From Paracoccus marcusii (lineage in GTDB: Bacteria; Pseudomonadota; Alphaproteobacteria; Rhodobacterales; Rhodobacteraceae): 64,000 nt of DNA. Shown here piece by piece: positions 1 through 64,000 of this stretch. The DNA lies in the NCBI RefSeq assembly GCF_028621715.1, contig NZ_CP117466.1:315001-379000 (forward strand). Reading direction: 5' to 3'. Position numbers and translations under genes: made by a program. The first letter of the stretch is position 1, and each line of letters opens with the position of its first letter. Below the pieces are notes generated by a model. The model ran no database searches. It was not told the origin of the DNA and saw only the letters and a list, made by a program, of their open reading frames with translations.

Positions 1-194
1 TGGCCGACAGTATCGCGGCCAAGCCGCCCCAGGTGATCCGCATGGGCAAGCGGGCCTTCCACGACCAGCTGGGACAGGGAACCGCCGCCGCCTATGCGGC
101 CACGGCGCAGGTCATGTGCACGAACATGGCCCTGCCCGAAACGGTCGAGGGGATCGGCGCCTTTCTGGAAAAGCGCCCGCCGAACTGGACCTGA
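1..194 (+). CDS. enoyl-CoA hydratase/isomerase family protein, C-terminal end
   Basis: Only the last 63 codons are inside the window; they are read in the frame starting at base 3 and end in TGA. The peptide contains AAKPPQVIRMGKRAF and ends in a segment (VEGIGAFLEKRPPNW) typical of the C-terminal trimerisation helices of crotonase-fold enzymes, where 'EGIxAFLEKRxPxW' is a common tail. These enzymes hydrate or isomerise enoyl-CoA thioesters. The catalytic region lies upstream of the window, so substrate cannot be judged. The gene converges on murD with a 3-bp gap, so it occupies the place where ftsW follows murD in many dcw clusters. Confidence 0.75.
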   Translation, partial: ADSIAAKPPQVIRMGKRAFHDQLGQGTAAAYAATAQVMCTNMALPETVEGIGAFLEKRPPNWT

Positions 195-197
195 CCT

Positions 198-1604
198 TCA
201 GGCCCCTGCGGCCAGTGCCTGGACCAGCGCCACGAAATGCTCTCCGCGCTTTTCGAAGTTCGGATACTGGTCAAAGCTGGCGGCGGCGGGAGCAAGCAGG
301 ACGGTGTCGCCCGGCTCGGCCTCGGCCGCGGCACGGGCGACGGCCTGCTCCATCGTGTCGGCGATCTCGTACGGGGTCTGGCCGATCTCCAGCGCAAAGT
401 CGCGCGCGGAATGGCCGATCAGATAGGCCTTGGCGACCGCGCCCAAATGCGGCTGCAGGGCCGCGATGCCGCCCTCCTTGCCCAGGCCTCCGGCGATCCA
501 GCGGATTCGCGGAAAGGCCTGCAGCGCCTTGGCGGCGGCATCGACGTTGGTGGCCTTGCTGTCATTGACATACCGGACGCCGTCGATCTGGGCGACCGTC
601 TGGCTGCGATGCGGCAGGCCCGCAAAGCTGTGGAACGCGGCCTCGATCTCGCGCGGCGCCAGGCCCACCGCGCGGCAGGCGGCATAGGCTGCGCAGGCGT
701 TCTGGTGGTTGTGCGCACCGGGCAGGCCCTGCATCGCGCGCAGGTCAATCGATGCCGCCTGCCGCCCCTTGCGATATTCGGACAGGAAACCCTTGCGCGC
801 AAAGACCGACCACGCCGCCCGGTCCAGCTTCTGTCCCGACGACACCCGGATCACCCGGTCGTCGGTGGGACCCATCGACAGCTGGTTGGCCAGATACGAC
901 CCCTCGGGGTCGTCGATGCCGATCACGGCCCGGTCCGGACCGCCCTCGGAGAACAGCCGCCGTTTTGCCGCGAAATAGCCGCCCAGGCCGGCATGGCGGT
1001 CCAGGTGGTCGGGCGACAGGTTGGTCATGACCGCCACGTCGGGCGTCAGCGCCCGCGCCAGTTCGGTCTGATAGCTGGACAGCTCCAGCACCACGACCTC
1101 GGCCTCGACCGCTGGCTCCAGCGACAGCACGCCCGTGCCGATATTGCCGCCCATCTGCGTGGGGCGGCCGCATTCCTCCAGCACGTGATGGATCAGCGCG
1201 GTGGTCGTCGACTTGCCGTTCGACCCGGTGACCGCGATCACCCGTGGCGCGCGATCGAACTGGTCCCAGTCGCGGGTCGCATAGCTGCGGAAGAACAGGC
1301 CGATGTCGTTATCGACCGGAACGCCAAGCTGCCATGCCATCGCGATGGCCGGGTGCGGACGGGGATACAGATGCGGGATGCCGGGGCTGACGATCAGCAT
1401 CGCGATGCACTGCCAGTTCGCCTCGCGCGTCAGGTCAAGGATGCTCAGGCCATCGGCCTGGGCCGCGTCGCGCGTATCGACGCCGTCATCCCAGGCCACG
1501 ACCCGCGCCCCGCCCGCGGCCAGAGCCGCGGCGGTCGCCTTGCCGGACCGGCCAAGCCCCAGCACCGCGACGGTCAGTTCTTCGACGCCCTGAACGGGGA
1601 TCAT
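198..1604 (-). CDS. murD: UDP-N-acetylmuramoyl-L-alanine--D-glutamate ligase MurD
   Basis: Adds D-glutamate to UDP-MurNAc-L-Ala in the cytoplasm, the second ATP-dependent step of peptidoglycan stem-peptide assembly. The 468-residue product has an N-terminal dinucleotide-like fold with GLGRSG (about 16-21), the Mur-ligase P-loop TGSNGKST (126-133) and a C-terminal domain with VNDSKATN, all in the expected order and at normal family length. It follows mraY on the minus strand after 30 bp and is the last gene of this dcw segment. The next downstream gene is a convergent enoyl-CoA hydratase, so ftsW, murG and the rest must lie elsewhere. Confidence 0.97.
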
Positions 1605-1634
1605 GGGTTGGCTCCTTGCGAAAACGGGACGGTA

Positions 1635-2717
1635 TCAGCGCAGCTTCAGCGTCGCCAAGCCGATCAGCGCCAGAATCAGCGCGATGATCCAGAAGCGGAT
1701 GACGATCTGCGCCTCTCCCCAGCCCTTCTTCTCGAAATGGTGGTGGATGGGGGCCATCAGGAAGACCCGCTTGCCGGTCCGCTTGAAATACAGCACCTGG
1801 ATGATGACCGACAGGGCCTCGACCACGAACAGGCCACCGACGATGGCCAGCACGATCTCATGCTTGGTGACGACGGCGATGGCGCCCAGCGCGCCGCCCA
1901 GGGCCAGCGATCCGGTATCGCCCATGAACACCGCAGCCGGCGGGGCGTTGTACCACAGAAAGCCCAGTCCCCCGCCGATCAGGGCGGCGACAAAGATCAG
2001 GATCTCTCCGCTGCCGGGAACGTGGTGGACGCCCAGATATTCGGTGAAGTCGACGCGCCCCACCGTATAGGCGATGATGCCCAGGGTGCCCGCGGCGATC
2101 ATCACGGGCATGATCGCCAGCCCGTCCAGACCGTCGGTCAGATTGACCGCATTGGCCGCGCCCACGATCACGATCATCGCAAAGGGCACGAAGAACCAGC
2201 CCAGGTTGACCAGGACATCCTTGAAGATCGGCAATGCCAGCTGGTTGGTCAGCCCCGCGGGATGCAGCAGCGACGCCGCGATCCCGGCGCAGGCCGCGAT
2301 GCCCAGACCCAGCAGCATCCGCATGCGCGAACTGACGCCCTTGGTGTTGTGCTTGGTCACCTTGGCATAGTCGTCGGCAAATCCGATCATCGCAAAGCCC
2401 GCGGTCACCAGCAGCACGATCCAGACATAGCCGTTGTCCAGCCGCGCCCACAGAAGGGTCGAGAACAGCAGCGCCGACAGGATCAGCAACCCGCCCATCG
2501 TCGGCGTGCCCGCCTTGGCCAGGTGGCTTTGCGGGCCGTCGTCGCGGATCGGCTGGCCCTTCTTCTGGACGCGGCGCAGATAGTTGATCAGCGGCCGTCC
2601 GAAGATGAAGCCGAAGAACAGCGCGGTGAAGAACGCGGCCCCCGCCCGGAAGGTGATGTATCGGAACAGGTTGAAGAAATCCCCGCCCTCGGACAGGTTG
2701 CTGAGCCAGTAGAGCAT
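1635..2717 (-). CDS. mraY: phospho-N-acetylmuramoyl-pentapeptide transferase MraY
   Basis: Inner-membrane enzyme that transfers phospho-MurNAc-pentapeptide to undecaprenyl phosphate, giving lipid I. The 360-residue protein has about ten membrane segments, the Asp-rich active-site motif [17 protein letters not shown], and the cytoplasmic loop HHHFEKKG, all diagnostic of MraY. I chose the internal ATG (MLYWLSNL) rather than an ATG nine codons upstream because the longer form overlaps murF and MLYWL is the usual family start. It begins 4 nt after the murF stop, so the two are translationally close. Confidence 0.96.
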
Positions 2718-2721
2718 GGCA

Positions 2722-4092
2722 TTATCCTTTGTCTTGGGCGGCACCGGCGCGCAGCGCCTGGACCACCATCGAGATCCGTGAGGATTTCGAGCCTTTCACC
2801 AGCACGATGTCGCCGGCGGAAATCAGTTTGTCGGGTTGGGCGGCCAGTTCGGCCGCCGTTTGCGTCCATTGCCCGCGCTTGTCCGCAGGCAGGGCCTCGT
2901 GCAGGTGCCGCATCAGGGGGCCGGCACAATGGACCAGGTCGATTGCGGCCATGGAGGGATCGTCGGCCACGGCGCGATGCATCGCGACCTCTTCCGTGCC
3001 CAGTTCCAGCATGTCGCCCAGAATCGCCACGCGCCGCCCGCCCTGCAGGCCCGCCAGCGTGGCAAGCCCCGCGGACAGCGATGCCGGATTGGCGTTGAAG
3101 GCGTCGTCGATCAGGCGGATGCCGCCCAGCGTCTCGACCGCGCCGCGCCCCTGCGGGGGGTGCCAGTCGGACAGATGTGCCGCCGCCTGCGCAAGGTCGG
3201 CCCCCGCCGCCGCCAGCGCGGCCAGCACGCCGACGGCGTTCATCGCGAAATGCCGCCCCGTGGTGGGCAGGGTGAAGGCCAGCGTGTCGCCCATGATGCG
3301 GGCATGGCAGGACAGCGCCCCGTCCTGCGGCACGATGCGCAGCGGACGCGCCACGCCATGTTCGCCAAAACCCACGACCACCGCACCGGCCCGGTCCGCG
3401 CAATCCCGCAGGATCTGGGTCACGGGCAGATCCTCGGGCAGGATCGCGTGACCCACGGGTTGCAGCCCCTCGAAGATCGCACCCTTTTCGCGGGCGATGC
3501 CTTCGATCGCGCCAAAGGCCTCCAGATGGGCGGCGGCCACCGTGGTGATCAGCGCCACATGCGGCCGCGCCATGCGCGACAGGGGCGCGATCTCTCCGGG
3601 ATGGTTCATGCCGATCTCGATGATGGCGAAATCGGTGTTCGCGGGCATGCGCGCCAGGGTCAGCGGCACGCCCCAATGGTTGTTGTAGCTGGCTTCGGCT
3701 GCGTGGATCACGCCCTGCCCCGCCAGCGCGGTACGCGCCATCTCCTTGGTCGAGGTCTTGCCGACCGACCCGGTGATGGCGATGACCCGGCCCGTCATGC
3801 GCGCGCGGCCCGCCCGGCCCAGATCCTCCAAGCCGCGCAGCACGTCGGGCACCACCAGCAGCGGCGCGTCAGACGCCACGCCGTCCGGGATGCGGCTGAC
3901 CAGCGCGGCGGCCGCCCCCCTGGCCAGGGCCTGCGCCACGAAATCATGCCCGTCGCGGTCGGCCTGCAGCGCGACGAACAGATCGCCGGGGGCGATGGTG
4001 CGCGTGTCGATGGACACACCCGTCGCGGCCCATGCGGCCGTCACCCGCCCGCCGGTGGCGGCGGCGGCGTCATCGGATGTCCAGAGTGTCAT
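2722..4092 (-). CDS. murF: UDP-N-acetylmuramoyl-tripeptide--D-alanyl-D-alanine ligase MurF
   Basis: Cytoplasmic ligase that adds D-Ala-D-Ala to the UDP-MurNAc-tripeptide, completing the stem pentapeptide. The 456-residue product has the Mur N-terminal domain, the ATP-binding loop TGSVGKTS (107-114) followed by TKEM, the central motif [10 protein letters not shown] and the C-terminal domain with LGDMLELG. The start ATG overlaps the murE stop by 4 nt (ATGA), a common coupling arrangement in this cluster. Length and motif order are normal. Confidence 0.96.
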
Positions 4093-5588
4093 ATCCGTCC
4101 GTCCAGTGCCGCGACCGCGACCGAGGCCTGTTCGGCATCGTCGAAGGGATAGACGTCCTGCCCCACGATCTGGCCGGTCTCATGACCCTTGCCGCAGATC
4201 AGCAGCGCGTCGCCCGGTTGCAGCGCATCGACACCGCGCAGGATCGCCTCGGCCCGGTCGGCGATCTCGGTCGCGTCGGGGCCCGCGCTGGCCATGATGG
4301 CGGCACGGATCAGGGCCGGATCCTCGGTCCGGGGGTTGTCGTCGGTGACGATCACCACGTCGGCATGATCGCGCGCGGCTTCGCCCATCAGCGGGCGCTT
4401 GCCCCGGTCGCGGTCGCCACCCGCACCGATGATGCAGACGATGCGCCCCATCACATGCGGACGCAGCGATTGCAGCGCCGCGACCACCGCGCCCGGCTTG
4501 TGGGCGTAATCCACAAAGACCGCCGCACCGTTCTCGCGCTGCGCGACCAGCTGCATCCGGCCCCGTACGGTGGTCAGCTGCGGCAGCACGCGCAGGATGT
4601 CGTCGGCGCTGTCGCCCGAGGCCAGGCACAGGCCCATCGCCGCCAGCACGTTTTCCGCCTGGAACCCGCCGATCAGCGGCAGCCGCACCAGATGCGCCCG
4701 CCCCATCACCGAGAACCGCAGATCCTGCCCCGTCGCGTCATAGCGCTGGCCCAGGATGCGCAGCATCGCGGCCTCTCCGGTGCCGACGGTGGTCAGGGCC
4801 AGGCCGCGATCGGTCGCGATGTCGGCCATCTGGCGGCCGCGCTGGCTGTCGATGTTGATGACGGCAGCGGCGCCGTCCTCCAGCACGCGGTTGAACAAAA
4901 GGGCCTTGGCCGCGAAATATTCGTCAAAGCCAGCGTGGTAATCCAGGTGATCCTGGCTGAAATTGGTGAAGGCCCCGGCCTCGACCCGCACCCCGTCCAG
5001 GCGGCGCTGATCCAGTCCGTGGCTGGAGGCCTCCATCGCGGCATGGGTGACGCCCGCGGCGACCGCCTCGGCCAGGACGCGGTGCAGGGTCAGCGGATCG
5101 GGGGTGGTATGGGCAAGCTTTGCCTGGTGATCGCCCTCGACCCCCATAGTGCCCAGGCTGATCGCCTTGTGGCCCAGCGCCTGCCAGATCTGGCGGGTGA
5201 AGCTGGCCACGCTGGTCTTGCCGCTGGTGCCGGTGACGGCCACGACATGGGCGGGCTGATCGGCGAACCACAGCGACGCCGCGCCGGCCAGGGCGGCGCG
5301 CGGATCCTCGGCCACGATCAACGCCCCGTCCCAGCCTGACAGAACGTCGGCGGCGATCTCGGCGCCCTGGCGGTCGGTCAGGACGGCGGCGGCCTGCATG
5401 CGCAGCGCGTACTGGATGAATTCGCCGCCATGGACGGCCGATCCCGGCAGGGCCGCGAACAGGTGCCCGGGCTTGACCGTGCGGCTGTCGATGGACAGCC
5501 CCGTGATCCGCGGGTCACGCCCACCGGGGGCGCGCAGCCCCAGCTGCGACAGCGTCACGTCGTCCTTGTCCACAGTCCCACCCGTCAT
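4089..5588 (-). CDS. murE: UDP-N-acetylmuramoyl-tripeptide synthetase MurE (meso-DAP adding)
   Basis: Adds the third stem-peptide residue to UDP-MurNAc-L-Ala-D-Glu. The 499-residue protein carries the P-loop TGTSGKTS (119-126) and, near the C-terminus, DNPRTEDP (about 417-424). The DNPR signature is the known specificity motif for meso-diaminopimelate, so a DAP-type peptidoglycan is expected. GKGHE follows near residue 466. The start codon overlaps the ftsI stop (ATGA). A run of N-terminal residues before the SRTVKPG motif is of ordinary length. Confidence 0.96.
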   Translation of the reverse strand: MTGGTVDKDDVTLSQLGLRAPGGRDPRITGLSIDSRTVKPGHLFAALPGSAVHGGEFIQYALRMQAAAVLTDRQGAEIAADVLSGWDGALIVAEDPRAALAGAASLWFADQPAHVVAVTGTSGKTSVASFTRQIWQALGHKAISLGTMGVEGDHQAKLAHTTPDPLTLHRVLAEAVAAGVTHAAMEASSHGLDQRRLDGVRVEAGAFTNFSQDHLDYHAGFDEYFAAKALLFNRVLEDGAAAVINIDSQRGRQMADIATDRGLALTTVGTGEAAMLRILGQRYDATGQDLRFSVMGRAHLVRLPLIGGFQAENVLAAMGLCLASGDSADDILRVLPQLTTVRGRMQLVAQRENGAAVFVDYAHKPGAVVAALQSLRPHVMGRIVCIIGAGGDRDRGKRPLMGEAARDHADVVIVTDDNPRTEDPALIRAAIMASAGPDATEIADRAEAILRGVDALQPGDALLICGKGHETGQIVGQDVYPFDDAEQASVAVAALDGRI

Positions 5589-7414
5589 TGATTTGCGACG
5601 AGCCTTACCGCAGCCTCCTCGTCGGGTTCAACACGCGGTTCGAAGCGCGCGGTGATCGTCGGCAGGATTTCGTCGGTGATCGGCTCCAGCCCCAGCAGCG
5701 GGCCGATGCGGCGGACCATTTCCGCGGCGACGGGCGCGACGGTATGACCTGCGGTACGCACCGCAGTCCCGTTGATGGTCGTTGACGGCTCGTCCAGCAT
5801 GGTGATCAGGACGTATTTCGGATCGCTGGCCGGAAAGACCGACGCAAAGGTCGCGATGATCTTGTTCTCGTAGTACCCGCCTGCGGCTCTGGGCTTGTCC
5901 GCCGAACCGGTCTTGCCGGCGACCTCGTATCCCGGCACCTCGGCCTGGCGGGCGGTGCCGCGGGTGACGACCTGGCGCAACATGTCGACAGCCATCGCGG
6001 CGGCACGGGGCGACAGCACCTGTTCACCCTCGGGGCGTTGTCGTCCATGCACCAGCGTGGGCGTCACGCGCTTGCCGCCATTCGCGATCGTCGCATAGGC
6101 GGCCGCCAGGTGCAGCGGGCTGGCCGCCAGCCCGTGGCCGAAACTGACCGTCGCCGCAGTGACGGCGGGCCAGCGCGTGGGCACCAGCGGCTGACCGGTG
6201 GGGGCTTCGACCATCTCGATGGAGGTCGGCACGAACAGGCCAAGCTTCTCCAGGAAATCCTTCTGCCGCTCGGGCCCGATCAGCTGCGCGATGCGCACCG
6301 TTCCCACGTTCGAGGACTTCACGATGACGTCCGTCACGCTCAGTTCCTTGCCGTAATTGTGGAAATCGTTGATCAGGAACCGGCCGATCCGCATGGGTGC
6401 TGCAGCATTGATGCCCGACGCGGGGTTGACCAGCCCCAGGTCCAGCGCCTGCGCGACCGGGAAGATCTTGAAGGTCGAACCCAGCTCGTACTGGCCCTGG
6501 ACGGCGCGGTTGAACAGCGGACTGTCCGACGGCTCTCCGGTCAGCAGCGGGCGGGGGCGGTCATTGGGGTCGAAATCGGGCAGGCTGGCCATGGCCAGGA
6601 TCTCTCCGGTCTCGACCTCCATCAGGATGCCAGTCGCGCCCTTGGCGTTCATGACGTTCATGCCCGAGGCCAGCACGTCCTCCATCGCCTGCTGCAGCGT
6701 CAGGTCGATGGACAGGGCCAGCGGCGCCCCCTCGTTGCCGGGATCGCGCAGCCAGGCGTCGAACGCCTTCTCGACGCCTGCGACGCCGATGACCTCGGCG
6801 CTGTTCACGCCTTCGCTGCCGAAGCCAGACCCGCCCAGGATGTGGCTGGCCAGGTCGGCATTGGGATAGATGCGCATCTCTCGCGGGCCGAACAGCAGGC
6901 CGGGCTCGCCCAGGTCGTGGACGGCCTGCATCTGCTCGGGGCTGATCTTGCGCTTGATCCACATGAACTTGCGGTTGCCGGTGAAGTCGCGGGTCAGGCG
7001 CTGCACGTCCAGGTCGGGAAAGATCTCGGCCAGGCCCTGCGCGGTGCCGATGGGATCGACCATCTGGTGGGGATGGGCATAGACCGAATGGGTCAGCAGG
7101 TTCGTGGCCAGCACCCTGCCCCGCCGGTCGGTGATGTCCGCGCGCTGAGAGATGATCTGCGACGACAGCACCTGCGCGCGCGGTTCTGCCGCCGCGCTGG
7201 AGGCGAGCGTCCCCATGCGCACCGCGACCGTGCCGAAGGCCAGCATGAAACAGCCCGCCATGACGATCAGCCGACCTTCGGCGCGCCTGCGGGCGCGGTC
7301 CTGGATCTGTTCGTGGCGGCGGCGGCGGTTCTCGGCCTCGATGTCGTCGGGGTTCTCGCCGCGCTCGCGCGCTCTCAGGATGCGGGCCAGGGGGCGCAGG
7401 GGGGTGCGGATCAT
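5585..7414 (-). CDS. ftsI: division-specific peptidoglycan transpeptidase FtsI (PBP3)
   Basis: Septal transpeptidase anchored in the inner membrane. The 609-residue product has a basic cytoplasmic N-terminus, one membrane helix at about residues 48-68, a dimerisation domain and a penicillin-binding domain with STFK (313-316), SSN (367-369) and KTGS (501-504), the three class B PBP active-site motifs. The start ATG (MIRTPLRP) overlaps the ftsL stop by 4 nt; longer in-frame starts would run through ftsL in another frame and are not credible. It lies between ftsL and murE as in most dcw clusters. Confidence 0.96.
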   Translation of the reverse strand: MIRTPLRPLARILRARERGENPDDIEAENRRRRHEQIQDRARRRAEGRLIVMAGCFMLAFGTVAVRMGTLASSAAAEPRAQVLSSQIISQRADITDRRGRVLATNLLTHSVYAHPHQMVDPIGTAQGLAEIFPDLDVQRLTRDFTGNRKFMWIKRKISPEQMQAVHDLGEPGLLFGPREMRIYPNADLASHILGGSGFGSEGVNSAEVIGVAGVEKAFDAWLRDPGNEGAPLALSIDLTLQQAMEDVLASGMNVMNAKGATGILMEVETGEILAMASLPDFDPNDRPRPLLTGEPSDSPLFNRAVQGQYELGSTFKIFPVAQALDLGLVNPASGINAAAPMRIGRFLINDFHNYGKELSVTDVIVKSSNVGTVRIAQLIGPERQKDFLEKLGLFVPTSIEMVEAPTGQPLVPTRWPAVTAATVSFGHGLAASPLHLAAAYATIANGGKRVTPTLVHGRQRPEGEQVLSPRAAAMAVDMLRQVVTRGTARQAEVPGYEVAGKTGSADKPRAAGGYYENKIIATFASVFPASDPKYVLITMLDEPSTTINGTAVRTAGHTVAPVAAEMVRRIGPLLGLEPITDEILPTITARFEPRVEPDEEAAVRLVANQ

Positions 7415-7770
7415 GGCTGAGGCTCCTCGGCAGGATCGGTTTCGGGCAGAAGGTCGGTGACCAGGTCGGCCGACGGCGGGGGCGGCTTGGGATAGTCGAT
7501 GTGGTCCAGGTCCAGGAACTGCCCCGATTCGACCGGACCCAGTTCCAGCCGGTCGAAGTTCAGGTCGACCAGCTGGCGCAGGCGGTCGGGGCGGTTCAGG
7601 AAGGCCCATTCGGCCCGCAGCACGCCCAGCTCCTCGCGCAGGCCCGCGATCTGGCGCTGGACCTGGGACATCTCTCCGATGGCGGCCTGGGTGGCATAGT
7701 TCTCGCGATAGGCCCAGAAGGCCAGTCCCATCAGCATCAGCACGCAGGCCAGACAGGTCAACGACCGCAT
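7411..7770 (-). CDS. ftsL: cell division protein FtsL
   Basis: Small bitopic divisome protein that, with FtsB and FtsQ, activates septal synthesis. The 119-residue product starts [21 protein letters not shown], a single membrane helix, followed by a heptad-rich coiled-coil region (about 25-75) and a Pro/Asp-rich tail. Sequence conservation of FtsL is low, so the call leans on topology, length and position between rsmH and ftsI. Its ATG overlaps the rsmH stop by one base (TGATG). Its usual partner FtsB is encoded about 6 kb away. Confidence 0.88.
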   Translation of the reverse strand: MRSLTCLACVLMLMGLAFWAYRENYATQAAIGEMSQVQRQIAGLREELGVLRAEWAFLNRPDRLRQLVDLNFDRLELGPVESGQFLDLDHIDYPKPPPPSADLVTDLLPETDPAEEPQP

Positions 7771-8732
7771 CACGCAGCTCCCGGAAGATGCGGCATGGCC
7801 AGCGACCGGGCATCGACCGCGCCCGCCGCGGCGTCGGTGCGCACGGCCACGCGCAGCAAGGCTGAACGCGCACGCGGGTTCACGTCCAGCTCCTCGGGGT
7901 CGGGACCGATCGCACGGCGGAAGGGCAGGCGGAAGGCCGGCTCCACGACCTGCGTGACCGGCGCATAGCGGTTGCCGCCGCCGCCCGCATCGGACCGCGC
8001 CTGCATGAAGCGCTTGACGATCCGGTCCTCCAGCGAATGAAAGCTGACGACGGCCAGCTGGCCGCCCGGCTTCAACGCGCGTTCGGCGGCCGACAGGCCC
8101 GCCACCAGCTGACCGAACTCGTCGTTCACCCAGATGCGGATCGCCTGAAAGCTGCGCGTCGCGGGATGGCTCTGCCCCGGCTTGGCGCGCGGCAGGCAGC
8201 CGGTGACCACCTGGGTCAGCTGCGTGGTCCGGGTCAGCGGGCGCGCGGCCACGATGGCGCGCGCGATGCGGCGCGCGGCACGCTCCTCTCCGTAATGATA
8301 CAGCACGTCGGCGATGTCCGATTCTTCGGCGCTGTTCAGAAGGTCCGCGGCGGACGGCACATCGCCGCCCATCCGCATGTCCAGCGGCCCGTCCCGCATG
8401 AACGAGAACCCGCGATCCGCTTGGTCCAGCTGCATCGAGCTGACGCCGAGGTCCAGCACCACCCCGTCCAGCGCCTGACCGGCCAAGGCGTCCATGTCGG
8501 AAAACGTACCCTCGACCAGGCGCAGGCGGTCGCCGTACTGGCCGCGCCATGCCTCGGCCATGCGAAACACCGACGGATCGCGGTCGACGCCGATGACCAG
8601 GTCGGCCCCCGCATCCAGCAGGCCACGGGCATAGCCGCCCGCGCCGAACGTGCCGTCCAGCCAGACGCCCCCGATGGGTGCGGTCGCGCGCAGCAGCGGC
8701 GCCAGCAGGACCGGAATATGCGGATCCGCCAT
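7770..8732 (-). CDS. rsmH: 16S rRNA (cytosine(1402)-N(4))-methyltransferase RsmH
   Basis: SAM-dependent methyltransferase (formerly MraW) that modifies C1402 in the ribosomal P site. The 320-residue protein begins [10 protein letters not shown], a family hallmark, and has the SAM-binding glycine loop [13 protein letters not shown] (about 29-41), [19 protein letters not shown] and the C-terminal [10 protein letters not shown]. It starts 3 bp after mraZ, and the mraZ-rsmH pair is the conserved head of dcw clusters. Confidence 0.97.
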
Positions 8733-8735
8733 GCC

Positions 8736-9248
8736 CTAGCCCTCGGAGGATTGCTGCAGGAAGGCGCGGGGGTCGAATTCGGGGCCCTTGCTGGCCGCGA
8801 AATCCTCCAGCGCCTGCACGTCCTTGGGACGCGATTCGGGGTGATAGACCTGGATGTAGTCGCCGCGCGATTCAAAGATCGTCTCGGTCCCGTCGGCAAA
8901 GCCCAGCCTGTCGCGCAGCTTTGCGGGCAGGACCAGGCGGCCCTCGCGGTCGATCTCAAGGTCGGTGGACTGTCCGTTCATCAGCAGCTCCAGCCAGCGG
9001 CGCTCCTGGCTGCCGCGGGTCAGGCGGTCGATCTGCTCGTCGATCTGCTCGATGGCCTCGATGGTGTACAGCTCCAGCCAGTTCCACCAGTCAGGGCCAT
9101 AGACCGCCACCAGCTGCGTGCGCCCGGTGTTCGTCCCCGAGAATGACGGGTCGCCGGCATCGAACACGCGGCGCAGCCGGGCCGGGATCGACATCCGACC
9201 CTTGCCATCGACCTTGACGGTTTCGGTGCCTCTGAACTTCCGCGCCAC
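8736..9248 (-). CDS. mraZ: transcriptional regulator MraZ
   Basis: AbrB-like DNA-binding protein that in Escherichia coli binds repeated TGGGN boxes and represses the dcw operon. The 170-residue product contains two SpoVT/AbrB-type repeats: the first around KVDGKGRMSIPARLR, the second around EIDREGRLVLPAKLR. The start is GTG, with a purine stretch (GAGGGCGGG) about 10 nt upstream and no better ATG nearby. It heads the dcw genes and lies downstream of an unusually long leader holding candidate MraZ boxes, an intrinsic terminator and two hairpins. Confidence 0.95.
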   Translation of the reverse strand: MARKFRGTETVKVDGKGRMSIPARLRRVFDAGDPSFSGTNTGRTQLVAVYGPDWWNWLELYTIEAIEQIDEQIDRLTRGSQERRWLELLMNGQSTDLEIDREGRLVLPAKLRDRLGFADGTETIFESRGDYIQVYHPESRPKDVQALEDFAASKGPEFDPRAFLQQSSEG

Positions 9249-9271
9249 CTGGGCCCGCCCTCACTGTCCTG

Positions 9272-9330
9272 CTCTTTCGGGACGTCCGAAAGAGAAAGGG
9301 CGGATCGGGCCGCTGCCACTGCCCGATCCG
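9272..9330 (-). promoter_or_regulatory. two perfect stem-loops in the mraZ leader
   Basis: On the minus strand the mRNA first meets a perfect 10-bp GC-rich stem (CGGATCGGGC / GCCCGATCCG, 10-nt loop, bases 9301-9330) followed by the pyrimidine run CCCTTTCTCTTTC. That run enters the 5' arm of a second perfect 9-bp stem (CTCTTTCGG / CCGAAAGAG, 5-nt loop, bases 9272-9294), which ends about 24 nt before the mraZ GTG. Stem plus U-rich tract resembles an attenuator, and the second stem lies just upstream of the likely ribosome-binding purines. Function is inferred from position only. Confidence 0.6.
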
Positions 9331-9600
9331 CCGCCCTCGTTCCCGATTTACCCGGGCCCCTTTGCGGGGTTGGTTGCCGACCCGTCGCACGCCACCTGGG
9401 GGAGGTGCTGCTCGCGGACGCGGGCCGGCTATGTTGGAAAACGGTTGCCTGTATGAAGTCTGCTTCGCCTGTCCGGGGTCTTGGCGCCCCTTGAACTGCC
9501 CGTTTTCGTGATCCGGTTGTGACATGGGATTTCATGGGAAGCAACGGTATTCTTGGGCCACCAGCCGCATTCCGCCGCAGCTTTTGCCTGAGCCCGAATC

Positions 9601-9622
9601 AAAAAATGCCGCAGAGGCGGCA
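9601..9622 (-). terminator. intrinsic terminator inside the dcw leader
   Basis: On the minus strand TGCCGC-CTCT-GCGGCA forms a perfect 6-bp GC-rich stem with a 4-nt loop, directly followed by six T residues. It lies 257 bp downstream of the mrp stop codon and about 350 bp upstream of mraZ, so it is placed to stop transcripts that began at the dcw promoter region rather than to end mrp closely. Confidence 0.8.
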
Positions 9623-9815
9623 GTGATGCGGCAAAGTTTGGTGGCGTGACGCGAAAGCCACACTACATCTAGAAGGCGAGTAACAAACGCATTTTGCCGG
9701 TCACTGGGTCCATTTCACCACAGTTCAAAGCCCTGCAAGTCGAAAATCCGGGCAGCGTTGCAAAACTTTTGGAACAGATCACGGACGATCACGAAATCGA
9801 GAGGTCATTCGAGCC
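9601..9815 (-). ncRNA. candidate UpsM-like small RNA from the dcw leader
   Basis: The interval between the MraZ-box cluster and the intrinsic terminator, read on the minus strand, has no convincing ORF and could give an RNA of roughly 200 nt. In Rhodobacter sphaeroides the dcw cluster has an extended 5' leader that yields the abundant sRNA UpsM by partial termination and RNase E processing. Position, size and the terminator match that arrangement. I could not identify a clear -10/-35 pair, so the 5' end given is approximate. Confidence 0.5.
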
Positions 9816-9820
9816 TTACT

Positions 9821-9854
9821 TCCCGCAATTTCCCGACCGTCCCGTGCATTCCCA
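9821..9854 (-). promoter_or_regulatory. four MraZ-box-like direct repeats (dcw operator candidate)
   Basis: Read on the minus strand, the pentamers TGGGA, CGGGA, CGGGA and CGGGA occur with start-to-start spacings of 10, 9 and 10 bp (plus-strand positions 9850, 9840, 9831, 9821). MraZ of E. coli binds three TGGGN repeats separated by 5-nt spacers upstream of mraZ, so orientation, spacing and position fit an autoregulatory operator. The cluster starts 25 bp after the mrp stop codon. The core promoter was not resolved. Confidence 0.65.
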
Positions 9855-9878
9855 AAGCAAGCCCGGATTTCGCGCAGA

Positions 9879-10970
9879 TCAGGCGATGCCGCCCTGCACC
9901 AGACGGTCGGCCAGGCGGGCATACGCCTCGGACACGGCTCCATCGCCCAAGGCCACCGGTCGTCCCGAATCGCCGGCCAGCCGGACCTCAAGCTCCAGCG
10001 GCAGGGCGCCCAGGAACGGCAGGTTAAGCGCCTCGGCCTCGGCCGCGACGCCGCCATGGCCGAACAGATGCGCCTCGTGCCCGCATTTGGGACAGATATA
10101 GGTAGACATGTTCTCGACCAGGCCCAGGACCGGTGTCTTCAGCTTGCCGAACATGTCGATCGCACGGCGCGCGTCCAGCAGCGCCACGTCCTGCGGCGTG
10201 GAGACGATAATCGCACCCGTGACGGGGGCCTTCTGGCACAGCGACAGCTGCACGTCGCCGGTACCGGGCGGCAGGTCGATCAGCAGGACGTCCAGTTCGC
10301 CCCAGTTCACCTGCTGCAGCAGCTGCTGCAACGCGCCCATCAGCATCGGGCCGCGCCAGACCAGCGCCTCGCCCTCCTTCAGCATCAGGCCGATCGACAT
10401 GACGGTGACGCCATGCGCATGCATCGGATCGATCCGCTGTCCATCCGGGCTGGCAGGCCGGCCCGAGACGCCCATCATCCGCGGCTGCGAGGGGCCATAG
10501 ATGTCGGCATCCAGCAGGCCGACCTTGCGCCCCGCGCGCGCCAAGGCGACGGCAAGGTTCGAGGTGACGGTGGATTTCCCGACACCGCCCTTGCCGGATC
10601 CGACGGCGATGATGTGGCGCACGCCGGGAATCGCCTGCGGACCGGCCTGGGGCGTGGGATGCCCGCCGATCTTCAGGGACGGGGCGGCGCCCTGCCCGGA
10701 TACGGCCTTGGGCGGCGCGGGCTTGGCGGGGGCGGTCATGACGATCTGGACCTTGGCCACACCGGGGATACGTTCCAGCCGGGCACGGGCCTCGGCCTCG
10801 ACCGGGGCCATGGCCTGCGCGGTGGCCGCATTCTCGACCTCCAGCACGAATCGCACCGTCTCCTGGTCGATGGTCAGCGCGCGGATCAGGTCGGCCTGAC
10901 CCAGCGTCCCTCCCTGCGGAAGGGCAATATCCGAGATTGCCGTAAGGATCGTTTCGCGTGTGACGGGCAT
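9879..10970 (-). CDS. Mrp/NBP35-family iron-sulfur cluster carrier ATPase
   Basis: P-loop ATPase of the Mrp/ApbC type, thought to carry and deliver Fe-S clusters in the cytoplasm. The 363-residue protein has an N-terminal MIP18-like (DUF59) domain (about 1-85), a low-complexity Ala/Pro linker, the deviant Walker [12 protein letters not shown] (about 124-134), [10 protein letters not shown] and a C-terminal CPKCG pair that would bridge a cluster at a dimer interface. I use the start at MPVTRETIL; 14 further upstream codons lack family similarity. It is transcribed in the same direction as dcw but separated from it by the long leader. Confidence 0.93.
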
Positions 10971-11213
10971 GTGAGGGACCTGTGTCTTTGTTCGCCCGGC
11001 AGCATGAAGCATAGAGACGGGACCCTCAACACCCCCTGCGACAATCCGTACCGCACGGCGCTAACCGCTTTCAAACAGATGATTTTTGCGCCCGCGGCGT
11101 GATCGCTAACAGATGTATCGTGTCAATTTTATGTCGTTAATTCATCGTTAAAGAAGGCAATAGGTCAGCCTTGGCTATGCAATTGCTGCATGGCAGCATT
11201 ACGAAACCATCCG

Positions 11214-11241
11214 TTGTGAAACGCCGTCGATGGGGCCATCT
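11214..11241 (+). promoter_or_regulatory. RpoH-like promoter candidate for the DUF1127/sRNA operon
   Basis: TTGTGA and CCATCT are separated by 16 nt, resembling the TTG.../CCATNT pattern of heat-shock-type sigma factor promoters in Rhodobacter, and would start transcription about 60 nt before the DUF1127 gene. In Rhodobacter sphaeroides the equivalent DUF1127-CcsR operon depends on RpoHI/RpoHII. Elsewhere in the 338-bp gap between mrp and this gene I see only an AT-rich stretch (about 11080-11160) and a short ATGCA/TGCAT inverted repeat near 11178-11192. Confidence 0.4.
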
Positions 11242-11308
11242 TCAACTCAACGAAACGCCGGGCCAATCCGGGAACGGCGCAGACGAGATGAACCGAAAGG
11301 ATACGACC

Positions 11309-11536
11309 ATGGCTGTTATCGCCCAAGCACACAACGCCACCGCCGACGCCGGCCTGCGTGGCCGCCTGCTGAGCGCGATCCAGCGGATGCAGGAAAACCG
11401 CGCCCGCCGCGCCGTTTACCGCCAGACCGTGCGCGAACTGAATGCCCTGACCACCCGCGATCTGGACGATCTGGGCATCAGCCGCTCGATGATCACCCGC
11501 CTGGCGCACGAAGCGGCATGGGGTTCGGCCCAGTAA
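11309..11536 (+). CDS. DUF1127 small protein (CcaF1-like)
   Basis: Seventy-five-residue basic protein ending in a DUF1127 motif (ELNALTTRDLDDLGISR). In Rhodobacter sphaeroides the DUF1127 protein CcaF1 is an RNA-binding protein that promotes maturation of the sRNAs encoded directly after it. The start is placed at MAVIAQAH because AAAGGA lies 8 nt upstream; an in-frame ATG 21 nt earlier (MNRKDTT) has no such site. The gene is followed within about 25 nt by the stem-loop array, so one transcript probably carries protein and RNAs. Function here is inferred from family and context. Confidence 0.88.
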   Translation: MAVIAQAHNATADAGLRGRLLSAIQRMQENRARRAVYRQTVRELNALTTRDLDDLGISRSMITRLAHEAAWGSAQ

Positions 11537-11560
11537 TTCTGGGACACCAAGAATTTGCAT

Positions 11561-11632
11561 TCCCGGCCCTCTCCTCCTCCCTGGGTCCGGGACCGGCGGC
11601 ATCCTCCTCTCCTCCTCCCTGGAGGGTGCCGC
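11561..11632 (+). ncRNA. cuckoo/CcsR-type sRNA 1 (hairpins 1 and 2)
   Basis: Hairpin 1 (11561-11592) pairs CCCGGCCC with GGGTCCGGG, leaving one bulged base. Hairpin 2 (11596-11632) has a 12-bp stem starting GCGGCA and ending TGCCGC with one G-T pair. Both loops hold the exact 12-mer CTCCTCCTCCCT, which contains the CCUCCUCCC motif and is complementary to Shine-Dalgarno sequences. Two stem-loops with this motif in the loop define the cuckoo RNA family of Rhodobacterales. No T-run follows, so separate RNAs would have to come from processing. Confidence 0.8.
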
Positions 11633-11647
11633 CCAAAAGACGCACTG

Positions 11648-11717
11648 GAACCCGATCCTCCTCCCCGGGTTCACGTGCCAGGCGGCGGCCCCACTCCTCC
11701 CTCCCAGGGGTCGCCGC
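11648..11717 (+). ncRNA. cuckoo/CcsR-type sRNA 2 (hairpins 3 and 4)
   Basis: Hairpin 3 (11648-11672) is a 7-bp stem GAACCCG/CGGGTTC with loop ATCCTCCTCCC. Hairpin 4 (11682-11717) is an 11-bp stem (GCGGCGGCCCC / GGGGTCGCCGC, one G-T pair) with loop ACTCCTCCCTCCCA. These two loops are the only ones in the array that deviate from CTCCTCCTCCCT, though both keep CTCCTCCC. The five A residues after hairpin 4 are not a terminator on this strand. Confidence 0.72.
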
Positions 11718-11758
11718 AAAAAGTTTCATAGCCGCCCCATTCGCGGCACGCTGATACG

Positions 11759-11830
11759 CCCGGTCCTCTCCTCCTCCCTCCCGGACCCGGCGTTCGCGGT
11801 ACGGCCTCTCCTCCTCCCTGGCCCTACCGC
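11759..11830 (+). ncRNA. cuckoo/CcsR-type sRNA 3 (hairpins 5 and 6)
   Basis: Hairpin 5 (11759-11790) pairs CCCGGTCC with GGACCCGG with one C-C mismatch. Hairpin 6 (11796-11830) pairs GCGGTA with TACCGC and GGCC with GGCC around one mismatch. Both loops carry CTCCTCCTCCCT. The arrangement and its 72-nt length match sRNA 1 and sRNA 5. Confidence 0.78.
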
Positions 11831-11838
11831 ACCCCATA

Positions 11839-11907
11839 CGCGGCCCCTCCTCCTCCCTGGGCCAGCGTTCAGCGGCGACCTCCCTCCTCCTCCCTGGAGG
11901 TCGCCGC
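11839..11907 (+). ncRNA. cuckoo/CcsR-type sRNA 4 (hairpins 7 and 8)
   Basis: Hairpin 7 (11839-11867) pairs CGCGGCCC with GGGCC-A-GCG, leaving one bulged A. Hairpin 8 (11872-11907) is a perfect 12-bp stem GCGGCGACCTCC/GGAGGTCGCCGC. Both loops carry CTCCTCCTCCCT. The whole RNA is identical to sRNA 6 in the next repeat unit. Confidence 0.8.
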
Positions 11908-11940
11908 GCCTTCATAGCCGCCCCGATCGCGGCACACGGA

Positions 11941-12012
11941 TACGACGGGCTCTCCTCCTCCCTGCCCGGTCGTAAGCGGTGATGGCCTCTCCTCCTCCCT
12001 GGCCGGAACCGC
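11941..12012 (+). ncRNA. cuckoo/CcsR-type sRNA 5 (hairpins 9 and 10)
   Basis: Hairpin 9 (11941-11974) pairs TACGAC with GTCGTA and GGGC with GCCC around one bulged G. Hairpin 10 (11976-12012) pairs GCGGT with ACCGC and GGCC with GGCC. Both loops carry CTCCTCCTCCCT. The stem sequence of hairpin 9 differs almost completely from its counterpart hairpin 5. Confidence 0.78.
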
Positions 12013-12020
12013 GACCCATA

Positions 12021-12089
12021 CGCGGCCCCTCCTCCTCCCTGGGCCAGCGTTCAGCGGCGACCTCCCTCCTCCTCCCTGGAGGTCGCCGC
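12021..12089 (+). ncRNA. cuckoo/CcsR-type sRNA 6 (hairpins 11 and 12)
   Basis: Exact copy of sRNA 4, 182 bp downstream: hairpin 11 (12021-12049) and the perfect 12-bp hairpin 12 (12054-12089), both with loop CTCCTCCTCCCT. After it comes one more CTCCTCC without a convincing stem (about 12093-12100). No intrinsic terminator is visible before the next gene, whose own GGAGG ribosome-binding site follows 54 nt later. Confidence 0.8.
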
Positions 12090-12152
12090 GCCCCTCCTCC
12101 GGAACCCAGCGCCCCCATGACGCATTGCCCCCGACACGCAATCGGAGGCCGC

Positions 12153-12368
12153 ATGATTCTGCGCAAGGGCACCAAGGTGGAATGGGACTGGTCGGGCCAC
12201 AAGGCGACCGGAAAGATCACGGACATCTTCACCGATGACGTCGAACGGACGATCAAGGGCAGCAAGATCAGCCGAAACGCATCCAAGGACGATCCCGCCT
12301 ACCTGATCGAACAGGATGACGGCGACCAGGTGCTGAAGGGCCGGTCAGAACTGCGCCGCGCCGATTGA
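12153..12368 (+). CDS. DUF2945 (hypervirulence-associated, Tudor-like) small protein
   Basis: Seventy-one-residue basic protein whose sequence (KVEWDWSGHKATGKI ... KDDPAYLIEQDDGDQVLK) matches the DUF2945 family, a small beta-barrel thought to be Tudor-like. Biological role in bacteria is unknown. GGAGG lies four bases before the ATG. The gene comes directly after the anti-Shine-Dalgarno hairpin array, with no terminator between, so it could be read from the same transcript and its own ribosome-binding site is complementary to the hairpin loops. Confidence 0.85.
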   Translation: MILRKGTKVEWDWSGHKATGKITDIFTDDVERTIKGSKISRNASKDDPAYLIEQDDGDQVLKGRSELRRAD

Positions 12369-12407
12369 CGTCTTTTCCCCGCCGTGCGCCCACGCTAAGG
12401 CTGGCGG

Positions 12408-13187
12408 ATGCTCAGCTATCAACATGCCTATCATGCCGGGAACCTGGCCGACCTGCACAAGCACGGGTTGCTGGCGGTCGCGCTGGACTACCTGACCCGC
12501 AAGGACAAGCCGCTTTCCTATCTGGAAACCCATGCGGGACGGGGCCTTTATGACCTGACCGGCGCCGAGGCGCAGAAGACGCAGGAGGCCGCGCAGGGCA
12601 TCGCCCGTGCCACGGTCGAACACTGGCTGCCGCAGGATCACCCGCTGATGCAGGCGCTGCGGGCCGTGCGCGACCTGCGAGGCGCGCAGGCCTATCCCGG
12701 TTCACCGCTGATCGCAGGGCATTTCCTGCGCCACGAGGACAAGGCCCACCTGGCCGAACTGCACCCCGCCGAATTTCAGGCCCTGCGCCGCGTGGCGGGC
12801 TTTGCCACCCTGCACCAGCAGGACGGCTTCGCGATGGCACAGGCGGTCTGTCCGCCCGATCCGCGCCGCGGCCTGCTGCTGATCGACCCCAGCTATGAGG
12901 TCAAGGCAGACTATGCCGCGATCCCGCGCCAGATCGGCCTGATCGCGCGCAAGTGGAACGTGGGGGTCATCGCGCTGTGGTATCCGATCCTGACCGATCA
13001 CCGCCACATGGGCATGACCGCGCAGCTGGTCAGCGATTTCCCCGATGCCCTGCTGTCCGAGGTGTCGTTTCCCCCTGCCCGTCCAGGTCATTCGATGATC
13101 GGATCGGGCATGTTCGTGCTCAACGCCCCCTGGGGCCTGGCCGAGCACGCCCGCCAGATCGAGGCGATGTTCCGCGAGCGCGCCTGA
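12408..13187 (+). CDS. rlmJ: 23S rRNA (adenine(2030)-N(6))-methyltransferase RlmJ
   Basis: Methylates A2030 of 23S rRNA. The 259-residue protein begins MLSYQHAYHAGNLADLHKH, the near-invariant RlmJ N-terminus, followed by YLETHAGRGLYDL and LLIDPSYE, the latter being the DPPY-like catalytic motif of N6-adenine methyltransferases in its RlmJ form (DPSYE). Length is normal (about 260-280). It starts 39 bp after the DUF2945 gene. Confidence 0.94.
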   Translation: MLSYQHAYHAGNLADLHKHGLLAVALDYLTRKDKPLSYLETHAGRGLYDLTGAEAQKTQEAAQGIARATVEHWLPQDHPLMQALRAVRDLRGAQAYPGSPLIAGHFLRHEDKAHLAELHPAEFQALRRVAGFATLHQQDGFAMAQAVCPPDPRRGLLLIDPSYEVKADYAAIPRQIGLIARKWNVGVIALWYPILTDHRHMGMTAQLVSDFPDALLSEVSFPPARPGHSMIGSGMFVLNAPWGLAEHARQIEAMFRERA

Positions 13188-13248
13188 CGGGGATTCCCCC
13201 GCCGATTGCGCTGTGCCATGATCGGCCCGGCCACAAGGATTCCCTGCC

Positions 13249-13542
13249 ATGCCTCAACGTCTGTCCATCGGCGCCACCGTGTTCCTGGTCCTCACCGTCC
13301 TGGTCGGCCTGTATTTCGCCTATGCCGCGGTGCAGGGCCCGTCGGGCATCCTGCGCCGGATCCAGATCCAGGCCGAGACCGAGGATCTGCGCGAGGCCCG
13401 CGACCTGCTGCAGGCCGACGTGACCCGCATGCAGAACCTGACCCGCCGCCTGTCGGACGATTATCTGGACCTGGACCTCTTGGACGAACGCGCCCGCGAG
13501 GTGCTGGGCCTGCTGCGCGCGGACGAGATCCTGCTGCGGTAG
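13249..13542 (+). CDS. ftsB: septum formation initiator FtsB
   Basis: Ninety-seven-residue bitopic membrane protein with one helix at about residues 9-29 followed by a coiled coil (about 35-65), the FtsB/DivIC layout. It would act at the division site with FtsL and FtsQ. FtsL is encoded in the dcw segment about 6 kb away. Position immediately upstream of pdhA is familiar from other Rhodobacteraceae genomes as I recall them. A ribosome-binding AAGGA lies 9 nt before the ATG. Confidence 0.88.
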   Translation: MPQRLSIGATVFLVLTVLVGLYFAYAAVQGPSGILRRIQIQAETEDLREARDLLQADVTRMQNLTRRLSDDYLDLDLLDERAREVLGLLRADEILLR

Positions 13543-13550
13543 GGCCGGGA

Positions 13551-13600
13551 TTGCACGGCTGTCGGTGATGCGCTACGGATAGTTTAACGCTGAACTATCC
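13551..13600 (+). promoter_or_regulatory. pdh promoter candidate with overlapping palindromic operator
   Basis: TTGCAC (13551-13556) and TACGGA (13574-13579) are 17 nt apart. A perfect palindrome GGATAGTT-N8-AACTATCC (13577-13600) overlaps the -10 and the expected start site, just upstream of the pdhA ribosome-binding site AGGAGGA (13612-13618). The geometry suggests a repressor site. The cognate regulator is not evident in the window. Confidence 0.55.
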
Positions 13601-13626
13601 GCCACGCTTCCAGGAGGACACGCCGC

Positions 13627-14661
13627 ATGGCCAGAAAACCAAGCCCCCAGCAGGAGGCTCCTTCGAACACGTCGAAGGAAGAGTTGCTGAAATACTATCG
13701 CGACATGCTGCTGATCCGCCGATTCGAGGAGAAGGCCGGCCAGCTGTACGGCATGGGCCTGATCGGCGGGTTCTGCCACCTTTATATCGGCCAGGAAGCC
13801 GTCGTGGTGGGTCTGGAGGCCTGCGCCAAGGACGGCGACAAGCGCATCACCAGCTATCGTGACCACGGTCACATGCTGGCCTGCGGGATGGAGGCGCGCG
13901 GCGTCATGGCCGAGCTGACCGGGCGTCAGGACGGCTATTCCAAGGGCAAGGGCGGCAGCATGCACATGTTCAGCCGCGAAAAGCATTTCTATGGCGGCCA
14001 CGGCATCGTCGCCGCGCAGGTGCCCCTTGGCGCGGGCCTTGCCTTCGCGGACAAGTATCTGGGCAACGACAACGTCACCTTCACCTATTTCGGCGATGGC
14101 GCGGCGAACCAGGGCCAGGTCTACGAGACCTACAACATGGCCGAGCTGTGGGACCTGCCGGTCGTCTTCGTGATCGAGAACAACCAGTATGCCATGGGCA
14201 TGTCGGTCAAGCGGTCGACGAAATCTACCACCTTCTTCGGCCGTGGAGAGGCCTTCGGCATCCCCGGCGAACAGGTCGACGGCATGGACGTGCTGGCGGT
14301 CAAGGCGGCGGGCGAAAAGGCCGTGGCGCATTGCCGCGCCGGCAAGGGCCCCTACATCCTGGAGGTCATGACCTATCGCTATCGCGGGCATTCGATGTCG
14401 GACCCGGCCAAGTACCGGACCCGCGAGGAGGTCCAGAAGATGCGCGACGAGCGTGACCCGATCGAGAACATCCGTGAGATGCTGCTGACCGGCAAGCATG
14501 CCACCGAGGAGGACCTCAAGGCGCTGGACAAGGAAATCAAGGACATCGTCAACGATTCCGCGGAATTCGCCAAGGACAGCCCCGAGCCCGACCTGGCCGA
14601 GCTGTGGACCGACATCTATGCCGACGAACTGCCCCAGGGCAGCGCCGAAGAGAACGCCTAA
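13627..14661 (+). CDS. pdhA: pyruvate dehydrogenase E1 component, alpha subunit
   Basis: With the beta subunit forms the thiamine-diphosphate E1 that decarboxylates pyruvate and transfers acetyl to lipoate. The 344-residue product has the TPP-binding motif [12 protein letters not shown] and the phosphorylation-loop-like [12 protein letters not shown] strong AGGAGGA lies 8 nt before the ATG. It is the first gene of pdhA-pdhB-pdhC, downstream of a candidate promoter with an overlapping palindrome. The E1 alpha/beta split is typical of alphaproteobacteria. Confidence 0.97.
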
Positions 14662-14674
14662 GGGGGACCGTCAC

Positions 14675-16054
14675 ATGGCAATTGAAATCCTGATGCCCGC
14701 CCTGTCCCCCACGATGGAGGAAGGCACGCTGGCGAAATGGCTGAAGAAAGAGGGCGACGCGGTGAAATCCGGCGACGTCATCGCCGAGATCGAGACCGAC
14801 AAGGCCACGATGGAGTTCGAGGCCGTCGACGAGGGGATCATGGGCAAGCTGCTGGTGGCCGAGGGCACCCAGGGCGTCGCTGTGAACACCCCCATCGCGG
14901 TGCTGGTCGAGGAGGGAGAGGACGCCGACGCGGCCCCTGCCCCCAAGGCCGAGGCCAAGCCGGCCGAAGCCCCCAAGAAGGATGACGGCGCCCAGCCCGG
15001 CGAATCCGCCATCGAGGAGGTCGTGACCCCGCAGCCCAAGCCGCGCAGCCCCGACTGGCCCGAAGGCACCAAGATGAAGACCATGACCGTGCGGGAAGCC
15101 CTGCGCGAGGCCATGGCCGAAGAGATGGACCGCGACGAGACCGTCTTCCTGATGGGCGAGGAAGTGGGCGAATACCAAGGCGCCTACAAGATCAGCCAGG
15201 GCCTGCTGGAGCGGTTCGGCCCCCGCCGCGTCGTGGACACGCCCATCTCCGAGATCGGCTTTGCCGGCATCGGCACCGGGGCGGCCCTGGCCGGCCTGCG
15301 CCCGATCGTCGAGTTCATGACCTTCAACTTCGCCATGCAGGCGATCGACCACATCATCAACTCGGCCGCCAAGACGCTGTACATGTCGGGGGGCCAGATG
15401 GGCTGCCCGATCGTGTTCCGCGGCCCGAACGGCGCCGCTGCCCGCGTGGGCGCGCAGCACAGCCAGGATTACGCCGCATGGTACGCGGCCATTCCGGGCC
15501 TCAAGGTCGTGATGCCCTATTCGGCCGCCGACGCGAAGGGCCTGATGAAGCAGGCGATTCGCGACAACAACCCGGTCATCTTCTTGGAGAACGAGATCCT
15601 GTATGGCCGCAGCTTCGAGGTGCCGGACCTTGAGGACTTCACCATTCCCTTCGGCAAGGCCAACACGGTCCGGTCGGGCGACGACGTGACGCTGGTCAGC
15701 TTCGGCATCGGTGTGGCGCATGCGCTGGAGGCCGCGGCCAAGCTGGCCGAGGAGGGCATCGAGGCCGACGTGATCGACCTGCGCACCCTGCGGCCGCTGG
15801 ACTATGACGCGATCCTGGAATCGGTCAAGCGGACCAACCGTTGCGTGACCGTCGAGGAGGGCTTCCCCGTGGGCGCCATCGGCAACCACATCTCGGCCTA
15901 TCTGATGGAGAACGCGTTCGACTATCTGGACGCGCCCGTCATCAACTGCACCGGCAAGGACGTGCCGATGCCCTATGCCGCCAATCTGGAAAAGCACGCG
16001 CTGATCACGCCCGCCGAGATCGTCGAAGCCGTGAAAAAAGTCACCTACAAGTAA
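14675..16054 (+). CDS. pdhB: pyruvate dehydrogenase E1 beta subunit with N-terminal lipoyl domain
   Basis: The 459-residue protein has an N-terminal lipoyl domain with the lipoylation motif [10 protein letters not shown] (Lys near residue 43), an Ala/Pro/Glu-rich linker (about 85-130) and a transketolase-type E1 beta domain starting near [14 protein letters not shown] lipoyl domain on E1 beta is known from Sinorhizobium and other alphaproteobacteria. The ATG follows pdhA by 13 bp. A 65-bp stretch of the lipoyl-coding part (14768-14832) is identical to pdhC. Confidence 0.97.
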
Positions 16055-16066
16055 GGGAGCTGCGCG

Positions 16067-17395
16067 ATGCCCACGGAAATCCTGATGCCCGCCCTCTCCC
16101 CGACCATGGAGGAGGGCACGCTGGCCAAGTGGCTGGTCAAGGAAGGCGACGAGGTCAAGTCCGGCGACGTCATCGCCGAGATCGAGACCGACAAGGCCAC
16201 GATGGAGTTCGAGGCCGTCGACGAAGGCCGCATCGGCAAGATCCTGATCGCCGAGGGCACCTCGGCGGTCAAGGTCAACACCGCCATCGCGGTCCTGCTG
16301 GAGGACGGCGAGGAGGCGGGCGACATCAGCGCGCCCAAGGCCAAGGAAGAGCCCAAGGCGGATGCCGAGCCCGAACCGGCCGAGAAGGGCTATGGCGGCC
16401 CGATCGGCGCACCGGTCGCCGGCGATGCCAAGGCCGACGCACCCAAGGGCGACCGGGTGTTCGCCTCACCCCTGGCGCGGCGCATCGCCAAGGACAAGGG
16501 TCTGGACCTGTCGCAGATCCAGGGCAGCGGCCCCCGTGGCCGCATCGTCAAGGCCGATGTCGAGAACGCCAAGGCAGGTGAGGCCAAGCCCGCAGCGGCG
16601 GCTGCGGCACAGCCCGAGGCGAAGGCGGCCCCCGCGGCAGCCGCAGCCCCGGCTCAGGCCCCCAAGGGCCTGTCGACCGAGGCCGTGCTAAAGATGTATG
16701 CCGACCGCGAGACCGAGGAGGTCGCGCTGGACGGCATGCGCCGCACCATCGCCGCCCGCCTGTCCGAGGCCAAGCAGACCATCCCGCATTTCTACCTGCG
16801 CCGTTCGGCCAAGCTGGATGCGCTGATGGAGTTCCGGGCCACGCTGAACAAGCAGCTGGAGAGCCGTGGCGTAAAGCTGTCTGTCAACGACTTCATCATC
16901 AAGGCCAGCGCCCTGGCGCTGCAGCAGGTGCCTGACGCGAACGCGGTCTGGGCGGGGGATCGCATCCTCAAGCTGAAACCGTCGGACGTCGCCGTGGCCG
17001 TGGCCATCGAGGGCGGGCTGTTCACGCCCGTGCTGAAGGACGCGCATCAGAAGACCCTGTCGGCGCTGTCGGCGCAGATGAAGGATCTGGCCGCGCGCGC
17101 CAAGTCCAAGAAGCTGGCCCCCCATGAATACCAGGGCGGCAGCTTCGCGATCAGCAACCTGGGCATGTTCGGCATCGAGAACTTCGACGCGGTCATCAAC
17201 CCGCCGCATGGCGCGATCCTGGCCGTGGGTGCGGGCATCCCGACCCCGGTCGTCGAAAAGGGCGAAGTCGTGGTGCGCAACGTCATGTCGATGACGCTGT
17301 CGGTGGACCACCGGGTGATCGACGGTGCGCTTGGCGCGCAACTGCTGGAGGCGATCGTCGCCCATCTGGAAAACCCGATGGGCATGCTGGCCTGA
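16067..17395 (+). CDS. pdhC: dihydrolipoamide acetyltransferase (PDH E2)
   Basis: Core of the pyruvate dehydrogenase complex; transfers acetyl from lipoate to CoA. The 442-residue protein has one lipoyl domain (1-80, [10 protein letters not shown]), a linker, the E1/E3-binding domain (about 130-165, [15 protein letters not shown]), a second Ala/Pro linker and the catalytic domain ending in DHRVIDGA, which holds the HxxxDG active site. It starts 12 bp after pdhB and an intrinsic terminator follows the stop within 21 bp. No E3 (lpd) gene follows. Confidence 0.97.
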
Positions 17396-17415
17396 CCAGC
17401 ATTCGAACGGAACAG

Positions 17416-17442
17416 ACGGCGGGCCATCAGCCCGCCGTTTTT
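17416..17442 (+). terminator. intrinsic terminator of the pdh operon
   Basis: ACGGCGGG-CCATCAG-CCCGCCGT forms a perfect 8-bp stem with a 7-nt loop followed by TTTT. It lies between the pdhC stop and the convergent mipZ stop. Confidence 0.9.
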
Positions 17443-17447
17443 CGTTG

Positions 17448-18218
17448 TCAGAACGTGACGGCGACGCCCGGCAGGCGCAATTCCTTGATCAGGTCGCGCA
17501 ACTCCTGCCGCGCGGCGATCTGGGACATGCTCATGGCCTCGGTGCCGACATCCTTCAGATCCAGCAGGGTCAGCCCGTTCGGAAACAGCTCGCGAAAGAT
17601 CACGCGTTCCGAAAATCCGGGCGCCACCCGAAACCCGATGCGCTTGGACAGGTCGGCCAACGCGCCGCCGACCTTGCGCTTGTTGTGCATCTGCTGGGTG
17701 CCAAGGCGGTTTCTCAGCACCAGCCAGTCGATGGGCCCTGCCCCCGCCTGCGCGCGCAGCTGGCGTGCGCCCCATACCATCTCGGCATAGATCGAGGGAC
17801 CAAGCACGTCACCGTCGGGCGACAGGCGCGCCAGCAGGTCGAAGTCGACGAAACTGTCGTTCAGGGGCGTGATCAGCGTATCGGCGACCGTATGCGCCAT
17901 CTGGCTCAGCTTGGTGTGCGACCCGGGGCAGTCCAGCAGGATGAAATCGCACGTCGCCTCCAGCTGCCGCAAAGCGGGCGTCAGGGGATCGGCGCCCTCG
18001 CCAAGCGGCGCCAGCACGGGCATGGGCAGGTCCAGCCTCTTGCGCACCAGGAAGGCGGCGCGATTCTCCAGATAGCGGCCAAAGCTGCGCTGGCGGACGT
18101 CCAGGTCCAGCCCGCCGACCCGGTGCCCCATCCGCGCCAGCGCGGTCGCCACATGCATCGAGGTGGTCGACTTGCCCGAGCCGCCCTTTTCGTTTCCGAC
18201 CACGATGATATGCGCCAC
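17448..18218 (-). CDS. mipZ: division-plane positioning ATPase MipZ
   Basis: ParA/MinD-like ATPase that in Caulobacter forms a polar gradient from ParB-bound origins and inhibits FtsZ, restricting division to midcell. The 256-residue protein has the deviant Walker A NEKGGSGKSTTS (about 8-19), DLDVRQRSFGRYLENR and DCPGSHTKLS, features specific to MipZ within the ParA superfamily. It converges with pdhC across a shared terminator. The gene stands alone on its strand here. Confidence 0.92.
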   Translation of the reverse strand: MAHIIVVGNEKGGSGKSTTSMHVATALARMGHRVGGLDLDVRQRSFGRYLENRAAFLVRKRLDLPMPVLAPLGEGADPLTPALRQLEATCDFILLDCPGSHTKLSQMAHTVADTLITPLNDSFVDFDLLARLSPDGDVLGPSIYAEMVWGARQLRAQAGAGPIDWLVLRNRLGTQQMHNKRKVGGALADLSKRIGFRVAPGFSERVIFRELFPNGLTLLDLKDVGTEAMSMSQIAARQELRDLIKELRLPGVAVTF

Positions 18219-18291
18219 AAGCAGCCTCTTGTCCTGTCCCGACGGGAAACCTAGCGACCGCGCCGCCGGATGGAAAGCCGCCCCGGCAGCC

Positions 18292-19185
18292 CTAGCGCCG
18301 CATCAGCCGTCCGTCGATCATCGCCAGCCCAAGCCCGATGACCGCCATGCCCAGCAGCTGCGGCAGGCCCAGAACCTCGTCCAGGAACAGCCAGCCCAGC
18401 AGGATCGCCGACACCGGTACCAGGAACGTCACCAGAGAGATGTTCGTGGCCCCCGCCCGGCCCAGGATGCGAAAGAACAGCACATAGGCCAGCCCTGTGC
18501 AGACCAGCCCCAGCAGGCTGATCGCCAGCCAGACCTGGGCAGGTGCCGCCGGCGGCAGCCCGTCATGCGCCAATGCCAGCGGCAGCAGCACGACGCTGGT
18601 GCCCGTCACCATGCCTGCCGCCGTGACCAGCGGGTCGACGCCCTGCGCACGAAACCGCCGTCCAAAGGCCGCGGCCCAGGCATAGCTGATCGCGGCGCCC
18701 AGCATCGCCAGTTGCGGCAGCACGCCATGGCCGTGACCCGCCAGTTCGTCCACGCCGATCATCACTGCGACACCGCCCAGGCCCAGGGCGACCCCGGCCA
18801 GGCGCATCAGCCCCGCGCGCTCATCCGCCAGCACCAGGGTCGAGACCAGCACCGTGAACAACGGCGTCGTCGCGTTCAGGATGGACGCCAGCCCTGCCGG
18901 GATGAACCCCTGCGCCCAGACGATCAGCCCAAAGGGGATGGCGTTGTTCAGGACGCCCATCACCAGGAACGCGCCCCACAGCCCCGCGCCGCGCGGCAGT
19001 GCCCGCCCGGTCGCCAGCACGATGGCCCATAGGACCGCGGCGGCGATCATCACGCGCAGCGCCACCACCCACAGGACCGGCATATGCCCCACGATCAGCG
19101 CGATCAGGAAGAACGACCCGCCCCAGATCAGTGACAGCAGCAGCAGAAGGCCCCAGTCGGATGCGCTCATCCGCGCGGTGATCAT
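18292..19185 (-). CDS. EamA/DMT-family transporter
   Basis: The 297-residue hydrophobic protein has about ten predicted membrane helices in two EamA repeats (first containing SLIWGGSFFLIALIVG, second LGGVAVMIG and AAISYAWAAAFGRR). DMT exporters move small metabolites or amino acids; the substrate cannot be inferred. I use the start MITARMSASDWG; a further in-frame extension of 50 codons is basic, non-hydrophobic and overlaps the upstream LysR stop. It lies 88 bp after the LysR-type gene on the same strand. Confidence 0.88.
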   Translation of the reverse strand: MITARMSASDWGLLLLLSLIWGGSFFLIALIVGHMPVLWVVALRVMIAAAVLWAIVLATGRALPRGAGLWGAFLVMGVLNNAIPFGLIVWAQGFIPAGLASILNATTPLFTVLVSTLVLADERAGLMRLAGVALGLGGVAVMIGVDELAGHGHGVLPQLAMLGAAISYAWAAAFGRRFRAQGVDPLVTAAGMVTGTSVVLLPLALAHDGLPPAAPAQVWLAISLLGLVCTGLAYVLFFRILGRAGATNISLVTFLVPVSAILLGWLFLDEVLGLPQLLGMAVIGLGLAMIDGRLMRR

Positions 19186-19273
19186 CGGACGGTCCGGTCT
19201 GGCAACGGGCGGGAATGGGTCATGGGTCCTCCTGCGGCGCACGCTGCCCCAAGCCGGGGCCGAGGGAAAGGGC

Positions 19274-20125
19274 TCAGCCGTCGCGCAGCGCCGCCAGCGC
19301 GGCCTGAACCTTCGGGGTGCGATGCAGATCGACATGGGTGACCAGCCACAGGTTGGAATCCCATTCCGGCAGGCTCAGCGCGGGCAGAAGGCCATGCGCC
19401 AGGCTGTCGGGCAGGGCACCGACCGCCAGCCCGGCGCGGATCACCGCCTCGCGCGCAGTGGCCTCGTTGGCGGTGACCAGGATGTTCTCGGGGCCGATGC
19501 GGTCCTGCAGCCAGCGCATGTAGGGGGCGCCGCGCGCCTCTGGTCCCGGCAGGGCAAAGCGGTGGTCGCGCGGATTGTCGACCGGCCCGTGCCGGTCCAG
19601 GTACGAGGCCGCGGCATACATCACATGCCCCATCCGCCCCATCGCACGCACGACATAGTCGGGCTCGGTCGGTTCGGCCCCGCCGCGGATGGCCACATGC
19701 GCCTCTCCGGCGCCCAGCCGGAACAGGCGCGCGTCCGTGGCATAGGTCAGGCGCAGGTCGGGATGGCGCGCCATCAGCGCGATCAGCCGCGGCATGACCA
19801 GATCCACCAGTTCCGGCAGCGAGGTCACGACCAGCTCTCCCTCGATCCGCTCTCCGGCGCCGGCGATCTGCGCGGCCATCTGGGCAAAGCGTTCATCCGC
19901 AGCCCCCGCCGCATCCAGCAGGGTGCGCCCGGCCTCGGTCAGGGCATAGCCGCGGGTGTGGCGTTGGAACAACCGGGCACGCAGGGCCGATTCCAGCGCG
20001 TCGATGCGGCGGATCACCGTGGCGTGGTGCACGCCAAGATCGGCGGCCGCCCCGCTGACCGTTCCGGTGCGCGCGACGGCCAGTGCCACGCGGATATCGT
20101 CCCACGATTCGATCTGCATGTGCAT
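19274..20125 (-). CDS. LysR-family transcriptional regulator
   Basis: The 283-residue product has a winged helix-turn-helix at about residues 8-65 (RTGTVSGAAADLGVHHATVIR) trimmed here to ARTGTVSGAAADLGVHHAT, and a LysR substrate-binding domain after it. It is divergent from azoR with a 95-bp gap containing an inverted repeat, so azoR is the likely target. The next gene on its own strand is the EamA transporter. The inducer is unknown. Confidence 0.9.
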   Translation of the reverse strand: MHMQIESWDDIRVALAVARTGTVSGAAADLGVHHATVIRRIDALESALRARLFQRHTRGYALTEAGRTLLDAAGAADERFAQMAAQIAGAGERIEGELVVTSLPELVDLVMPRLIALMARHPDLRLTYATDARLFRLGAGEAHVAIRGGAEPTEPDYVVRAMGRMGHVMYAAASYLDRHGPVDNPRDHRFALPGPEARGAPYMRWLQDRIGPENILVTANEATAREAVIRAGLAVGALPDSLAHGLLPALSLPEWDSNLWLVTHVDLHRTPKVQAALAALRDG

Positions 20126-20182
20126 CCCCGCACAGTGAATGCGCAGTTATCCCCCTTACGTTCGCAGGTGCATAGACCTAAA

Positions 20183-20198
20183 TCTGCTGCAACGCAGA
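20183..20198. promoter_or_regulatory. inverted repeat between LysR gene and azoR
   Basis: TCTGC-TGCAAC-GCAGA is a perfect 5-bp inverted repeat with a 6-nt spacer, 23 bp upstream of the azoR ATG in the divergent gap. The size is in the range of LysR-type operators, though it is not an exact T-N11-A box. Confidence 0.35.
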
Positions 20199-20220
20199 AA
20201 CAACTCTCTGGGAGCTTGCC

Positions 20221-20808
20221 ATGAACATCCTGCATCTCGACAGCGCCATCACCGCCGACGCCTCGGTCTCGCGCCAGCTAACCGCCGACATCCTGGCCCG
20301 CCTGACCGCTGCCAATCCCGACGCGACGGTGACCTATCGCGATCTTAGCACGGGCGTCCCCGCCATCGACACCGCATGGTTCAAGGCCGTGCGCGTGGGC
20401 ACCGACGATCCGACCCCGCAGCAGCAGGCGCAGATCGACACCTCGAACGCGCTGCTGGCCGAGGTTCAGGCCGCCGATACGCTGGTGATCGGGCTGCCGG
20501 TCTACAACTTCTTCCTGCCGTCGCAGCTGAAGACCTGGCTGGACCAGATCGCCCGCGCCGGTGTCAGCTTCCGCTATACCGCCGAGGGCCCCGAGGGCCT
20601 GCTGACGGGCAAGCGCGCCTTCGTGGCCTATACCGCCGCCGGCACGCCGATGGGTTCGGACCTGGACCACGCGTCGGGCTATCTGCGCCATATGCTGGGC
20701 TTCCTGGGCATCACCGACGTGACCTTCGTGGCCGCCGACGGCCTTGCAATGGACCGCGAGGCCGGCATGGCACGCGCACAACAGGCGCTGGAGCAGATCG
20801 CGGCCTGA
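20221..20808 (+). CDS. azoR: FMN-dependent NADH:quinone/azo reductase AzoR
   Basis: Flavodoxin-like reductase of quinones and azo compounds. The 195-residue protein starts MNILHLDSAITADASVSR, the FMN-phosphate-binding loop, and contains GLPVYNFFLPSQLKTWLDQI and a G-loop near YTAAGTPMG. Length matches the family (about 200). GGGAG lies 6 nt before the ATG. The divergent LysR gene is its probable regulator. Confidence 0.93.
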   Translation: MNILHLDSAITADASVSRQLTADILARLTAANPDATVTYRDLSTGVPAIDTAWFKAVRVGTDDPTPQQQAQIDTSNALLAEVQAADTLVIGLPVYNFFLPSQLKTWLDQIARAGVSFRYTAEGPEGLLTGKRAFVAYTAAGTPMGSDLDHASGYLRHMLGFLGITDVTFVAADGLAMDREAGMARAQQALEQIAA

Positions 20809-20881
20809 CCGGTCTGCGCTGTTGCGCAGGTTCACCCCATCCTCATATGGCGGCATTGCATCCTTCGGGGACATTGCCGCC

Positions 20882-21280
20882 ATGCGTTTCACGATTGCGA
20901 CCGCCGCCCTGCTGACAGGGCTGGCGGTTTTTTACACCCCGGCCGTGGCGCAGACCCCGGTCAACGAAATCGCCACGCACCGCCCCCGTGACATGATCGA
21001 ATGGACCAAGCTGCTGCGCGACAACGCCGCCCGCCAAAGCCATGTGGCCCTTCTGCAAGCGGCGACCGTCAGCGCGACCAACGCCGCCCAATTCGTCATC
21101 GTCGTGGCCCAGGACGGCATGATCATCGACGTGCGGACCATGTAGTCCTCGGGCAACCCGATAATGGATCATGCCCTGCGCAACAGCATCATGGACATGC
21201 CCCGGATGCCGCCCTTCACGGAGGACATGCCGCAGGGCAGCGCCAGCTTCGTTCTGCCGGTCAACGTCGGGACCCCGTGA
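20882..21280 (+). pseudogene. TonB-C-terminal-domain-like secreted protein interrupted by an in-frame TAG
   Basis: The first 87 codons give a signal peptide (MRFTIATAALLTGLAVF, cleavage near AVAQ) and a region ending VIVVAQDGMIIDVRTM before TAG at 21143-21145. Reading on in the same frame gives 44 more residues starting SSGNPIMDHALRNSIMDMP and ending ASFVLPVNVGTP, which looks like the second half of a TonB C-terminal fold (SSGNP...D.A....FPP...SF.VPV). One C-to-T change (CAG to TAG) would explain the break. It is either a recent pseudogene, a read-through product or a truncated protein. Confidence 0.65.
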
Positions 21281-21296
21281 TCCGACCGGGCCTGCG

Positions 21297-21325
21297 TTGA
21301 CAGGAACCCCCCTGCCCTGTACAAG
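21297..21325 (+). promoter_or_regulatory. sigma-70-type promoter for ffh
   Basis: TTGACA (21297-21302), 17-nt spacer, TACAAG (21320-21325). The -35 is consensus and the -10 matches at four of six positions. It lies about 120 bp upstream of ffh, just after the broken TonB-like gene. Confidence 0.6.
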
Positions 21326-21443
21326 ACCCCGGATTCCCGGAAGCACAGCCTTCCGGTCCCTGCGCCAGATGCGGGGATCGCCCCCCGTCAGCGCGTTGCG
21401 CCCACGGGGGCTAAACCGATTTGGAGCCATAGGAGGCCCGGCC

Positions 21444-22940
21444 ATGTTCGAGAACCTTTCCGATCGCCTGGGCGGCGTCTTCGACCGGCTGACCAAGCAG
21501 GGCGCCCTGTCCGAGGAGGACGTCACCGCCGCCATGCGCGAGGTGCGCGTGGCCCTGCTGGAGGCGGACGTCTCGCTGCCGGTGGCGCGCAACTTCGTCA
21601 AGGCCGTCACGGCCAAGGCCACCGGCGCTGCGGTCACGAAATCGGTCAGCCCCGGCCAGCAGGTCGTCAAGATCGTCCATGACGAGCTGATCAAGGTCCT
21701 GCAGGGCGACGACGCCCCCGAGGCGCTGCGCATCGACAACCCGCCCGCCGCCATCCTGATGGTTGGCCTGCAGGGTTCGGGCAAGACCACCACGACCGCG
21801 AAACTGGCCCTGCGCCTGAAGGACCGCGAGAAGAAGCGCGTGCTGATGGCGTCCCTGGACACCAACCGCCCCGCCGCGATGGAGCAGCTGGCCATCCTGG
21901 GCCAGCAGATCGGCGTCGACACGCTGCCCATCGTGATGGGCCAGACCGCCGTGCAGATCGCGCAGCGCGCCAAGACGCAGGCCTCGCTTGGTGGCTATGA
22001 TGTGGTGATGCTGGACACCGCCGGCCGCCTGCATATCGACGAGGCGCTGATGACCCAGGTCCAGCAGGTCCGCGACATCGCGAACCCTCGCGAGACGCTG
22101 CTGGTCGTCGACGGCCTGACCGGCCAGGACGCCGTGAACGTCGCGACCGAGTTCGACGCCAAGGTCGGCGTCACCGGCGTGGTGCTGACCCGGATGGACG
22201 GCGACGGGCGCGGCGGCGCGGCCTTGTCGATGCGCGCCGTGACCGGCAAGCCGATCCGCTTCGTGGGTCTGGGCGAAAAGATGGACGCGCTGGAGACCTT
22301 CGACGCCAGCCGCGTCGCGGGGCGCATCCTGGGCATGGGCGATATCGTGGCCCTGGTCGAGAAGGCCCAGCAGGTGCTGGAGGTCGAGCAGGCCGAGCGC
22401 ATGATGAAGCGGTTCCAGAAGGGCCTCTTCAACATGAACGACCTGCGCGGCCAGCTGGAGCAGATGCAGAAGATGGGCGGCATGTCCTCGGTCATGGGGA
22501 TGATGCCCGGCATGGCCAAGATGGCCAAGCAGGCCGAGGCCGCGGGCTATGACGACAAGGTCGTCCGCCACCAGATCGCCCTGATCAATTCGATGACCAA
22601 GAAGGAACGGGCCAATCCCGACCTGCTGCAGGCCAGCCGGAAAAAGCGCATTGCTGCGGGCGCAGGTCTGGACGTGTCGGACCTGAACAAGCTGCTGAAG
22701 ATGCAGAAGCAGATGGCCGACACGATGAAGAAGCTGGGCAAGATGGGCAAGGGCGGGCTGATGAAGCAGGCCATGCGCGCCATGACCGGCAAGGCCGGCG
22801 GCCTGCCCGACATGGAGAACCTGGACCCCGCCAAGATGGCCGAGGCCCAGAAGATGCTGGCCGATCCCAAGGGCCTGGGCGGCCAGTTGGGCCGCGCGGG
22901 TTTGCCTGCCGGCTTGGGCGGATTGTTCGGCAAGAAATGA
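21444..22940 (+). CDS. ffh: signal recognition particle protein Ffh
   Basis: GTPase of the bacterial SRP; with 4.5S RNA it targets inner-membrane proteins to FtsY. The 498-residue product has an N domain (MFENLSDRLGGVFDRL), the G domain with GLQGSGKTTTTAKLA, DTAGRLHID and TRMDGDGRGGAAL, and a Met-rich M domain (about 330-450) with a further Met/Gly-rich C-terminal tail. AGGAGG is 7 nt before the chosen ATG; upstream in-frame starts overlap non-coding DNA and the promoter. It starts a tight run of genes leading to rpmE. Confidence 0.97.
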   Translation: MFENLSDRLGGVFDRLTKQGALSEEDVTAAMREVRVALLEADVSLPVARNFVKAVTAKATGAAVTKSVSPGQQVVKIVHDELIKVLQGDDAPEALRIDNPPAAILMVGLQGSGKTTTTAKLALRLKDREKKRVLMASLDTNRPAAMEQLAILGQQIGVDTLPIVMGQTAVQIAQRAKTQASLGGYDVVMLDTAGRLHIDEALMTQVQQVRDIANPRETLLVVDGLTGQDAVNVATEFDAKVGVTGVVLTRMDGDGRGGAALSMRAVTGKPIRFVGLGEKMDALETFDASRVAGRILGMGDIVALVEKAQQVLEVEQAERMMKRFQKGLFNMNDLRGQLEQMQKMGGMSSVMGMMPGMAKMAKQAEAAGYDDKVVRHQIALINSMTKKERANPDLLQASRKKRIAAGAGLDVSDLNKLLKMQKQMADTMKKLGKMGKGGLMKQAMRAMTGKAGGLPDMENLDPAKMAEAQKMLADPKGLGGQLGRAGLPAGLGGLFGKK

Positions 22941-23473
22941 TCACGCTGTCCCCCACCCCGGTTCTGGAGACGGAACGGCTGACCCTGCGCGCGCCCTTGG
23001 GCAGCGACTGGCCGCATTGGCGCAGCTTCTATCAGTCGGATCGCGCGCAGTTCGTGGGCGGCGGTTCGCCCGAACCCAAGCCCGGCGCCTATTGGCGGGC
23101 CTTCGGCCACCTGACCGGCCATTGGGTGATGCGCGGCTTCGGGATGTTCGTGTTCTGCCTTAAAGGCGATGATACGCCCCTGGGCATGACCGGCCCGTGG
23201 TACCCCGACGGCTGGCCCGAGCATGAGCTGGGCTGGACCGTCTGGTCGCAGGCCGCCGAAGGCCGCGGCTATGTCGCCGAGGCCGCCCGTGCGGTGCGCG
23301 CGCATGCGTTCCGTGACCTGGGCTGGACCACGGCCGTCAGCTATATCGACCCGGACAATGCCCGGTCGATCGCGCTGGCCGAACGGCTTGGCGCAGTGCG
23401 CGACCGCGGCGCGCGGCAGCCGGTCTTCGACAAGCCCTGCCTCGTCTATCGTCACAGCCCGGAGGCCGCATGA
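22937..23473 (+). CDS. GNAT-family N-acetyltransferase (RimJ/RimL-like)
   Basis: The 178-residue protein begins with the RimJ/RimL-type LETERLTLRAPLGSDW and includes the acetyl-CoA-binding segment GRGYVAEAARAVRAHAF and YIDPDNARSIALAERLG. The substrate, protein N-terminus or small molecule, cannot be told from sequence. It overlaps ffh by 4 nt (ATGA) and the next gene by 4 nt, so it belongs to the same transcript. Confidence 0.9.
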   Translation: MITLSPTPVLETERLTLRAPLGSDWPHWRSFYQSDRAQFVGGGSPEPKPGAYWRAFGHLTGHWVMRGFGMFVFCLKGDDTPLGMTGPWYPDGWPEHELGWTVWSQAAEGRGYVAEAARAVRAHAFRDLGWTTAVSYIDPDNARSIALAERLGAVRDRGARQPVFDKPCLVYRHSPEAA

Positions 23474-23766
23474 ACGACGCAACCACCCGCGCGGCCGACC
23501 TGCTGCGCGACCACCGTGCCAGCATCGACCGGCTTGACGCCATCCTGGTCTATACGCTGGCCGAACGCTTCAAGCACACCCAGTCCGTCGGCCGCCTGAA
23601 GGCCCGGCACGACCTTCCGCCGTCCGATCCCTCGCGCGAGGCAAGCCAGATCGAACGCCTGGAACGCCTCGCGCGCGAGGCCGATCTCGACCCGGAATTC
23701 GCGCGCAAATTCCTGACCTTCGTGATCGCCGAAGTCATTCGGCACCACGAACATTATCAGTCCTGA
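23470..23766 (+). CDS. chorismate mutase (AroQ class)
   Basis: All-helical 98-residue protein with the AroQ pattern: [20 protein letters not shown] (first helix, catalytic Arg/Asp region), [18 protein letters not shown] and a C-terminal helix. Converts chorismate to prephenate for Phe/Tyr synthesis. Placement between ffh and rpsP is one I recall from other Rhodobacteraceae. A second AroQ-type gene lies next to folD, so the two may have different roles or partners. Confidence 0.88.
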
Positions 23767-23794
23767 CCGGACGACAACCCAAGGAGACTATCTG

Positions 23795-24151
23795 ATGTCC
23801 ATGAAGATCCGCCTGGCCCGTGGTGGCAGCAAGAAGCGCCCGCACTATGCCATCGTCGCGTCGGATTCGCGCATGCCGCGCGACGGCCGCTTCATCGAGA
23901 AGCTGGGCACCTACAACCCGCTGTTGGCCAAGGACAGCGAAGACCGCGTCAAGATGGACGTCGAGCGCATCCAGTACTGGCTGAGCCACGGCGCGCAGCC
24001 GACCGACCGTGTCGCACGCTTCCTGGAAGCCGCGGGCGTCAAGGAAAAGGCCGAGCGCAAGAACATGAAGAAGGCAGAGCCCGGCAAGAAAGCCAAGGCC
24101 CGCGCCGACGAGCGCGCCAAGAAGGCCGCGGCGCCCGCCGAAGCCGAATGA
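23795..24151 (+). CDS. rpsP: 30S ribosomal protein S16
   Basis: S16 of the small ribosomal subunit. The 118-residue product begins [18 protein letters not shown] and includes [12 protein letters not shown] and [17 protein letters not shown], all S16 signatures. The C-terminus is extended by about 35 Lys/Ala-rich residues beyond the E. coli length, as usual in alphaproteobacteria. AAGGAG precedes the ATG. A 9-bp hairpin separates it from rimM. Confidence 0.97.
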
Positions 24152-24158
24152 TCTGACG

Positions 24159-24187
24159 CTGGCGGGGGAAACCCCGCCAGTCCTTTA
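24159..24187 (+). promoter_or_regulatory. 9-bp hairpin with GAAA loop between rpsP and rimM
   Basis: CTGGCGGGG-GAAA-CCCCGCCAG is a perfect stem closed by a GNRA tetraloop, followed by TCCTTTATT. It begins 7 nt after the rpsP stop. The weak T-stretch suggests partial termination or an mRNA 3'-stability element, which would let rpsP be expressed above rimM and trmD. Confidence 0.6.
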
Positions 24188-24202
24188 TTGCAAGGGTGTG
24201 AC

Positions 24203-24703
24203 ATGACCGAAGACCGCATCTGCGTCGGCGCCATCGCGGGGGCTTTCGGGGTCCACGGAGAGGTGCGGCTGAAAAGCTTCTGCTCGGACCCTGCCGATAT
24301 CGCGACCTATTCCCCCCTGACGTCCGAGGACGGCACCCGCCGGTTCGAGGTGTCGCTGACGCGCGAGGTGACGGGCGCCCTGGGTGCGCGCATCAAGGGC
24401 ATCGCCACCAAGGAGGATGCCGACGCCCTGCGCGGCGTGACCCTGTGGGCCCCGCGCAGTGCCCTGCCCGCGCTGCCGGATGACGAATTCTATCATGCCG
24501 ACCTGATCGGGCTGGAGGTCGTCGATACCGGCGGCAAATCCTTGGGCCGGGTGCGTGCCCTGTACGATCACGGCGCCGGCGACATCATCGAGGTGGTGGG
24601 CGGCACGCAGGTGCTGATGCTGCCCTTTACCCGTGCCGTCGTGCCGACCGTCGATCTGGCCGCGCGTCGCATCGTGGTGGACCCGCCCGGCGACGACGAA
24701 TGA
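24203..24703 (+). CDS. rimM: ribosome maturation factor RimM
   Basis: Assists maturation of the 30S head and binds S19. The 166-residue protein has the RimM N-terminal domain ([18 protein letters not shown]) and a C-terminal PRC barrel ([14 protein letters not shown] ... [14 protein letters not shown]). AAGGGTG lies just upstream of the ATG used; a TTG five codons earlier is less likely. It overlaps trmD by 4 nt. Confidence 0.95.
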
Positions 24704-25587
24704 GCGACGCGCCCAGTCCCAAGTCGCATGGCCGCCTGACCGCCCGTCCCAGCCTGCGCCCGCGCGAGCTGATGGCGGAACCGCAGGTGGCGGGCGCATG
24801 GACCGCGCGGATCGTCACGCTGTTCCCCGAAGCCTTTCCCGGCATCCTGGGCCTGTCCCTGACCGGCAAGGCGCTGGCGCAGGGCTTGTGGAACTTGCGC
24901 ACCATCGGCCTTCGCGACTTCGGCATGGGCCGGCATCGCAATGTCGACGACACGCCCGCGGGCGGCGGGGCCGGCATGGTCATCCGCGCGGACGTGCTGG
25001 ACGCAGCCCTGACCGAGGCGCAGGCAGGACCGGGGCCGACCCTGCCCGTCCTTTACATGTCGCCGCGCGGCAGGCCGCTGACCCAGGCCCGTGCCCGGGC
25101 GCTGGCGCAGGGGCCGGGCGTCACGCTGATCTGCGGCCGGTTCGAGGGAATCGACCAGCGCGTGCTGGACAAGCACGCCATCGATGAGATCAGCATCGGG
25201 GATTATGTCCTGACCGGCGGAGAGATCGCCGCACAGGTCTTGATCGACGCGACGGTCCGGCTTATACCGCGCGTGCTGGGCAATCATGATTCCCTGGCCG
25301 AGGAGTCCTTTTCCATCGGCAACCGGGGTCTTCTGGAAGCGCCGCAGTTCACCAAGCCCGCCCTCTGGGATGGCCGCGAGATACCGCCCGTGCTGTTGTC
25401 GGGCAATCACGCAGCCATCGCCGCATGGCGGTCCGGTGAGGCCGAGAGGCTGACACAAGAACGCCGCCCCGATCTGTGGCGGGCATATGCGGAAACGCAT
25501 GTGGACCCGGCTAAGGACCGACAGCGCTCGGGCGCATCAGACCAATCGCGGATGTACCGCGAGCATGACAAGGAACCAAAGCGATGA
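24700..25587 (+). CDS. trmD: tRNA (guanine(37)-N(1))-methyltransferase TrmD
   Basis: SPOUT-class enzyme that forms m1G37, preventing frameshifts. The 295-residue product contains [17 protein letters not shown], the knot region ([24 protein letters not shown]) and HDSLAEESF. An N-terminal extension of about 35 residues rich in Pro/Arg and a C-terminal tail of about 25 residues make it longer than E. coli TrmD (255). It overlaps rimM and rplS by 4 nt each. Confidence 0.95.
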
Positions 25588-25967
25588 ACCTGATCGCACA
25601 ACTCGAAGCCGAGCAGATCGCCGAGCTTGGCAAGTCCATTCCCGACTTCAAGGCCGGCGACACCATCCGCGTCGGCTACAAAGTGACCGAGGGTACCCGT
25701 ACCCGCGTCCAGAACTACGAAGGCGTCTGCATCTCGCGCCGTGGCGGCGCGAACATCGCGGCCAGCTTCACGGTCCGCAAGATCAGCTTCGGCGAAGGCG
25801 TGGAGCGCGTGTTCCCGCTGTATTCGACCAACATCGCCACGATCGAGGTCGTCCGTCGCGGCAAGGTCCGTCGCGCCAAGCTGTACTATCTGCGCGATCG
25901 TCGCGGCAAGTCGGCCCGTATCGTCGAAAAGACCAACTACCGTCCGCTGTCGGACGCGAAAGCCTGA
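25584..25967 (+). CDS. rplS: 50S ribosomal protein L19
   Basis: L19 lies at the 30S-50S interface. The 127-residue product has [28 protein letters not shown] and [19 protein letters not shown], all L19 hallmarks, and normal length. The AAGCG before the ATG is weak as a ribosome-binding site, consistent with translational coupling from trmD, whose stop overlaps the start by 4 nt. Confidence 0.97.
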
Positions 25968-25981
25968 GCAGAGGTCACGCC

Positions 25982-26203
25982 ATGAAAAAAGAGATTCACC
26001 CCGATTACCACACGATCTCGGTCAAGATGACGGACGGGACCACCTACCAGACCCGTTCGACCTGGGGCGCCGAGGGCGACAGCATGTCGCTGGACATCGA
26101 CCCGACCTCGCACCCGGCCTGGACCGGTGGTTCGTCGCGCCTGATGGATGCCGGCGGCCGCGTGACCAAGTTCAAGTCGAAATACGCGGGCCTGGGTTTC
26201 TGA
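25982..26203 (+). CDS. rpmE: 50S ribosomal protein L31, zinc-free form
   Basis: The 73-residue protein begins [20 protein letters not shown] and ends [12 protein letters not shown]. It lacks the CxxC pair that binds zinc in the C+ form of L31, so it is the cysteine-less type. It follows rplS by 14 bp and a hairpin terminator follows 25 bp after the stop. Zinc-free paralogues are often linked to zinc limitation in other bacteria, but nothing here indicates Zur control. Confidence 0.93.
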
Positions 26204-26227
26204 TCCACGCCACGATCGACGTCGCAG

Positions 26228-26252
26228 ACGCCGCCCCTCGGGGCGGCGTTTC
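26228..26252 (+). terminator. hairpin terminator after rpmE
   Basis: ACGCCGCCC-CTCG-GGGCGGCGT forms a 9-bp stem followed by TTCG; the T-run is short. It lies between the convergent rpmE and acyltransferase genes. Confidence 0.65.
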
Positions 26253-26263
26253 GCATTCCGGGG

Positions 26264-27187
26264 TCAGGTGAAAAACGCCAGCACGCGGCGGCGCTCTGCC
26301 ATCCCCAGCCAGGTGGCCAAGGCCAGGCAGACCGCCATGACGGTCAGCGCCTTGGTGTCCCCCTCCAGCCCGAACCGGCTGGCGCAGATCATGATCATGA
26401 CATGCACGAAATAGACGAAGGCCGCGGTGCTGGCCGCGCGCTTGCCGTCCCACGCCCCCTGCACCTGCTGCGCAGCCAGGAACAGCAGCGGCGCCGCCGC
26501 CAGCAGCGACAGCATCATGTCGACGCCCCAGCCCCCGCCCGCGATCACCCGCCAGACCAGGCTTTCCCCCATCACCGCCAGCAGCGCCAGACCGGCCAAC
26601 GGCATGGCCCACCGCCGCAGCCCCGCACCCCAGCCATGCGCCAGCAGAACGCCAAGCGCAAAGAACGGAAAGATGGTGAAGACCCCGTTGCGGTAATGGT
26701 CCAGCTGGATCTCTGCCTGCCCGGTCAGGACCAGCAGCTGCAGGGCCAGCCCCGTGCCCGCCAGAAGCGCCGCCGCGACCGCGATCCGCATCTGTCGGCG
26801 CAGTACCATGACCATCACCGCCGATACCATCAGGCCCGGCAGGAACCACAGATGGAAATAGCCGAACACCAGCGTCTGCAGCGCATGCCCCGCCCCGGTC
26901 AGGTCCGGACCATAGATCGGCAGATAGATCGTCATCCACAGCAGGTACAACGCCAGGATGCGGCGCAGATACGGCCCACTGCGCCCGCCGCGCATGGCTG
27001 ACAGGAAGAAGTACCCCGAGATCAAGGCGAAGACCGGCACCGCCAGACGATAGAGGCCGTTGAACAGCACCTGCTTGACCAGCGGCGGCGCGGCCTCGGG
27101 AAATGCGCTATGCAGGGCGATGACCGTCAGTGCCAGAAGGATGCGCAACGGGTCGATGGCGCTGTTGCGCCGGGTCTGAGATGTCAT
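26264..27187 (-). CDS. acyltransferase-3-family membrane protein
   Basis: The 307-residue protein has about ten hydrophobic segments and the N-terminal signature RNSAIDPLRILLALTVIALH, where the conserved Arg and the His after the first helix match acyltransferase-3 (OafA/NodX/WecH-like) O-acyltransferases. These acetylate or succinylate surface glycans at the inner membrane. The substrate is unknown. The start is placed at MTSQTRRNS; 18 additional codons upstream show no family match. Confidence 0.82.
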   Translation of the reverse strand: MTSQTRRNSAIDPLRILLALTVIALHSAFPEAAPPLVKQVLFNGLYRLAVPVFALISGYFFLSAMRGGRSGPYLRRILALYLLWMTIYLPIYGPDLTGAGHALQTLVFGYFHLWFLPGLMVSAVMVMVLRRQMRIAVAAALLAGTGLALQLLVLTGQAEIQLDHYRNGVFTIFPFFALGVLLAHGWGAGLRRWAMPLAGLALLAVMGESLVWRVIAGGGWGVDMMLSLLAAAPLLFLAAQQVQGAWDGKRAASTAAFVYFVHVMIMICASRFGLEGDTKALTVMAVCLALATWLGMAERRRVLAFFT

Positions 27188-27272
27188 GGGCCGGCCTTTG
27201 TCGTGCAGCCCTGTCAACGGCCAAAGGCCCGTCCGGTTCACCCGCAGGGCGCGTTATCTGCGCCCTGCCCGG

Positions 27273-29231
27273 TCACGCGGCAGCGGCGCCCGGCGCGACC
27301 AGCCCGACGATGTCCATCATGATCGTGTTCAGCTGGAAATCCTTGGGCGTATAGACCCGCGCCACGCCCATCGCCGTCAGGCGCGCGGCGTCGTCGTCGG
27401 GAATGATGCCGCCGACGATCACCGGCACATGGCCCATCCCGGCGGCCTGCATGCGCGCCATCAGATCCTCGATCAGCGGCAGGTGGCTGCCCGACAGGAT
27501 CGACAGGCCGACGACATGGACGTCCTGTTCGCGGGCACGCGCGACGATCTCCTCCGGGGTCAGGCGGATGCCCTCATAGGTGATGTCCATGCCGCAGTCG
27601 CGGGCGCGGAAGGCGATCTGTTCGGCGCCGTTCGAATGGCCGTCCAGGCCCGGCTTGCCCACCAGGAACTTCAGGCGCCGCCCCAGCCGGGCGCTGACCG
27701 CATCGACCGCATCCCGAATCTCCTCCAGCCCCTCGGTCCGGTTCGAGGGCGCCTGCGACACCCCCGTCGGGCCGCGGTATTCGCCATGAACCGCGCGCAT
27801 CACGCCCGCCCATTCGCCGGTGGTGACGCCCGCGCGGGCGGCGGCGATGGACGGCCCCATGATGTTCGCGCCCGACTGCGCGGCGCGGCGCAGCGCGGCC
27901 AGCGCCGCCTCGACCGCGCTTGCGTCGCGTTCCGCGCGCCAGGCGGCCAGGCGGCCGACCTGATCGGCCTCGACCGCGGGGTCGACGACCATGATGCCGC
28001 CATCGCCCGCCGTCAGCGGCGAAGGCTCGGCCTGCTGCCAGCGGTTGACGCCGACCACGACCGTCTCGTTCGTCTCGATCCGGCCAAGGCGGGCCGCGTT
28101 CGATTCGACCAGCCGCGCCTTCATGTAGTCGATGGCCGCAATCGCACCGCCCATCTGGTCCAGCAGCGCCAATTCGTCCCGCGCGCCCTGCTTGAGGGTT
28201 TCGACCTTGGCGGCGATCACCGGATTGCCGTCGAACAGGTCGCCATATTCCAGCAGGTCGGTCTCATAGGCCAGGATCTGCTGCATCCGCAGCGACCATT
28301 GCTGATCCCAGGGCCGCGGCAGGCCCAAGGCCTCGTTCCAGGCGGGCAGCTGCACGGCGCGGGCGCGGGCGTTCTTGGACAGCGTGACGGCCAGCATCTC
28401 CAGCAGGATGCGATAGACGTTGTTCTCGGGCTGCTGCTCGGTCAGGCCCAGGCTGTTGACCTGCACGCCATAGCGGAACCGACGGTATTTCTCATCCGCG
28501 ATGCCATAGCGGTCGCGGGTGATCTCGTCCCACAGCTCGGTAAAGGCGCGCATCTTGCACAGCTCGGTGACGAAGCGGATGCCCGCGTTCACGAAGAAGC
28601 TGATCCGCCCGACCATCTCGGGAAAGCTGTCGGAGGGCACCTTGTCCCGCAGATCGTCCAGCACGGCCACGGCGGTGGCCAGCGCATAGGCCAGCTCCTG
28701 TTCCGGCGTCGCCCCGGCCTCCTGCAGGTGATAGCTGCAGACGTTCATCGGGTTCCATTTCGGCAGGTGCTGCCGCGTATAGGCGGCGATGTCGGTGATC
28801 ATCGCCAGCGACGGCGCAGGCGGACAGATATAGGTCCCGCGCGACAGGTATTCCTTGATCAGGTCATTCTGGACGGTGCCTTGCAGGCGGCTGACATCGG
28901 CCCCCTGCTCCTCGGCCACGGCGATGTACAGCGACAGAAGCCACGGCGCGGTCGCGTTGATCGTCATCGAGGTGTTCATCTGCTCCAGCGGGATCTGGTC
29001 GAACAGTGCGCGCATGTCTCCCAGATGGCAGACGGGGACGCCGACCTTGCCGACCTCTCCGCGCGCCAGGATATGATCGCTGTCGTAACCGGTCTGCGTG
29101 GGCAGGTCGAAGGCCACCGACAGGCCGGTCTGTCCGCGCGACAGGTTCGTCCGGTACAGCGCATTGGATTTCGCCGCCGTGGAATGGCCCGCATAGGTGC
29201 GGAACAGCCAGGGTTTGTCCTTGTCGGCCAT
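27273..29231 (-). CDS. ecm: ethylmalonyl-CoA mutase
   Basis: Coenzyme B12-dependent isomerase that converts (2R)-ethylmalonyl-CoA to methylsuccinyl-CoA in the ethylmalonyl-CoA pathway. The 652-residue product has the large mutase domain (KPWLFRTYAGHSTA near the N-terminus, FDLPTQTGYDSD) and a C-terminal B12-binding domain with DGHSNGAEQI (DxHxxG). It resembles methylmalonyl-CoA mutase, but its divergent pairing with ccr supports the ethylmalonyl assignment. Two adjacent ATGs exist; I chose the second because GAGGG is too close to the first. Confidence 0.93.
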   Translation of the reverse strand: MADKDKPWLFRTYAGHSTAAKSNALYRTNLSRGQTGLSVAFDLPTQTGYDSDHILARGEVGKVGVPVCHLGDMRALFDQIPLEQMNTSMTINATAPWLLSLYIAVAEEQGADVSRLQGTVQNDLIKEYLSRGTYICPPAPSLAMITDIAAYTRQHLPKWNPMNVCSYHLQEAGATPEQELAYALATAVAVLDDLRDKVPSDSFPEMVGRISFFVNAGIRFVTELCKMRAFTELWDEITRDRYGIADEKYRRFRYGVQVNSLGLTEQQPENNVYRILLEMLAVTLSKNARARAVQLPAWNEALGLPRPWDQQWSLRMQQILAYETDLLEYGDLFDGNPVIAAKVETLKQGARDELALLDQMGGAIAAIDYMKARLVESNAARLGRIETNETVVVGVNRWQQAEPSPLTAGDGGIMVVDPAVEADQVGRLAAWRAERDASAVEAALAALRRAAQSGANIMGPSIAAARAGVTTGEWAGVMRAVHGEYRGPTGVSQAPSNRTEGLEEIRDAVDAVSARLGRRLKFLVGKPGLDGHSNGAEQIAFRARDCGMDITYEGIRLTPEEIVARAREQDVHVVGLSILSGSHLPLIEDLMARMQAAGMGHVPVIVGGIIPDDDAARLTAMGVARVYTPKDFQLNTIMMDIVGLVAPGAAAA

Positions 29232-29260
29232 CATGCCCTCGCAAGAAAATGTCATCAATA

Positions 29261-29351
29261 GTATCGATACAGACACAAAGCTGCGCCGTCAATTCGCCGC
29301 AGCGCGGCGCAGTTCTGATCATTCCGACATATTATTGCGCGTAATAGTGTC
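29261..29351. promoter_or_regulatory. palindromes in the divergent ecm-ccr gap
   Basis: The 208-bp gap holds three symmetric elements: the perfect GTATCGATAC (29261-29270); CTGCGCCG-N16-CGGCGCAG (29281-29312); and GACATATTA-N7-TAATA-G-TGTC (29326-29351), nine paired bases with one extra base. The last is AT-rich and central to the gap, the best operator candidate for joint control of both genes. A weak promoter for ccr may be TTGCAT-N17-TAGGAC (29358-29386). Confidence 0.5.
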
Positions 29352-29439
29352 TGATAGTTGCATTGTTGCTTTTCATGTCGTAGGACAGAGCAAATCGGCG
29401 CGGTGATTCTGCACTGCGGCACAGGACAGGAGAAAGACG

Positions 29440-30729
29440 ATGGCTCTCGACGCACCCACCCCGATCGCGCCCTACGACGCCCCGGTCAAAGACCTGTACG
29501 CCGTGGGCGAGATGCCCCCCCTGGGCCATGTGCCTGCGCGCATGCATGCCTGGGCGATCCGCCGCGAACGGCAGGGAGAGCCCGATCAGGCCATGCAGCT
29601 GGAGGTCGTGGACACCCCCGCCATCGACAGCAACGAGGTTCTGGTCCTGGTGATGGCGGCGGGCGTCAACTACAACGGGATCTGGGCGGGCCTGGGCAAG
29701 CCGATCAGCATGTTCGACGTGCATAAGCAGCCCTATCATATCGCCGGATCGGATGCGTCGGGGATCGTCTGGGCGGTGGGCGACAAGGTCAAGCGGTGGA
29801 AGGTCGGTGACGAGGTCGTCATCCACTGCAACCAGGACGACGGTGACGACGAGCATTGCAACGGCGGCGATCCAATGTTCTCGCCCACGCAGCGGATCTG
29901 GGGATACGAGACGCCGGACGGCAGCTTTGCCCAGTTCACCCGCGTGCAGGCCCAGCAGCTGATGCCCCGGCCGCGCCACCTGACCTGGGAGGAATCGGCC
30001 TGCTATACGCTGACGCTGGCCACGGCGTACCGGATGCTGTTCGGGCACGAGCCGCATGAGCTGAAGCCGGGCATGAACGTGCTGGTCTGGGGCGCGTCGG
30101 GGGGGCTTGGCTCCTATGCGATCCAGCTGATCAACGCGGCGGGCGGCAACGCCATCGGCGTGATCTCCGAGGAGGACAAGCGCGACTTCGTCATGGGGCT
30201 GGGCGCGAAAGGGGTCATCAACCGCAAGGAATTCCGCTGCTGGGGGCAGCTGCCCACTGTGAACACGCCGGAATACAAGGAGTGGTTCAACGAGGCGCGC
30301 AAGTTCGGCGCGGCGATCTGGGACATCACCGGCAAGGGCAACAATGTCGACATCGTCTTTGAACATCCCGGCGAGGCAACCTTCCCGGTCAGCACGCTGG
30401 TCTGCAAGAAGGGCGGGATGGTCGTGATATGCGCGGGTACCACGGGGTTCAACTGCACCTTTGATGTGCGGTACCTGTGGATGCATCAGAAGCGCATCCA
30501 GGGGTCGCATTTCGCCCATCTGAAGCAGGCCAGCGCCGCGAACAAGCTGATGCTGGAACGCCGCCTGGACCCCTGCATGTCCGAGGTCTTCCCCTGGGCC
30601 GAGATCCCGGCCGCGCACATGATGATGCTGCGCAACCAGCACAAGCCGGGCAACATGGCGGTGCTGGTCCAATCGCCGCGGACCGGGCTGCGCACCTTCG
30701 AGGATGCGCTGGAGGCCGGCCGGCGCTGA
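29440..30729 (+). CDS. ccrA: crotonyl-CoA carboxylase/reductase
   Basis: NADPH-dependent reductive carboxylation of crotonyl-CoA to (2S)-ethylmalonyl-CoA, the committed step of the ethylmalonyl-CoA pathway for acetyl-CoA assimilation. The 429-residue medium-chain dehydrogenase/reductase has MRPGMNVLVWG-type cofactor region seen here as LVWGASGGLGSYAIQLI and the N-terminal VNYNGIWAGLGKP. Length matches Ccr (about 430). GGAG lies upstream of the ATG. It is divergent from ecm, and the two act two steps apart, joined by an epimerase not in this window. Confidence 0.95.
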   Translation: MALDAPTPIAPYDAPVKDLYAVGEMPPLGHVPARMHAWAIRRERQGEPDQAMQLEVVDTPAIDSNEVLVLVMAAGVNYNGIWAGLGKPISMFDVHKQPYHIAGSDASGIVWAVGDKVKRWKVGDEVVIHCNQDDGDDEHCNGGDPMFSPTQRIWGYETPDGSFAQFTRVQAQQLMPRPRHLTWEESACYTLTLATAYRMLFGHEPHELKPGMNVLVWGASGGLGSYAIQLINAAGGNAIGVISEEDKRDFVMGLGAKGVINRKEFRCWGQLPTVNTPEYKEWFNEARKFGAAIWDITGKGNNVDIVFEHPGEATFPVSTLVCKKGGMVVICAGTTGFNCTFDVRYLWMHQKRIQGSHFAHLKQASAANKLMLERRLDPCMSEVFPWAEIPAAHMMMLRNQHKPGNMAVLVQSPRTGLRTFEDALEAGRR

Positions 30730-30730
30730 C

Positions 30731-30777
30731 CTGCGTCCCGCGACGTGCCGGGGGGCCTGCCGCCCCCCGGACCCCCC
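30731..30777. repeat. GC-rich dispersed hairpin repeat, copy 1
   Basis: Directly after the ccr stop: TGCGTCCCGCGACGTG followed by CCGGGGGG-CCTGCCG-CCCCCCGG and a C-run. A second copy with the same core follows the helicase gene at 32636. Both lie between convergent genes, where such a hairpin could act as a bidirectional terminator without T-runs. Confidence 0.7.
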
Positions 30778-30795
30778 GCGCGGCGGTGCATGGGG

Positions 30796-31002
30796 TCAGA
30801 CCTTGCGGTCGCCCTCTCCAGCGCGGCGGCATTTCCATTCGCGAACCTGTTCGGTCGGATGGGTGGCCACCCATTTCGCCAGCTCGGACTGGCTCTGCAG
30901 CATGCAGGTGAACAGGCCGTTCCGTTCCTCGAACAGCAGGCTGTGATCGCTGCAGCGCTGTGGGTCGGCGAGCAGGCAGGTGACGAAGAACAGTTCGATC
31001 AT
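30796..31002 (-). CDS. small Cys-containing protein of unknown function
   Basis: Sixty-eight residues starting MIELFFVTCLLADPQRC with four cysteines overall (in VTCLL, QRCSD, FTCML, EWKCRR). The cysteine spacing and an AGGAGAG ribosome-binding site 7 nt before the ATG make this a real gene rather than a chance frame. I recognise no named family. The start of the coding frame further upstream is rejected because it lacks a ribosome-binding site. It converges on ccr across a GC-rich repeat; a role near the ethylmalonyl-CoA pathway is speculation. Confidence 0.72.
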   Translation of the reverse strand: MIELFFVTCLLADPQRCSDHSLLFEERNGLFTCMLQSQSELAKWVATHPTEQVREWKCRRAGEGDRKV

Positions 31003-31100
31003 CGCGTCTCTCCTGTTGGGGTGCCCGCAGGCACGGTGCCCGGGGCGGAAAAGTTGCACGGCGCTTTGCCTTGGCCGCGAAGGCAGGCTAAGGGTCTGGC

Positions 31101-32633
31101 ATGAACAGTCCCGTCCCCGCCCCGACCCTTTCGCGCGATCAGGCCGATGCCTGGGACGCGCTGGCCGAAACCTTCGGCGCGGCGGGCATCGACATCATCG
31201 CAGAGGAACTGCATCCGCCCCAGTCGGGAAAAGGTCGCGTCATGGCGGTCATCGGCAAGGCCGGATCGGGCAAGACGCTGATGCTGTCGCAGATCACCAA
31301 GGCCCTGCTGGAGGCGGGGGTCGAGCTGATCAGCCCAGATTACGAAGGGCGGCGCCGCAAGGACCGGCGTAGCGTCGCCATCCTGGCGCCGACGAACAAG
31401 GCGGCGTTCGTTCTGCGCATGCGCGGCGTGCCCGCCACGACGATCCACCGGATCCTGTACACCCCGGTCTATGATCCGCAATACGAGAAGATCGCCGAAT
31501 GGCTGACCGGGGCGGCCGAACGCCCGGTCATCGCGGAACTGTCGGACACGGCACTGGACCGGGCCAAGGCGTTCTATGACCAGCATGCCTCGATCCCCGG
31601 GGCGCTGGCCACGGCCGGGTTGCGCGGGTCGGATTTCATCCGCGGCTGGACCAGGCGCGAGGAGGGGCTGGACGTCGGGCTGATCGACGAGGCCTCGATG
31701 CTGGACGAGAAGCAGTTCGAGGACCTGCGCGAGATCTTTCCCGTGCTAGTCCTGTTCGGCGACCCCGCCCAGCTGGCCCCGGTCGGCCAGTCCGGAGAGA
31801 TGGTGTTCGACAAGCTGGCGCCGGCGCAGCGCCTGATGCTGAGCCGCATTCACCGCCAGGCCGACGACAACCCGATTCTGGACCTGGCCCATGCGTTGGC
31901 CGACGATCAGCTGGGCTTTGACGATTTCGAGCAGATGATCCGCGATGCGGCGCGCAAGGACGACCGCGTGGTCTGGGCCGAGCGGGTGGAAAGCGACCTG
32001 ATGGCGCGCAGCCCGGTCCTGGTCTGGCGCAACGCGACGCGCATCCGGCTGATCCATGCCTTCCGCACGGCCTTCGGCGCGCCAGGGGACGCGCTGCTGC
32101 CCGGAGAGCCGCTGATCTGCGACGGGCTGGAGCTGCCGCTGAAGCATCGCAAGAAGCGGATCGATCTGGAGGCGCGCGGCCTAATCAAGGGAGCGCAAGT
32201 GGTCTATCTGGGGCCGGGCCGCAAGCCGGGCTTTTCGCGCCTGCACGTGATCGGGGCCGAGGACCCGCGCCTGTCGGCCGCCAGCATCGTCAAGATCGAG
32301 ATGCCGGACGAGGACGAACCCTTCATCCCCTTTGCGGCGCGGATGGGCGCGGCTTTTCTGCACGGGGCGGCGGTCACGATCCACAAGGCGCAGGGCAGCC
32401 AGTGGCCCGAGGTGCAGGTGTTCGGCCCCGACATCAGCGCCGCCGCTTGGTCGAACCGGTCCGAGGCTGGGGTCCAGCTGTGGAAGCGGCTGACCTATGT
32501 CGCCATCACCCGGGCGCAGGAGAGGCTGTACTGGGTGACCAAGGCACGGCTGGCGCGGCCCGCAGGGCCGTTGACGACGGACGATCTGGCGGCCCCGTCC
32601 GCGCCCCTGGCACTGGACGCCGAGGAAGCGTGA
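31101..32633 (+). CDS. ATP-dependent RecD-like DNA helicase
   Basis: The 510-residue superfamily 1 helicase has Walker A GKAGSGKT (about 52-59), LAPTNKAA (motif Ia), Walker B LIDEASM, GDPAQLAPV (motif III), a middle insert with KHRKKRIDLEARG, and the C-terminal HKAQGSQWPEVQVFG and YVAITRAQERLYW (motifs V/VI). This is the stand-alone RecD2/TraA-like layout without RecBC partners. It likely works in DNA repair or recombination. It ends at the second GC-rich repeat, before a convergent EcsC gene. Confidence 0.88.
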   Translation: MNSPVPAPTLSRDQADAWDALAETFGAAGIDIIAEELHPPQSGKGRVMAVIGKAGSGKTLMLSQITKALLEAGVELISPDYEGRRRKDRRSVAILAPTNKAAFVLRMRGVPATTIHRILYTPVYDPQYEKIAEWLTGAAERPVIAELSDTALDRAKAFYDQHASIPGALATAGLRGSDFIRGWTRREEGLDVGLIDEASMLDEKQFEDLREIFPVLVLFGDPAQLAPVGQSGEMVFDKLAPAQRLMLSRIHRQADDNPILDLAHALADDQLGFDDFEQMIRDAARKDDRVVWAERVESDLMARSPVLVWRNATRIRLIHAFRTAFGAPGDALLPGEPLICDGLELPLKHRKKRIDLEARGLIKGAQVVYLGPGRKPGFSRLHVIGAEDPRLSAASIVKIEMPDEDEPFIPFAARMGAAFLHGAAVTIHKAQGSQWPEVQVFGPDISAAAWSNRSEAGVQLWKRLTYVAITRAQERLYWVTKARLARPAGPLTTDDLAAPSAPLALDAEEA

Positions 32634-32635
32634 TT

Positions 32636-32677
32636 GCGTCCCGCGACGCCGGGGGGCTGCCGCCCCCCGGCCCCCCC
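32636..32677. repeat. GC-rich dispersed hairpin repeat, copy 2
   Basis: Starts 3 bp after the helicase stop: GCGTC-CCGC-GACGC, then CCGGGGGG-CTGCCG-CCCCCCGG and CCCCCC. It matches copy 1 with a few changes. Two such elements 1.9 kb apart, each in a convergent gap, point to a genome-wide family of small repeats. Confidence 0.7.
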
Positions 32678-32682
32678 TGCGG

Positions 32683-33474
32683 TCAGCGCGATGATCGGTC
32701 GGGGGGCGTCTGGCGCCGGATGGACAGGCGCAGCGCTTCGGTCAGGGCCTCCTGCGGAATGCCGGTTTCATGGGACAGGCGCATGACGCCGAAATGGACG
32801 CGGGCCAGTTCCTGATAGTAGCGGGCAAAGGTATAGTTGATGGACGCGCCGACCACCGCGCCGAACACCGGCGCCGCCTGCGCCGCCATCTTCTGCCCAA
32901 GCGAGACGGACAGGCGCGGGGCGACCTTGCTGACCATGCTCTGCACCGTCTGGCCGGTCACCGACAAGCGTGCCGCAAGCATGCCCAGGTCGGTCTGATC
33001 GTCATCGGCCATCGGACCCGCGGCGGCGAAGATGCGCAGGCATTCCAGGCGCACTTCCTCGCTTTCGGGATCAAGGCCGTGTTCGGCGGCGATGTCCAGC
33101 ATGGCGCGCAGCAGCAGCGTGACCGTGAACGGCAGTTCGACCAGCGCGCCCGCGAAACCGCCGACCCCGCCCGCCGCACCGCTGACGGTCGAGGCCATGC
33201 GGTTGAACCAATCGCCCCGGTCCCGCACCACCTTGCGCGACTGGCTGGCGGCACCAAACGCCCGCGTCAGCGCGGCCCGCGTGACGCTGTCCAGCCGCGA
33301 CCGCACGAAGCCCGGCAGGCGTTCGATCAGCCCTTCGGCGCCGTTGCCGATGCGGGACATGATCTGCATCCCCAGACCCCCGGCCTCCAGATAGCGCAAC
33401 GCCAGACGATCGATCTGGGCGTGCAGCGCCGGATCAGTGATGGGGGGAAGGACGAGGGGTTTCGGTTCTGTCAT
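32683..33474 (-). CDS. EcsC-family protein
   Basis: The 263-residue protein matches EcsC family organisation: a helical N-terminal part, the Gly-rich hydrophobic GAAGGVGGFAGALVELPFTVTLLLRAML (centre VGGFAGALVELPFTV) and a C-terminal segment AAPVFGAVVGASINYTFARYY. EcsC was named from the Bacillus ABC exporter locus but its biochemical role is unknown; members may be membrane-associated. The start MTEPKPLVL lies inside the end of the upstream GNAT gene, giving a 41-nt overlap. Confidence 0.82.
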   Translation of the reverse strand: MTEPKPLVLPPITDPALHAQIDRLALRYLEAGGLGMQIMSRIGNGAEGLIERLPGFVRSRLDSVTRAALTRAFGAASQSRKVVRDRGDWFNRMASTVSGAAGGVGGFAGALVELPFTVTLLLRAMLDIAAEHGLDPESEEVRLECLRIFAAAGPMADDDQTDLGMLAARLSVTGQTVQSMVSKVAPRLSVSLGQKMAAQAAPVFGAVVGASINYTFARYYQELARVHFGVMRLSHETGIPQEALTEALRLSIRRQTPPDRSSR

Positions 33475-34030
33475 CAGCGGGCCTTTTCGGAGGGTCGACC
33501 TGGGTGCAAGCCGTGGGGTCCGGCGCGGGCGGGTCTGCGGGGGGCCGGGTCTCTCGCTGGACGGGGCCTGCCACGTTAACCCATGCATCCGGCCGAAGTT
33601 CCAGCCCCAGCACCCGGTCGGGGTTCGTAGGCGGCGGCATCACCACATCGTCAAGGCGCTGAAAGCCGAAACGGCTGTAATAGGGCGCGTCGCCCACCAG
33701 CAGGACCCGGTCGAACCCCATCCGGCGCGCGCGCGTCAGGCTGTCGCGCATCAGTAGCCCGCCCAGACCCTCTCCCTGCGCGGTGGGGTGCACGGCGATG
33801 GGCCCCAGCAGCAGCACGGGCCGGTCGTCCACGCGCACCGGCCAGAACCGGATCGCGGCCATCAGCGTGCCGCCCGCATCGCGCAGCACAAGGCACAGTT
33901 CGGCCACCCGCGGCACCCCGTCGCGCAGGCGATAGGACGACAGCGCGGTGCGACCCGGCGCAAAGCACAGATCGTACAGGCCCTCGACCTCGGGTTCGTC
34001 GGCGGGCGTCTCGGGGCAGATCTCGTACAT
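33434..34030 (-). CDS. GNAT-family N-acetyltransferase (YhbS-like)
   Basis: The 198-residue product has a GNAT fold with [20 protein letters not shown] (acetyl-CoA loop) and [11 protein letters not shown], which is typical of YhbS-type acetyltransferases. After about residue 155 it continues in a Pro/Asp-rich tail ([10 protein letters not shown]...) with no fold, which overlaps the start of the EcsC gene by 41 nt. The tail may be a recent extension by loss of an earlier stop. Confidence 0.88.
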
Positions 34031-34142
34031 CGCGCCTCCTTGCTGTCGGGCGGGCGTTTAGCACGGGTGCAAGGCGGGCGAAACATTGCGTCGCGCGAAA
34101 AAGCGGGGCAGGTTGGCGCCCGAACCCACAAGGAGGCCGCCC

Positions 34143-34745
34143 ATGTTCTATCGCCCCGAAGCCGGACACGGCCTGCCGCACAATCCCTTCAACGCGATCA
34201 TCGCCCCCCGCCCGATCGGCTGGATCTCGACCCGCGGGTCGCAGGGCGACAACCTGGCGCCCTATTCCTTCTTCAACGCCGTGGCCTATGTGCCGCCGCA
34301 GGTGATGTTCGCCTCGACCGGCGCCAAGGGCGACCGCCCCGGCACCAAGGACAGCGTGGCCCAGATCATCGAGACGGGCGTCTTCTGCGTGAACATCGCC
34401 ACGGGCGATCTGCGCGACGCGGTCAACGCGACCTCGGCCCCGCTGCCCGCGGGGGCCAGCGAATTCGCAGCCGCCGGGATCGAGGCCGCCGATTGCACCA
34501 CCATCGACTGTCCGCGCGTGGCAGGCGCTGCGGCGGCGCTGGAATGCCGCATGACCCAGATCGTGCCGCTGGCCGGCCAGGCGAACTTTGCCGTCTTCGG
34601 CGTGGTTACCGGCATCCACATGCGCGACGATTGCGTCGTGGACGGGCGGTTCGATCCGCGTGCCGCGGGCGGCTGGATTGCGCGTCTGGGATACAAGGAC
34701 TATGCCGCGGTGACCGATCTTTTCGAAATGGACCGCCCTGCATGA
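34143..34745 (+). CDS. flavin reductase-like FMN-binding protein
   Basis: The 200-residue protein has the flavin-reductase-like split barrel: [34 protein letters not shown] and [11 protein letters not shown]. Such proteins reduce flavin or act as partners of monooxygenases; no partner is encoded next to it. The start is placed at MFYRPEAG with AAGGAGG 6 nt upstream. It overlaps apt by 4 nt, so the two are co-transcribed. Confidence 0.88.
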
Positions 34746-35275
34746 GCCGCACCGTCAAGGACTATGTCCGCTCCATCCATGATTTCCCGCATGAGGGGAT
34801 CATCTTCCGCGACGTGACTACGCTGTTCGCGGATGCGCGCGGGTTCCGCATGGCGGTGGACCAGATCCTGCACGCCTATGCCGGGACCCGTATCGACAAG
34901 GTGGTGGGGCTGGAGGCGCGCGGCTTCATCCTGGGCGGCGCGGTGGCGCATCAGCTGTCGACCGGCTTCGTGCCGATCCGCAAGAAAGGCAAGCTGCCCG
35001 GCACCGTCATCTCCGAGGCCTATCAGCTGGAATATGGCGAGGCGATCATGGAGATTCATGACGACGCGCTGAAGCCCGGCGAAAAGGTCCTGATCGTGGA
35101 CGACCTGCTGGCCACCGGCGGCACGGCGGCGGCGGCGATCACGCTGTGCCGCAGGCTGGGCGCCGAGGTCATCGGTTGCGCCTTCGTGATCGACCTGCCC
35201 GAACTGGGCGGGCGCAAGGTTCTGGAGGGCATGGACATGCCGGTCCACGCGCTCTGCGAGTTCGAGGGGGCCTAG
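34742..35275 (+). CDS. apt: adenine phosphoribosyltransferase
   Basis: Purine salvage: adenine plus PRPP to AMP. The 177-residue product has [35 protein letters not shown] and the PRPP-binding [16 protein letters not shown], all Apt signatures, at normal length. The start overlaps the flavin reductase stop (ATGA). Its TAG stop shares the tetranucleotide CTAG with the stop of the convergent FAD oxidase gene. Confidence 0.96.
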
Positions 35276-36669
35276 GCCAGCACCGCGCCGGGGTTCATGA
35301 TGCCAAGGGGGTCCAGCGCCCCCTTGATCGCCCGCATCGCCGCCAGCCGCGCCGGATCGCCCCACCGCGCCAGATCGGCGGCCTTAAGCCGCCCCACGCC
35401 ATGTTCGGCCGAGAACGACCCGCCACGCGCCACGACCATTTCGTGCAGCCTGCGCGAAAGGTCGCGGCGGATGGTTTCGTAGTCGTCGCGGGTTCGGCCC
35501 GCCGCCGGGAACAGGTTGTAATGCAGGTTGCCGTCGCCCAGATGGCCGAAGCAGTTGACGCGCATGTCCCCCTGCCCCGCCAGCCAGGCCCCCGCATCGT
35601 CGATGAAGCGGGCGACCTCGGACAGAGGCAGGCTGATGTCATGGCTGGCGATGGCGCCGACATGGCGGTTGGCCAGCGGGATATGCTCGCGCAGCGCCCA
35701 CAGGTCCGCGCCCTGCTGGCCCGATTGCGCGATGACGCCGTCATGGACCAGACCGGCCTCGGCCCCCGCGGTGAACAGCCCCTCCAGCGCCGCGTCGGCC
35801 GACAGGCCCGCGGGCAGGCCGACCTCGATCAGAACCAGCCAGTCGGGCCGCGTGTCGAACGGCTGGCGCATGTCAGGAAAGGCCGCGTCCAGGAAATGCA
35901 GGCTCTGGCCCGAGATCAGTTCGAAGGCCGTGACGCCGCCCGCCATGCGGGCCTGCGCCAGTGACAGCAGCGACAGGGCGGCGGCGGGGCTGTCCACCAC
36001 CAGCATCGCGACGCCGGTCTCTGCAGGCACCGGGGCCAAGACCAGCGAGGCGGCGGTGATGATGCCCAGGGTGCCCTCAGCCCCGATCAGCAGGTCGCGC
36101 AGATCGTATCCGGTGTTGTCCTTCCGCAGGCGCTTCAGGTCGTGCATCACCGACCCGTCGGGCAGCACCGCCTCCAGCCCCAGGCACAGCGCGCGGGCAT
36201 TGCCGTATCGCAGGACGTTCACGCCCCCCGCATTGGTCGACAGCACGCCACCGATCTGGGCCGAGCCCTGCGAGGCCAGCGACAGTGGGAACTGCCGTCC
36301 CGCGCCCGCCGCCGCCTGCCGCGCCGCCTGCAGCGTCACGCCCGATTCGGCGATCATCACCCCTTCCTCGGCAAAGGTGCCGCGAATCGCTGTCATCCGC
36401 TCCATCGACAGAATCAGGGGCGCGGGGCCGTCCGTTATCACCTGCCCCCCGACCAGCCCGGTGCCCCCACCGCGGGGCACCACCGGGACGCGTGCCGCGG
36501 CACAGGCGCGGATGATCGCGGCGCATTCCTGCGTGTCGCGGGGCGCGGCGACCAGGCCCGCCTGCCCGTGATACCGGCCCCGCGGTTCCTCGGTATAGAC
36601 GGGGGACGGGTCGCGCAGCACGCCCGCGGGAAGGGCCGCGGCCAGGGTCTTGTCGGCGGGGATCAGCAT
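35272..36669 (-). CDS. FAD-binding 2-hydroxyacid oxidase/dehydrogenase (GlcD-like)
   Basis: The 465-residue flavoprotein has the FAD-binding-4 motif [12 protein letters not shown] near the N-terminus, [20 protein letters not shown], and the C-terminal [14 protein letters not shown] and [11 protein letters not shown] of the GlcD/D-lactate/D-2-hydroxyglutarate dehydrogenase family. No GlcE/GlcF partners are near, which favours a D-2-hydroxyglutarate- or D-lactate-type enzyme. The start overlaps the rimJ-like gene stop by one base. Confidence 0.88.
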
Positions 36670-37253
36670 CAGCGCACCTCGGTCTTTCCGCGCCGGTCGC
36701 TGCGCAGGTTGGCGTAAAGCACATGGTTGCGCCAGCGACCGTCGATCTGCAGATAGCTCTGGGCCACGCCCTCGTACTTGAAGCCCGACCGTTCCAGCAC
36801 GCCCCGCGATGCGGCATTCTCGGGCAGGCAGGCGGCCTCGATTCGGCTCAGGTCCAACGCGGTGAAGGCGTGATGCACCAGCGCCCCGATCGCCTCGCGC
36901 ATATAGCCATGTCGGGCATGCTCCTGCCCGATCCAGTATCCGATGGTGCCCGACTGCGCGGGGCCGCGGCGGATGTTGTCCAGCGTGATCGCGCCCAGCA
37001 ACGTGCCGTCGCGATGGACCAGGAACAGCGGATAGGCGGTCCCCGCCCTGGCAGAGCGGGCCGCCCAATAGACGCGGTTGGTAAAGCTCTTGCGTGACAG
37101 ATGGTCGGGGGACCAGACCGGCTCCCACGGGGTCAGAAAGGCGCGGCTGTCATCGCGCAGCGTCCGCCACGCGCCGAAATCGGAATGCAATGGCAGGCGC
37201 AGCGCGATGCGTTCGGCATCCAGCCGAAAGGCACGGCGCCGCGCCAGGATCAT
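36669..37253 (-). CDS. rimJ: RimJ-like GNAT acetyltransferase
   Basis: The 194-residue protein has the RimJ/RimL pattern: WEPVWSPDHLSRKSFTNRV, GAITLDNIRRGPAQSGTIGYW and GYMREAIGALVHHAF, then LPENAASRGVLERSGFKYEG. RimJ acetylates the N-terminal Ala of ribosomal protein S5; paralogues act on other proteins. It overlaps the M16 peptidase gene by 4 nt; thrC-M16 peptidase-rimJ is an arrangement I recall from other Rhodobacteraceae. Confidence 0.83.
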   Translation of the reverse strand: MILARRRAFRLDAERIALRLPLHSDFGAWRTLRDDSRAFLTPWEPVWSPDHLSRKSFTNRVYWAARSARAGTAYPLFLVHRDGTLLGAITLDNIRRGPAQSGTIGYWIGQEHARHGYMREAIGALVHHAFTALDLSRIEAACLPENAASRGVLERSGFKYEGVAQSYLQIDGRWRNHVLYANLRSDRRGKTEVR

Positions 37254-38524
37254 GCGGCGAGCCGTTCGGCCAGGGCCTCGCGCGACGGCGCACCGTCCAC
37301 CGGACCATAAAGCGCCAACGCCGGGCGGGCATTGGCCAGCAGCGCCTCGGCATGCGCGCGCACGTCCGCGGCGGTGACCGCGGCGATGCGTTCGGCAACC
37401 TCGGCCGGGTCCGGGACGCGGCCCCAGATCGCCAGGCTGCGCGCCATGCGCTCGGCCTGGCCGGAGGGGCTTTCCAGCCCCATCAGCAGTCCCGCCCGCA
37501 GCTGCGCCTTGGCGCGGGCGATCTCGGCCTCGGACATGTCGTCGGCCGCACGACGGACCTCGTCGATGGTCAGGGTCGCCAGATCGCCCAGATCCTCGGC
37601 GCCGGTGCCGGCATAGATGGTCAGCATCCCCGTGTCGTCATGGAAACCCGACTGCGCAAAAATTGTATAGCACAGCCCGCGTTCCTCGCGGATCTTCTGG
37701 AACAGCCGCGACGACATCCCCCCGCCAAGGGCGGAGGAGAAGATCTGGGCGGCATAGAAATCGGGCGCCAGATAGCCCGGCCCTTCCAGCGCCAGCGCGA
37801 AATGCGCCTGCTCCAGCGGCTTGACTGTCCGGCTCTCCAGCCCCTGCCAGCGGGCCTGTTCGCGCGGACCCTGGGGACGCGGCACGATATGGCCCAGCAC
37901 CTCTTCGGCCAGCCGCACGATGCGATCGTGATCGACCGACCCGGCGGCGGCCACGACCATCTGGCCGGGGCCATAATTCTCGGTCACGAAACCGGCCAGA
38001 TCGGCGCGGCCAAAGCTGCTGACGCGTTCGGCGGGGCCCAGGATGGTGCGGCCCATCGGCTGGTCCGGATAGGCTGCCTCCTGCAGCCAGTCGAAGATGA
38101 TGTCGTCGGGCGTGTCCAGCGACTGCCCGATCTCCTGCAGGATCACGCCGCGCTCGACCTCGATCTCGCGTTCGTCGAAGACGGGGTTCAGGACGATGTC
38201 GCTGATCACGTCGAAGGCCAGATCGACGTCATCCTCCAGCACGCGGACGTAATAGGCCGTCGCATCGCGCGAGGTATAGGCGTTGATATACCCGCCCACA
38301 TCCTCGATCGCCTCGGCGATCTGCAGTGCGCTGCGGGTTGCGGTGCCCTTGAAGGCCATGTGCTCCAGGAAATGCGCGATGCCGTTCTGGTCGGCGCGTT
38401 CATTGCGCCCGCCCGCGCTGACCCAGATGCCCAGGGCCGCCGAATGCAGTCCGGGCATCTGCCGGGTCACGATGCGCAGCCCGTTGGGCAGCGTGGTCAG
38501 GCGCGGGGTGGGGTCTTGGCTCAC
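37250..38524 (-). CDS. M16-family zinc peptidase (processing-peptidase-like)
   Basis: The 424-residue protein carries the inverted zinc motif HFLEH (about 51-55) followed by MAFKGT, a downstream Glu in REIEVERGVILQEIGQ, and a C-terminal M16 inactive half with GGGMSSRLFQKIREERGLCY. It is the type related to the beta subunit of mitochondrial processing peptidase and probably works in the cytoplasm or periplasm on peptides; no signal peptide is seen. It overlaps thrC and rimJ by 4 nt each. Confidence 0.92.
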   Translation of the reverse strand: MSQDPTPRLTTLPNGLRIVTRQMPGLHSAALGIWVSAGGRNERADQNGIAHFLEHMAFKGTATRSALQIAEAIEDVGGYINAYTSRDATAYYVRVLEDDVDLAFDVISDIVLNPVFDEREIEVERGVILQEIGQSLDTPDDIIFDWLQEAAYPDQPMGRTILGPAERVSSFGRADLAGFVTENYGPGQMVVAAAGSVDHDRIVRLAEEVLGHIVPRPQGPREQARWQGLESRTVKPLEQAHFALALEGPGYLAPDFYAAQIFSSALGGGMSSRLFQKIREERGLCYTIFAQSGFHDDTGMLTIYAGTGAEDLGDLATLTIDEVRRAADDMSEAEIARAKAQLRAGLLMGLESPSGQAERMARSLAIWGRVPDPAEVAERIAAVTAADVRAHAEALLANARPALALYGPVDGAPSREALAERLAA

Positions 38525-39897
38525 GCGGTCCTCCGTTCAAGGATCAGGGACTTAAGCGCGTCCACGTCGTTTTCAACCCGGGTCAGGCGCTCGGGCAGGT
38601 CGAACAGGTCCGCCATATGCGGCGGCAGGCCGGGGCGCACCCCGATGGCGCGTTCCACCGCATCGGGGAATTTGGCCGGATGCGCGGTGGCCAGCGTGAC
38701 CATCGGCACGCCAGGCTCCAGATGGCGCTCGGCCACGGCGACGCCCACGGCGCTGTGCGGGCAGAGGATCTCTCCGGTCCGCTCGCGCATGGCGCGGATC
38801 GTGTCCAGCGTCTCCTCCTCGGACACGCGGCCCGAGACATATTGCTCGCGCAGGGCCTCCAGCGCGCCCTGGCTGATCGCGAAGCCGCCCTGTTTCAGCT
38901 CCTCCATCAGCTGCCGGATCGCGCCCGCGTCCTGGCCGTAGGCCAGATACAGCGCGCGTTCGAAGTTCGAGCTGACCTGGATGTCCATCGACGGGCTGAT
39001 CGAGGGCTCGACCTCGCCCATGCGGTATTCGCCGCTGGTCAACGCGCGGTGCAGGATGTCGTTCTGGTTCGTGGCGACGATCAGACGGCGGATCGGCAGG
39101 CCCATCTGGCGCGCGATGGAGCCCGCGAAGATGTCGCCGAAATTGCCTGTCGGCACGCAGAAATCGGTGGGCCGCATGCCAAGCGACGCGGTCGCGGTGA
39201 AGTAATAGACGATCTGCGCCACGACGCGGGCCCAGTTGATGCTGTTCACGCCCGCAAGCCCCACCCCGTCGCGGAAGGCATGGTCGTTGAACAGGTCCTT
39301 GAGCCGCGCCTGGCAGTCGTCGAAATGCCCGGTCACGGCCAGCGCATGGACGTTGGCGGCGGGGGGCGTGGTCATCTGGCGGCGCTGGACCTCGGACACA
39401 CGGCCATGCGGATACATGATGAACACGTCCACGTTGTCTATGCCGCGGAAGGCCTCGATGGCGGCCGATCCGGTGTCGCCGGAGGTGGCGCCCACGATGG
39501 TGATCCGCTGGCCCGACCGCGTCAGGGCGATCTGGAACAGCTGTGCGATCAGCTGCATCGCAAAATCCTTGAAGGCCAGCGTGGGCCCGTGGAACAGCTC
39601 CAGCAGGTGATGGCCGGGGGCCAGCTGGACCAGCGGCGCGCGGGCATCGTGGCTGATGCGCGCATAGGCGCGGTCGATGGCGCCGCGCAATTCATCATCG
39701 CTGAAGCTGTCGTCGGTGAAGGGGCGCACCACGCGGAACGCCACCTCCTCGTAGGACAGGCCGTCCAGTTGCTCCAGCCCCTCGAAGGCCGGGATCGTCT
39801 CTGGCAGGTACAGGCCCCCGTCGCGCGCCAGCCCCGACAGCATGGCCTGTTCGAAATTCAGCACCGGGGCCTGGCCCCGCGTCGAGACGTAACGCAT
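38521..39897 (-). CDS. thrC: threonine synthase
   Basis: PLP enzyme that makes L-threonine from O-phosphohomoserine. The 458-residue product starts MRYVSTRGQAPVL, has the PLP-lysine motif LAFKDFAMQ, GATSGDTGSAAIEAF and CVPTGNFGDIFAG, the class II threonine synthase set, at normal length. It lies 10 bp after the SURF1 gene and overlaps the M16 peptidase gene by 4 nt. Confidence 0.96.
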   Translation of the reverse strand: MRYVSTRGQAPVLNFEQAMLSGLARDGGLYLPETIPAFEGLEQLDGLSYEEVAFRVVRPFTDDSFSDDELRGAIDRAYARISHDARAPLVQLAPGHHLLELFHGPTLAFKDFAMQLIAQLFQIALTRSGQRITIVGATSGDTGSAAIEAFRGIDNVDVFIMYPHGRVSEVQRRQMTTPPAANVHALAVTGHFDDCQARLKDLFNDHAFRDGVGLAGVNSINWARVVAQIVYYFTATASLGMRPTDFCVPTGNFGDIFAGSIARQMGLPIRRLIVATNQNDILHRALTSGEYRMGEVEPSISPSMDIQVSSNFERALYLAYGQDAGAIRQLMEELKQGGFAISQGALEALREQYVSGRVSEEETLDTIRAMRERTGEILCPHSAVGVAVAERHLEPGVPMVTLATAHPAKFPDAVERAIGVRPGLPPHMADLFDLPERLTRVENDVDALKSLILERRTA

Positions 39898-39907
39898 CGG
39901 AAATCCT

Positions 39908-40579
39908 TCAGTAGCTGCGCTGCCTGATACGCCAGATCAACGCCAGTGTCATCACCGCCCAGGTGGCCGCGATCAGGAACCACTGCACCGCATAGGACAG
40001 GTGGTTGTTGGGAATCCCCTCGATGGCCACCGGCAGGGGACGGGCGCCCTGATTGTCGCCCTCGACGGCGCTGGCGACGACCAGCACGGGCAGCGTGTCC
40101 AGCGTCAGGGCCATCGCGTCCACGTCGCGGGCGAACCAGATGTTCTCGTCCATGTTCGGCGCCGGGGTCGAGCTGCTGGCATCCTGCGGCCAGTGCAGGT
40201 TTCCCGTCACCTGCAGGCGGACGGGGGGCCGGTCGATGCGACGCGCCTCCTGCGGGACGAAGCCCCGGTCCAGCAGGATCGCGCGTCCGTCATCGGTGAC
40301 GAAGCGCGACACGATCTGATAGCCGGCGCCCTGTTCGCGGGTGTGGGACAGCACGTCGATCTCGGCCCCGGTGGTGGTGCCGCTGACCGTCACCGGCAGG
40401 TATTTCATCGACGGGTCGATCGCGTCCGGCAAGGGCACGGGATTGGCCTGAATGCCCGCGGTGATGTCTGCCAGCATGTCCTCCTTCCAGGCGCGGCGGT
40501 CCAGCTGCCACAGCCCCAGATAGATCAGGACGGCACAGCCGACGACGCCGAGGATCAGGGGAAACAGATAGCGGCGCAT
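39908..40579 (-). CDS. SURF1-family cytochrome oxidase assembly protein
   Basis: Inner-membrane protein that helps place heme a in subunit I of aa3 oxidase. The 223-residue product has membrane helices at both ends (LFPLILGVVGCAVLIYLGLWQ and FLIAATWAVMTLALIW) and a soluble domain between, with GLWQLDRRAWK and SYAVQWFLIA, both SURF1 signatures. It follows ctaE after a terminator, so it may depend on read-through or its own promoter. Confidence 0.93.
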   Translation of the reverse strand: MRRYLFPLILGVVGCAVLIYLGLWQLDRRAWKEDMLADITAGIQANPVPLPDAIDPSMKYLPVTVSGTTTGAEIDVLSHTREQGAGYQIVSRFVTDDGRAILLDRGFVPQEARRIDRPPVRLQVTGNLHWPQDASSSTPAPNMDENIWFARDVDAMALTLDTLPVLVVASAVEGDNQGARPLPVAIEGIPNNHLSYAVQWFLIAATWAVMTLALIWRIRQRSY

Positions 40580-40606
40580 GGGGCGCTCCGGGGGGCAAGG
40601 ACAACG

Positions 40607-40635
40607 AAAAACGCGCGGGACGATCGCCCCGCGCG
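40607..40635 (-). terminator. intrinsic terminator after ctaE
   Basis: On the minus strand CGCGCGGG-N8-CCCGCGCG is a perfect 8-bp stem followed by TTTTT. It lies between ctaE and the SURF1 gene and would set the level of SURF1-thrC transcription below that of the cox genes. Confidence 0.88.
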
Positions 40636-40658
40636 CCTTGAACGGTCACCGTCGGGGA

Positions 40659-41486
40659 TCAGCTGCCCCAGACATAGATGACGGCGAACAGCACCAGCCA
40701 GATCACGTCGACGAAGTGCCAGTACCAAGCGGCGGCCTCGAACCCCAGATGCTGGTCCTTGGTCATCTGGCCCTTCTGGAAGCGCAGCAGGCAGACGGCC
40801 AGGAAGATCGTCCCGATGATCACGTGCAGGCCGTGGAAACCCGTCGCGATGTAGAAGGCCGCCGCATAGGCCGTGTCGGCCAGACCAAAGGCCGCGTGGC
40901 TGTATTCGTAGGCCTGCAGGCCGGTGAAGACCAGGCCCAGGACCACGGCGATCGCCAGGCCATTGATGGTGGTGCGACGGTCGCCCTCATGCGCCCAGGC
41001 ATGGTGCGCCCAGGTCACGGCCACGCCCGACAGAAGCAGGATCAGCGTGTTGATGAACGGCAGGTGCCAGGGGTCGAAGGTCTCGATGCCCTGCGGCGGC
41101 CAGACGCCGTCGGTGATGGGGCTGTTCTCGCCCATCGGGTACATCGCGTGCTTGATGAAGTTCCAGAACAGCGACACGAACAGCATCGCCTCGGACATCA
41201 CGAACAGGATGAAGCCGTACTGCAGGCCGATGCGGACCACCGGGGTGTGGTCGCCCTGCTCGGCCTCGCGCACCATGTCAGCCCACCAGGCGAAGGCCAC
41301 GTAGAAGGTGCCGACCAGGCCGATCGCGAACATCCAGGGGCCGGTCACCGGCACGCCCATGACGGTCACCTCTCCGGACATCCAGGCCACGGCGCCGAAC
41401 AGCATGACGAAGACCGCGATCGCGGTCAGGAACGGCCAGACCGAGGCCGGTAGGATGTGATAGTCGTGGTTCTTTGCGTGCGCCAT
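40659..41486 (-). CDS. ctaE: cytochrome c oxidase subunit III (aa3 type)
   Basis: The 275-residue protein has seven predicted membrane helices and begins [19 protein letters not shown], followed by [19 protein letters not shown] and [13 protein letters not shown] with the conserved pair of helices ending [10 protein letters not shown]. Paracoccus denitrificans CoxIII has a similar length. The start chosen excludes 65 upstream codons that overlap ctaG in another frame. It is the last cox gene before a terminator. Confidence 0.96.
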
Positions 41487-41520
41487 GTCGGATCCCCGTC
41501 GGCTCCCTCGTGTATTCGTC

Positions 41521-42093
41521 TTAGTTGATGGTGTCGGCCGCGCCGCTGTCAAGCGCAGCGCTGCGCGGCTCGGTCCGATGGAAGGTATAGGACAGCGTGA
41601 TGTCGCGGACATGACCGGCGTCGCGGTCGTCCACCAACTCGGGGTCCACGTAGAAGCTGACCGGCATCTCGACCCGTTCACCCGGCTGCAGCGTCTGCTC
41701 GGTGAAGCAGAAGCACTCGACCTTGATGAAGTAATAGCCCGAGACCTCGGGGGCGACGTTGTAGCTGGCCGTTCCGGTCAGCGGCACGTCGGAATTGTTC
41801 ACGGCCTCGTAGAAGGCCAGTCCGCTTTCGCCGATCTTCAGGTCCATGCGGGCCTGCATCGGGCGGAAGGTCCATTCCAGGTTGGAATCGGTGTTGGCGT
41901 CGAACCGGACGCGCACGACCTCGTCCAGGATCTGGTCCGATGCGGTCTCGGACACCTGCGTGGTGCCGCCGAACCCGGTCACCCGGCAGAACCAGTCATA
42001 GAAGGGCACGGCGGCCCAGGCCAGCGCGCCCATCGTGACGACGACGCCCAGCAGCATCGCGACGGTGCGGCCCTCGGGGCTCAGACGCTTCAT
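41521..42093 (-). CDS. ctaG: cytochrome c oxidase assembly factor CtaG/Cox11
   Basis: Copper chaperone for CuB of subunit I, anchored by one N-terminal helix with the main domain in the periplasm. The 190-residue product has a helix at about 11-30 and the copper-binding CFCFTEQ followed by [12 protein letters not shown], both Cox11 signatures. It overlaps the upstream small gene by 4 nt. A further conserved Cys lies in [11 protein letters not shown]. Confidence 0.95.
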
Positions 42094-42320
42094 TCGGTCA
42101 CCTCCTGCACGGGGGCCTGGCCCTGGGCCGGGGCCTGCGGTTCCATCGGGGTCAGCGACACGCGCGGCTGGTGGTCGAAACCCTCGACCAGGCCGCCCTC
42201 CTGGACCTTGACCACCGTCAGGCCAAAGACCAGCGCGACAAAGCCCAGCAGCACGATGCCCAGCCCCACGTTGCGGGACCGGCGGCGGCGGTGGATCTCG
42301 TGTTCGGTGCGCAGGGCCAT
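42090..42320 (-). CDS. small membrane protein of the cox cluster (CoxF-like)
   Basis: Seventy-six residues: a basic N-terminus (EHEIHRRRRSRN), one hydrophobic helix (VGLGIVLLGFVALVFGLTVV) and a Pro/Gln-rich tail. A protein of this shape lies between ctaB and ctaG in many alphaproteobacteria and is sometimes called CoxF. Its role is unknown; single-helix accessory subunit or assembly helper is likely. It overlaps ctaB by one base and ctaG by four. Confidence 0.82.
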   Translation of the reverse strand: MALRTEHEIHRRRRSRNVGLGIVLLGFVALVFGLTVVKVQEGGLVEGFDHQPRVSLTPMEPQAPAQGQAPVQEVTE

Positions 42321-43237
42321 CACCAGCCTCCCATCCAGCTCTGCACCAGCAGGGCCAGGAAATGCAGGAACAGATAATAGAGCGACAGCTTGAAGACGCG
42401 CCGTTCGACCAGATAGCCGTCGGCGATCGCGGCGTCCTCGTCGCGGCGCAGAACCTGCCAGCCGCCGCGGATGAAGGCCGCGTTCAGCACGACCGCGACC
42501 GCCATGTAGAGCGGCCCGCCGACCGAGGTCACGCCCAGCCACAGCGCGAAGGGCGCCAGGACCAGCGTATAGGCGAAGATGTGGCGGCGCGCGGCGCGGC
42601 GACCGTGGGTCACGGTCAGCATCGGGACACCCGCGTTGTGATAGTCCTCCTTCATGAACAGCGCCAGCGCCCAGAAATGGGGCGGCGTCCAGAAGAAGAC
42701 CAGGGCGAACATCAGAAGCGATTCGATGCTGATCCCGCCCGTCGCGCAGGCCCATCCGATCATAGGGGGAAAGGCGCCTGCGGCGCCGCCGATGACGATG
42801 TTCTGGGGCGTCCAGCGCTTGAGCCAGACCGTATAGACGACGGCATAGAAGAAGATGGTGAAGGCCAGGAACCCGGCCGCGAACCAGTTCGCCACCAGGC
42901 CCAGCATCATGACCGAGATGATCGACAGGACCAGCCCCAGGCCCAGGGCCGCGCTGTGCTCGACCCGGCCCGACGGGATGGGGCGGCTTTGCGTGCGGTT
43001 CATGATCGCGTCGATGTCGCGGTCGTACCACATGTTCAGCGCGCCCGACGCGCCGCCGCCCAGGGCGATGAACAGCACCGAACAGAAGGCGATGAAGGGA
43101 TGCACGTCGACGGGGGCGACGAACAGACCGACAAAGGCGGTGAACACGACCAGCGACATCACACGCGGCTTCAGCAGCGCGACGTAATCGCGGAACTCGC
43201 CCTCGGGGGCGGCGTCATATGCGTTGATATCGGTCAT
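42320..43237 (-). CDS. ctaB: protoheme IX farnesyltransferase (heme O synthase)
   Basis: Polytopic inner-membrane enzyme that converts heme b to heme o, precursor of heme a. The 305-residue product has about nine helices, NMWYDRDIDAIMNRTQSRP (DxxxDxxMxRT, the first prenyl-binding site) and HFWALALFMKEDYHNAG. The start is MTDINAYDAAP; longer forms extend into the ctaC-ctaB gap. It lies 68 bp after ctaC. Confidence 0.96.
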   Translation of the reverse strand: MTDINAYDAAPEGEFRDYVALLKPRVMSLVVFTAFVGLFVAPVDVHPFIAFCSVLFIALGGGASGALNMWYDRDIDAIMNRTQSRPIPSGRVEHSAALGLGLVLSIISVMMLGLVANWFAAGFLAFTIFFYAVVYTVWLKRWTPQNIVIGGAAGAFPPMIGWACATGGISIESLLMFALVFFWTPPHFWALALFMKEDYHNAGVPMLTVTHGRRAARRHIFAYTLVLAPFALWLGVTSVGGPLYMAVAVVLNAAFIRGGWQVLRRDEDAAIADGYLVERRVFKLSLYYLFLHFLALLVQSWMGGW

Positions 43238-43305
43238 CGCGCCTGCAATCTCTGTTCCTTGGCCGTGCCGGCAGGATGCCGCCACGGGCCTGGGTGGGTC
43301 CGACC

Positions 43306-44211
43306 TCAGTCGGCGCGGGCCAGGTCGACCTTGGCCGCGCCGTCCAGGCTGGCGGTCGGTGCGGGTTCGTCGCCCATGGTGCCGCCCTGCTCGGCGACCC
43401 AGGCCGCATAGACCTCGGGGCTGACGGCCTTGACGACGATCGGCATGTAGGCGTGGTTGATGCCGCACAGCTCGCTGCACTGACCGAAATAGGTGCCTTC
43501 CTGCTCGACGTTAAACCAGGCCTGGGCGATGCGACCCGGAACGGCGTCCTGCTTCACGGCAAAGGCCGGGATGGTCCAGGAATGGATCACGTCGCTGGCG
43601 GTCACCTGCAGCAGCACGGTCTGGCCGACGGGCACGACCACCGTGGTATCGGTCGCCAGCAGGTATTCGTCGGGGGCATAGCCGTTCTCGGCCAGCTCCT
43701 CCTCGGGCAGCATCAGCGAATCGAATGCGATGCCGTTGTCGGGATATTCATAGGACCAGTACCACTGGTGGCCGGTGGCCTTGATCACGACATCGGGATT
43801 TTCCGGCATCTCTTGGCTGCGGAACAGGATCGGCAGGGAGAAGGCGCCGATGGCCACCAGGATCAGCACCGGGACCAGGGTCCAGCCGATCTCCAGCGGG
43901 GTGTTGTGGGTGTATTTCGCGGGCACCGGGTTCGCCTTGGCGTTGAACCGGAAGATCACGAACAGCAGCAGCAGGCAGACGAAGACCGTCACGACCGTGA
44001 TGATGATCAGCACGAAATGGTCCAGCCATTGCTGATCGCGCGCCAGTTCCGTGGACGCCGGCTGAAAGCCCATGCCCCTTGCGACCGGCTTGCCGATCGT
44101 GGGCAGATCGCCCAGCACGTCCTGTGCCATCGCAGTCCCGGCCAACATGCCCGCCGTCGCGAACCCTGTCGCTGCCGCGAATGCACGGCCCATCATCGCT
44201 TTTGCCATCAT
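43306..44211 (-). CDS. ctaC: cytochrome c oxidase subunit II (aa3 type)
   Basis: The 301-residue precursor has a signal peptide cleaved near TAMAQ-DVLG, two membrane helices (about 65-88 and 110-130) and a periplasmic CuA domain with [11 protein letters not shown] and [12 protein letters not shown] (the CxxxC-H-M CuA ligands). Order and sequence of [15 protein letters not shown] and [10 protein letters not shown] closely follow Paracoccus denitrificans CtaC as I recall it, supporting the taxonomic call. It begins the cox genes, divergent from tldD over 208 bp, in which I could not fix a promoter. Confidence 0.96.
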
Positions 44212-44419
44212 TCCATCCCGTTGCAGTGGCCCGGCCCCAATGACCGCAGGGGCTGCCGGGAGGCTGCCCCTTTTCCTTTCACAGTGACCGTTCTATGACC
44301 ATATCTCGCCCTTACGGGCAAGACATACCTACAGCATTTCCCCGCCCGAAGGAAACGCGACCCCCTGCCGCGCCCGTCCAAGGGCCCGTCCCCGCCCGCC
44401 AACCGCCAGGAGATCCGCC

Positions 44420-45841
<1,422 letters not shown>

Positions 45842-45908
45842 GGGCGCGCGCTAACCGATTGTTAACCACCACGGGGCTATCCTGGGGCCGTCCTGCAGAA
45901 GGTGCCCC

Positions 45909-47045
45909 ATGACCATCGGACTTGCCCCTGCCCGTTTCGGCCTGCCCGCCTCGGCCGTCGACGACGACCTGTCCGTGCTGCGGCTGATCCGGTCGCGCCG
46001 CGTGGGCCCCACCACGTTCCACCGCCTGATCGCCGAACATGGCAGCGCCCGCGCCGCGCTGGAGGCGCTGCCCGGGATCGCGGCCCAGTCCGGCATCGCC
46101 GACTATGCCGTCTGCCCCGAAGGCGTCGCCGCGGCCGAACTGGCCGCCGGTCGGCGGGCGGGCGCGCGCCTGATCCGCCATGACAGCGCCGATTATCCCG
46201 ACAGCCTGCGCCAGATCGACGGCGCCCCCGCGATCCTTTGGGTCCGGGGCGATCCGGCCTGGCTGTCGCGCGACGTGATGGCGGTGATCGGGGCGCGCAA
46301 CGCATCGTCCCTGGGGCTGCGCATGGCGCGCGGCATGGCCGCCGGGCTGGGAGAGGCCGGGTTCATCGTGGCCGCCGGGCTGGCGCGCGGCGTCGATACC
46401 GCCGCCCATGCCGCGGCCCTGCCCACCGGGACCATCGCCGTGATGGCCGGGGGCGTCGACGTCATTTATCCGGCCGAAAATGCCGATCTGGCCGCGCGGA
46501 TCGCCGAATGCGGCGTGCTGGTGTCCGAACAGCCGCCCGGCACGGAACCGGCGGCGCGGCATTTCCCGACCCGCAACCGCATCGTGTCAGGCCTGTCACA
46601 GGGCGTCGTGGTGATCGAGGCCGCGCAGCGGTCCGGCACCCTGATCACCGCCCGGAACGCGCTGGACCAGGGACGAGAGGTCATGGCCGTGCCCGGACAT
46701 CCGATGGATGCACGGGCGGCGGGCTGCAACGCGCTGATCCGCGACGGGGCGACGCTGGTGCGCAGCGCCGCGGACGTGGCCGACGCGCTGGCGCAGACCC
46801 GGCCCCTGCCCGCGCCCGTCGTGATGGCCGCGCCCGACCCCCTGCCGCCCCCGCCGCGTGACCAGGGCGGTCCGATCCAGCTGGAAAGCCGCATCCTGCA
46901 GCGCCTGTCCCCCTCTCCGACCGAGGAAAACGACCTGATCCGCGATCTGGGCGTGCCGGCGGCGACGGCCAGCGCGGTGATCCTGTCGCTGGAACTGCAG
47001 GGCCGCGTCACGCGGCTGGCCGGGGGGCGTCTGGCGCTGTCCTGA
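45909..47045 (+). CDS. dprA: DNA-processing protein DprA
   Basis: Loads RecA onto incoming single-stranded DNA during natural transformation. The 378-residue product has an N-terminal SAM-like helical part, the Rossmann domain with VAAGLARGVDTAAHAAAL, GGVDVIYPAEN, FPTRNRIVSGLS and VMAVPGHPMDARAAGCNALI, and a C-terminal winged-helix (about 315-378). The family is widespread and does not by itself show competence. It lies 67 bp after tldD and about 95 bp before topA. Confidence 0.95.
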   Translation: MTIGLAPARFGLPASAVDDDLSVLRLIRSRRVGPTTFHRLIAEHGSARAALEALPGIAAQSGIADYAVCPEGVAAAELAAGRRAGARLIRHDSADYPDSLRQIDGAPAILWVRGDPAWLSRDVMAVIGARNASSLGLRMARGMAAGLGEAGFIVAAGLARGVDTAAHAAALPTGTIAVMAGGVDVIYPAENADLAARIAECGVLVSEQPPGTEPAARHFPTRNRIVSGLSQGVVVIEAAQRSGTLITARNALDQGREVMAVPGHPMDARAAGCNALIRDGATLVRSAADVADALAQTRPLPAPVVMAAPDPLPPPPRDQGGPIQLESRILQRLSPSPTEENDLIRDLGVPAATASAVILSLELQGRVTRLAGGRLALS

Positions 47046-47080
47046 CCCCCCGTCTTGCGGTCTTGTGCTGTCACCCCCCG

Positions 47081-47109
47081 TTGACACTGCCCCGCCCGGC
47101 ACCCATCTT
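47081..47109 (+). promoter_or_regulatory. promoter candidate for topA
   Basis: TTGACA (47081-47086), 17-nt spacer, CATCTT (47104-47109). The -35 is consensus; the -10 is poor, as is common in this group. It lies just upstream of topA. Confidence 0.45.
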
Positions 47110-47139
47110 GCCGCCCCATTGCAGTTGTCCGAGGTCATC

Positions 47140-49857
47140 ATGCCCGTCGTCGTCGTCGAATCCCCGGCCAAGGCCAAGACCATCGAGAAATACCTGGGTT
47201 CCGACTATCGGGTTCTGGCCAGCTTCGGCCATGTCCGCGACCTGCCGCCCAAGGACGGCAGTGTCGACACCGACCATGATTTCGACATGAAATGGGAGGT
47301 CGCGGCCGACAGCCGCAAGCACCTCAAGGCGATCAAGGACGCGCTGAAGGACGACCAGACGCTGATTCTGGCCACCGACCCCGACCGCGAGGGCGAGGCG
47401 ATCAGCTGGCACCTGCTGGAGGCGCTGGCCCCGGCCCTGAAGAAGGGCAGCGCGGTCAGCCGCGTGACCTTCAACGCCATCACCAAGACCGCCGTGACCG
47501 AGGCGATGGCCAAGCCGCGCCAGATCGACCAGCCGCTGGTCGACGCCTATCTGGCGCGCCGCGCGCTGGATTATCTGGTGGGGTTCAAGCTGTCGCCGGT
47601 CCTGTGGCGCAAGCTGCCGGGCGCAAAGTCGGCGGGCCGCGTCCAGTCCGTCTGCCTGCGCCTGATCGTCGACCGCGAGATGGAGATCGAGGCCTTCAAG
47701 GCACGCGAATACTGGTCGGTCCATGCCCGCCTGGCGACCCCGGGCGGCGACGAATACGACGCCACGCTGGTGTCGCTGGCCGGCAAGAAGCTTGACCGGT
47801 TCGACCTGGCCGCCGCTGATCAGGCCGCGATGGCGCTGAGCGCAGTGGCAAGCCGCGACCTGAAAGTCGCGTCGGTCGCCGCCAAGCCCGCCAGCCGCAA
47901 CCCCTGGCCGCCCTTCATGACCTCGACCCTGCAGCAGGAGGCGAGCCGCAAGATGGGCATGGGCGCCAAGGCCTGCATGTCGGCGGCGCAGCGCTTGTAC
48001 GAGGCCGGGCTGATCACCTACATGCGGACCGACGGCATCGACATGGCCCCCGAGGCCGTGATGGCCGCCCGCGACGCGATCAAGGCCAAGTTCGGCGACA
48101 AGTACCTGCCGAAATCGCCGCGCATGTACAAGAACAAGGCCAAGAACGCGCAGGAGGCGCATGAGTGCATCCGGCCGACCGACATGATGCTGTCGCCGGA
48201 CAAGCTGAAGATCACCGCGGACGATCAGCGCAAGCTGTACGACCTGATCTGGAAGCGGACCATCGCCAGCCAGATGGAGGCCGCCCGGATGGAGCGGACC
48301 ACGGTCGAGATCGCCAGCCCCGACGACCAGGTCGGCCTGCGCGCCACCGGCCAGGTGATGCTGTTCGACGGCTTCCTGCGCGTCTATGACCAGGGTCGCG
48401 ACGACGACGACGGAGAGGACAGCGCCCGCCTGCCCGCGATCACCGAGGGCGAGGCCGCGCGTCTGGTCGCCGACGCTTTCGACGACGAACTGGCCAAGGC
48501 CCGCGAGAAGGGCGGCGACGCGGTCGCGGCCCCCGCGGGGCTGAAGGCCGGGCCGGGCCTCTTGGTCAGCGACAAGGCCCAGGCCGCAGCGCGACAGCAT
48601 TTCACCCAGCCCCCGCCGCGCTATACCGAGGCCACGCTGGTCAAGCGGATGGAGGAGCTGGGCATCGGACGCCCGTCGACCTATGCCAGCATCGTCACCA
48701 CGATCCAGGACCGCGAATATGTCCGCAAGGACAAGAACCGCCTGATCGCCGAGGACAAGGGCCGGTTGGTGACGATCTTCCTGCTGAAGTATTTCCCGCG
48801 ATACGTCAGCTATGACTTCACCGCCGACCTGGAGAACGAGCTGGACGAGATCAGCGCCGGCGACCGCCTGTGGCGCGAGGTTCTGAGCCGCTTCTGGAAG
48901 GACTTCTCCAAAGCACTGGAGGGCACGTCCGAGCTGCGCATCACCGAGGTGCTGGAGGCGATCGACGACGCGCTGGCGCCGCATCTCTATCCGCCGCGGG
49001 CGGATGGGGGCGATCCGCGCGAATGCCCGCTGTGCGGTCAGGGCCGCCTGAACCTCAAGACCGCGCGGTCGGGCGGGGCCTTCATCGGCTGTACCAACTA
49101 TCCGGAATGCCGCTACACCCGCCCCCTGTCCGCCCCGGACGGAGAGGCGCCCATCGGCGACCGCGTGCTGGGAGAGGATGCGGGCGATCAGATCAGCCTC
49201 AAGACCGGGCGTTTCGGTCCCTATGTCCAGCGCGGCGAGGCGACCGAGGAGGCCCCCAAGCCCCCCCGCGCGTCGATCCCGAAGGGATGGGAGGTCGCGA
49301 CCCTGGACCTGGACCAGGCTGTGCAGCTGCTGGCCCTGCCCCGCCCCGTCGGTCCCCACCCCGAGGACGGGGTGCTGATCGAGGCCGGGATCGGCCGCTT
49401 TGGCCCCTATGTGAAGCACGGGTCGAAATACGCCAACATCGCCGATGTCGACGAGGTCTTCACCATTGGCATGAACCGCGCGGTCGAGGTGCTGGCCGCC
49501 AAGCAGACCCGCGGCCGCGCCGCAGCGGCCGCACCGCTGCGCGAGCTGGGAGAGCATCCGGACGGCGGTCCGATCCAGATCCTGGGCGGAAAGTACGGCC
49601 CCTATGTCAAGTGGGCCAAGGTCAACGCGACCCTGCCCCGCGACGTCACCCCCGAGGATCTGACCGTCGAACAGGCGTTGGAGCTGATCGCGGCCAAGGC
49701 TGCGAAATCGCCGTCCAAGGCCAAGAAACCGGCCGCCAAGAAGGCCGCGCCCAAGGCAGCCGCCAAGAAGCCTGCCGCCAAGAAACCGGCGGCAAAGAAG
49801 CCCGCGGCCAAGAAGCCTGCCGCGAAAAAGGCCGCGGCCAAGCCCGAGGCCGAGTAG
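47140..49857 (+). CDS. topA: DNA topoisomerase I
   Basis: Type IA enzyme that relaxes negative supercoils. The 905-residue protein begins with the TOPRIM domain (MPVVVVESPAKAKTIEKYLG; TDPDREGEAISWH with the metal-binding Asp/Glu), has the active-site tyrosine in LITYMRTDGIDM, one C4 zinc finger (CPLCG ... CTNYPEC) and several C-terminal repeats (GRFGPYVQRG, GRFGPYVKHG, GKYGPYVKWA). It ends in a Lys/Ala tail of repeated PAAKK/PAAKKPAAKK units (about 865-905). I use the ATG at MPVVVVES. Confidence 0.97.
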   Translation: MPVVVVESPAKAKTIEKYLGSDYRVLASFGHVRDLPPKDGSVDTDHDFDMKWEVAADSRKHLKAIKDALKDDQTLILATDPDREGEAISWHLLEALAPALKKGSAVSRVTFNAITKTAVTEAMAKPRQIDQPLVDAYLARRALDYLVGFKLSPVLWRKLPGAKSAGRVQSVCLRLIVDREMEIEAFKAREYWSVHARLATPGGDEYDATLVSLAGKKLDRFDLAAADQAAMALSAVASRDLKVASVAAKPASRNPWPPFMTSTLQQEASRKMGMGAKACMSAAQRLYEAGLITYMRTDGIDMAPEAVMAARDAIKAKFGDKYLPKSPRMYKNKAKNAQEAHECIRPTDMMLSPDKLKITADDQRKLYDLIWKRTIASQMEAARMERTTVEIASPDDQVGLRATGQVMLFDGFLRVYDQGRDDDDGEDSARLPAITEGEAARLVADAFDDELAKAREKGGDAVAAPAGLKAGPGLLVSDKAQAAARQHFTQPPPRYTEATLVKRMEELGIGRPSTYASIVTTIQDREYVRKDKNRLIAEDKGRLVTIFLLKYFPRYVSYDFTADLENELDEISAGDRLWREVLSRFWKDFSKALEGTSELRITEVLEAIDDALAPHLYPPRADGGDPRECPLCGQGRLNLKTARSGGAFIGCTNYPECRYTRPLSAPDGEAPIGDRVLGEDAGDQISLKTGRFGPYVQRGEATEEAPKPPRASIPKGWEVATLDLDQAVQLLALPRPVGPHPEDGVLIEAGIGRFGPYVKHGSKYANIADVDEVFTIGMNRAVEVLAAKQTRGRAAAAAPLRELGEHPDGGPIQILGGKYGPYVKWAKVNATLPRDVTPEDLTVEQALELIAAKAAKSPSKAKKPAAKKAAPKAAAKKPAAKKPAAKKPAAKKPAAKKAAAKPEAE

Positions 49858-49865
49858 GACCGGGT

Positions 49866-49921
49866 GGCGGCGCTAACACGCCGCCCCCGCGATTGACACT
49901 TGCGCCAGCGCACGCAACAAC
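49866..49921 (+). promoter_or_regulatory. hairpin after topA and promoter candidate for scoAB
   Basis: GGCGGCG-CTAACA-CGCCGCC (49866-49885) is a perfect 7-bp hairpin 9 nt after the topA stop, lacking a T-run. TTGACA (49893-49898) with AACAAC 17 nt downstream (49916-49921) could start scoAB; the -35 is consensus, the -10 weak. Confidence 0.45.
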
Positions 49922-49956
49922 TTGGGCCGATAACGGGATCAAGGACGGGAGGACCG

Positions 49957-50661
49957 ATGAAAAAGGTCTATGCCACTGCGGGCGAGGCTCTGGACGGGCT
50001 TTTGCATGACGGGATGTTCATCGCGGCAGGGGGGTTCGGCCTGTGCGGCATCCCCGAGCTGCTGATCGACGCCCTGGTCGAATCCGAGGTCAAGGATCTG
50101 ACCATCGCCAGCAACAATTGCGGCGTGGACGGGTTCGGCCTGGGCAAGCTGCTGGACACACGTCAGATCAAGAAGATGATCAGCAGCTATGTCGGCGAGA
50201 ACGCCGAATTCATGCGTCAGTACCTGTCCGGAGAGCTTGAGTTGGAGTTCAACCCGCAGGGCACCCTGGCCGAACGCATGCGTGCGGGCGGCGCCGGCAT
50301 CCCGGGCTTCTATACCAAGACCGGCGTCGGCACCGTCATCGCCGAGGGCAAGGAGGTCAAGAATTTCGACGGCCAGGACTACATCCTGGAACGCGGGATC
50401 GTGGCCGACCTGTCCATCGTCAAGGCCTGGAAGGCCGACGACACCGGCAACCTGGTGTTCCGCAAGACCGCGCGCAACTTCAACCCGCCCGCCGCGATGT
50501 GCGGCCGCGTCTGCGTCGCCGAGGTCGAGGAGATCGTCCCGCGCGGCAGCTTGGACCCCGACCTGATCCACCTGCCCGGCATCTATGTCCACCGGATCAT
50601 CCAGGGGTCGCACGAAAAGCGCATCGAACAGCGCACCACCCGCAAGAAGGAGGCCGTGTGA
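49957..50661 (+). CDS. scoA: 3-oxoacid CoA-transferase subunit A
   Basis: With subunit B moves CoA from succinyl-CoA to acetoacetate, or the reverse, for ketone-body or PHB turnover. The 234-residue product has [47 protein letters not shown] and [14 protein letters not shown], standard SCOT-A segments. The start [11 protein letters not shown] has GGGAGG 6 nt upstream. It overlaps scoB by one base. Confidence 0.95.
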
Positions 50662-51299
50662 TGACCGAGGCAGCAAAAGGCTGGGACCGCAACCAGATGG
50701 CCGCCCGCGCGGCCGAGGAGCTGGAAGACGGCTGGTACGTCAACCTGGGGATCGGCATCCCGACCCTGGTCGCGAACTATGTCGGCGACAAGGACATCAC
50801 GCTCCAGTCCGAGAACGGCATGCTGGGCATGGGCCCCTTCCCGTTCGAGGGCGACGAGGATCCCGACCTGATCAACGCCGGCAAGCAGACCATCACCGAA
50901 CTGTCGCGCACCAGCTATTTCGACAGCGCCACCAGCTTTGGCATGATCCGCGGCGGCAAGATCGCCGCGGCGATCCTGGGCGCGATGGAGGTCTCGGAGG
51001 AGGGCGATCTGGCCAACTGGATGATCCCCGGCAAGCTGGTCAAGGGCATGGGCGGCGCGATGGACCTGGTCGCGGGCGTGGGCCGCGTGATCGTGGTCAT
51101 GGACCACACCAACAAGGCGGGCGAGTCCAAGGTGCTGAAATCGTGCACCCTGCCGCTGACCGGCAAGGCCGTGGTCGACCGGATCATCACCAACATGGGC
51201 GTCCTGGACGTGGTGCCCGGCGGGCTGCGCATCGTCCAGCTGGCCGACGGCATCACCGAGGACGAGATCCGCGCCGCGACCCAGGCCACGCTGGTCTGA
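50661..51299 (+). CDS. scoB: 3-oxoacid CoA-transferase subunit B
   Basis: The 212-residue product has VNLGIGIPTLVANY and SENGMLGMGPFP, where the Glu of SENG is the catalytic residue that forms the CoA thioester, plus MDLVAGVGRVIVVMDHT. Length is normal. The ATG lies in TGATG at the end of scoA, giving translational coupling. A GC hairpin follows after 22 bp. Together with ecm/ccr it suggests acetyl-CoA/acetoacetyl-CoA metabolism, a loose link only. Confidence 0.95.
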   Translation: MTEAAKGWDRNQMAARAAEELEDGWYVNLGIGIPTLVANYVGDKDITLQSENGMLGMGPFPFEGDEDPDLINAGKQTITELSRTSYFDSATSFGMIRGGKIAAAILGAMEVSEEGDLANWMIPGKLVKGMGGAMDLVAGVGRVIVVMDHTNKAGESKVLKSCTLPLTGKAVVDRIITNMGVLDVVPGGLRIVQLADGITEDEIRAATQATLV

Positions 51300-51321
51300 C
51301 CCATTCGCACCGACCACCGAC

Positions 51322-51346
51322 CGGGGGGCATTCGCCCCCCGTTCTC
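51322..51346 (+). terminator. GC hairpin after scoB
   Basis: CGGGGGGC-ATTC-GCCCCCCG is a perfect 8-bp stem followed by TTCTC. The T content is low, so termination may be partial and the next gene may be read through. Confidence 0.5.
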
Positions 51347-51364
51347 ATGCCCAGGAAAGACGCC

Positions 51365-51937
51365 ATGGACCCCGCCGCGATAGAGACCCTGTTCACCCGC
51401 CCCGACGGCAGCTTCCTGTGCGCGCGGTGGGGCCGCCCGGTGGCGCCCGTGGTGTTCGGTCTGGCCGATGACAGCCTGGACATCTTTCGCGGCGCGATCC
51501 GTGCGGGCTTTGCGCATGCGCGCCACCCGGTGGTCGACACCGACCCCGAAACCGGCGCGAACCTGATGCTGTTCTTCGTGCGGGACTGGTCCGAACTGGC
51601 CGGGGTGCCCGATCTGGACCGGCTGACGGGTCTTCCCGGCCTGCCGGACCGTCTGGCGGGCCAGAGCGCCGACCAGTACCGGCTGTTCCGCTTTGACGAG
51701 GCGGGCGGCATCCGCGCCTGCCTGACCTTCGTCAGGATGGGGGGCGCGCTGGCCGACGCGCATCCAGCGGCCCTTGCGGAACGCATCACGATGCAATCCG
51801 CGCTGACCTTTTCCACCGAGGTGACGCCATCCGTCGCGCTGGCGGCGCTGATCCGGGTCGCCTATGACCCGGTGCTGCCGGTGGCCGCGACACAGCCGGC
51901 CCATGCGCTCCGGCTGTCGGCGCGGATGGCCGCCTAG
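51365..51937 (+). CDS. protein of unknown function
   Basis: The 190-residue product ([25 protein letters not shown]) has no signal peptide or membrane helix and I do not recognise a family. Segments ending in VVFGLADDS and [14 protein letters not shown] look like a compact alpha/beta protein. AGGAAAG lies 6 nt before the ATG used; another ATG six codons earlier is possible. Codon usage matches its neighbours, so it is probably a real gene. Its stop shares CTAG with the convergent folD. Confidence 0.7.
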
Positions 51938-52809
51938 GGGGTCAGCCCCTCGGGGTCGGGCAGGCCGTGGCTGCGCGCGGTCGCGGTCAGCGTATTGGCC
52001 AACAGGCAGGCGATGGTCATCGGCCCCACGCCCCCGGGAACCGGGGTGATCGCACCGGCCACCTGCACTGCCGCGGCAAAGTCGACATCGCCCACCAGCC
52101 CGTCATCGGTCCGGTTGATGCCCACGTCGATGACGGTGGCGCCCGGCTTGATCCAGTCGCCCTGCACGAAATGCGGCCGCCCGACGGCAGCGACCAGAAT
52201 GTCGGCCTGACGGCACAGCGCGGCCAGATCGGTCGTGCGCGAATGCGCCACCGTCACGGTCGCACTGTCGCGCAGCAGCAGCTGCGCCATGGGCTTGCCC
52301 ACGATATTGCTGCGCCCGATGACCACCGCATTGCGGCCGGACAGCGACCCCAGATGGTCGCGCAGCAGCATCAGGCAGCCAAGCGGCGTGCAGGGCACCA
52401 TCGCCTTCTGCCCGGTGGCCAGGCGCCCGACGTTCAGGATGTGGAACCCATCCACGTCCTTTTCGGGCAGGATGGCATTGATGACCGCCGCCTCGTCCAT
52501 GCCCTTTGGAAGGGGCAGCTGGACCAGGATGCCGTTCACGGCCGGATCGGCGTTCAGCTTGGCGATCAGCGCCATCAGCGTGGCCTGATCCGTCGACGCC
52601 GGCAGCCGGTGTTCGAACGAGGTCATGCCGACCTCTCGCGTCATGCGCCCCTTGGACCGGACATAAACCTGGCTGGCCGGATCCTCGCCCACCAGGACGA
52701 CGGCCAGGCCGGGCACGATGCCCTGCCCTGCAAGATCGGCGACCTGCGTGGCAATCCGGGCGCGCAGGCGGGCGGCAAAGGCCTTGCCGTCAAGGGTCTG
52801 GGCGGTCAT
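51934..52809 (-). CDS. folD: methylenetetrahydrofolate dehydrogenase/cyclohydrolase FolD
   Basis: Bifunctional enzyme that interconverts methylene- and formyl-tetrahydrofolate. The 291-residue product has YVRSKGRM (Lys of the active site), [30 protein letters not shown] and [16 protein letters not shown], all FolD signatures. The start MTAQTLDG is preferred; a 21-codon upstream extension overlaps the chorismate mutase gene and is not conserved. It overlaps that gene by 4 nt. Confidence 0.96.
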
Positions 52810-53108
52810 GGGCGGTCCTTGTTCAGCTGGCGTTCTTCCTGGGCGATGGCGGCCTCGATCAGCTGCCGCCAAAGGCGATCGTACAGCTGGGGGTCCAGGC
52901 CGTGACCCTCGGCGTGGCGGCGGACATTCGCCACGACCTCCTCGACGCGGGCATCGATGCGCGCGGGCATGCCGTTGCCGGCCTTGATCTGCGCGGCGCG
53001 GTCGATCAGCGCATGGCGTCGCGCCAGCAACGCCATCAGCTGTTCGTCCAGCTGGTCGATCTGAGCCCGCAGCGCGGGCATGTCGGGGATGTCACAGGTC
53101 CGGGTCAT
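52806..53108 (-). CDS. chorismate mutase (AroQ/PchB-like)
   Basis: The 100-residue helical protein has [30 protein letters not shown] (centre [15 protein letters not shown]), a pattern of AroQ chorismate mutases and isochorismate-pyruvate lyases, followed by [21 protein letters not shown]. It differs from the second AroQ gene near rpsP. Isochorismate lyase activity cannot be excluded. It overlaps folD by 4 nt. The start is MTRTCDIPD; 41 further upstream codons overlap the ohrR end. Confidence 0.83.
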
Positions 53109-53154
53109 GGTGTCCGTCCCATGCACCGTCGCGCGCAAAATCGCAAGGCCCAGC

Positions 53155-53613
53155 CTAGCCCTGCGGGCTCTGCTGCAGCTGACGTCGCAGGCGTCGTAGC
53201 TGTTCGCGCAGTGCCTGGGCGGTCCGGTCATCCAGCCCGGTATTGCCGGTCACGCAGGCGATGACGCGTTCGGACTGGCTTTGCAGGTCGGCGCCCTGCG
53301 GGGACAGCGACACGATCACCCGGCGTTCGTCGCGCGAATCCCGCTGTCGGGTGACCAGGTTCGCCGCCTCCAGCCGCTTGATCAGCGGGGTCAGGGTGCT
53401 GCTGTCCAGCCCGAGGCTGTCGCCGATGCCGCCGACGGACTGATGATCATTGGCCCACAACGCCATCATCACCAGAAACTGCGGATAGGTCAGCCCAAGC
53501 GGGTCCAGCAACGGCTTGTAGATCCGCCCAAAGGCAAGATTGACGGCATAGACGTCAAAGCACAGCATCTGATCGAAAGGCGACAGGCTGGACAAGGCGG
53601 GATCATCGCTCAT
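53155..53613 (-). CDS. ohrR: organic-peroxide-responsive MarR regulator OhrR
   Basis: MarR-family repressor that senses organic hydroperoxides through an N-terminal Cys. The 152-residue product has LCFDVYAVNLAFGRIYKP, where the Cys and nearby Tyr match the OhrR sensing site, and the winged-helix SVGGIGDSLGLDSSTLTPLIKRLEA. It is divergent from ohr, its usual target. Start choice is weak: MSDDPALSS is used, but MCMSDD two codons earlier is possible; no clear ribosome-binding site precedes either. Confidence 0.9.
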   Translation of the reverse strand: MSDDPALSSLSPFDQMLCFDVYAVNLAFGRIYKPLLDPLGLTYPQFLVMMALWANDHQSVGGIGDSLGLDSSTLTPLIKRLEAANLVTRQRDSRDERRVIVSLSPQGADLQSQSERVIACVTGNTGLDDRTAQALREQLRRLRRQLQQSPQG

Positions 53614-53624
53614 GCACATGGTGT

Positions 53625-53688
53625 AATTGCACAAAGCGCAGTCCGCAACTGTTGCAATTTCGAAGGGTTAATTTATATAGCGTGCTAT
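53625..53688. promoter_or_regulatory. operator candidates in the ohrR-ohr gap
   Basis: AATTGCA and TGCAATT (53625-53631 and 53653-53659) are 7-bp inverted arms 21 nt apart. ATAGC-GT-GCTAT (53677-53688) is a compact perfect palindrome nearer ohr. Either could be the OhrR site; the second lies where it would block an ohr promoter. Confidence 0.45.
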
Positions 53689-53712
53689 CTATTATCGAAG
53701 AAAGGAAATGCG

Positions 53713-54141
53713 ATGCCGGAAAAGATCCTCTATCGGACCGCCGCGACGGCCACCGGGGGCGGCCGTGACGGCAAAACCGCCTTAAATGACGGCACTTCGG
53801 CCATCGACCTGGTCGTTCCGAAGGAGTTGGGCGGTCCCGGCGGCGACGGGCTCAACCCGGAAAAGCTGTTCGCGCTCGGCTATGCCGCCTGCTTCATGGG
53901 CGCGATGCGCCATTACGCTGCGTCGCAAAAGGTCAAGGTGCCGGATGATGCGGCGGTCAATGTCAGCGTCGGCATCGGCCCCCGCAGCGATCCGGGCTTC
54001 GGACTGGACGTCCAGATCGCCGTGTCCCTGCCCGGCCTGGACCCCGCCGTGGCGCAGGACCTGATCGAGGGCGGTCACAAGGTCTGTCCCTATTCGCATG
54101 CCACGGCCGGCACGCTGACCATCACGCCGACTCTGGTGTGA
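53713..54141 (+). CDS. ohr: organic hydroperoxide resistance protein Ohr
   Basis: Thiol peroxidase of the Ohr/OsmC fold that reduces organic hydroperoxides with lipoylated protein electrons. The 142-residue product starts MPEKILYRTAATATGGGRDG and has the catalytic pair in ACFMGAMRHYA and KVCPYSHAT. Length is normal. AAAGGAA lies 7 nt before the ATG. It is divergent from ohrR and ends at a strong terminator shared with ftsH. Confidence 0.95.
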   Translation: MPEKILYRTAATATGGGRDGKTALNDGTSAIDLVVPKELGGPGGDGLNPEKLFALGYAACFMGAMRHYAASQKVKVPDDAAVNVSVGIGPRSDPGFGLDVQIAVSLPGLDPAVAQDLIEGGHKVCPYSHATAGTLTITPTLV

Positions 54142-54147
54142 TCCAAG

Positions 54148-54178
54148 AAAAAACCCCGGTCCATCGGACCGGGGTTTT
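54148..54178. terminator. bidirectional intrinsic terminator between ohr and ftsH
   Basis: AAAACCCCGGTCC-ATC-GGACCGGGGTTTT is a perfect 13-bp stem with A-run on one side and T-run on the other, in the 43-bp convergent gap. Confidence 0.95.
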
Positions 54179-54184
54179 GTCGTC

Positions 54185-56074
54185 TCAGGCAGGGGCGGGG
54201 TCGCCACCCGGCGCGGGCTTTGTCCGCGGGATGGCCGTGACCGAGGGGATCACGCTGGCCGGGGTGTCGTCGTCATCCCCGCCGATCGCATCACCGCGCA
54301 GGATGCGGGCGATTTCCTCTCCGGTCAGGGTCTCGTATTCCAGCAGGCCCTTGGCCATGCGCTCGAACTCGACCTCCTTCTCCAGCAGGATGCGGCGGGC
54401 TTCCTGATAGCCCTCCTCGATTAGGTCGCGAACCTCCTGCTCGATCAGTTCCTTGGTCGAGGCCGACACCGAGAAGCCGCCGGTGCTGCCGTTGTAGCCC
54501 TCATGCGCTTCGGCATAGTCGACTGCGCCGACCTTGTCCGACATGCCCCACCGCATCACCATCGCGCGGGCCAACGCGCTGGCCTGCTGGATGTCGCCGG
54601 CGGGGCCGTTCGAGACGCCCTCCTCGCCGTACTTGATGATCTCGGCAGCCTTGCCGGCCATGGTCATGGCGATCTTCTGCTTGGCCTCGTCCTTGTGGAA
54701 GTTCAGGCGGTCCATCTCGGGCAGGCTGACGACCATGCCCAAGGCGCCGCCGCGCGGGATGATCGTGGCCTTGTAGACCGGATCGCATTTCGGCAGCGAC
54801 AGGCCGACAACGGCGTGGCCTGCCTCGTGATAGGCGGTCTTTTCCTTCTGCTCGGGCGTCAGGACCAGACTGCGACGCTCTACACCCAGCATCACCTTGT
54901 CCTTGGCATTCTCGAAATCAGCCATGCTGACGAACCGACGACCGATCCGCGCCGCACCAAGGGCAGCCTCGTTCACCAGGTTCATCAGGTCCGCGCCCGA
55001 AAAGCCGGGCGTACCGCGCGCGATCAGGCGCAGGTCGACATCCGGTCCGACCGGGACCTTGCGCGCATGGACCGACAGGATCCGCTCGCGGCCCTTAATG
55101 TCGGGGTTCGGCACGTGGATCGTGCGGTCGAACCGGCCCGGACGCAGCAGCGCGGGGTCCAGGACGTCCTTGCGGTTGGTTGCAGCGATGATGATGATGC
55201 CTTCGTTCGCCTCGAAGCCGTCCATCTCGACCAGCAGCTGGTTCAGTGTCTGTTCGCGCTCATCGTTGCCACCGCCGATGCCCACGCCACGGGCGCGACC
55301 CACGGCGTCGATCTCGTCGATGAACAGGATGCAGGGGGCCGATTTCTTGGCCTGCTCGAACATGTCGCGCACGCGGCTGGCACCGACGCCCACGAACATC
55401 TCGACGAAGTCCGATCCCGAGATGGTGAAGAACGGCACGCCCGCCTCGCCCGCGATGGCCCGCGCCAGCAGCGTCTTGCCGGTGCCCGGAGGGCCCACCA
55501 GCAGCGCGCCCTTGGGGATCTTGCCGCCAAGGCGGCTGAACTTCTGCGGGTTGCGCAGGAACTCGACGATCTCCTCAAGCTCCTCCTTGGCTTCGTCGAT
55601 GCCTGCGACGTCGTCAAAGGTCACGCGACCGTGCTTTTCGGTCAGCAGCTTGGCCTTGGACTTGCCAAAGCCCATTGCGCCGCCCTTGCCGCCGCCCTGC
55701 ATGCGATTCATGAAGAAGATCCACACCCCGATCAGCAGGATGAACGGCAGCCAGACGCCCAGCATCGACATGAAGCCGCTGCTTTGCTGCTTGACTACGC
55801 GCACGTCCACGCCCTGCTGGATCAGCCGGTCGCTGATATCCTCGCCCATCGGGCGCACGGTCGCGTACTGTTCGCCGTTGGTGCCGGTGATGGCCACGTC
55901 CTCTCCGTCGATCGTGACGGCGCTGACCTGGTCGTTCTGCACCCGTTCGATGAAGTCGGAATAGCTGATCTGGCGGCTGTTCATGGTGCCCGACCCGTCG
56001 CTGAACAGATTGAACAGCGCGAGGATCATCAGGAACAGAACCACCCAGAAGGCGAAGTTGCGAGCATTGCCCAA
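54185..56074 (-). CDS. ftsH: ATP-dependent zinc metalloprotease FtsH
   Basis: Inner-membrane AAA+ protease that degrades regulators and misassembled membrane proteins. The 629-residue product has two membrane helices (about 7-25 and 107-125) flanking a periplasmic domain, Walker A GPPGTGKT, Walker [11 protein letters not shown], the SRH motif and the zinc motif HEAGH. The start is TTG with GGAGGA 6 nt upstream, and MGNARN is the usual N-terminus in this family branch. It ends at the shared terminator with ohr. Confidence 0.96.
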
Positions 56075-56131
56075 TACGGGTCCTCCGACGGAATGCGGTT
56101 TGACTTGAAAATAGGGATTATCGCGACAGGT

Positions 56132-57358
56132 TCAATGCGCCTTCACCAACCTGCGGAAATCTGCCGCGCCCCGGACTGGAATCAGGGTGATTCCGGGGTG
56201 GTCGCGCAGCAGCGGCGCGGCGATCAGCCGTCCGTCCTGCCAGATGCCGGGGCTGGCCGCAGCCTCGTCGCGCAGCAGGCCCGAATCGCGCCACGCCAGG
56301 CGGGCCAGCGGCTCGGTCCCCAAGGCCGCGATCGTCTGGCCGGGGGCAAGGCCGCGCACCCGCCAGCGGCGGTCCCAGACCTGGTCCGGCGTTGGGCCGG
56401 TGCGCAGCGCGGCCGCGGCCTCACGCGTGACCCGCAGCCCCCCGCCCGTCGGAGAGATCATCGCCCCGTCCAGCGTCACCCGTCCCTGCGCCAGCATCGC
56501 CTCCAGCGCATGGACCAGCGTCGCGCGGCGCGGCGGATAGTCGGCGCCCGTCACCCACCGGCAGGCGGCGACCAGAATGCGGCGGCGGATCTCTGGCGGC
56601 GCGTCGCGCAGGGGGCCGCGCGACAGGATCAGGCTGCCGCGGTCGACCTTGGCATCGGCGCTCAGCAGGGCCGCGTAATCGGCCAGCGCGTCGCGCGCGT
56701 CGGCGATATGGGCGGCGGATCGGGCCAGGCCCGACACCTCCAGCCCCAGGGCCGCGATGGCCTGGCGCGCCCGGATGCGGTCATAGTCGGCATTGTCGTT
56801 CGTCGGATCGTCGATCCAGGTGATGTCGCGCGCCGTCAGCCAGTCGCGCAGCTCGGCCCGCCCGGTGCCCAGCATCGGCCGCAGCCAGCGCATGTCGAAC
56901 GCGTCGCGCCATTCCGCCATCGCCGACAGCCCGTCCACGCCGGACCCGCGCGCCAGGCGCATCAGCAGCGTCTCGGCCAGATCGTCGGCCGTGTGGCCAA
57001 GCGCCACCGCCGGCAGGTCGTTGCGCCGCGCCCAGCCCGACAGCAGCCGCAGCCGCGCATCGCGGGCCTGCGCCATCAGGTTGCCGACCTGCGTGTCGCG
57101 CCGCCACAGCAGCACCGCATGCGACAGGCCCAAGGCACTCGCGGCGCGGGCGACCTCGTCGGCCTCGGCCGCGCTGCCCTCGCGCAGGCCGTGATCGACG
57201 GTGGCGACCATGACGCGCCGCCCCTGCGCCCATTCGGCGACCACCTGCATCAGGGCGATGGAATCACCGCCCCCCGACACCGCCAGTCCAAGCGCCGGCA
57301 GGTCCCCCGCCAGCCGGTCCAGGACAGACCTGATGCGGGCGCCGGGGTCGCGGATCAC
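56132..57358 (-). CDS. tilS: tRNA(Ile)-lysidine synthase TilS
   Basis: Makes lysidine at C34 of tRNA-Ile(CAU), changing AUG reading to AUA. The 408-residue product has the PP-loop AVSGGGDSIALM (about 26-37), VDHGLREGS and ALGHTADDLAETLLMRL. The start is GTG (overlapping the cpoB stop as GTGA). Length and domain order are normal; the C-terminal part is shorter and less conserved than in E. coli. It precedes ftsH by 57 bp. Confidence 0.94.
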   Translation of the reverse strand: MIRDPGARIRSVLDRLAGDLPALGLAVSGGGDSIALMQVVAEWAQGRRVMVATVDHGLREGSAAEADEVARAASALGLSHAVLLWRRDTQVGNLMAQARDARLRLLSGWARRNDLPAVALGHTADDLAETLLMRLARGSGVDGLSAMAEWRDAFDMRWLRPMLGTGRAELRDWLTARDITWIDDPTNDNADYDRIRARQAIAALGLEVSGLARSAAHIADARDALADYAALLSADAKVDRGSLILSRGPLRDAPPEIRRRILVAACRWVTGADYPPRRATLVHALEAMLAQGRVTLDGAMISPTGGGLRVTREAAAALRTGPTPDQVWDRRWRVRGLAPGQTIAALGTEPLARLAWRDSGLLRDEAAASPGIWQDGRLIAAPLLRDHPGITLIPVRGAADFRRLVKAH

Positions 57359-58257
57359 GGGTATTCGGCCAGATCGGCCGCCGCTTCGGGGTCCATCGAC
57401 GGATCGAGCAGCGGGTCCAGAACGCCCAGGTCGCTGACGCCGCAGCCAAGGCGGGTCACGTGGCCCTCGGCCTCGACGGCCTGCGGGCTGCCGGGAAATC
57501 GGGCAGGAATCTCTGCCAGGTACAGGCAGGCGGCGGTCGCGTCACCCTGCGCCTCGATCACGCGAGCGATGCCCAGCAGGCTCTCGCCCGCCCGTGCGCC
57601 GTCCGGATCGGCGGCGAACCCCTCCAGCCAAGCGGCTGCAGCATCGCGCGGCTGGCCGGCCAGATCCAGCGCCTGACCGCGCAGGAACAGCGCCTCGGCG
57701 GTCAGGGGACCGCCGGCATGGGTTTCTGCAACATCGGCGAACATCTGCGCCGCACGGGCGTGATCGCCGGCGTCCATCGCGGCGCGGGCCGCGTCGAAAT
57801 CGGTCTGCTCGGCCGCGGTCGAGGCCGGCTGCCCCGCCCCGCCATCCGCCGGGGCCGAGGGCGCCAGCTGCGGGCTGAGCCCCGCCTGCGCCTGCGGCAC
57901 GGTCAGCGCCGACAGATCGCAGCCGGGTTCGGCCTCGCACAGGCGGAATTCCAGGTCGGACAGGCGCCGTTCGCTGTCGCCCGCGATCCGGTTGATGCGA
58001 TTCTGCAGCTGTTCAGCCTGGTTCGTCAGGCGCATCAGCTGCGCCTCCATCGCGTTCATGCGGTCGATGGCGCTGGCCCCGCCCGCCGCCTGGAACCCGG
58101 CGGCGCCCGACGCGACCAGTTCGCCCCGCAATCCCTGCAGCTGACTGCGCAGCTGCGTGACCTGCTGACGCATGTCGGCCAGCGTCGCGGCGTCGGGGGC
58201 GGCCTGAACAGGTGCCCCAAGCGTCAGGGCCAGGATCAGCGCGGGGATCAGCCGCAT
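57355..58257 (-). CDS. cpoB: Tol-Pal system protein CpoB/YbgF
   Basis: Periplasmic protein that coordinates Tol-Pal with peptidoglycan synthesis. The 300-residue precursor has a signal peptide (MRLIPALILALTLGAPVQA), an N-terminal coiled coil (about 28-95) and a C-terminal TPR-type region (AARAAMDAGDHARAAQMFAD, then two more repeats). The ATG is the second codon after a GTG; both overlap pal. Position last in tolQ-R-A-B-pal-ybgF is normal. Confidence 0.93.
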   Translation of the reverse strand: MRLIPALILALTLGAPVQAAPDAATLADMRQQVTQLRSQLQGLRGELVASGAAGFQAAGGASAIDRMNAMEAQLMRLTNQAEQLQNRINRIAGDSERRLSDLEFRLCEAEPGCDLSALTVPQAQAGLSPQLAPSAPADGGAGQPASTAAEQTDFDAARAAMDAGDHARAAQMFADVAETHAGGPLTAEALFLRGQALDLAGQPRDAAAAWLEGFAADPDGARAGESLLGIARVIEAQGDATAACLYLAEIPARFPGSPQAVEAEGHVTRLGCGVSDLGVLDPLLDPSMDPEAAADLAEYP

Positions 58258-58853
58258 CACATGCCTGCCCCGACGACGCCCCCGGCAGGGGCGGCGCTTG
58301 CCACGGGGGCCATCGCCACAGCGGGGGGTGCGGCTTCGGTCACGACGGTGACGGCACGGCGGTTCTGGGCATAGCAGCCCTCGTCCGAACAGGTCGCTGC
58401 GGGACGCTCCTTGCCGAAGGACAGCGTGCGGATGCGGCCCGGTGCCACGCCCTGCGCGACCAGGTATTCCTGCACCGCGCTGGCCCGCCGCGCGCCAAGC
58501 GCAAGGTTGTATTCGCGGGTGCCCGTCTCCTCGGCATGGCCCTGGACCACGGCGGTAAAGGCGGTGTGGCGCGTCAACCAGGCGGCCTGCGCCGCCAGGA
58601 TGGACCGCGCCTCGGGGGTCAGGGTCGTCTGGTCGGCGGGAAACAGGACCGTGTCACCGACCGTGCCGCGGAAATACTGGGCCGTCGCCTCGGCGCCCAG
58701 GACGCCGCCGGCCAGATCGCCCTGGAACACCGCGCCCCCGCCCGTGCTGGCATAGGGGTCGACCACGGGCGGCGCCACCGTCGGCGCGGGCTGGGCACAG
58801 GCCGCCAGCCCCAGAAGGGCGGCCAGCAGGACAGGCTTGGTCGCGGCGTTCAT
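58257..58853 (-). CDS. pal: peptidoglycan-associated lipoprotein Pal
   Basis: Outer-membrane lipoprotein of Tol-Pal. The 198-residue precursor has a lipobox LLGLAAC, a linker and an OmpA-like domain with VGDTVLFPADQTTL and EYNLALGARRASAVQEYL. The usual GHADERGTREYN reads here GHAEETGTREYN, replacing the Asp and Arg of the DER triplet; peptidoglycan binding might be altered. A C-terminal Ala/Pro-rich extension of about 25 residues is added. The second ATG is used for better spacing to AGGA. Confidence 0.92.
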   Translation of the reverse strand: MNAATKPVLLAALLGLAACAQPAPTVAPPVVDPYASTGGGAVFQGDLAGGVLGAEATAQYFRGTVGDTVLFPADQTTLTPEARSILAAQAAWLTRHTAFTAVVQGHAEETGTREYNLALGARRASAVQEYLVAQGVAPGRIRTLSFGKERPAATCSDEGCYAQNRRAVTVVTEAAPPAVAMAPVASAAPAGGVVGAGM

Positions 58854-58863
58854 CATCTCATCC

Positions 58864-60183
58864 TCATGGCAACAGGGGACCCCAGGACGGGTCCGAGGCG
58901 GCAAAGTCAAGATTCATCGGTCGCATGTTGCGCCCGGTGATGTCCACCGAATGCAGACGCGGCTGGCCGTTTCCGCCGGGGGTGGCGCGCGTGAACATCA
59001 CCACCCGACCGTTCGGGGCCCAGGTCGGGCCTTCGTCCAGGAAGCTTTCGGTCAGCATGCGCTCGGACGATCCGTCGGTGCGCATGGTGCCGATGTGAAA
59101 GCGTTCGCCGATCTGCTTGGTGAACGCGATCAGGTCCCCCTTGGGCGACCAGGTGGGCGTGCCGTAACGCCCGTCGCCAAAGCTGATGCGCGACGGCTCG
59201 GCCCCGTCCAGCCCCATGATGTACAGCTGCGGCGCGCCGGACCGGTCGCTTTCGAACACGATGCGCTGCCCGTCCGGGCTGAACCCCGGAGAGGTGTCGA
59301 TGGCCGGCGAATTGGTCAGCGCGCGTTGGGCGCCGGTGGCCACGTCCATCAGCCAGATGTCGGTATTGCCGCCCTGTTCGCGCGAATAGGCGACCCACCG
59401 CCCGTCCGGGCTGAAGGTCGGCGCAAAAGCCATCGTGCTGGCATCGCGAGTCAGCGGCCGGGCGCTGACGGTCGCCACGTCCATCAGCTGGATCTGGGGA
59501 AAGCCGCTGTCATAGCTGGTGAACAGCAGGCGGCGCCCGTCGGGCGAGAATTTCGGCGCCAGCACCAGGGACGAGCTGTCGGTCATCCACAGGATGTTCG
59601 CGCCGTCGTAATCCATCACGCCGATCCGCTTGATCCGCGCGCTTTTGGGGCCGGTTTCCTGGACGAAGGCCACGCGGCTGTCGAAATAGGGCTTTTCGCC
59701 GGTCAACCGGGCATAGATCTGGTCGGCGATCTTGTGGGCCGCGCGGCGCCAGTCGGCGGCGCGGGCGTCGAACTGCATCCCGTCGCCCTGCGGCTGGCCC
59801 GACACGACGTCGAACAGCCGAAAGCCCACGCTGATGTTGTCGCCCATCTGCCGCACCTCGGCCGAGACCAGCGCCTGCGCGTTCACCGCCCGCCAGTCGT
59901 CATAGCTGACGGCCTCGGTAAAGCTGGCGGGGCGGGCGACATGCGTCTCGACGGGGATCTCGCTGAACAGGCCGGTGCCGGTCAGGTCGTCCGCCACGAC
60001 CTGACGGATGCGGGCCGCGATCTCGGCATCGCCGTGAAAGGCCGGAATGGCGATCGACATCGGCTCTATCACGCCGTCGGTGATCTCGATGCGAAGGGGG
60101 GTGTCCTGCGCCAACACGGGCCCTGCCGGCAGCAACGCTGCGGCCAGCAGGAAGGCAGGGGCAAGGATCAATCTGCGGAACAT
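58864..60183 (-). CDS. tolB: Tol-Pal system protein TolB
   Basis: Periplasmic beta-propeller that links Pal and TolA. The 439-residue precursor has a signal peptide (MFRRLILAPAFLLAAALL, cleavage near VLAQ), an N-terminal domain with IAIPAFHGD and a six-bladed propeller with repeated SPDGR motifs (KFSPDGRRLLFTSY, TFSPDGRWVAYSR, GFSPDGQRIVFESDR). Length is normal. It follows tolA by 54 bp. Confidence 0.96.
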   Translation of the reverse strand: MFRRLILAPAFLLAAALLPAGPVLAQDTPLRIEITDGVIEPMSIAIPAFHGDAEIAARIRQVVADDLTGTGLFSEIPVETHVARPASFTEAVSYDDWRAVNAQALVSAEVRQMGDNISVGFRLFDVVSGQPQGDGMQFDARAADWRRAAHKIADQIYARLTGEKPYFDSRVAFVQETGPKSARIKRIGVMDYDGANILWMTDSSSLVLAPKFSPDGRRLLFTSYDSGFPQIQLMDVATVSARPLTRDASTMAFAPTFSPDGRWVAYSREQGGNTDIWLMDVATGAQRALTNSPAIDTSPGFSPDGQRIVFESDRSGAPQLYIMGLDGAEPSRISFGDGRYGTPTWSPKGDLIAFTKQIGERFHIGTMRTDGSSERMLTESFLDEGPTWAPNGRVVMFTRATPGGNGQPRLHSVDITGRNMRPMNLDFAASDPSWGPLLP

Positions 60184-60237
60184 GGCGTCATCACTACCTT
60201 TTTTCGGCGAACAGCGGAAGGTGGCCCCGCCGGTCAG

Positions 60238-62175
60238 TCATTGGAACGCGACGCCGTCGGGGCGGAAGTCCACCACGACATCGCGCCAGCGTCCGTATTT
60301 CGATGCGGGCAGATCGAACCCGGCGCGTCCGCACATCAGGATGGCGCGGCGCGCGACCTCGAACCCCTGCTGGGCTGCGGATTCGCTGCCGCCCTGATAG
60401 CCGGCGATGCGCATGCTGTTCTGGTCGGGCACCCCGTCCGGCGACAGCGTGAACCCGACAGAGACGGTCATCTGCGACGCCTCGACCGACAGCGCGCCCA
60501 GGTTCCAGCAGTCCTGGATCGCAAAGCGCAGCCCGTCGCGTTCCGACAGCGTCAGCGGGTCGCCCAAAGGCAGGCCCTGGGCCGCATCGGGCAGGGGCGT
60601 CGCCTGGATCGGGCTGGGGGTCAGCTGCATCATATCGGCCGGCGGGCCCGAGGGGTCGTTCGCCGGATCCGCCGCGGCCCCGGTCCCCGCCATGGCCCCC
60701 GCCAGCGCGGCGGCCAGCGGGTCCAGCCCGGCCGAGGCGCCGCTGCCGCCCTCGATGGTCTGCGACGGGCTGCCGGCCGTGTCGGAGCCAGAGGCGGCGT
60801 CCTGCCCCCCTGCCCCGCCCTGCGCATCGCGCAGCGCGTCCTCCAGCGCCTGCCGATCCGCCGCCTCGCGCGCGGCCTGTTCGGCAGCGGCCTGACGCTC
60901 GGCCTCGGCTTGGCGCTCTGCCTCTGCGGCGGCTTCGGCGGCGGCACGGCGCTCTTCCTCGGCCTCTGCGGCAGCGCGGCGTTCCGCCTCCGCGGCGGCC
61001 TGGCGCTCTGCTTCTTCGGCCTGGCGTGCGGCTTCGGCGCGACGTTCTTCCTCGGCCGCTGCAGCGGCGCGGCGCTCCTCCTCCGCCTCTGCGGCAGCAC
61101 GGCGCTCCGCCTCCTCAGCGGCCAGGCGCTCGGCCTCCGCGGCCTGACGTGCGGCTTCGGCGCGGCGCTCCTCCTCGGCCGCGGCCTCTGCGGCGGCACG
61201 ACGCGCCTCTTCCGCTTCGGCCGCGGCGCGGCGTTCGGCCTCTGCGGCGGCGGCGTCGGCTGCCTGCCGTTCCTCCTCCGCAGCCTGGCGCGCGGCTTCC
61301 GCGCGGCGCTCTTCCGCGGCCTCTGCCGCTGCGCGCCGTTCCTGCTCCGCCTCTGCCGCGGCCTGACGTTCGGCTTCCGCGGCAGCGTCCGCCGCGGCCT
61401 GGCGCTCGCGTTCGGCGGCGGCTTGGCGGTCTGCCTCGGCGGCAGCCTGGCGTTCCGCCTCGGCTGCGGCTTCGGCGGCCGCATCGGCTGTGGCCTGACG
61501 CGCGGCGGCGGCAGCCGCGTCCGCGGCCGCCTGACGCGCAGCCTCGGCCGCAGCCGCCTCTGCCACGCGGCGGTTGAAGGATTCGACCAGGTCGGCCGGC
61601 CGGTCCTCGGGGCGGCGCGAGGCGTCAAGCGCCAGCGCCGATCGCGGGGCGACCGGAACGGCCGCGGCGTCGGGCGTCGGCAGCGCCGGGCGGTTAGGCT
61701 GGGCCTCTGCCACGGGGGCCGGGGGGGTGTCCGGGACCTGCGGGGCGGTCTCGGCGCCGTCGGTCTGGTTCGGGCGCGGCGCGGGCAGATCGGTCGCGAC
61801 CTCGACCGGGGCGGCGGGCGCGAAATCGCTGAGGTCGGGCACGGATTCGGCCGTATCGGGCTGTTCCAGCGCCGCGGCCTGCCCCGATTGCGGGGGGATC
61901 GCATCGACGGGCCGCGCCGCACCGTCCTCGGCCGGGTCGACGGGGTCGGGCAAGGTGGCCACCGCGGTCGAATCGGCACCCACCGGCCCCGCCCCGCGGG
62001 CGGCGGCGGCCATCGCCTCGAACTCGGCGCCGCTGATGGTCGAGACCTGGGTCGTGCGCACCATCGGGCTGGGCTGCGGACGAAACAGCGCCCCGCCCAG
62101 GATCGCCCACAGGATCAGAGAGCCGTGCGCGACCCCCGAGACCCAGTAACCGATGCGCCCTTCGCGTTCGTCCAT
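60238..62175 (-). CDS. tolA: Tol-Pal system protein TolA
   Basis: Inner-membrane protein that spans the periplasm and couples TolQR force to TolB-Pal. The 645-residue product has one N-terminal helix (IGYWVSGVAHGSLILWAILG), an acidic/Pro-rich domain (about 40-200), a very long Ala/Glu/Arg helix of repeats such as AEAERQAAAEAEEERR (about 205-430), and a C-terminal TonB/TolA-like domain with LSPDGVPDQNSM. It is about 50 per cent longer than E. coli TolA (421). It lies 3 bp after tolR. Confidence 0.93.
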   Translation of the reverse strand: MDEREGRIGYWVSGVAHGSLILWAILGGALFRPQPSPMVRTTQVSTISGAEFEAMAAAARGAGPVGADSTAVATLPDPVDPAEDGAARPVDAIPPQSGQAAALEQPDTAESVPDLSDFAPAAPVEVATDLPAPRPNQTDGAETAPQVPDTPPAPVAEAQPNRPALPTPDAAAVPVAPRSALALDASRRPEDRPADLVESFNRRVAEAAAAEAARQAAADAAAAAARQATADAAAEAAAEAERQAAAEADRQAAAERERQAAADAAAEAERQAAAEAEQERRAAAEAAEERRAEAARQAAEEERQAADAAAAEAERRAAAEAEEARRAAAEAAAEEERRAEAARQAAEAERLAAEEAERRAAAEAEEERRAAAAAEEERRAEAARQAEEAERQAAAEAERRAAAEAEEERRAAAEAAAEAERQAEAERQAAAEQAAREAADRQALEDALRDAQGGAGGQDAASGSDTAGSPSQTIEGGSGASAGLDPLAAALAGAMAGTGAAADPANDPSGPPADMMQLTPSPIQATPLPDAAQGLPLGDPLTLSERDGLRFAIQDCWNLGALSVEASQMTVSVGFTLSPDGVPDQNSMRIAGYQGGSESAAQQGFEVARRAILMCGRAGFDLPASKYGRWRDVVVDFRPDGVAFQ

Positions 62176-62178
62176 GGT

Positions 62179-62628
62179 TCAGCCGTCCATCCGCGGTCCG
62201 CCGGTCTCGGTGACCAGCACGATGTCGGTGATGCCCGCCGCGTTCAACGCGCCCATGATCTGGACCACGCGGGCATAGGGGATGGTGCCGTCGGCACGCA
62301 GGAACACCCGGCCCGACTGCCGTTCCGCCAGGATCGTGCGCAGCGTCGTCACGACCTGCTCGTCCGCCACCGGCTGGTCCATGATCGTCAGCGACCCCTC
62401 GACCGGGATCGACACCATCAACGGCTCCTCGTCCTCGTTGGGGACGGCGTTGGCGGCGGTTTCGGGCAGGTTCAGCGGAACGCCCGCCGTCATCAGCGGC
62501 GCCGCGACCATGAAGATGATCAGCAGCACCAGCATCACGTCCACGAAGGGCGTGACGTTGATCTCGGACATCGGCAGGTTGCGCCGACGGCCCTTGCTGC
62601 GGACGCGCTTGACGACCCCGGATGCCAT
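62179..62628 (-). CDS. tolR: Tol-Pal system protein TolR
   Basis: Proton-channel partner of TolQ. The 149-residue product has one helix (VTPFVDVMLVLLIIFMVAAP) with the conserved Asp in PFVDVMLVLL, then a periplasmic domain with VSIPVEGSLTIMDQPV. The start MASGVVKRV is 1 nt after the tolQ stop. Upstream in-frame codons overlap tolQ in another frame and are rejected. Confidence 0.95.
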   Translation of the reverse strand: MASGVVKRVRSKGRRRNLPMSEINVTPFVDVMLVLLIIFMVAAPLMTAGVPLNLPETAANAVPNEDEEPLMVSIPVEGSLTIMDQPVADEQVVTTLRTILAERQSGRVFLRADGTIPYARVVQIMGALNAAGITDIVLVTETGGPRMDG

Positions 62629-62629
62629 G

Positions 62630-63322
62630 TCAGGCCTCGTCCATCTGACGCGACAGAAGCGTCGAGAACTCGTCCGAGAACGCCTCCCATCCGCCGGTGA
62701 TGCGTTCCGCATCGCCCGACAGCTTGTTGTAGAAGACGACGGCCGGGATGGCTGCGACCAGGCCCAGAGCGGTCGCCAGCAGGGCCTCGGCGATGCCCGG
62801 CGCCACGACGGCCAGACTGGTATCCTGGGTCAGGGCGATGCCCTCGAATGCGGACTTGATGCCCCACACGGTGCCGAACAGGCCGATGAAGGGCGCGGTC
62901 GACCCCACGGTCGCCAGGAAGGACAGGCCGCGGAACAGGCGCTGTTCCTCGCGCTGGATGGCCACGTTCATGGCCCGATCGATGCGCCCGATGCCGCCCG
63001 CGATCAGCCGCCCGTCATCGCGGTGGCTGCGGCGCCATTCGGTCATGCCCGCGGAAAAGATCCGTTCCGACGGCCCCTTGGGACGGTCGCCAAGCCGGTC
63101 ATAAAGATCGTCCAAGGGCTCTCCGGACCAGAAGGCGCGGTCAAAGCGGGCGGCCTCCTTGCGCGCCTGCGCAAAGGTCAGGAACTTCTGCACGATGATC
63201 GCCCACGACCAGAACGAGGCCGCGATCAGCATGATCATCACCACCTGCACCGTCAGCGAGGATCGCCAGAACAAAGCCACGGCCGAAAAGTCGATGGCCT
63301 CGGCGGCCTGAATGGGTTCCAT
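62630..63322 (-). CDS. tolQ: Tol-Pal system protein TolQ
   Basis: Inner-membrane motor subunit. The 230-residue product has three helices (about 22-45, 130-155, 165-195); the last two contain ATVGSTAPFIGLFGTVWGIK and GIAEALLATALGLVAAIPAVV, the MotA/TolQ/ExbB signature with conserved Thr. Length is normal. It follows ybgC after 167 bp, in which a 10-bp inverted repeat is found. Confidence 0.96.
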   Translation of the reverse strand: MEPIQAAEAIDFSAVALFWRSSLTVQVVMIMLIAASFWSWAIIVQKFLTFAQARKEAARFDRAFWSGEPLDDLYDRLGDRPKGPSERIFSAGMTEWRRSHRDDGRLIAGGIGRIDRAMNVAIQREEQRLFRGLSFLATVGSTAPFIGLFGTVWGIKSAFEGIALTQDTSLAVVAPGIAEALLATALGLVAAIPAVVFYNKLSGDAERITGGWEAFSDEFSTLLSRQMDEA

Positions 63323-63415
63323 GGTCTATTGCCTCATCATCAGGGGCCGCAACTGCCCCCTGGCAGCCCGGCGTTGCGGCCTGTTACCCTGTAATTGCCA
63401 CGGGTTTCAGCCCCC

Positions 63416-63465
63416 GCGGCAACACAATGGCGTCAATTTTCATCAACCTGCGTCCGTGTTGCCGC
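63416..63465. promoter_or_regulatory. 10-bp inverted repeat upstream of tolQ
   Basis: GCGGCAACAC and GTGTTGCCGC are perfect complementary arms separated by 30 nt, centred in the ybgC-tolQ gap about 118 bp upstream of tolQ. On the minus strand the loop contains TTGATG and TTGACG, promoter-like hexamers. The gap also has a direct repeat: GCCACGGGTTTCAGCCC (from 63397) and GCCACGGGTTCAGCCC (from 63481), the second spanning the ybgC stop. Confidence 0.4.
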
Positions 63466-63489
63466 ATCCGCGCGGCAGAGGCCACGGGT

Positions 63490-63885
63490 TCAGCCCTCCG
63501 GCAGCGCCCGCGACAGGGCGGCGGGCAGGCGCACGGGGCGTCCCCGCCCGTCCAGGCTGACGATCGTCACCCGCGCCGAAAACAGCACCTCATCGCCGCG
63601 CAGCACCTGCTGGTCGACCACGATCCGCGCGGCCGTGGCGTGCGACAGGTCGGTGACCACGGTCAGCAGGTCGTCGAAGCGCGCGGGGCGCAGATAGTCG
63701 GCCTCGATATGGCGGACGGCGAAGACATGGCCCGACGTCTCCTTCATGCGCATCTGGTCGATGCCGGTGGCGCGCATCCATTCGGACCGCCCCCGCTCGA
63801 TGTATTTCAGATAGTTTGCATAATAGACGATCCCGGCCAGGTCGGTGTCTTCGTAATAGACGCGCAATGTCAGGTGATGGCTCAT
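63490..63885 (-). CDS. ybgC: Tol-Pal-associated acyl-CoA thioesterase YbgC
   Basis: Hotdog-fold thioesterase found at the head of tol clusters. The 131-residue product has VYYEDTDLAGIVYYANYLKY with the catalytic Asp in the EDTDxxGxVYYxNY motif, and RHIEADYLRPARFDD. Length is normal. The start MSHHLTLRVYYED is preferred to a further 12 codons upstream, which overlap the ruvB end region. It lies 36 bp after ruvB. Confidence 0.94.
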   Translation of the reverse strand: MSHHLTLRVYYEDTDLAGIVYYANYLKYIERGRSEWMRATGIDQMRMKETSGHVFAVRHIEADYLRPARFDDLLTVVTDLSHATAARIVVDQQVLRGDEVLFSARVTIVSLDGRGRPVRLPAALSRALPEG

Positions 63886-63921
63886 GGGGGCCAAAATACG
63901 CGCGATCGGTCCCGTCCGCAA

Positions 63922-64000
63922 TCAGACGTCGAACAGCGTCGCCTGACCGGTGGGGACCGGCATGTCCAGGCCCAGATGGCGCCAGGCCCCCTGGGTCAGC
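63922..64000 (-). CDS. ruvB: Holliday junction helicase RuvB, C-terminal end
   Basis: Only the last 25 codons are inside the window, ending LFDV-stop. The visible peptide LTQGAWRHLGLDMPVP resembles the conserved tail of RuvB (RGRxLTxxAxxHLGL), the winged-helix DNA-binding domain. RuvABC genes upstream of ybgC-tolQRAB are a familiar order in alphaproteobacteria, supporting the call. Confidence 0.7.
   Translation of the reverse strand, partial: LTQGAWRHLGLDMPVPTGQATLFDV

Follow-up and report, generated by a model that had tools for sequence, protein, structure and literature searches.

The window analysed here, a stretch of 64,000 nucleotides of Paracoccus marcusii DNA, belongs to a 3.18-Mb genome assembled as one contig with a completeness of 98.94%. 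At the locus of interest, a minus-strand gene with a NUBPL-type P-loop NTPase domain (9879-11012), presumably mrp-like, is followed by a DUF1127 gene (11309-11536, plus strand), an array of twelve hairpins (11561-12089), an Hva1_TUDOR gene directly after the array (12153-12368), rlmJ (12408-13187), a DivIC-family gene (13249-13542) and a gene for a dehydrogenase E1 component, called pdhA here (13627-14661). The CcaF1-like DUF1127 protein of 75 amino acids matched PF06568 at 47.8 bits (cut-off 23.3), which bears out the first-pass annotation in placing the array behind a DUF1127 gene, and it is identical to a protein of Paracoccus marcusii CGMCC 1.8602. NCBIfam returned no name for either this protein or the Hva1_TUDOR protein, and the locus had no match among phage records. 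Elsewhere in the window we noted an ffh sRNA at 21367-21418 (RF01793, 62.3 bits) and, at 9249-9700 on the minus strand, the region preceding mraZ/rsmH; for R. sphaeroides, the text available describes the sRNA UpsM as a product of the dcw leader.

From the start of its first hairpin to the end of its last, the array covers 11561-12089, exactly as first annotated, and all twelve hairpins were present on the plus strand in the unconstrained MFE fold, which had a z-score of -9.45 and was matched in stability by none of 100 shuffles. They are arranged as six pairs, as had been proposed, with unit lengths by folding of 73, 76, 78, 70, 72 and 70 nt for units 1 to 6 in place of the 69-72 nt first given. 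Unit 1 consists of a hairpin with a one-base 3' bulge (11561-11592) and a perfect 13-bp stem (11595-11633) in which all 13 pairs show two-sided changes in relatives. Unit 2 carries the two variant loops, ATCCTCCTCCC in hairpin 3 (11642-11678) and ACTCCTCCCTCCCA in hairpin 4 (11682-11717), and unit 3 comprises the hairpins at 11753-11795 and 11796-11830. In units 4 and 6, which are 100% identical, a hairpin with a one-base 3' bulge (11838-11868 and 12020-12050) precedes a perfect 12-bp stem (11872-11907 and 12054-12089), with both hairpins of unit 6 additionally supported by covariation, while unit 5 pairs a one-base 3' bulge (11941-11974) with a stem containing a 2/2 internal loop (11976-12012). 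Within the array, a module of two units has been duplicated in tandem on the plus strand (11725-11910 and 11911-12092, spanning 11725-12092; 87.8% identity, repeat families D3 and D8).

The hairpins cluster far more densely than chance would allow. The 12-mer CTCCTCCTCCCT occurs exactly in ten of them, as the first-pass annotation had reported together with the two variants, against 0.02 expected from shuffles of the window. Its core 9-mer, CCTCCTCCC, was found eleven times, every copy within the array, where 1.09 were expected in the whole window, and the twelfth loop holds a variant of it. When the array was dinucleotide-shuffled 100 times, the number of hairpins with an anti-Shine-Dalgarno loop averaged 0.82 and never exceeded 4, compared to the 12 observed; the 12-mer count, the fold z-score and these shuffled-hairpin counts together rule out a chance repeat. 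A strict bulge-free finder recovered nine of the twelve array hairpins and, elsewhere in the window, 12 scattered plus-strand singles and 14 minus-strand ones, so it is the cluster, not the lone hairpin, that is distinctive.

We then asked of two alignments how well the stems are kept among relatives. The first (A1) held 75 last pairs, including that of the window, with two of 76 listed units left out; the second (A2) held 77 first pairs, again including that of the window, with three of 79 listed units left out and one misregistered row (L009) kept. In A1, 99.2% of cells were paired and 8 of 21 pairs showed two-sided change, while in A2 86.7% of cells were paired, with two-sided change at 21 of 22 pairs. 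The first hairpin of A2 aligned poorly (66-71%); its second hairpin alone reached 98.7%, with two-sided change at 13 of 13 pairs. None of 500 shuffles scored as high in percentage paired or covariation score for either alignment, the number of further pair types was reached by 8 (A1) and 5 (A2) of the 500, and sliding the structure lowered pairing to 36-53%. The stems are maintained by compensatory changes among relatives.

A covariance model (R1) was built from 84 units, with the window and the nine genomes closest to it in DUF1127 left out; in this 84-unit alignment the second hairpin was the only one that RNAalifold resolved, which gave a model of 9 pairs. The covariance check, named beforehand in the first-pass annotation as a refutation test, scored the six units of the window at 74.5, 74.5, 68.8, 56.4, 56.1 and 49.9 bits (E 4e-15 to 1e-9), with the next match in the window at 17.1 bits. 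Across the whole genome the six units again ranked first, followed by a partial match of 27.6 bits (E 0.005), among the 150 of 3035 first-look candidates that were scored. Rfam gave no match at the array at default thresholds. Under relaxed thresholds its CcsR1 model (RF02791) matched five of the six units at 41.8, 40.0, 37.3, 33.4 and 15.3 bits (E 1.4e-8 to 0.92, all below the gathering cut-off of 65.3), and its ar14 model (RF02344) matched three stretches at 55.8, 51.3 and 46.0 bits, below the gathering cut-off of 58.8. Since the default search is silent here, such arrays may stay unannotated.

Upstream of the DUF1127 gene we found a predicted RpoHI/RpoHII-type core promoter (11214-11242, plus strand), with TTG at -36 to -34 and a CCATCTT element carrying A-12 and T-9. 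All 112 upstream regions compared, among them those of accessory copies, have the TTG (11214-11216), the A at 11238 and the T at 11241 (frequency 1.00). In the available text of PMC3441632 these same positions, TTG at -36 to -34, A-12 and T-9, are given as determinants of RpoHI and/or RpoHII promoters, and this match places the predicted transcription start at about 11250. No sigma-70-type site was found in 11000-12400. The core lies at most 750 nt upstream of the array in 106 of 110 Paracoccus arrays; in other genera it was present in 11 of 26 arrays, with no core match in the other 15. Within the window, five core matches were found on both strands, using a spacing of 20 only for this background scan and of 19-21 for the arrays surveyed.

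A predicted LysR-type box, TGCA-N6-GCAT, precedes the core at 11178-11191 on the plus strand, at -72 to -59 from the predicted start, and runs into a conserved inverted repeat, GCTGC-ATG-GCAGC, that ends near 11199. Across the 112 upstream regions TGC was conserved at 94-100% and GCAT at 97-100%, the fourth base being A in 47% and G in 38%. Of the five core matches in the window, only the array promoter has the box. The box (as TGC-N7-GCA) stands 36 nt before the TTG in 76 Paracoccus arrays, with 14 more matches at 37 nt, and all 11 arrays of other genera that have the core also have the box at 36-37 nt. Two further sites in the genome contain TGCTGCATGGCAGCAT, differing from the full 11178-11199 element at 2 and 3 positions. 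For NfeR1, the LsrB site is reported in the accessible part of PMC10746234 as TGCA-N6-GCAT at -72 to -60. LsrB is called unique to Rhizobiales in a section title of PMC11975290, and we therefore name no regulator for the Paracoccus box; our search returned no literature joining CcsR, LysR and an sRNA promoter in Rhodobacter.

At the other end of the array, no intrinsic terminator was found. A T-run (at least 4 T in 8 nt) follows the last hairpin in 90 of 110 relatives and is absent here and in several near relatives, so the 3' end of this array may differ from theirs. Only 31 of 110 Paracoccus genomes have the Hva1_TUDOR gene downstream of the array, where it begins 32-86 nt past the last hairpin; because no terminator was found, the gene may be co-transcribed with the array here. 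T-run loss showed no link with this gene: the T-run was present in 24 of the 31 genomes that have the gene and in 66 of the 79 that lack it (Fisher p 0.58).

To place the array among its relatives, we surveyed Paracoccus and the wider Rhodobacteraceae. Two copies of CCTCCTCCC spaced 20-50 nt apart are present in 122 of 125 Paracoccus genomes. Hairpins were counted per array in 112 of the 125, with one genome (G114) scored 0, a split array (L119) entered as 11 here and by its 6-hairpin part alone in the stem, T-run, DUF1127-position and tree analyses, and a genome whose fetched locus was not the main array (G016) counted as 2. The maximum was 20, the median 10 and the mode twelve (28 genomes); at least twelve hairpins occurred in 49 of the 112 genomes and more than twelve in 21. 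The description of the array as an expansion, made in the first-pass annotation, did not survive this comparison, and we rejected it as a special trait, twelve being the mode of the genus and larger arrays occurring in other genera. A DUF1127 gene lies upstream of 104 of 110 main arrays in Paracoccus and of 21 of 23 arrays in other genera.

In the wider family, at least one match was found in 217 of 295 genomes, a count that is approximate because single, possibly chance matches are included and arrays with a short core are missed. A DUF1127 search of 45 of the 78 family genomes without the strict pattern, plus one Paracoccus genome (G020), returned 30 loci, five with at least three short-loop hairpins (TCCTCC/CCTCCC-type), three with two and 22 with none. 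The reversed-pattern control used for the genus and family counts also matches inside arrays and is not clean, because the loops contain the reversed 9-mer. The largest array, with 26 hairpins, was found in another genus (G288, L200) and consists in part of 6.5 copies of a 140-nt unit with 97% identity, which indicates recent amplification. The Paracoccus genome scored 0 (G114, L180), a single contig, lacks the 9-mer and has seven hairpins behind a DUF1127 gene and a promoter core, with TCCTCCC in five loops and CTCCCCCC in two, a pattern indicating a concerted change of the loops in this array.

Hairpin numbers per Paracoccus array were even in 93 cases and odd in 18 (binomial 2e-13, kinship ignored; 92 and 18 without G016), and 18 of 23 arrays with at least three hairpins in other genera were also even. 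This prevalence of even numbers makes the hairpin pair look like the unit. In even arrays, to which the pair statistics are confined, the gap was 2 nt within a pair (5-95%: 0-5) and 8 nt between pairs (3-35). The two hairpins of a pair differ: of 494 first hairpins, 87 had perfect stems and 181 had one 3' bulge, while among the 494 second hairpins perfect stems numbered 312 and single 3' bulges 22, and 351 began with GCGGC, GGCGG or GCGGT. Although the finder made no demand for it, the 9-mer CCTCCTCCC was present in 1063 of 1157 hairpins, among which there were 593 distinct 5' arms; high counts of shorter cores arise partly by construction, the finder having demanded one of four 6-mers in the loop. 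The loop sequence is thus the fixed part of these hairpins, while the stems vary. On a 106-tip tree of a single gene, RlmJ, made with FastTree, hairpin number changed at least 45 times.

In addition to the main arrays, seven Paracoccus genomes carry nine extra short arrays of 3-5 hairpins on other contigs, and in one fragmentary genome (G085) a short array of the accessory type was the sole array fetched. A DUF1127 relative was found in 3 of 72,556 plasmid records. Plasmid pAK2 of Paracoccus sp. AK26 (L235/L221) carries DUF1127 and five hairpins, and plasmid pCBA4604-01 of P. jeotgali (L222) carries eight hairpins, both with promoter core and box; the remaining plasmid-borne or small-contig module copies are L124, L126, L127, L132, L140, L187 and L190. 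Plasmid pCBA4604-01 corresponds to contig C2 of genome G038, and over 930 bases its copy shares 99.2% identity with the one that this genome carries on its main contig. Five accessory copies from four genomes are 94-95% identical to pAK2 over 1.0-1.8 kb, and their contigs are candidate plasmids. Promoter core and box were kept in all seven accessory copies examined. Between genomes G001 and G018 the accessory copies are 96.5% identical and the chromosomal loci 75.3%; in the close pair G001 and G122 the corresponding values are 94.6% and 92.3%. Given the greater likeness of the accessory copies in the former pair, the promoter-DUF1127-array module has most likely moved between species.

Taken together, these data place the array, which stands behind a DUF1127 (CcaF1-type) gene, in the CcsR/cuckoo family as a genuine and typical member. 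It has adjacent hairpins each with a CCUCCUCCC-type loop (12 hairpins, 11 exact 9-mers and one variant), stems variable in sequence yet kept as stems, a position after a DUF1127 gene and an RpoHI/RpoHII promoter, present as sequence determinants. The cuckoo/CcsR assignment of the first-pass annotation was right, with covariance scores of 74.5-49.9 bits and with matches to the Rfam CcsR1 and ar14 models that stay below gathering. Its statement that a cuckoo RNA is defined by two hairpins was incomplete: the available text of PMC4504443 gives the family 2-4 hairpins with a conserved loop. The cuckoo family of Reinkensmeier and Giegerich 2015, as presented in citing papers, shares adjacent hairpins, a conserved loop motif and variable stems with the array but has 2-4 hairpins per RNA, whereas here twelve stand in a single array of six pairs. 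The locus resembles that of CcsR1-4/ccaF1 (CIN1) in R. sphaeroides in its DUF1127 gene, its 3' UTR array of CCUCCUCCC hairpins and its RpoHI/HII-type promoter. Unlike CIN1, it has six units instead of four and lacks a recognisable terminator; the Rho-independent 3' terminator drawn for the R. sphaeroides locus does not appear in the cuckoo family description. The conserved LysR-type box also sets the locus apart, the CIN1 text available to us containing no mention of one.

With Sinorhizobium alpha-r14/NfeR1 (RF02344) the array shares CCUCCUCCC loops, a TGCA-N6-GCAT box at -72 from the predicted start and an ar14 match of 55.8 bits. NfeR1, however, is a three-hairpin sRNA with its own RpoD promoter. 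We rejected alpha-r14 membership on the twelve hairpins behind a protein gene, the RpoH-type promoter with no sigma-70-type site, and an ar14 score below gathering (55.8 vs 58.8). The CsrB/RsmX sponges likewise have many hairpins with a single repeated loop motif, but that motif is GGA and the loop here is anti-Shine-Dalgarno; CsrA is not known to have a role here. In the literature searched we found neither the plasmid copies nor the asymmetry within pairs nor a promoter box common to this locus and NfeR1, although the 2015 cuckoo, 2015 CcsR and 2021 CcaF1 papers may contain them.

By analogy with these relatives, the array most likely functions as a source of stress-induced sRNAs that block Shine-Dalgarno sites. 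We consider it probable that the P. marcusii group has its ccaF1-CcsR (CIN1) locus here, with a single stress transcript that is cut into Shine-Dalgarno-blocking two-hairpin sRNAs. One stress-induced transcript from about 11250 would encode the CcaF1-like DUF1127 protein and continue into the twelve-hairpin 3' UTR, which would be processed, most likely by RNase E with the DUF1127 protein influencing the cleavage, to yield some six sRNAs with two hairpins and roughly 70 nt each. In R. sphaeroides, according to the available accounts, a shared transcript of the locus starts from an RpoHI/HII promoter and RNase E processes it (PMC10253847, PMC8625941); the effect of CcaF1 on CcsR maturation is disputed, with promotion described in PMC10253847 and interference by excess CcaF1 in PMC8307010. 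Each sRNA would display two CCUCCUCCC-type loops that pair with the Shine-Dalgarno regions of several mRNAs and block their translation, each transcript thereby supplying many copies of one regulator; any effect of dose would follow by the same analogy, and titration by dose, as first suggested, is possible. According to the accessible text of PMC8307010, CcsR1-4 target flhR mRNA and affect glutathione and pyruvate dehydrogenase. In the genome, perfect GGGAGGAGG matches 2-12 nt before an ATG numbered nine, against three for the reversed control, giving no clear enrichment of long perfect targets; four of the nine lie on the opposite strand of the array and five at four other sites, at one of which the gene read encodes 103 amino acids. 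The AGGAGG located 9 nt before the start codon of pdhA, 1.5 kb downstream of the array, is an ordinary strong site and no evidence for targeting.

Repeated pyrimidine loops might instead mainly bind CcaF1, Hfq or a cold-shock-type protein and titrate it by dose, leaving mRNAs aside, in the way that CsrB titrates CsrA by dose. Near-identical loops on variable stems, the fast change in hairpin number (at least 45 changes on the one-gene tree) and the RNA-binding-type protein encoded just upstream would suit such a sponge, as would the reports, in the portions available, of RNA binding by CcaF1 and of its role in CcsR maturation (PMC10253847), and of Hfq interacting with CcsR RNAs (PMC8307010). 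Yet the fixed loop core complements Shine-Dalgarno sites, and NfeR1 offers support for pairing by way of this motif: its loop motif silences an ntrB reporter, and a mutant in all three motifs does not (PMC10746234, as far as its text was available). RNA binding was not found for the DUF1127 protein YjiS in the available text of PMC12501420, and we regard a protein sponge as unlikely. We think it very improbable that the hairpins serve to shield the DUF1127 mRNA from exonucleases and to terminate it, with the loops as a by-product: the T-run of most relatives is indeed intrinsic-terminator-like, but it is absent here and in several near relatives, a single hairpin would be enough, and shielding would not fix one loop sequence amid varying stems. 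A tandem repeat at the DNA level with no RNA function could appeal to the partly recent duplication that left units 4 and 6 identical, but it is contradicted by the compensatory stem changes and by conservation of the array behind DUF1127 in other Rhodobacteraceae, in part with the promoter; we rejected a purely DNA-level repeat on stem covariation and give it next to no credence.

Beyond Shine-Dalgarno blocking at this one locus, a joint reading of the survey can be offered tentatively, and it may well prove wrong. Rhodobacteraceae cuckoo arrays would be dosage devices that gain and lose hairpins pairwise, a bulged one together with a perfect one, with a fast turnover that ranges from a few hairpins to 26. 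Modules of promoter, DUF1127 gene and array would be copied to plasmids and move between species, and control by a LysR-type regulator, through a box at the NfeR1 distance, would be ancestral and common to both anti-Shine-Dalgarno RNA systems.

The array is not new in kind. From a few described loci the survey makes a family with measurable rules, namely pairs, an asymmetric pair, a few to 26 hairpins, a LysR-type box and plasmid copies, and these rules render testable whether the strength of regulation depends on how many hairpins an array has and which regulator, in addition to RpoH, induces these RNAs.
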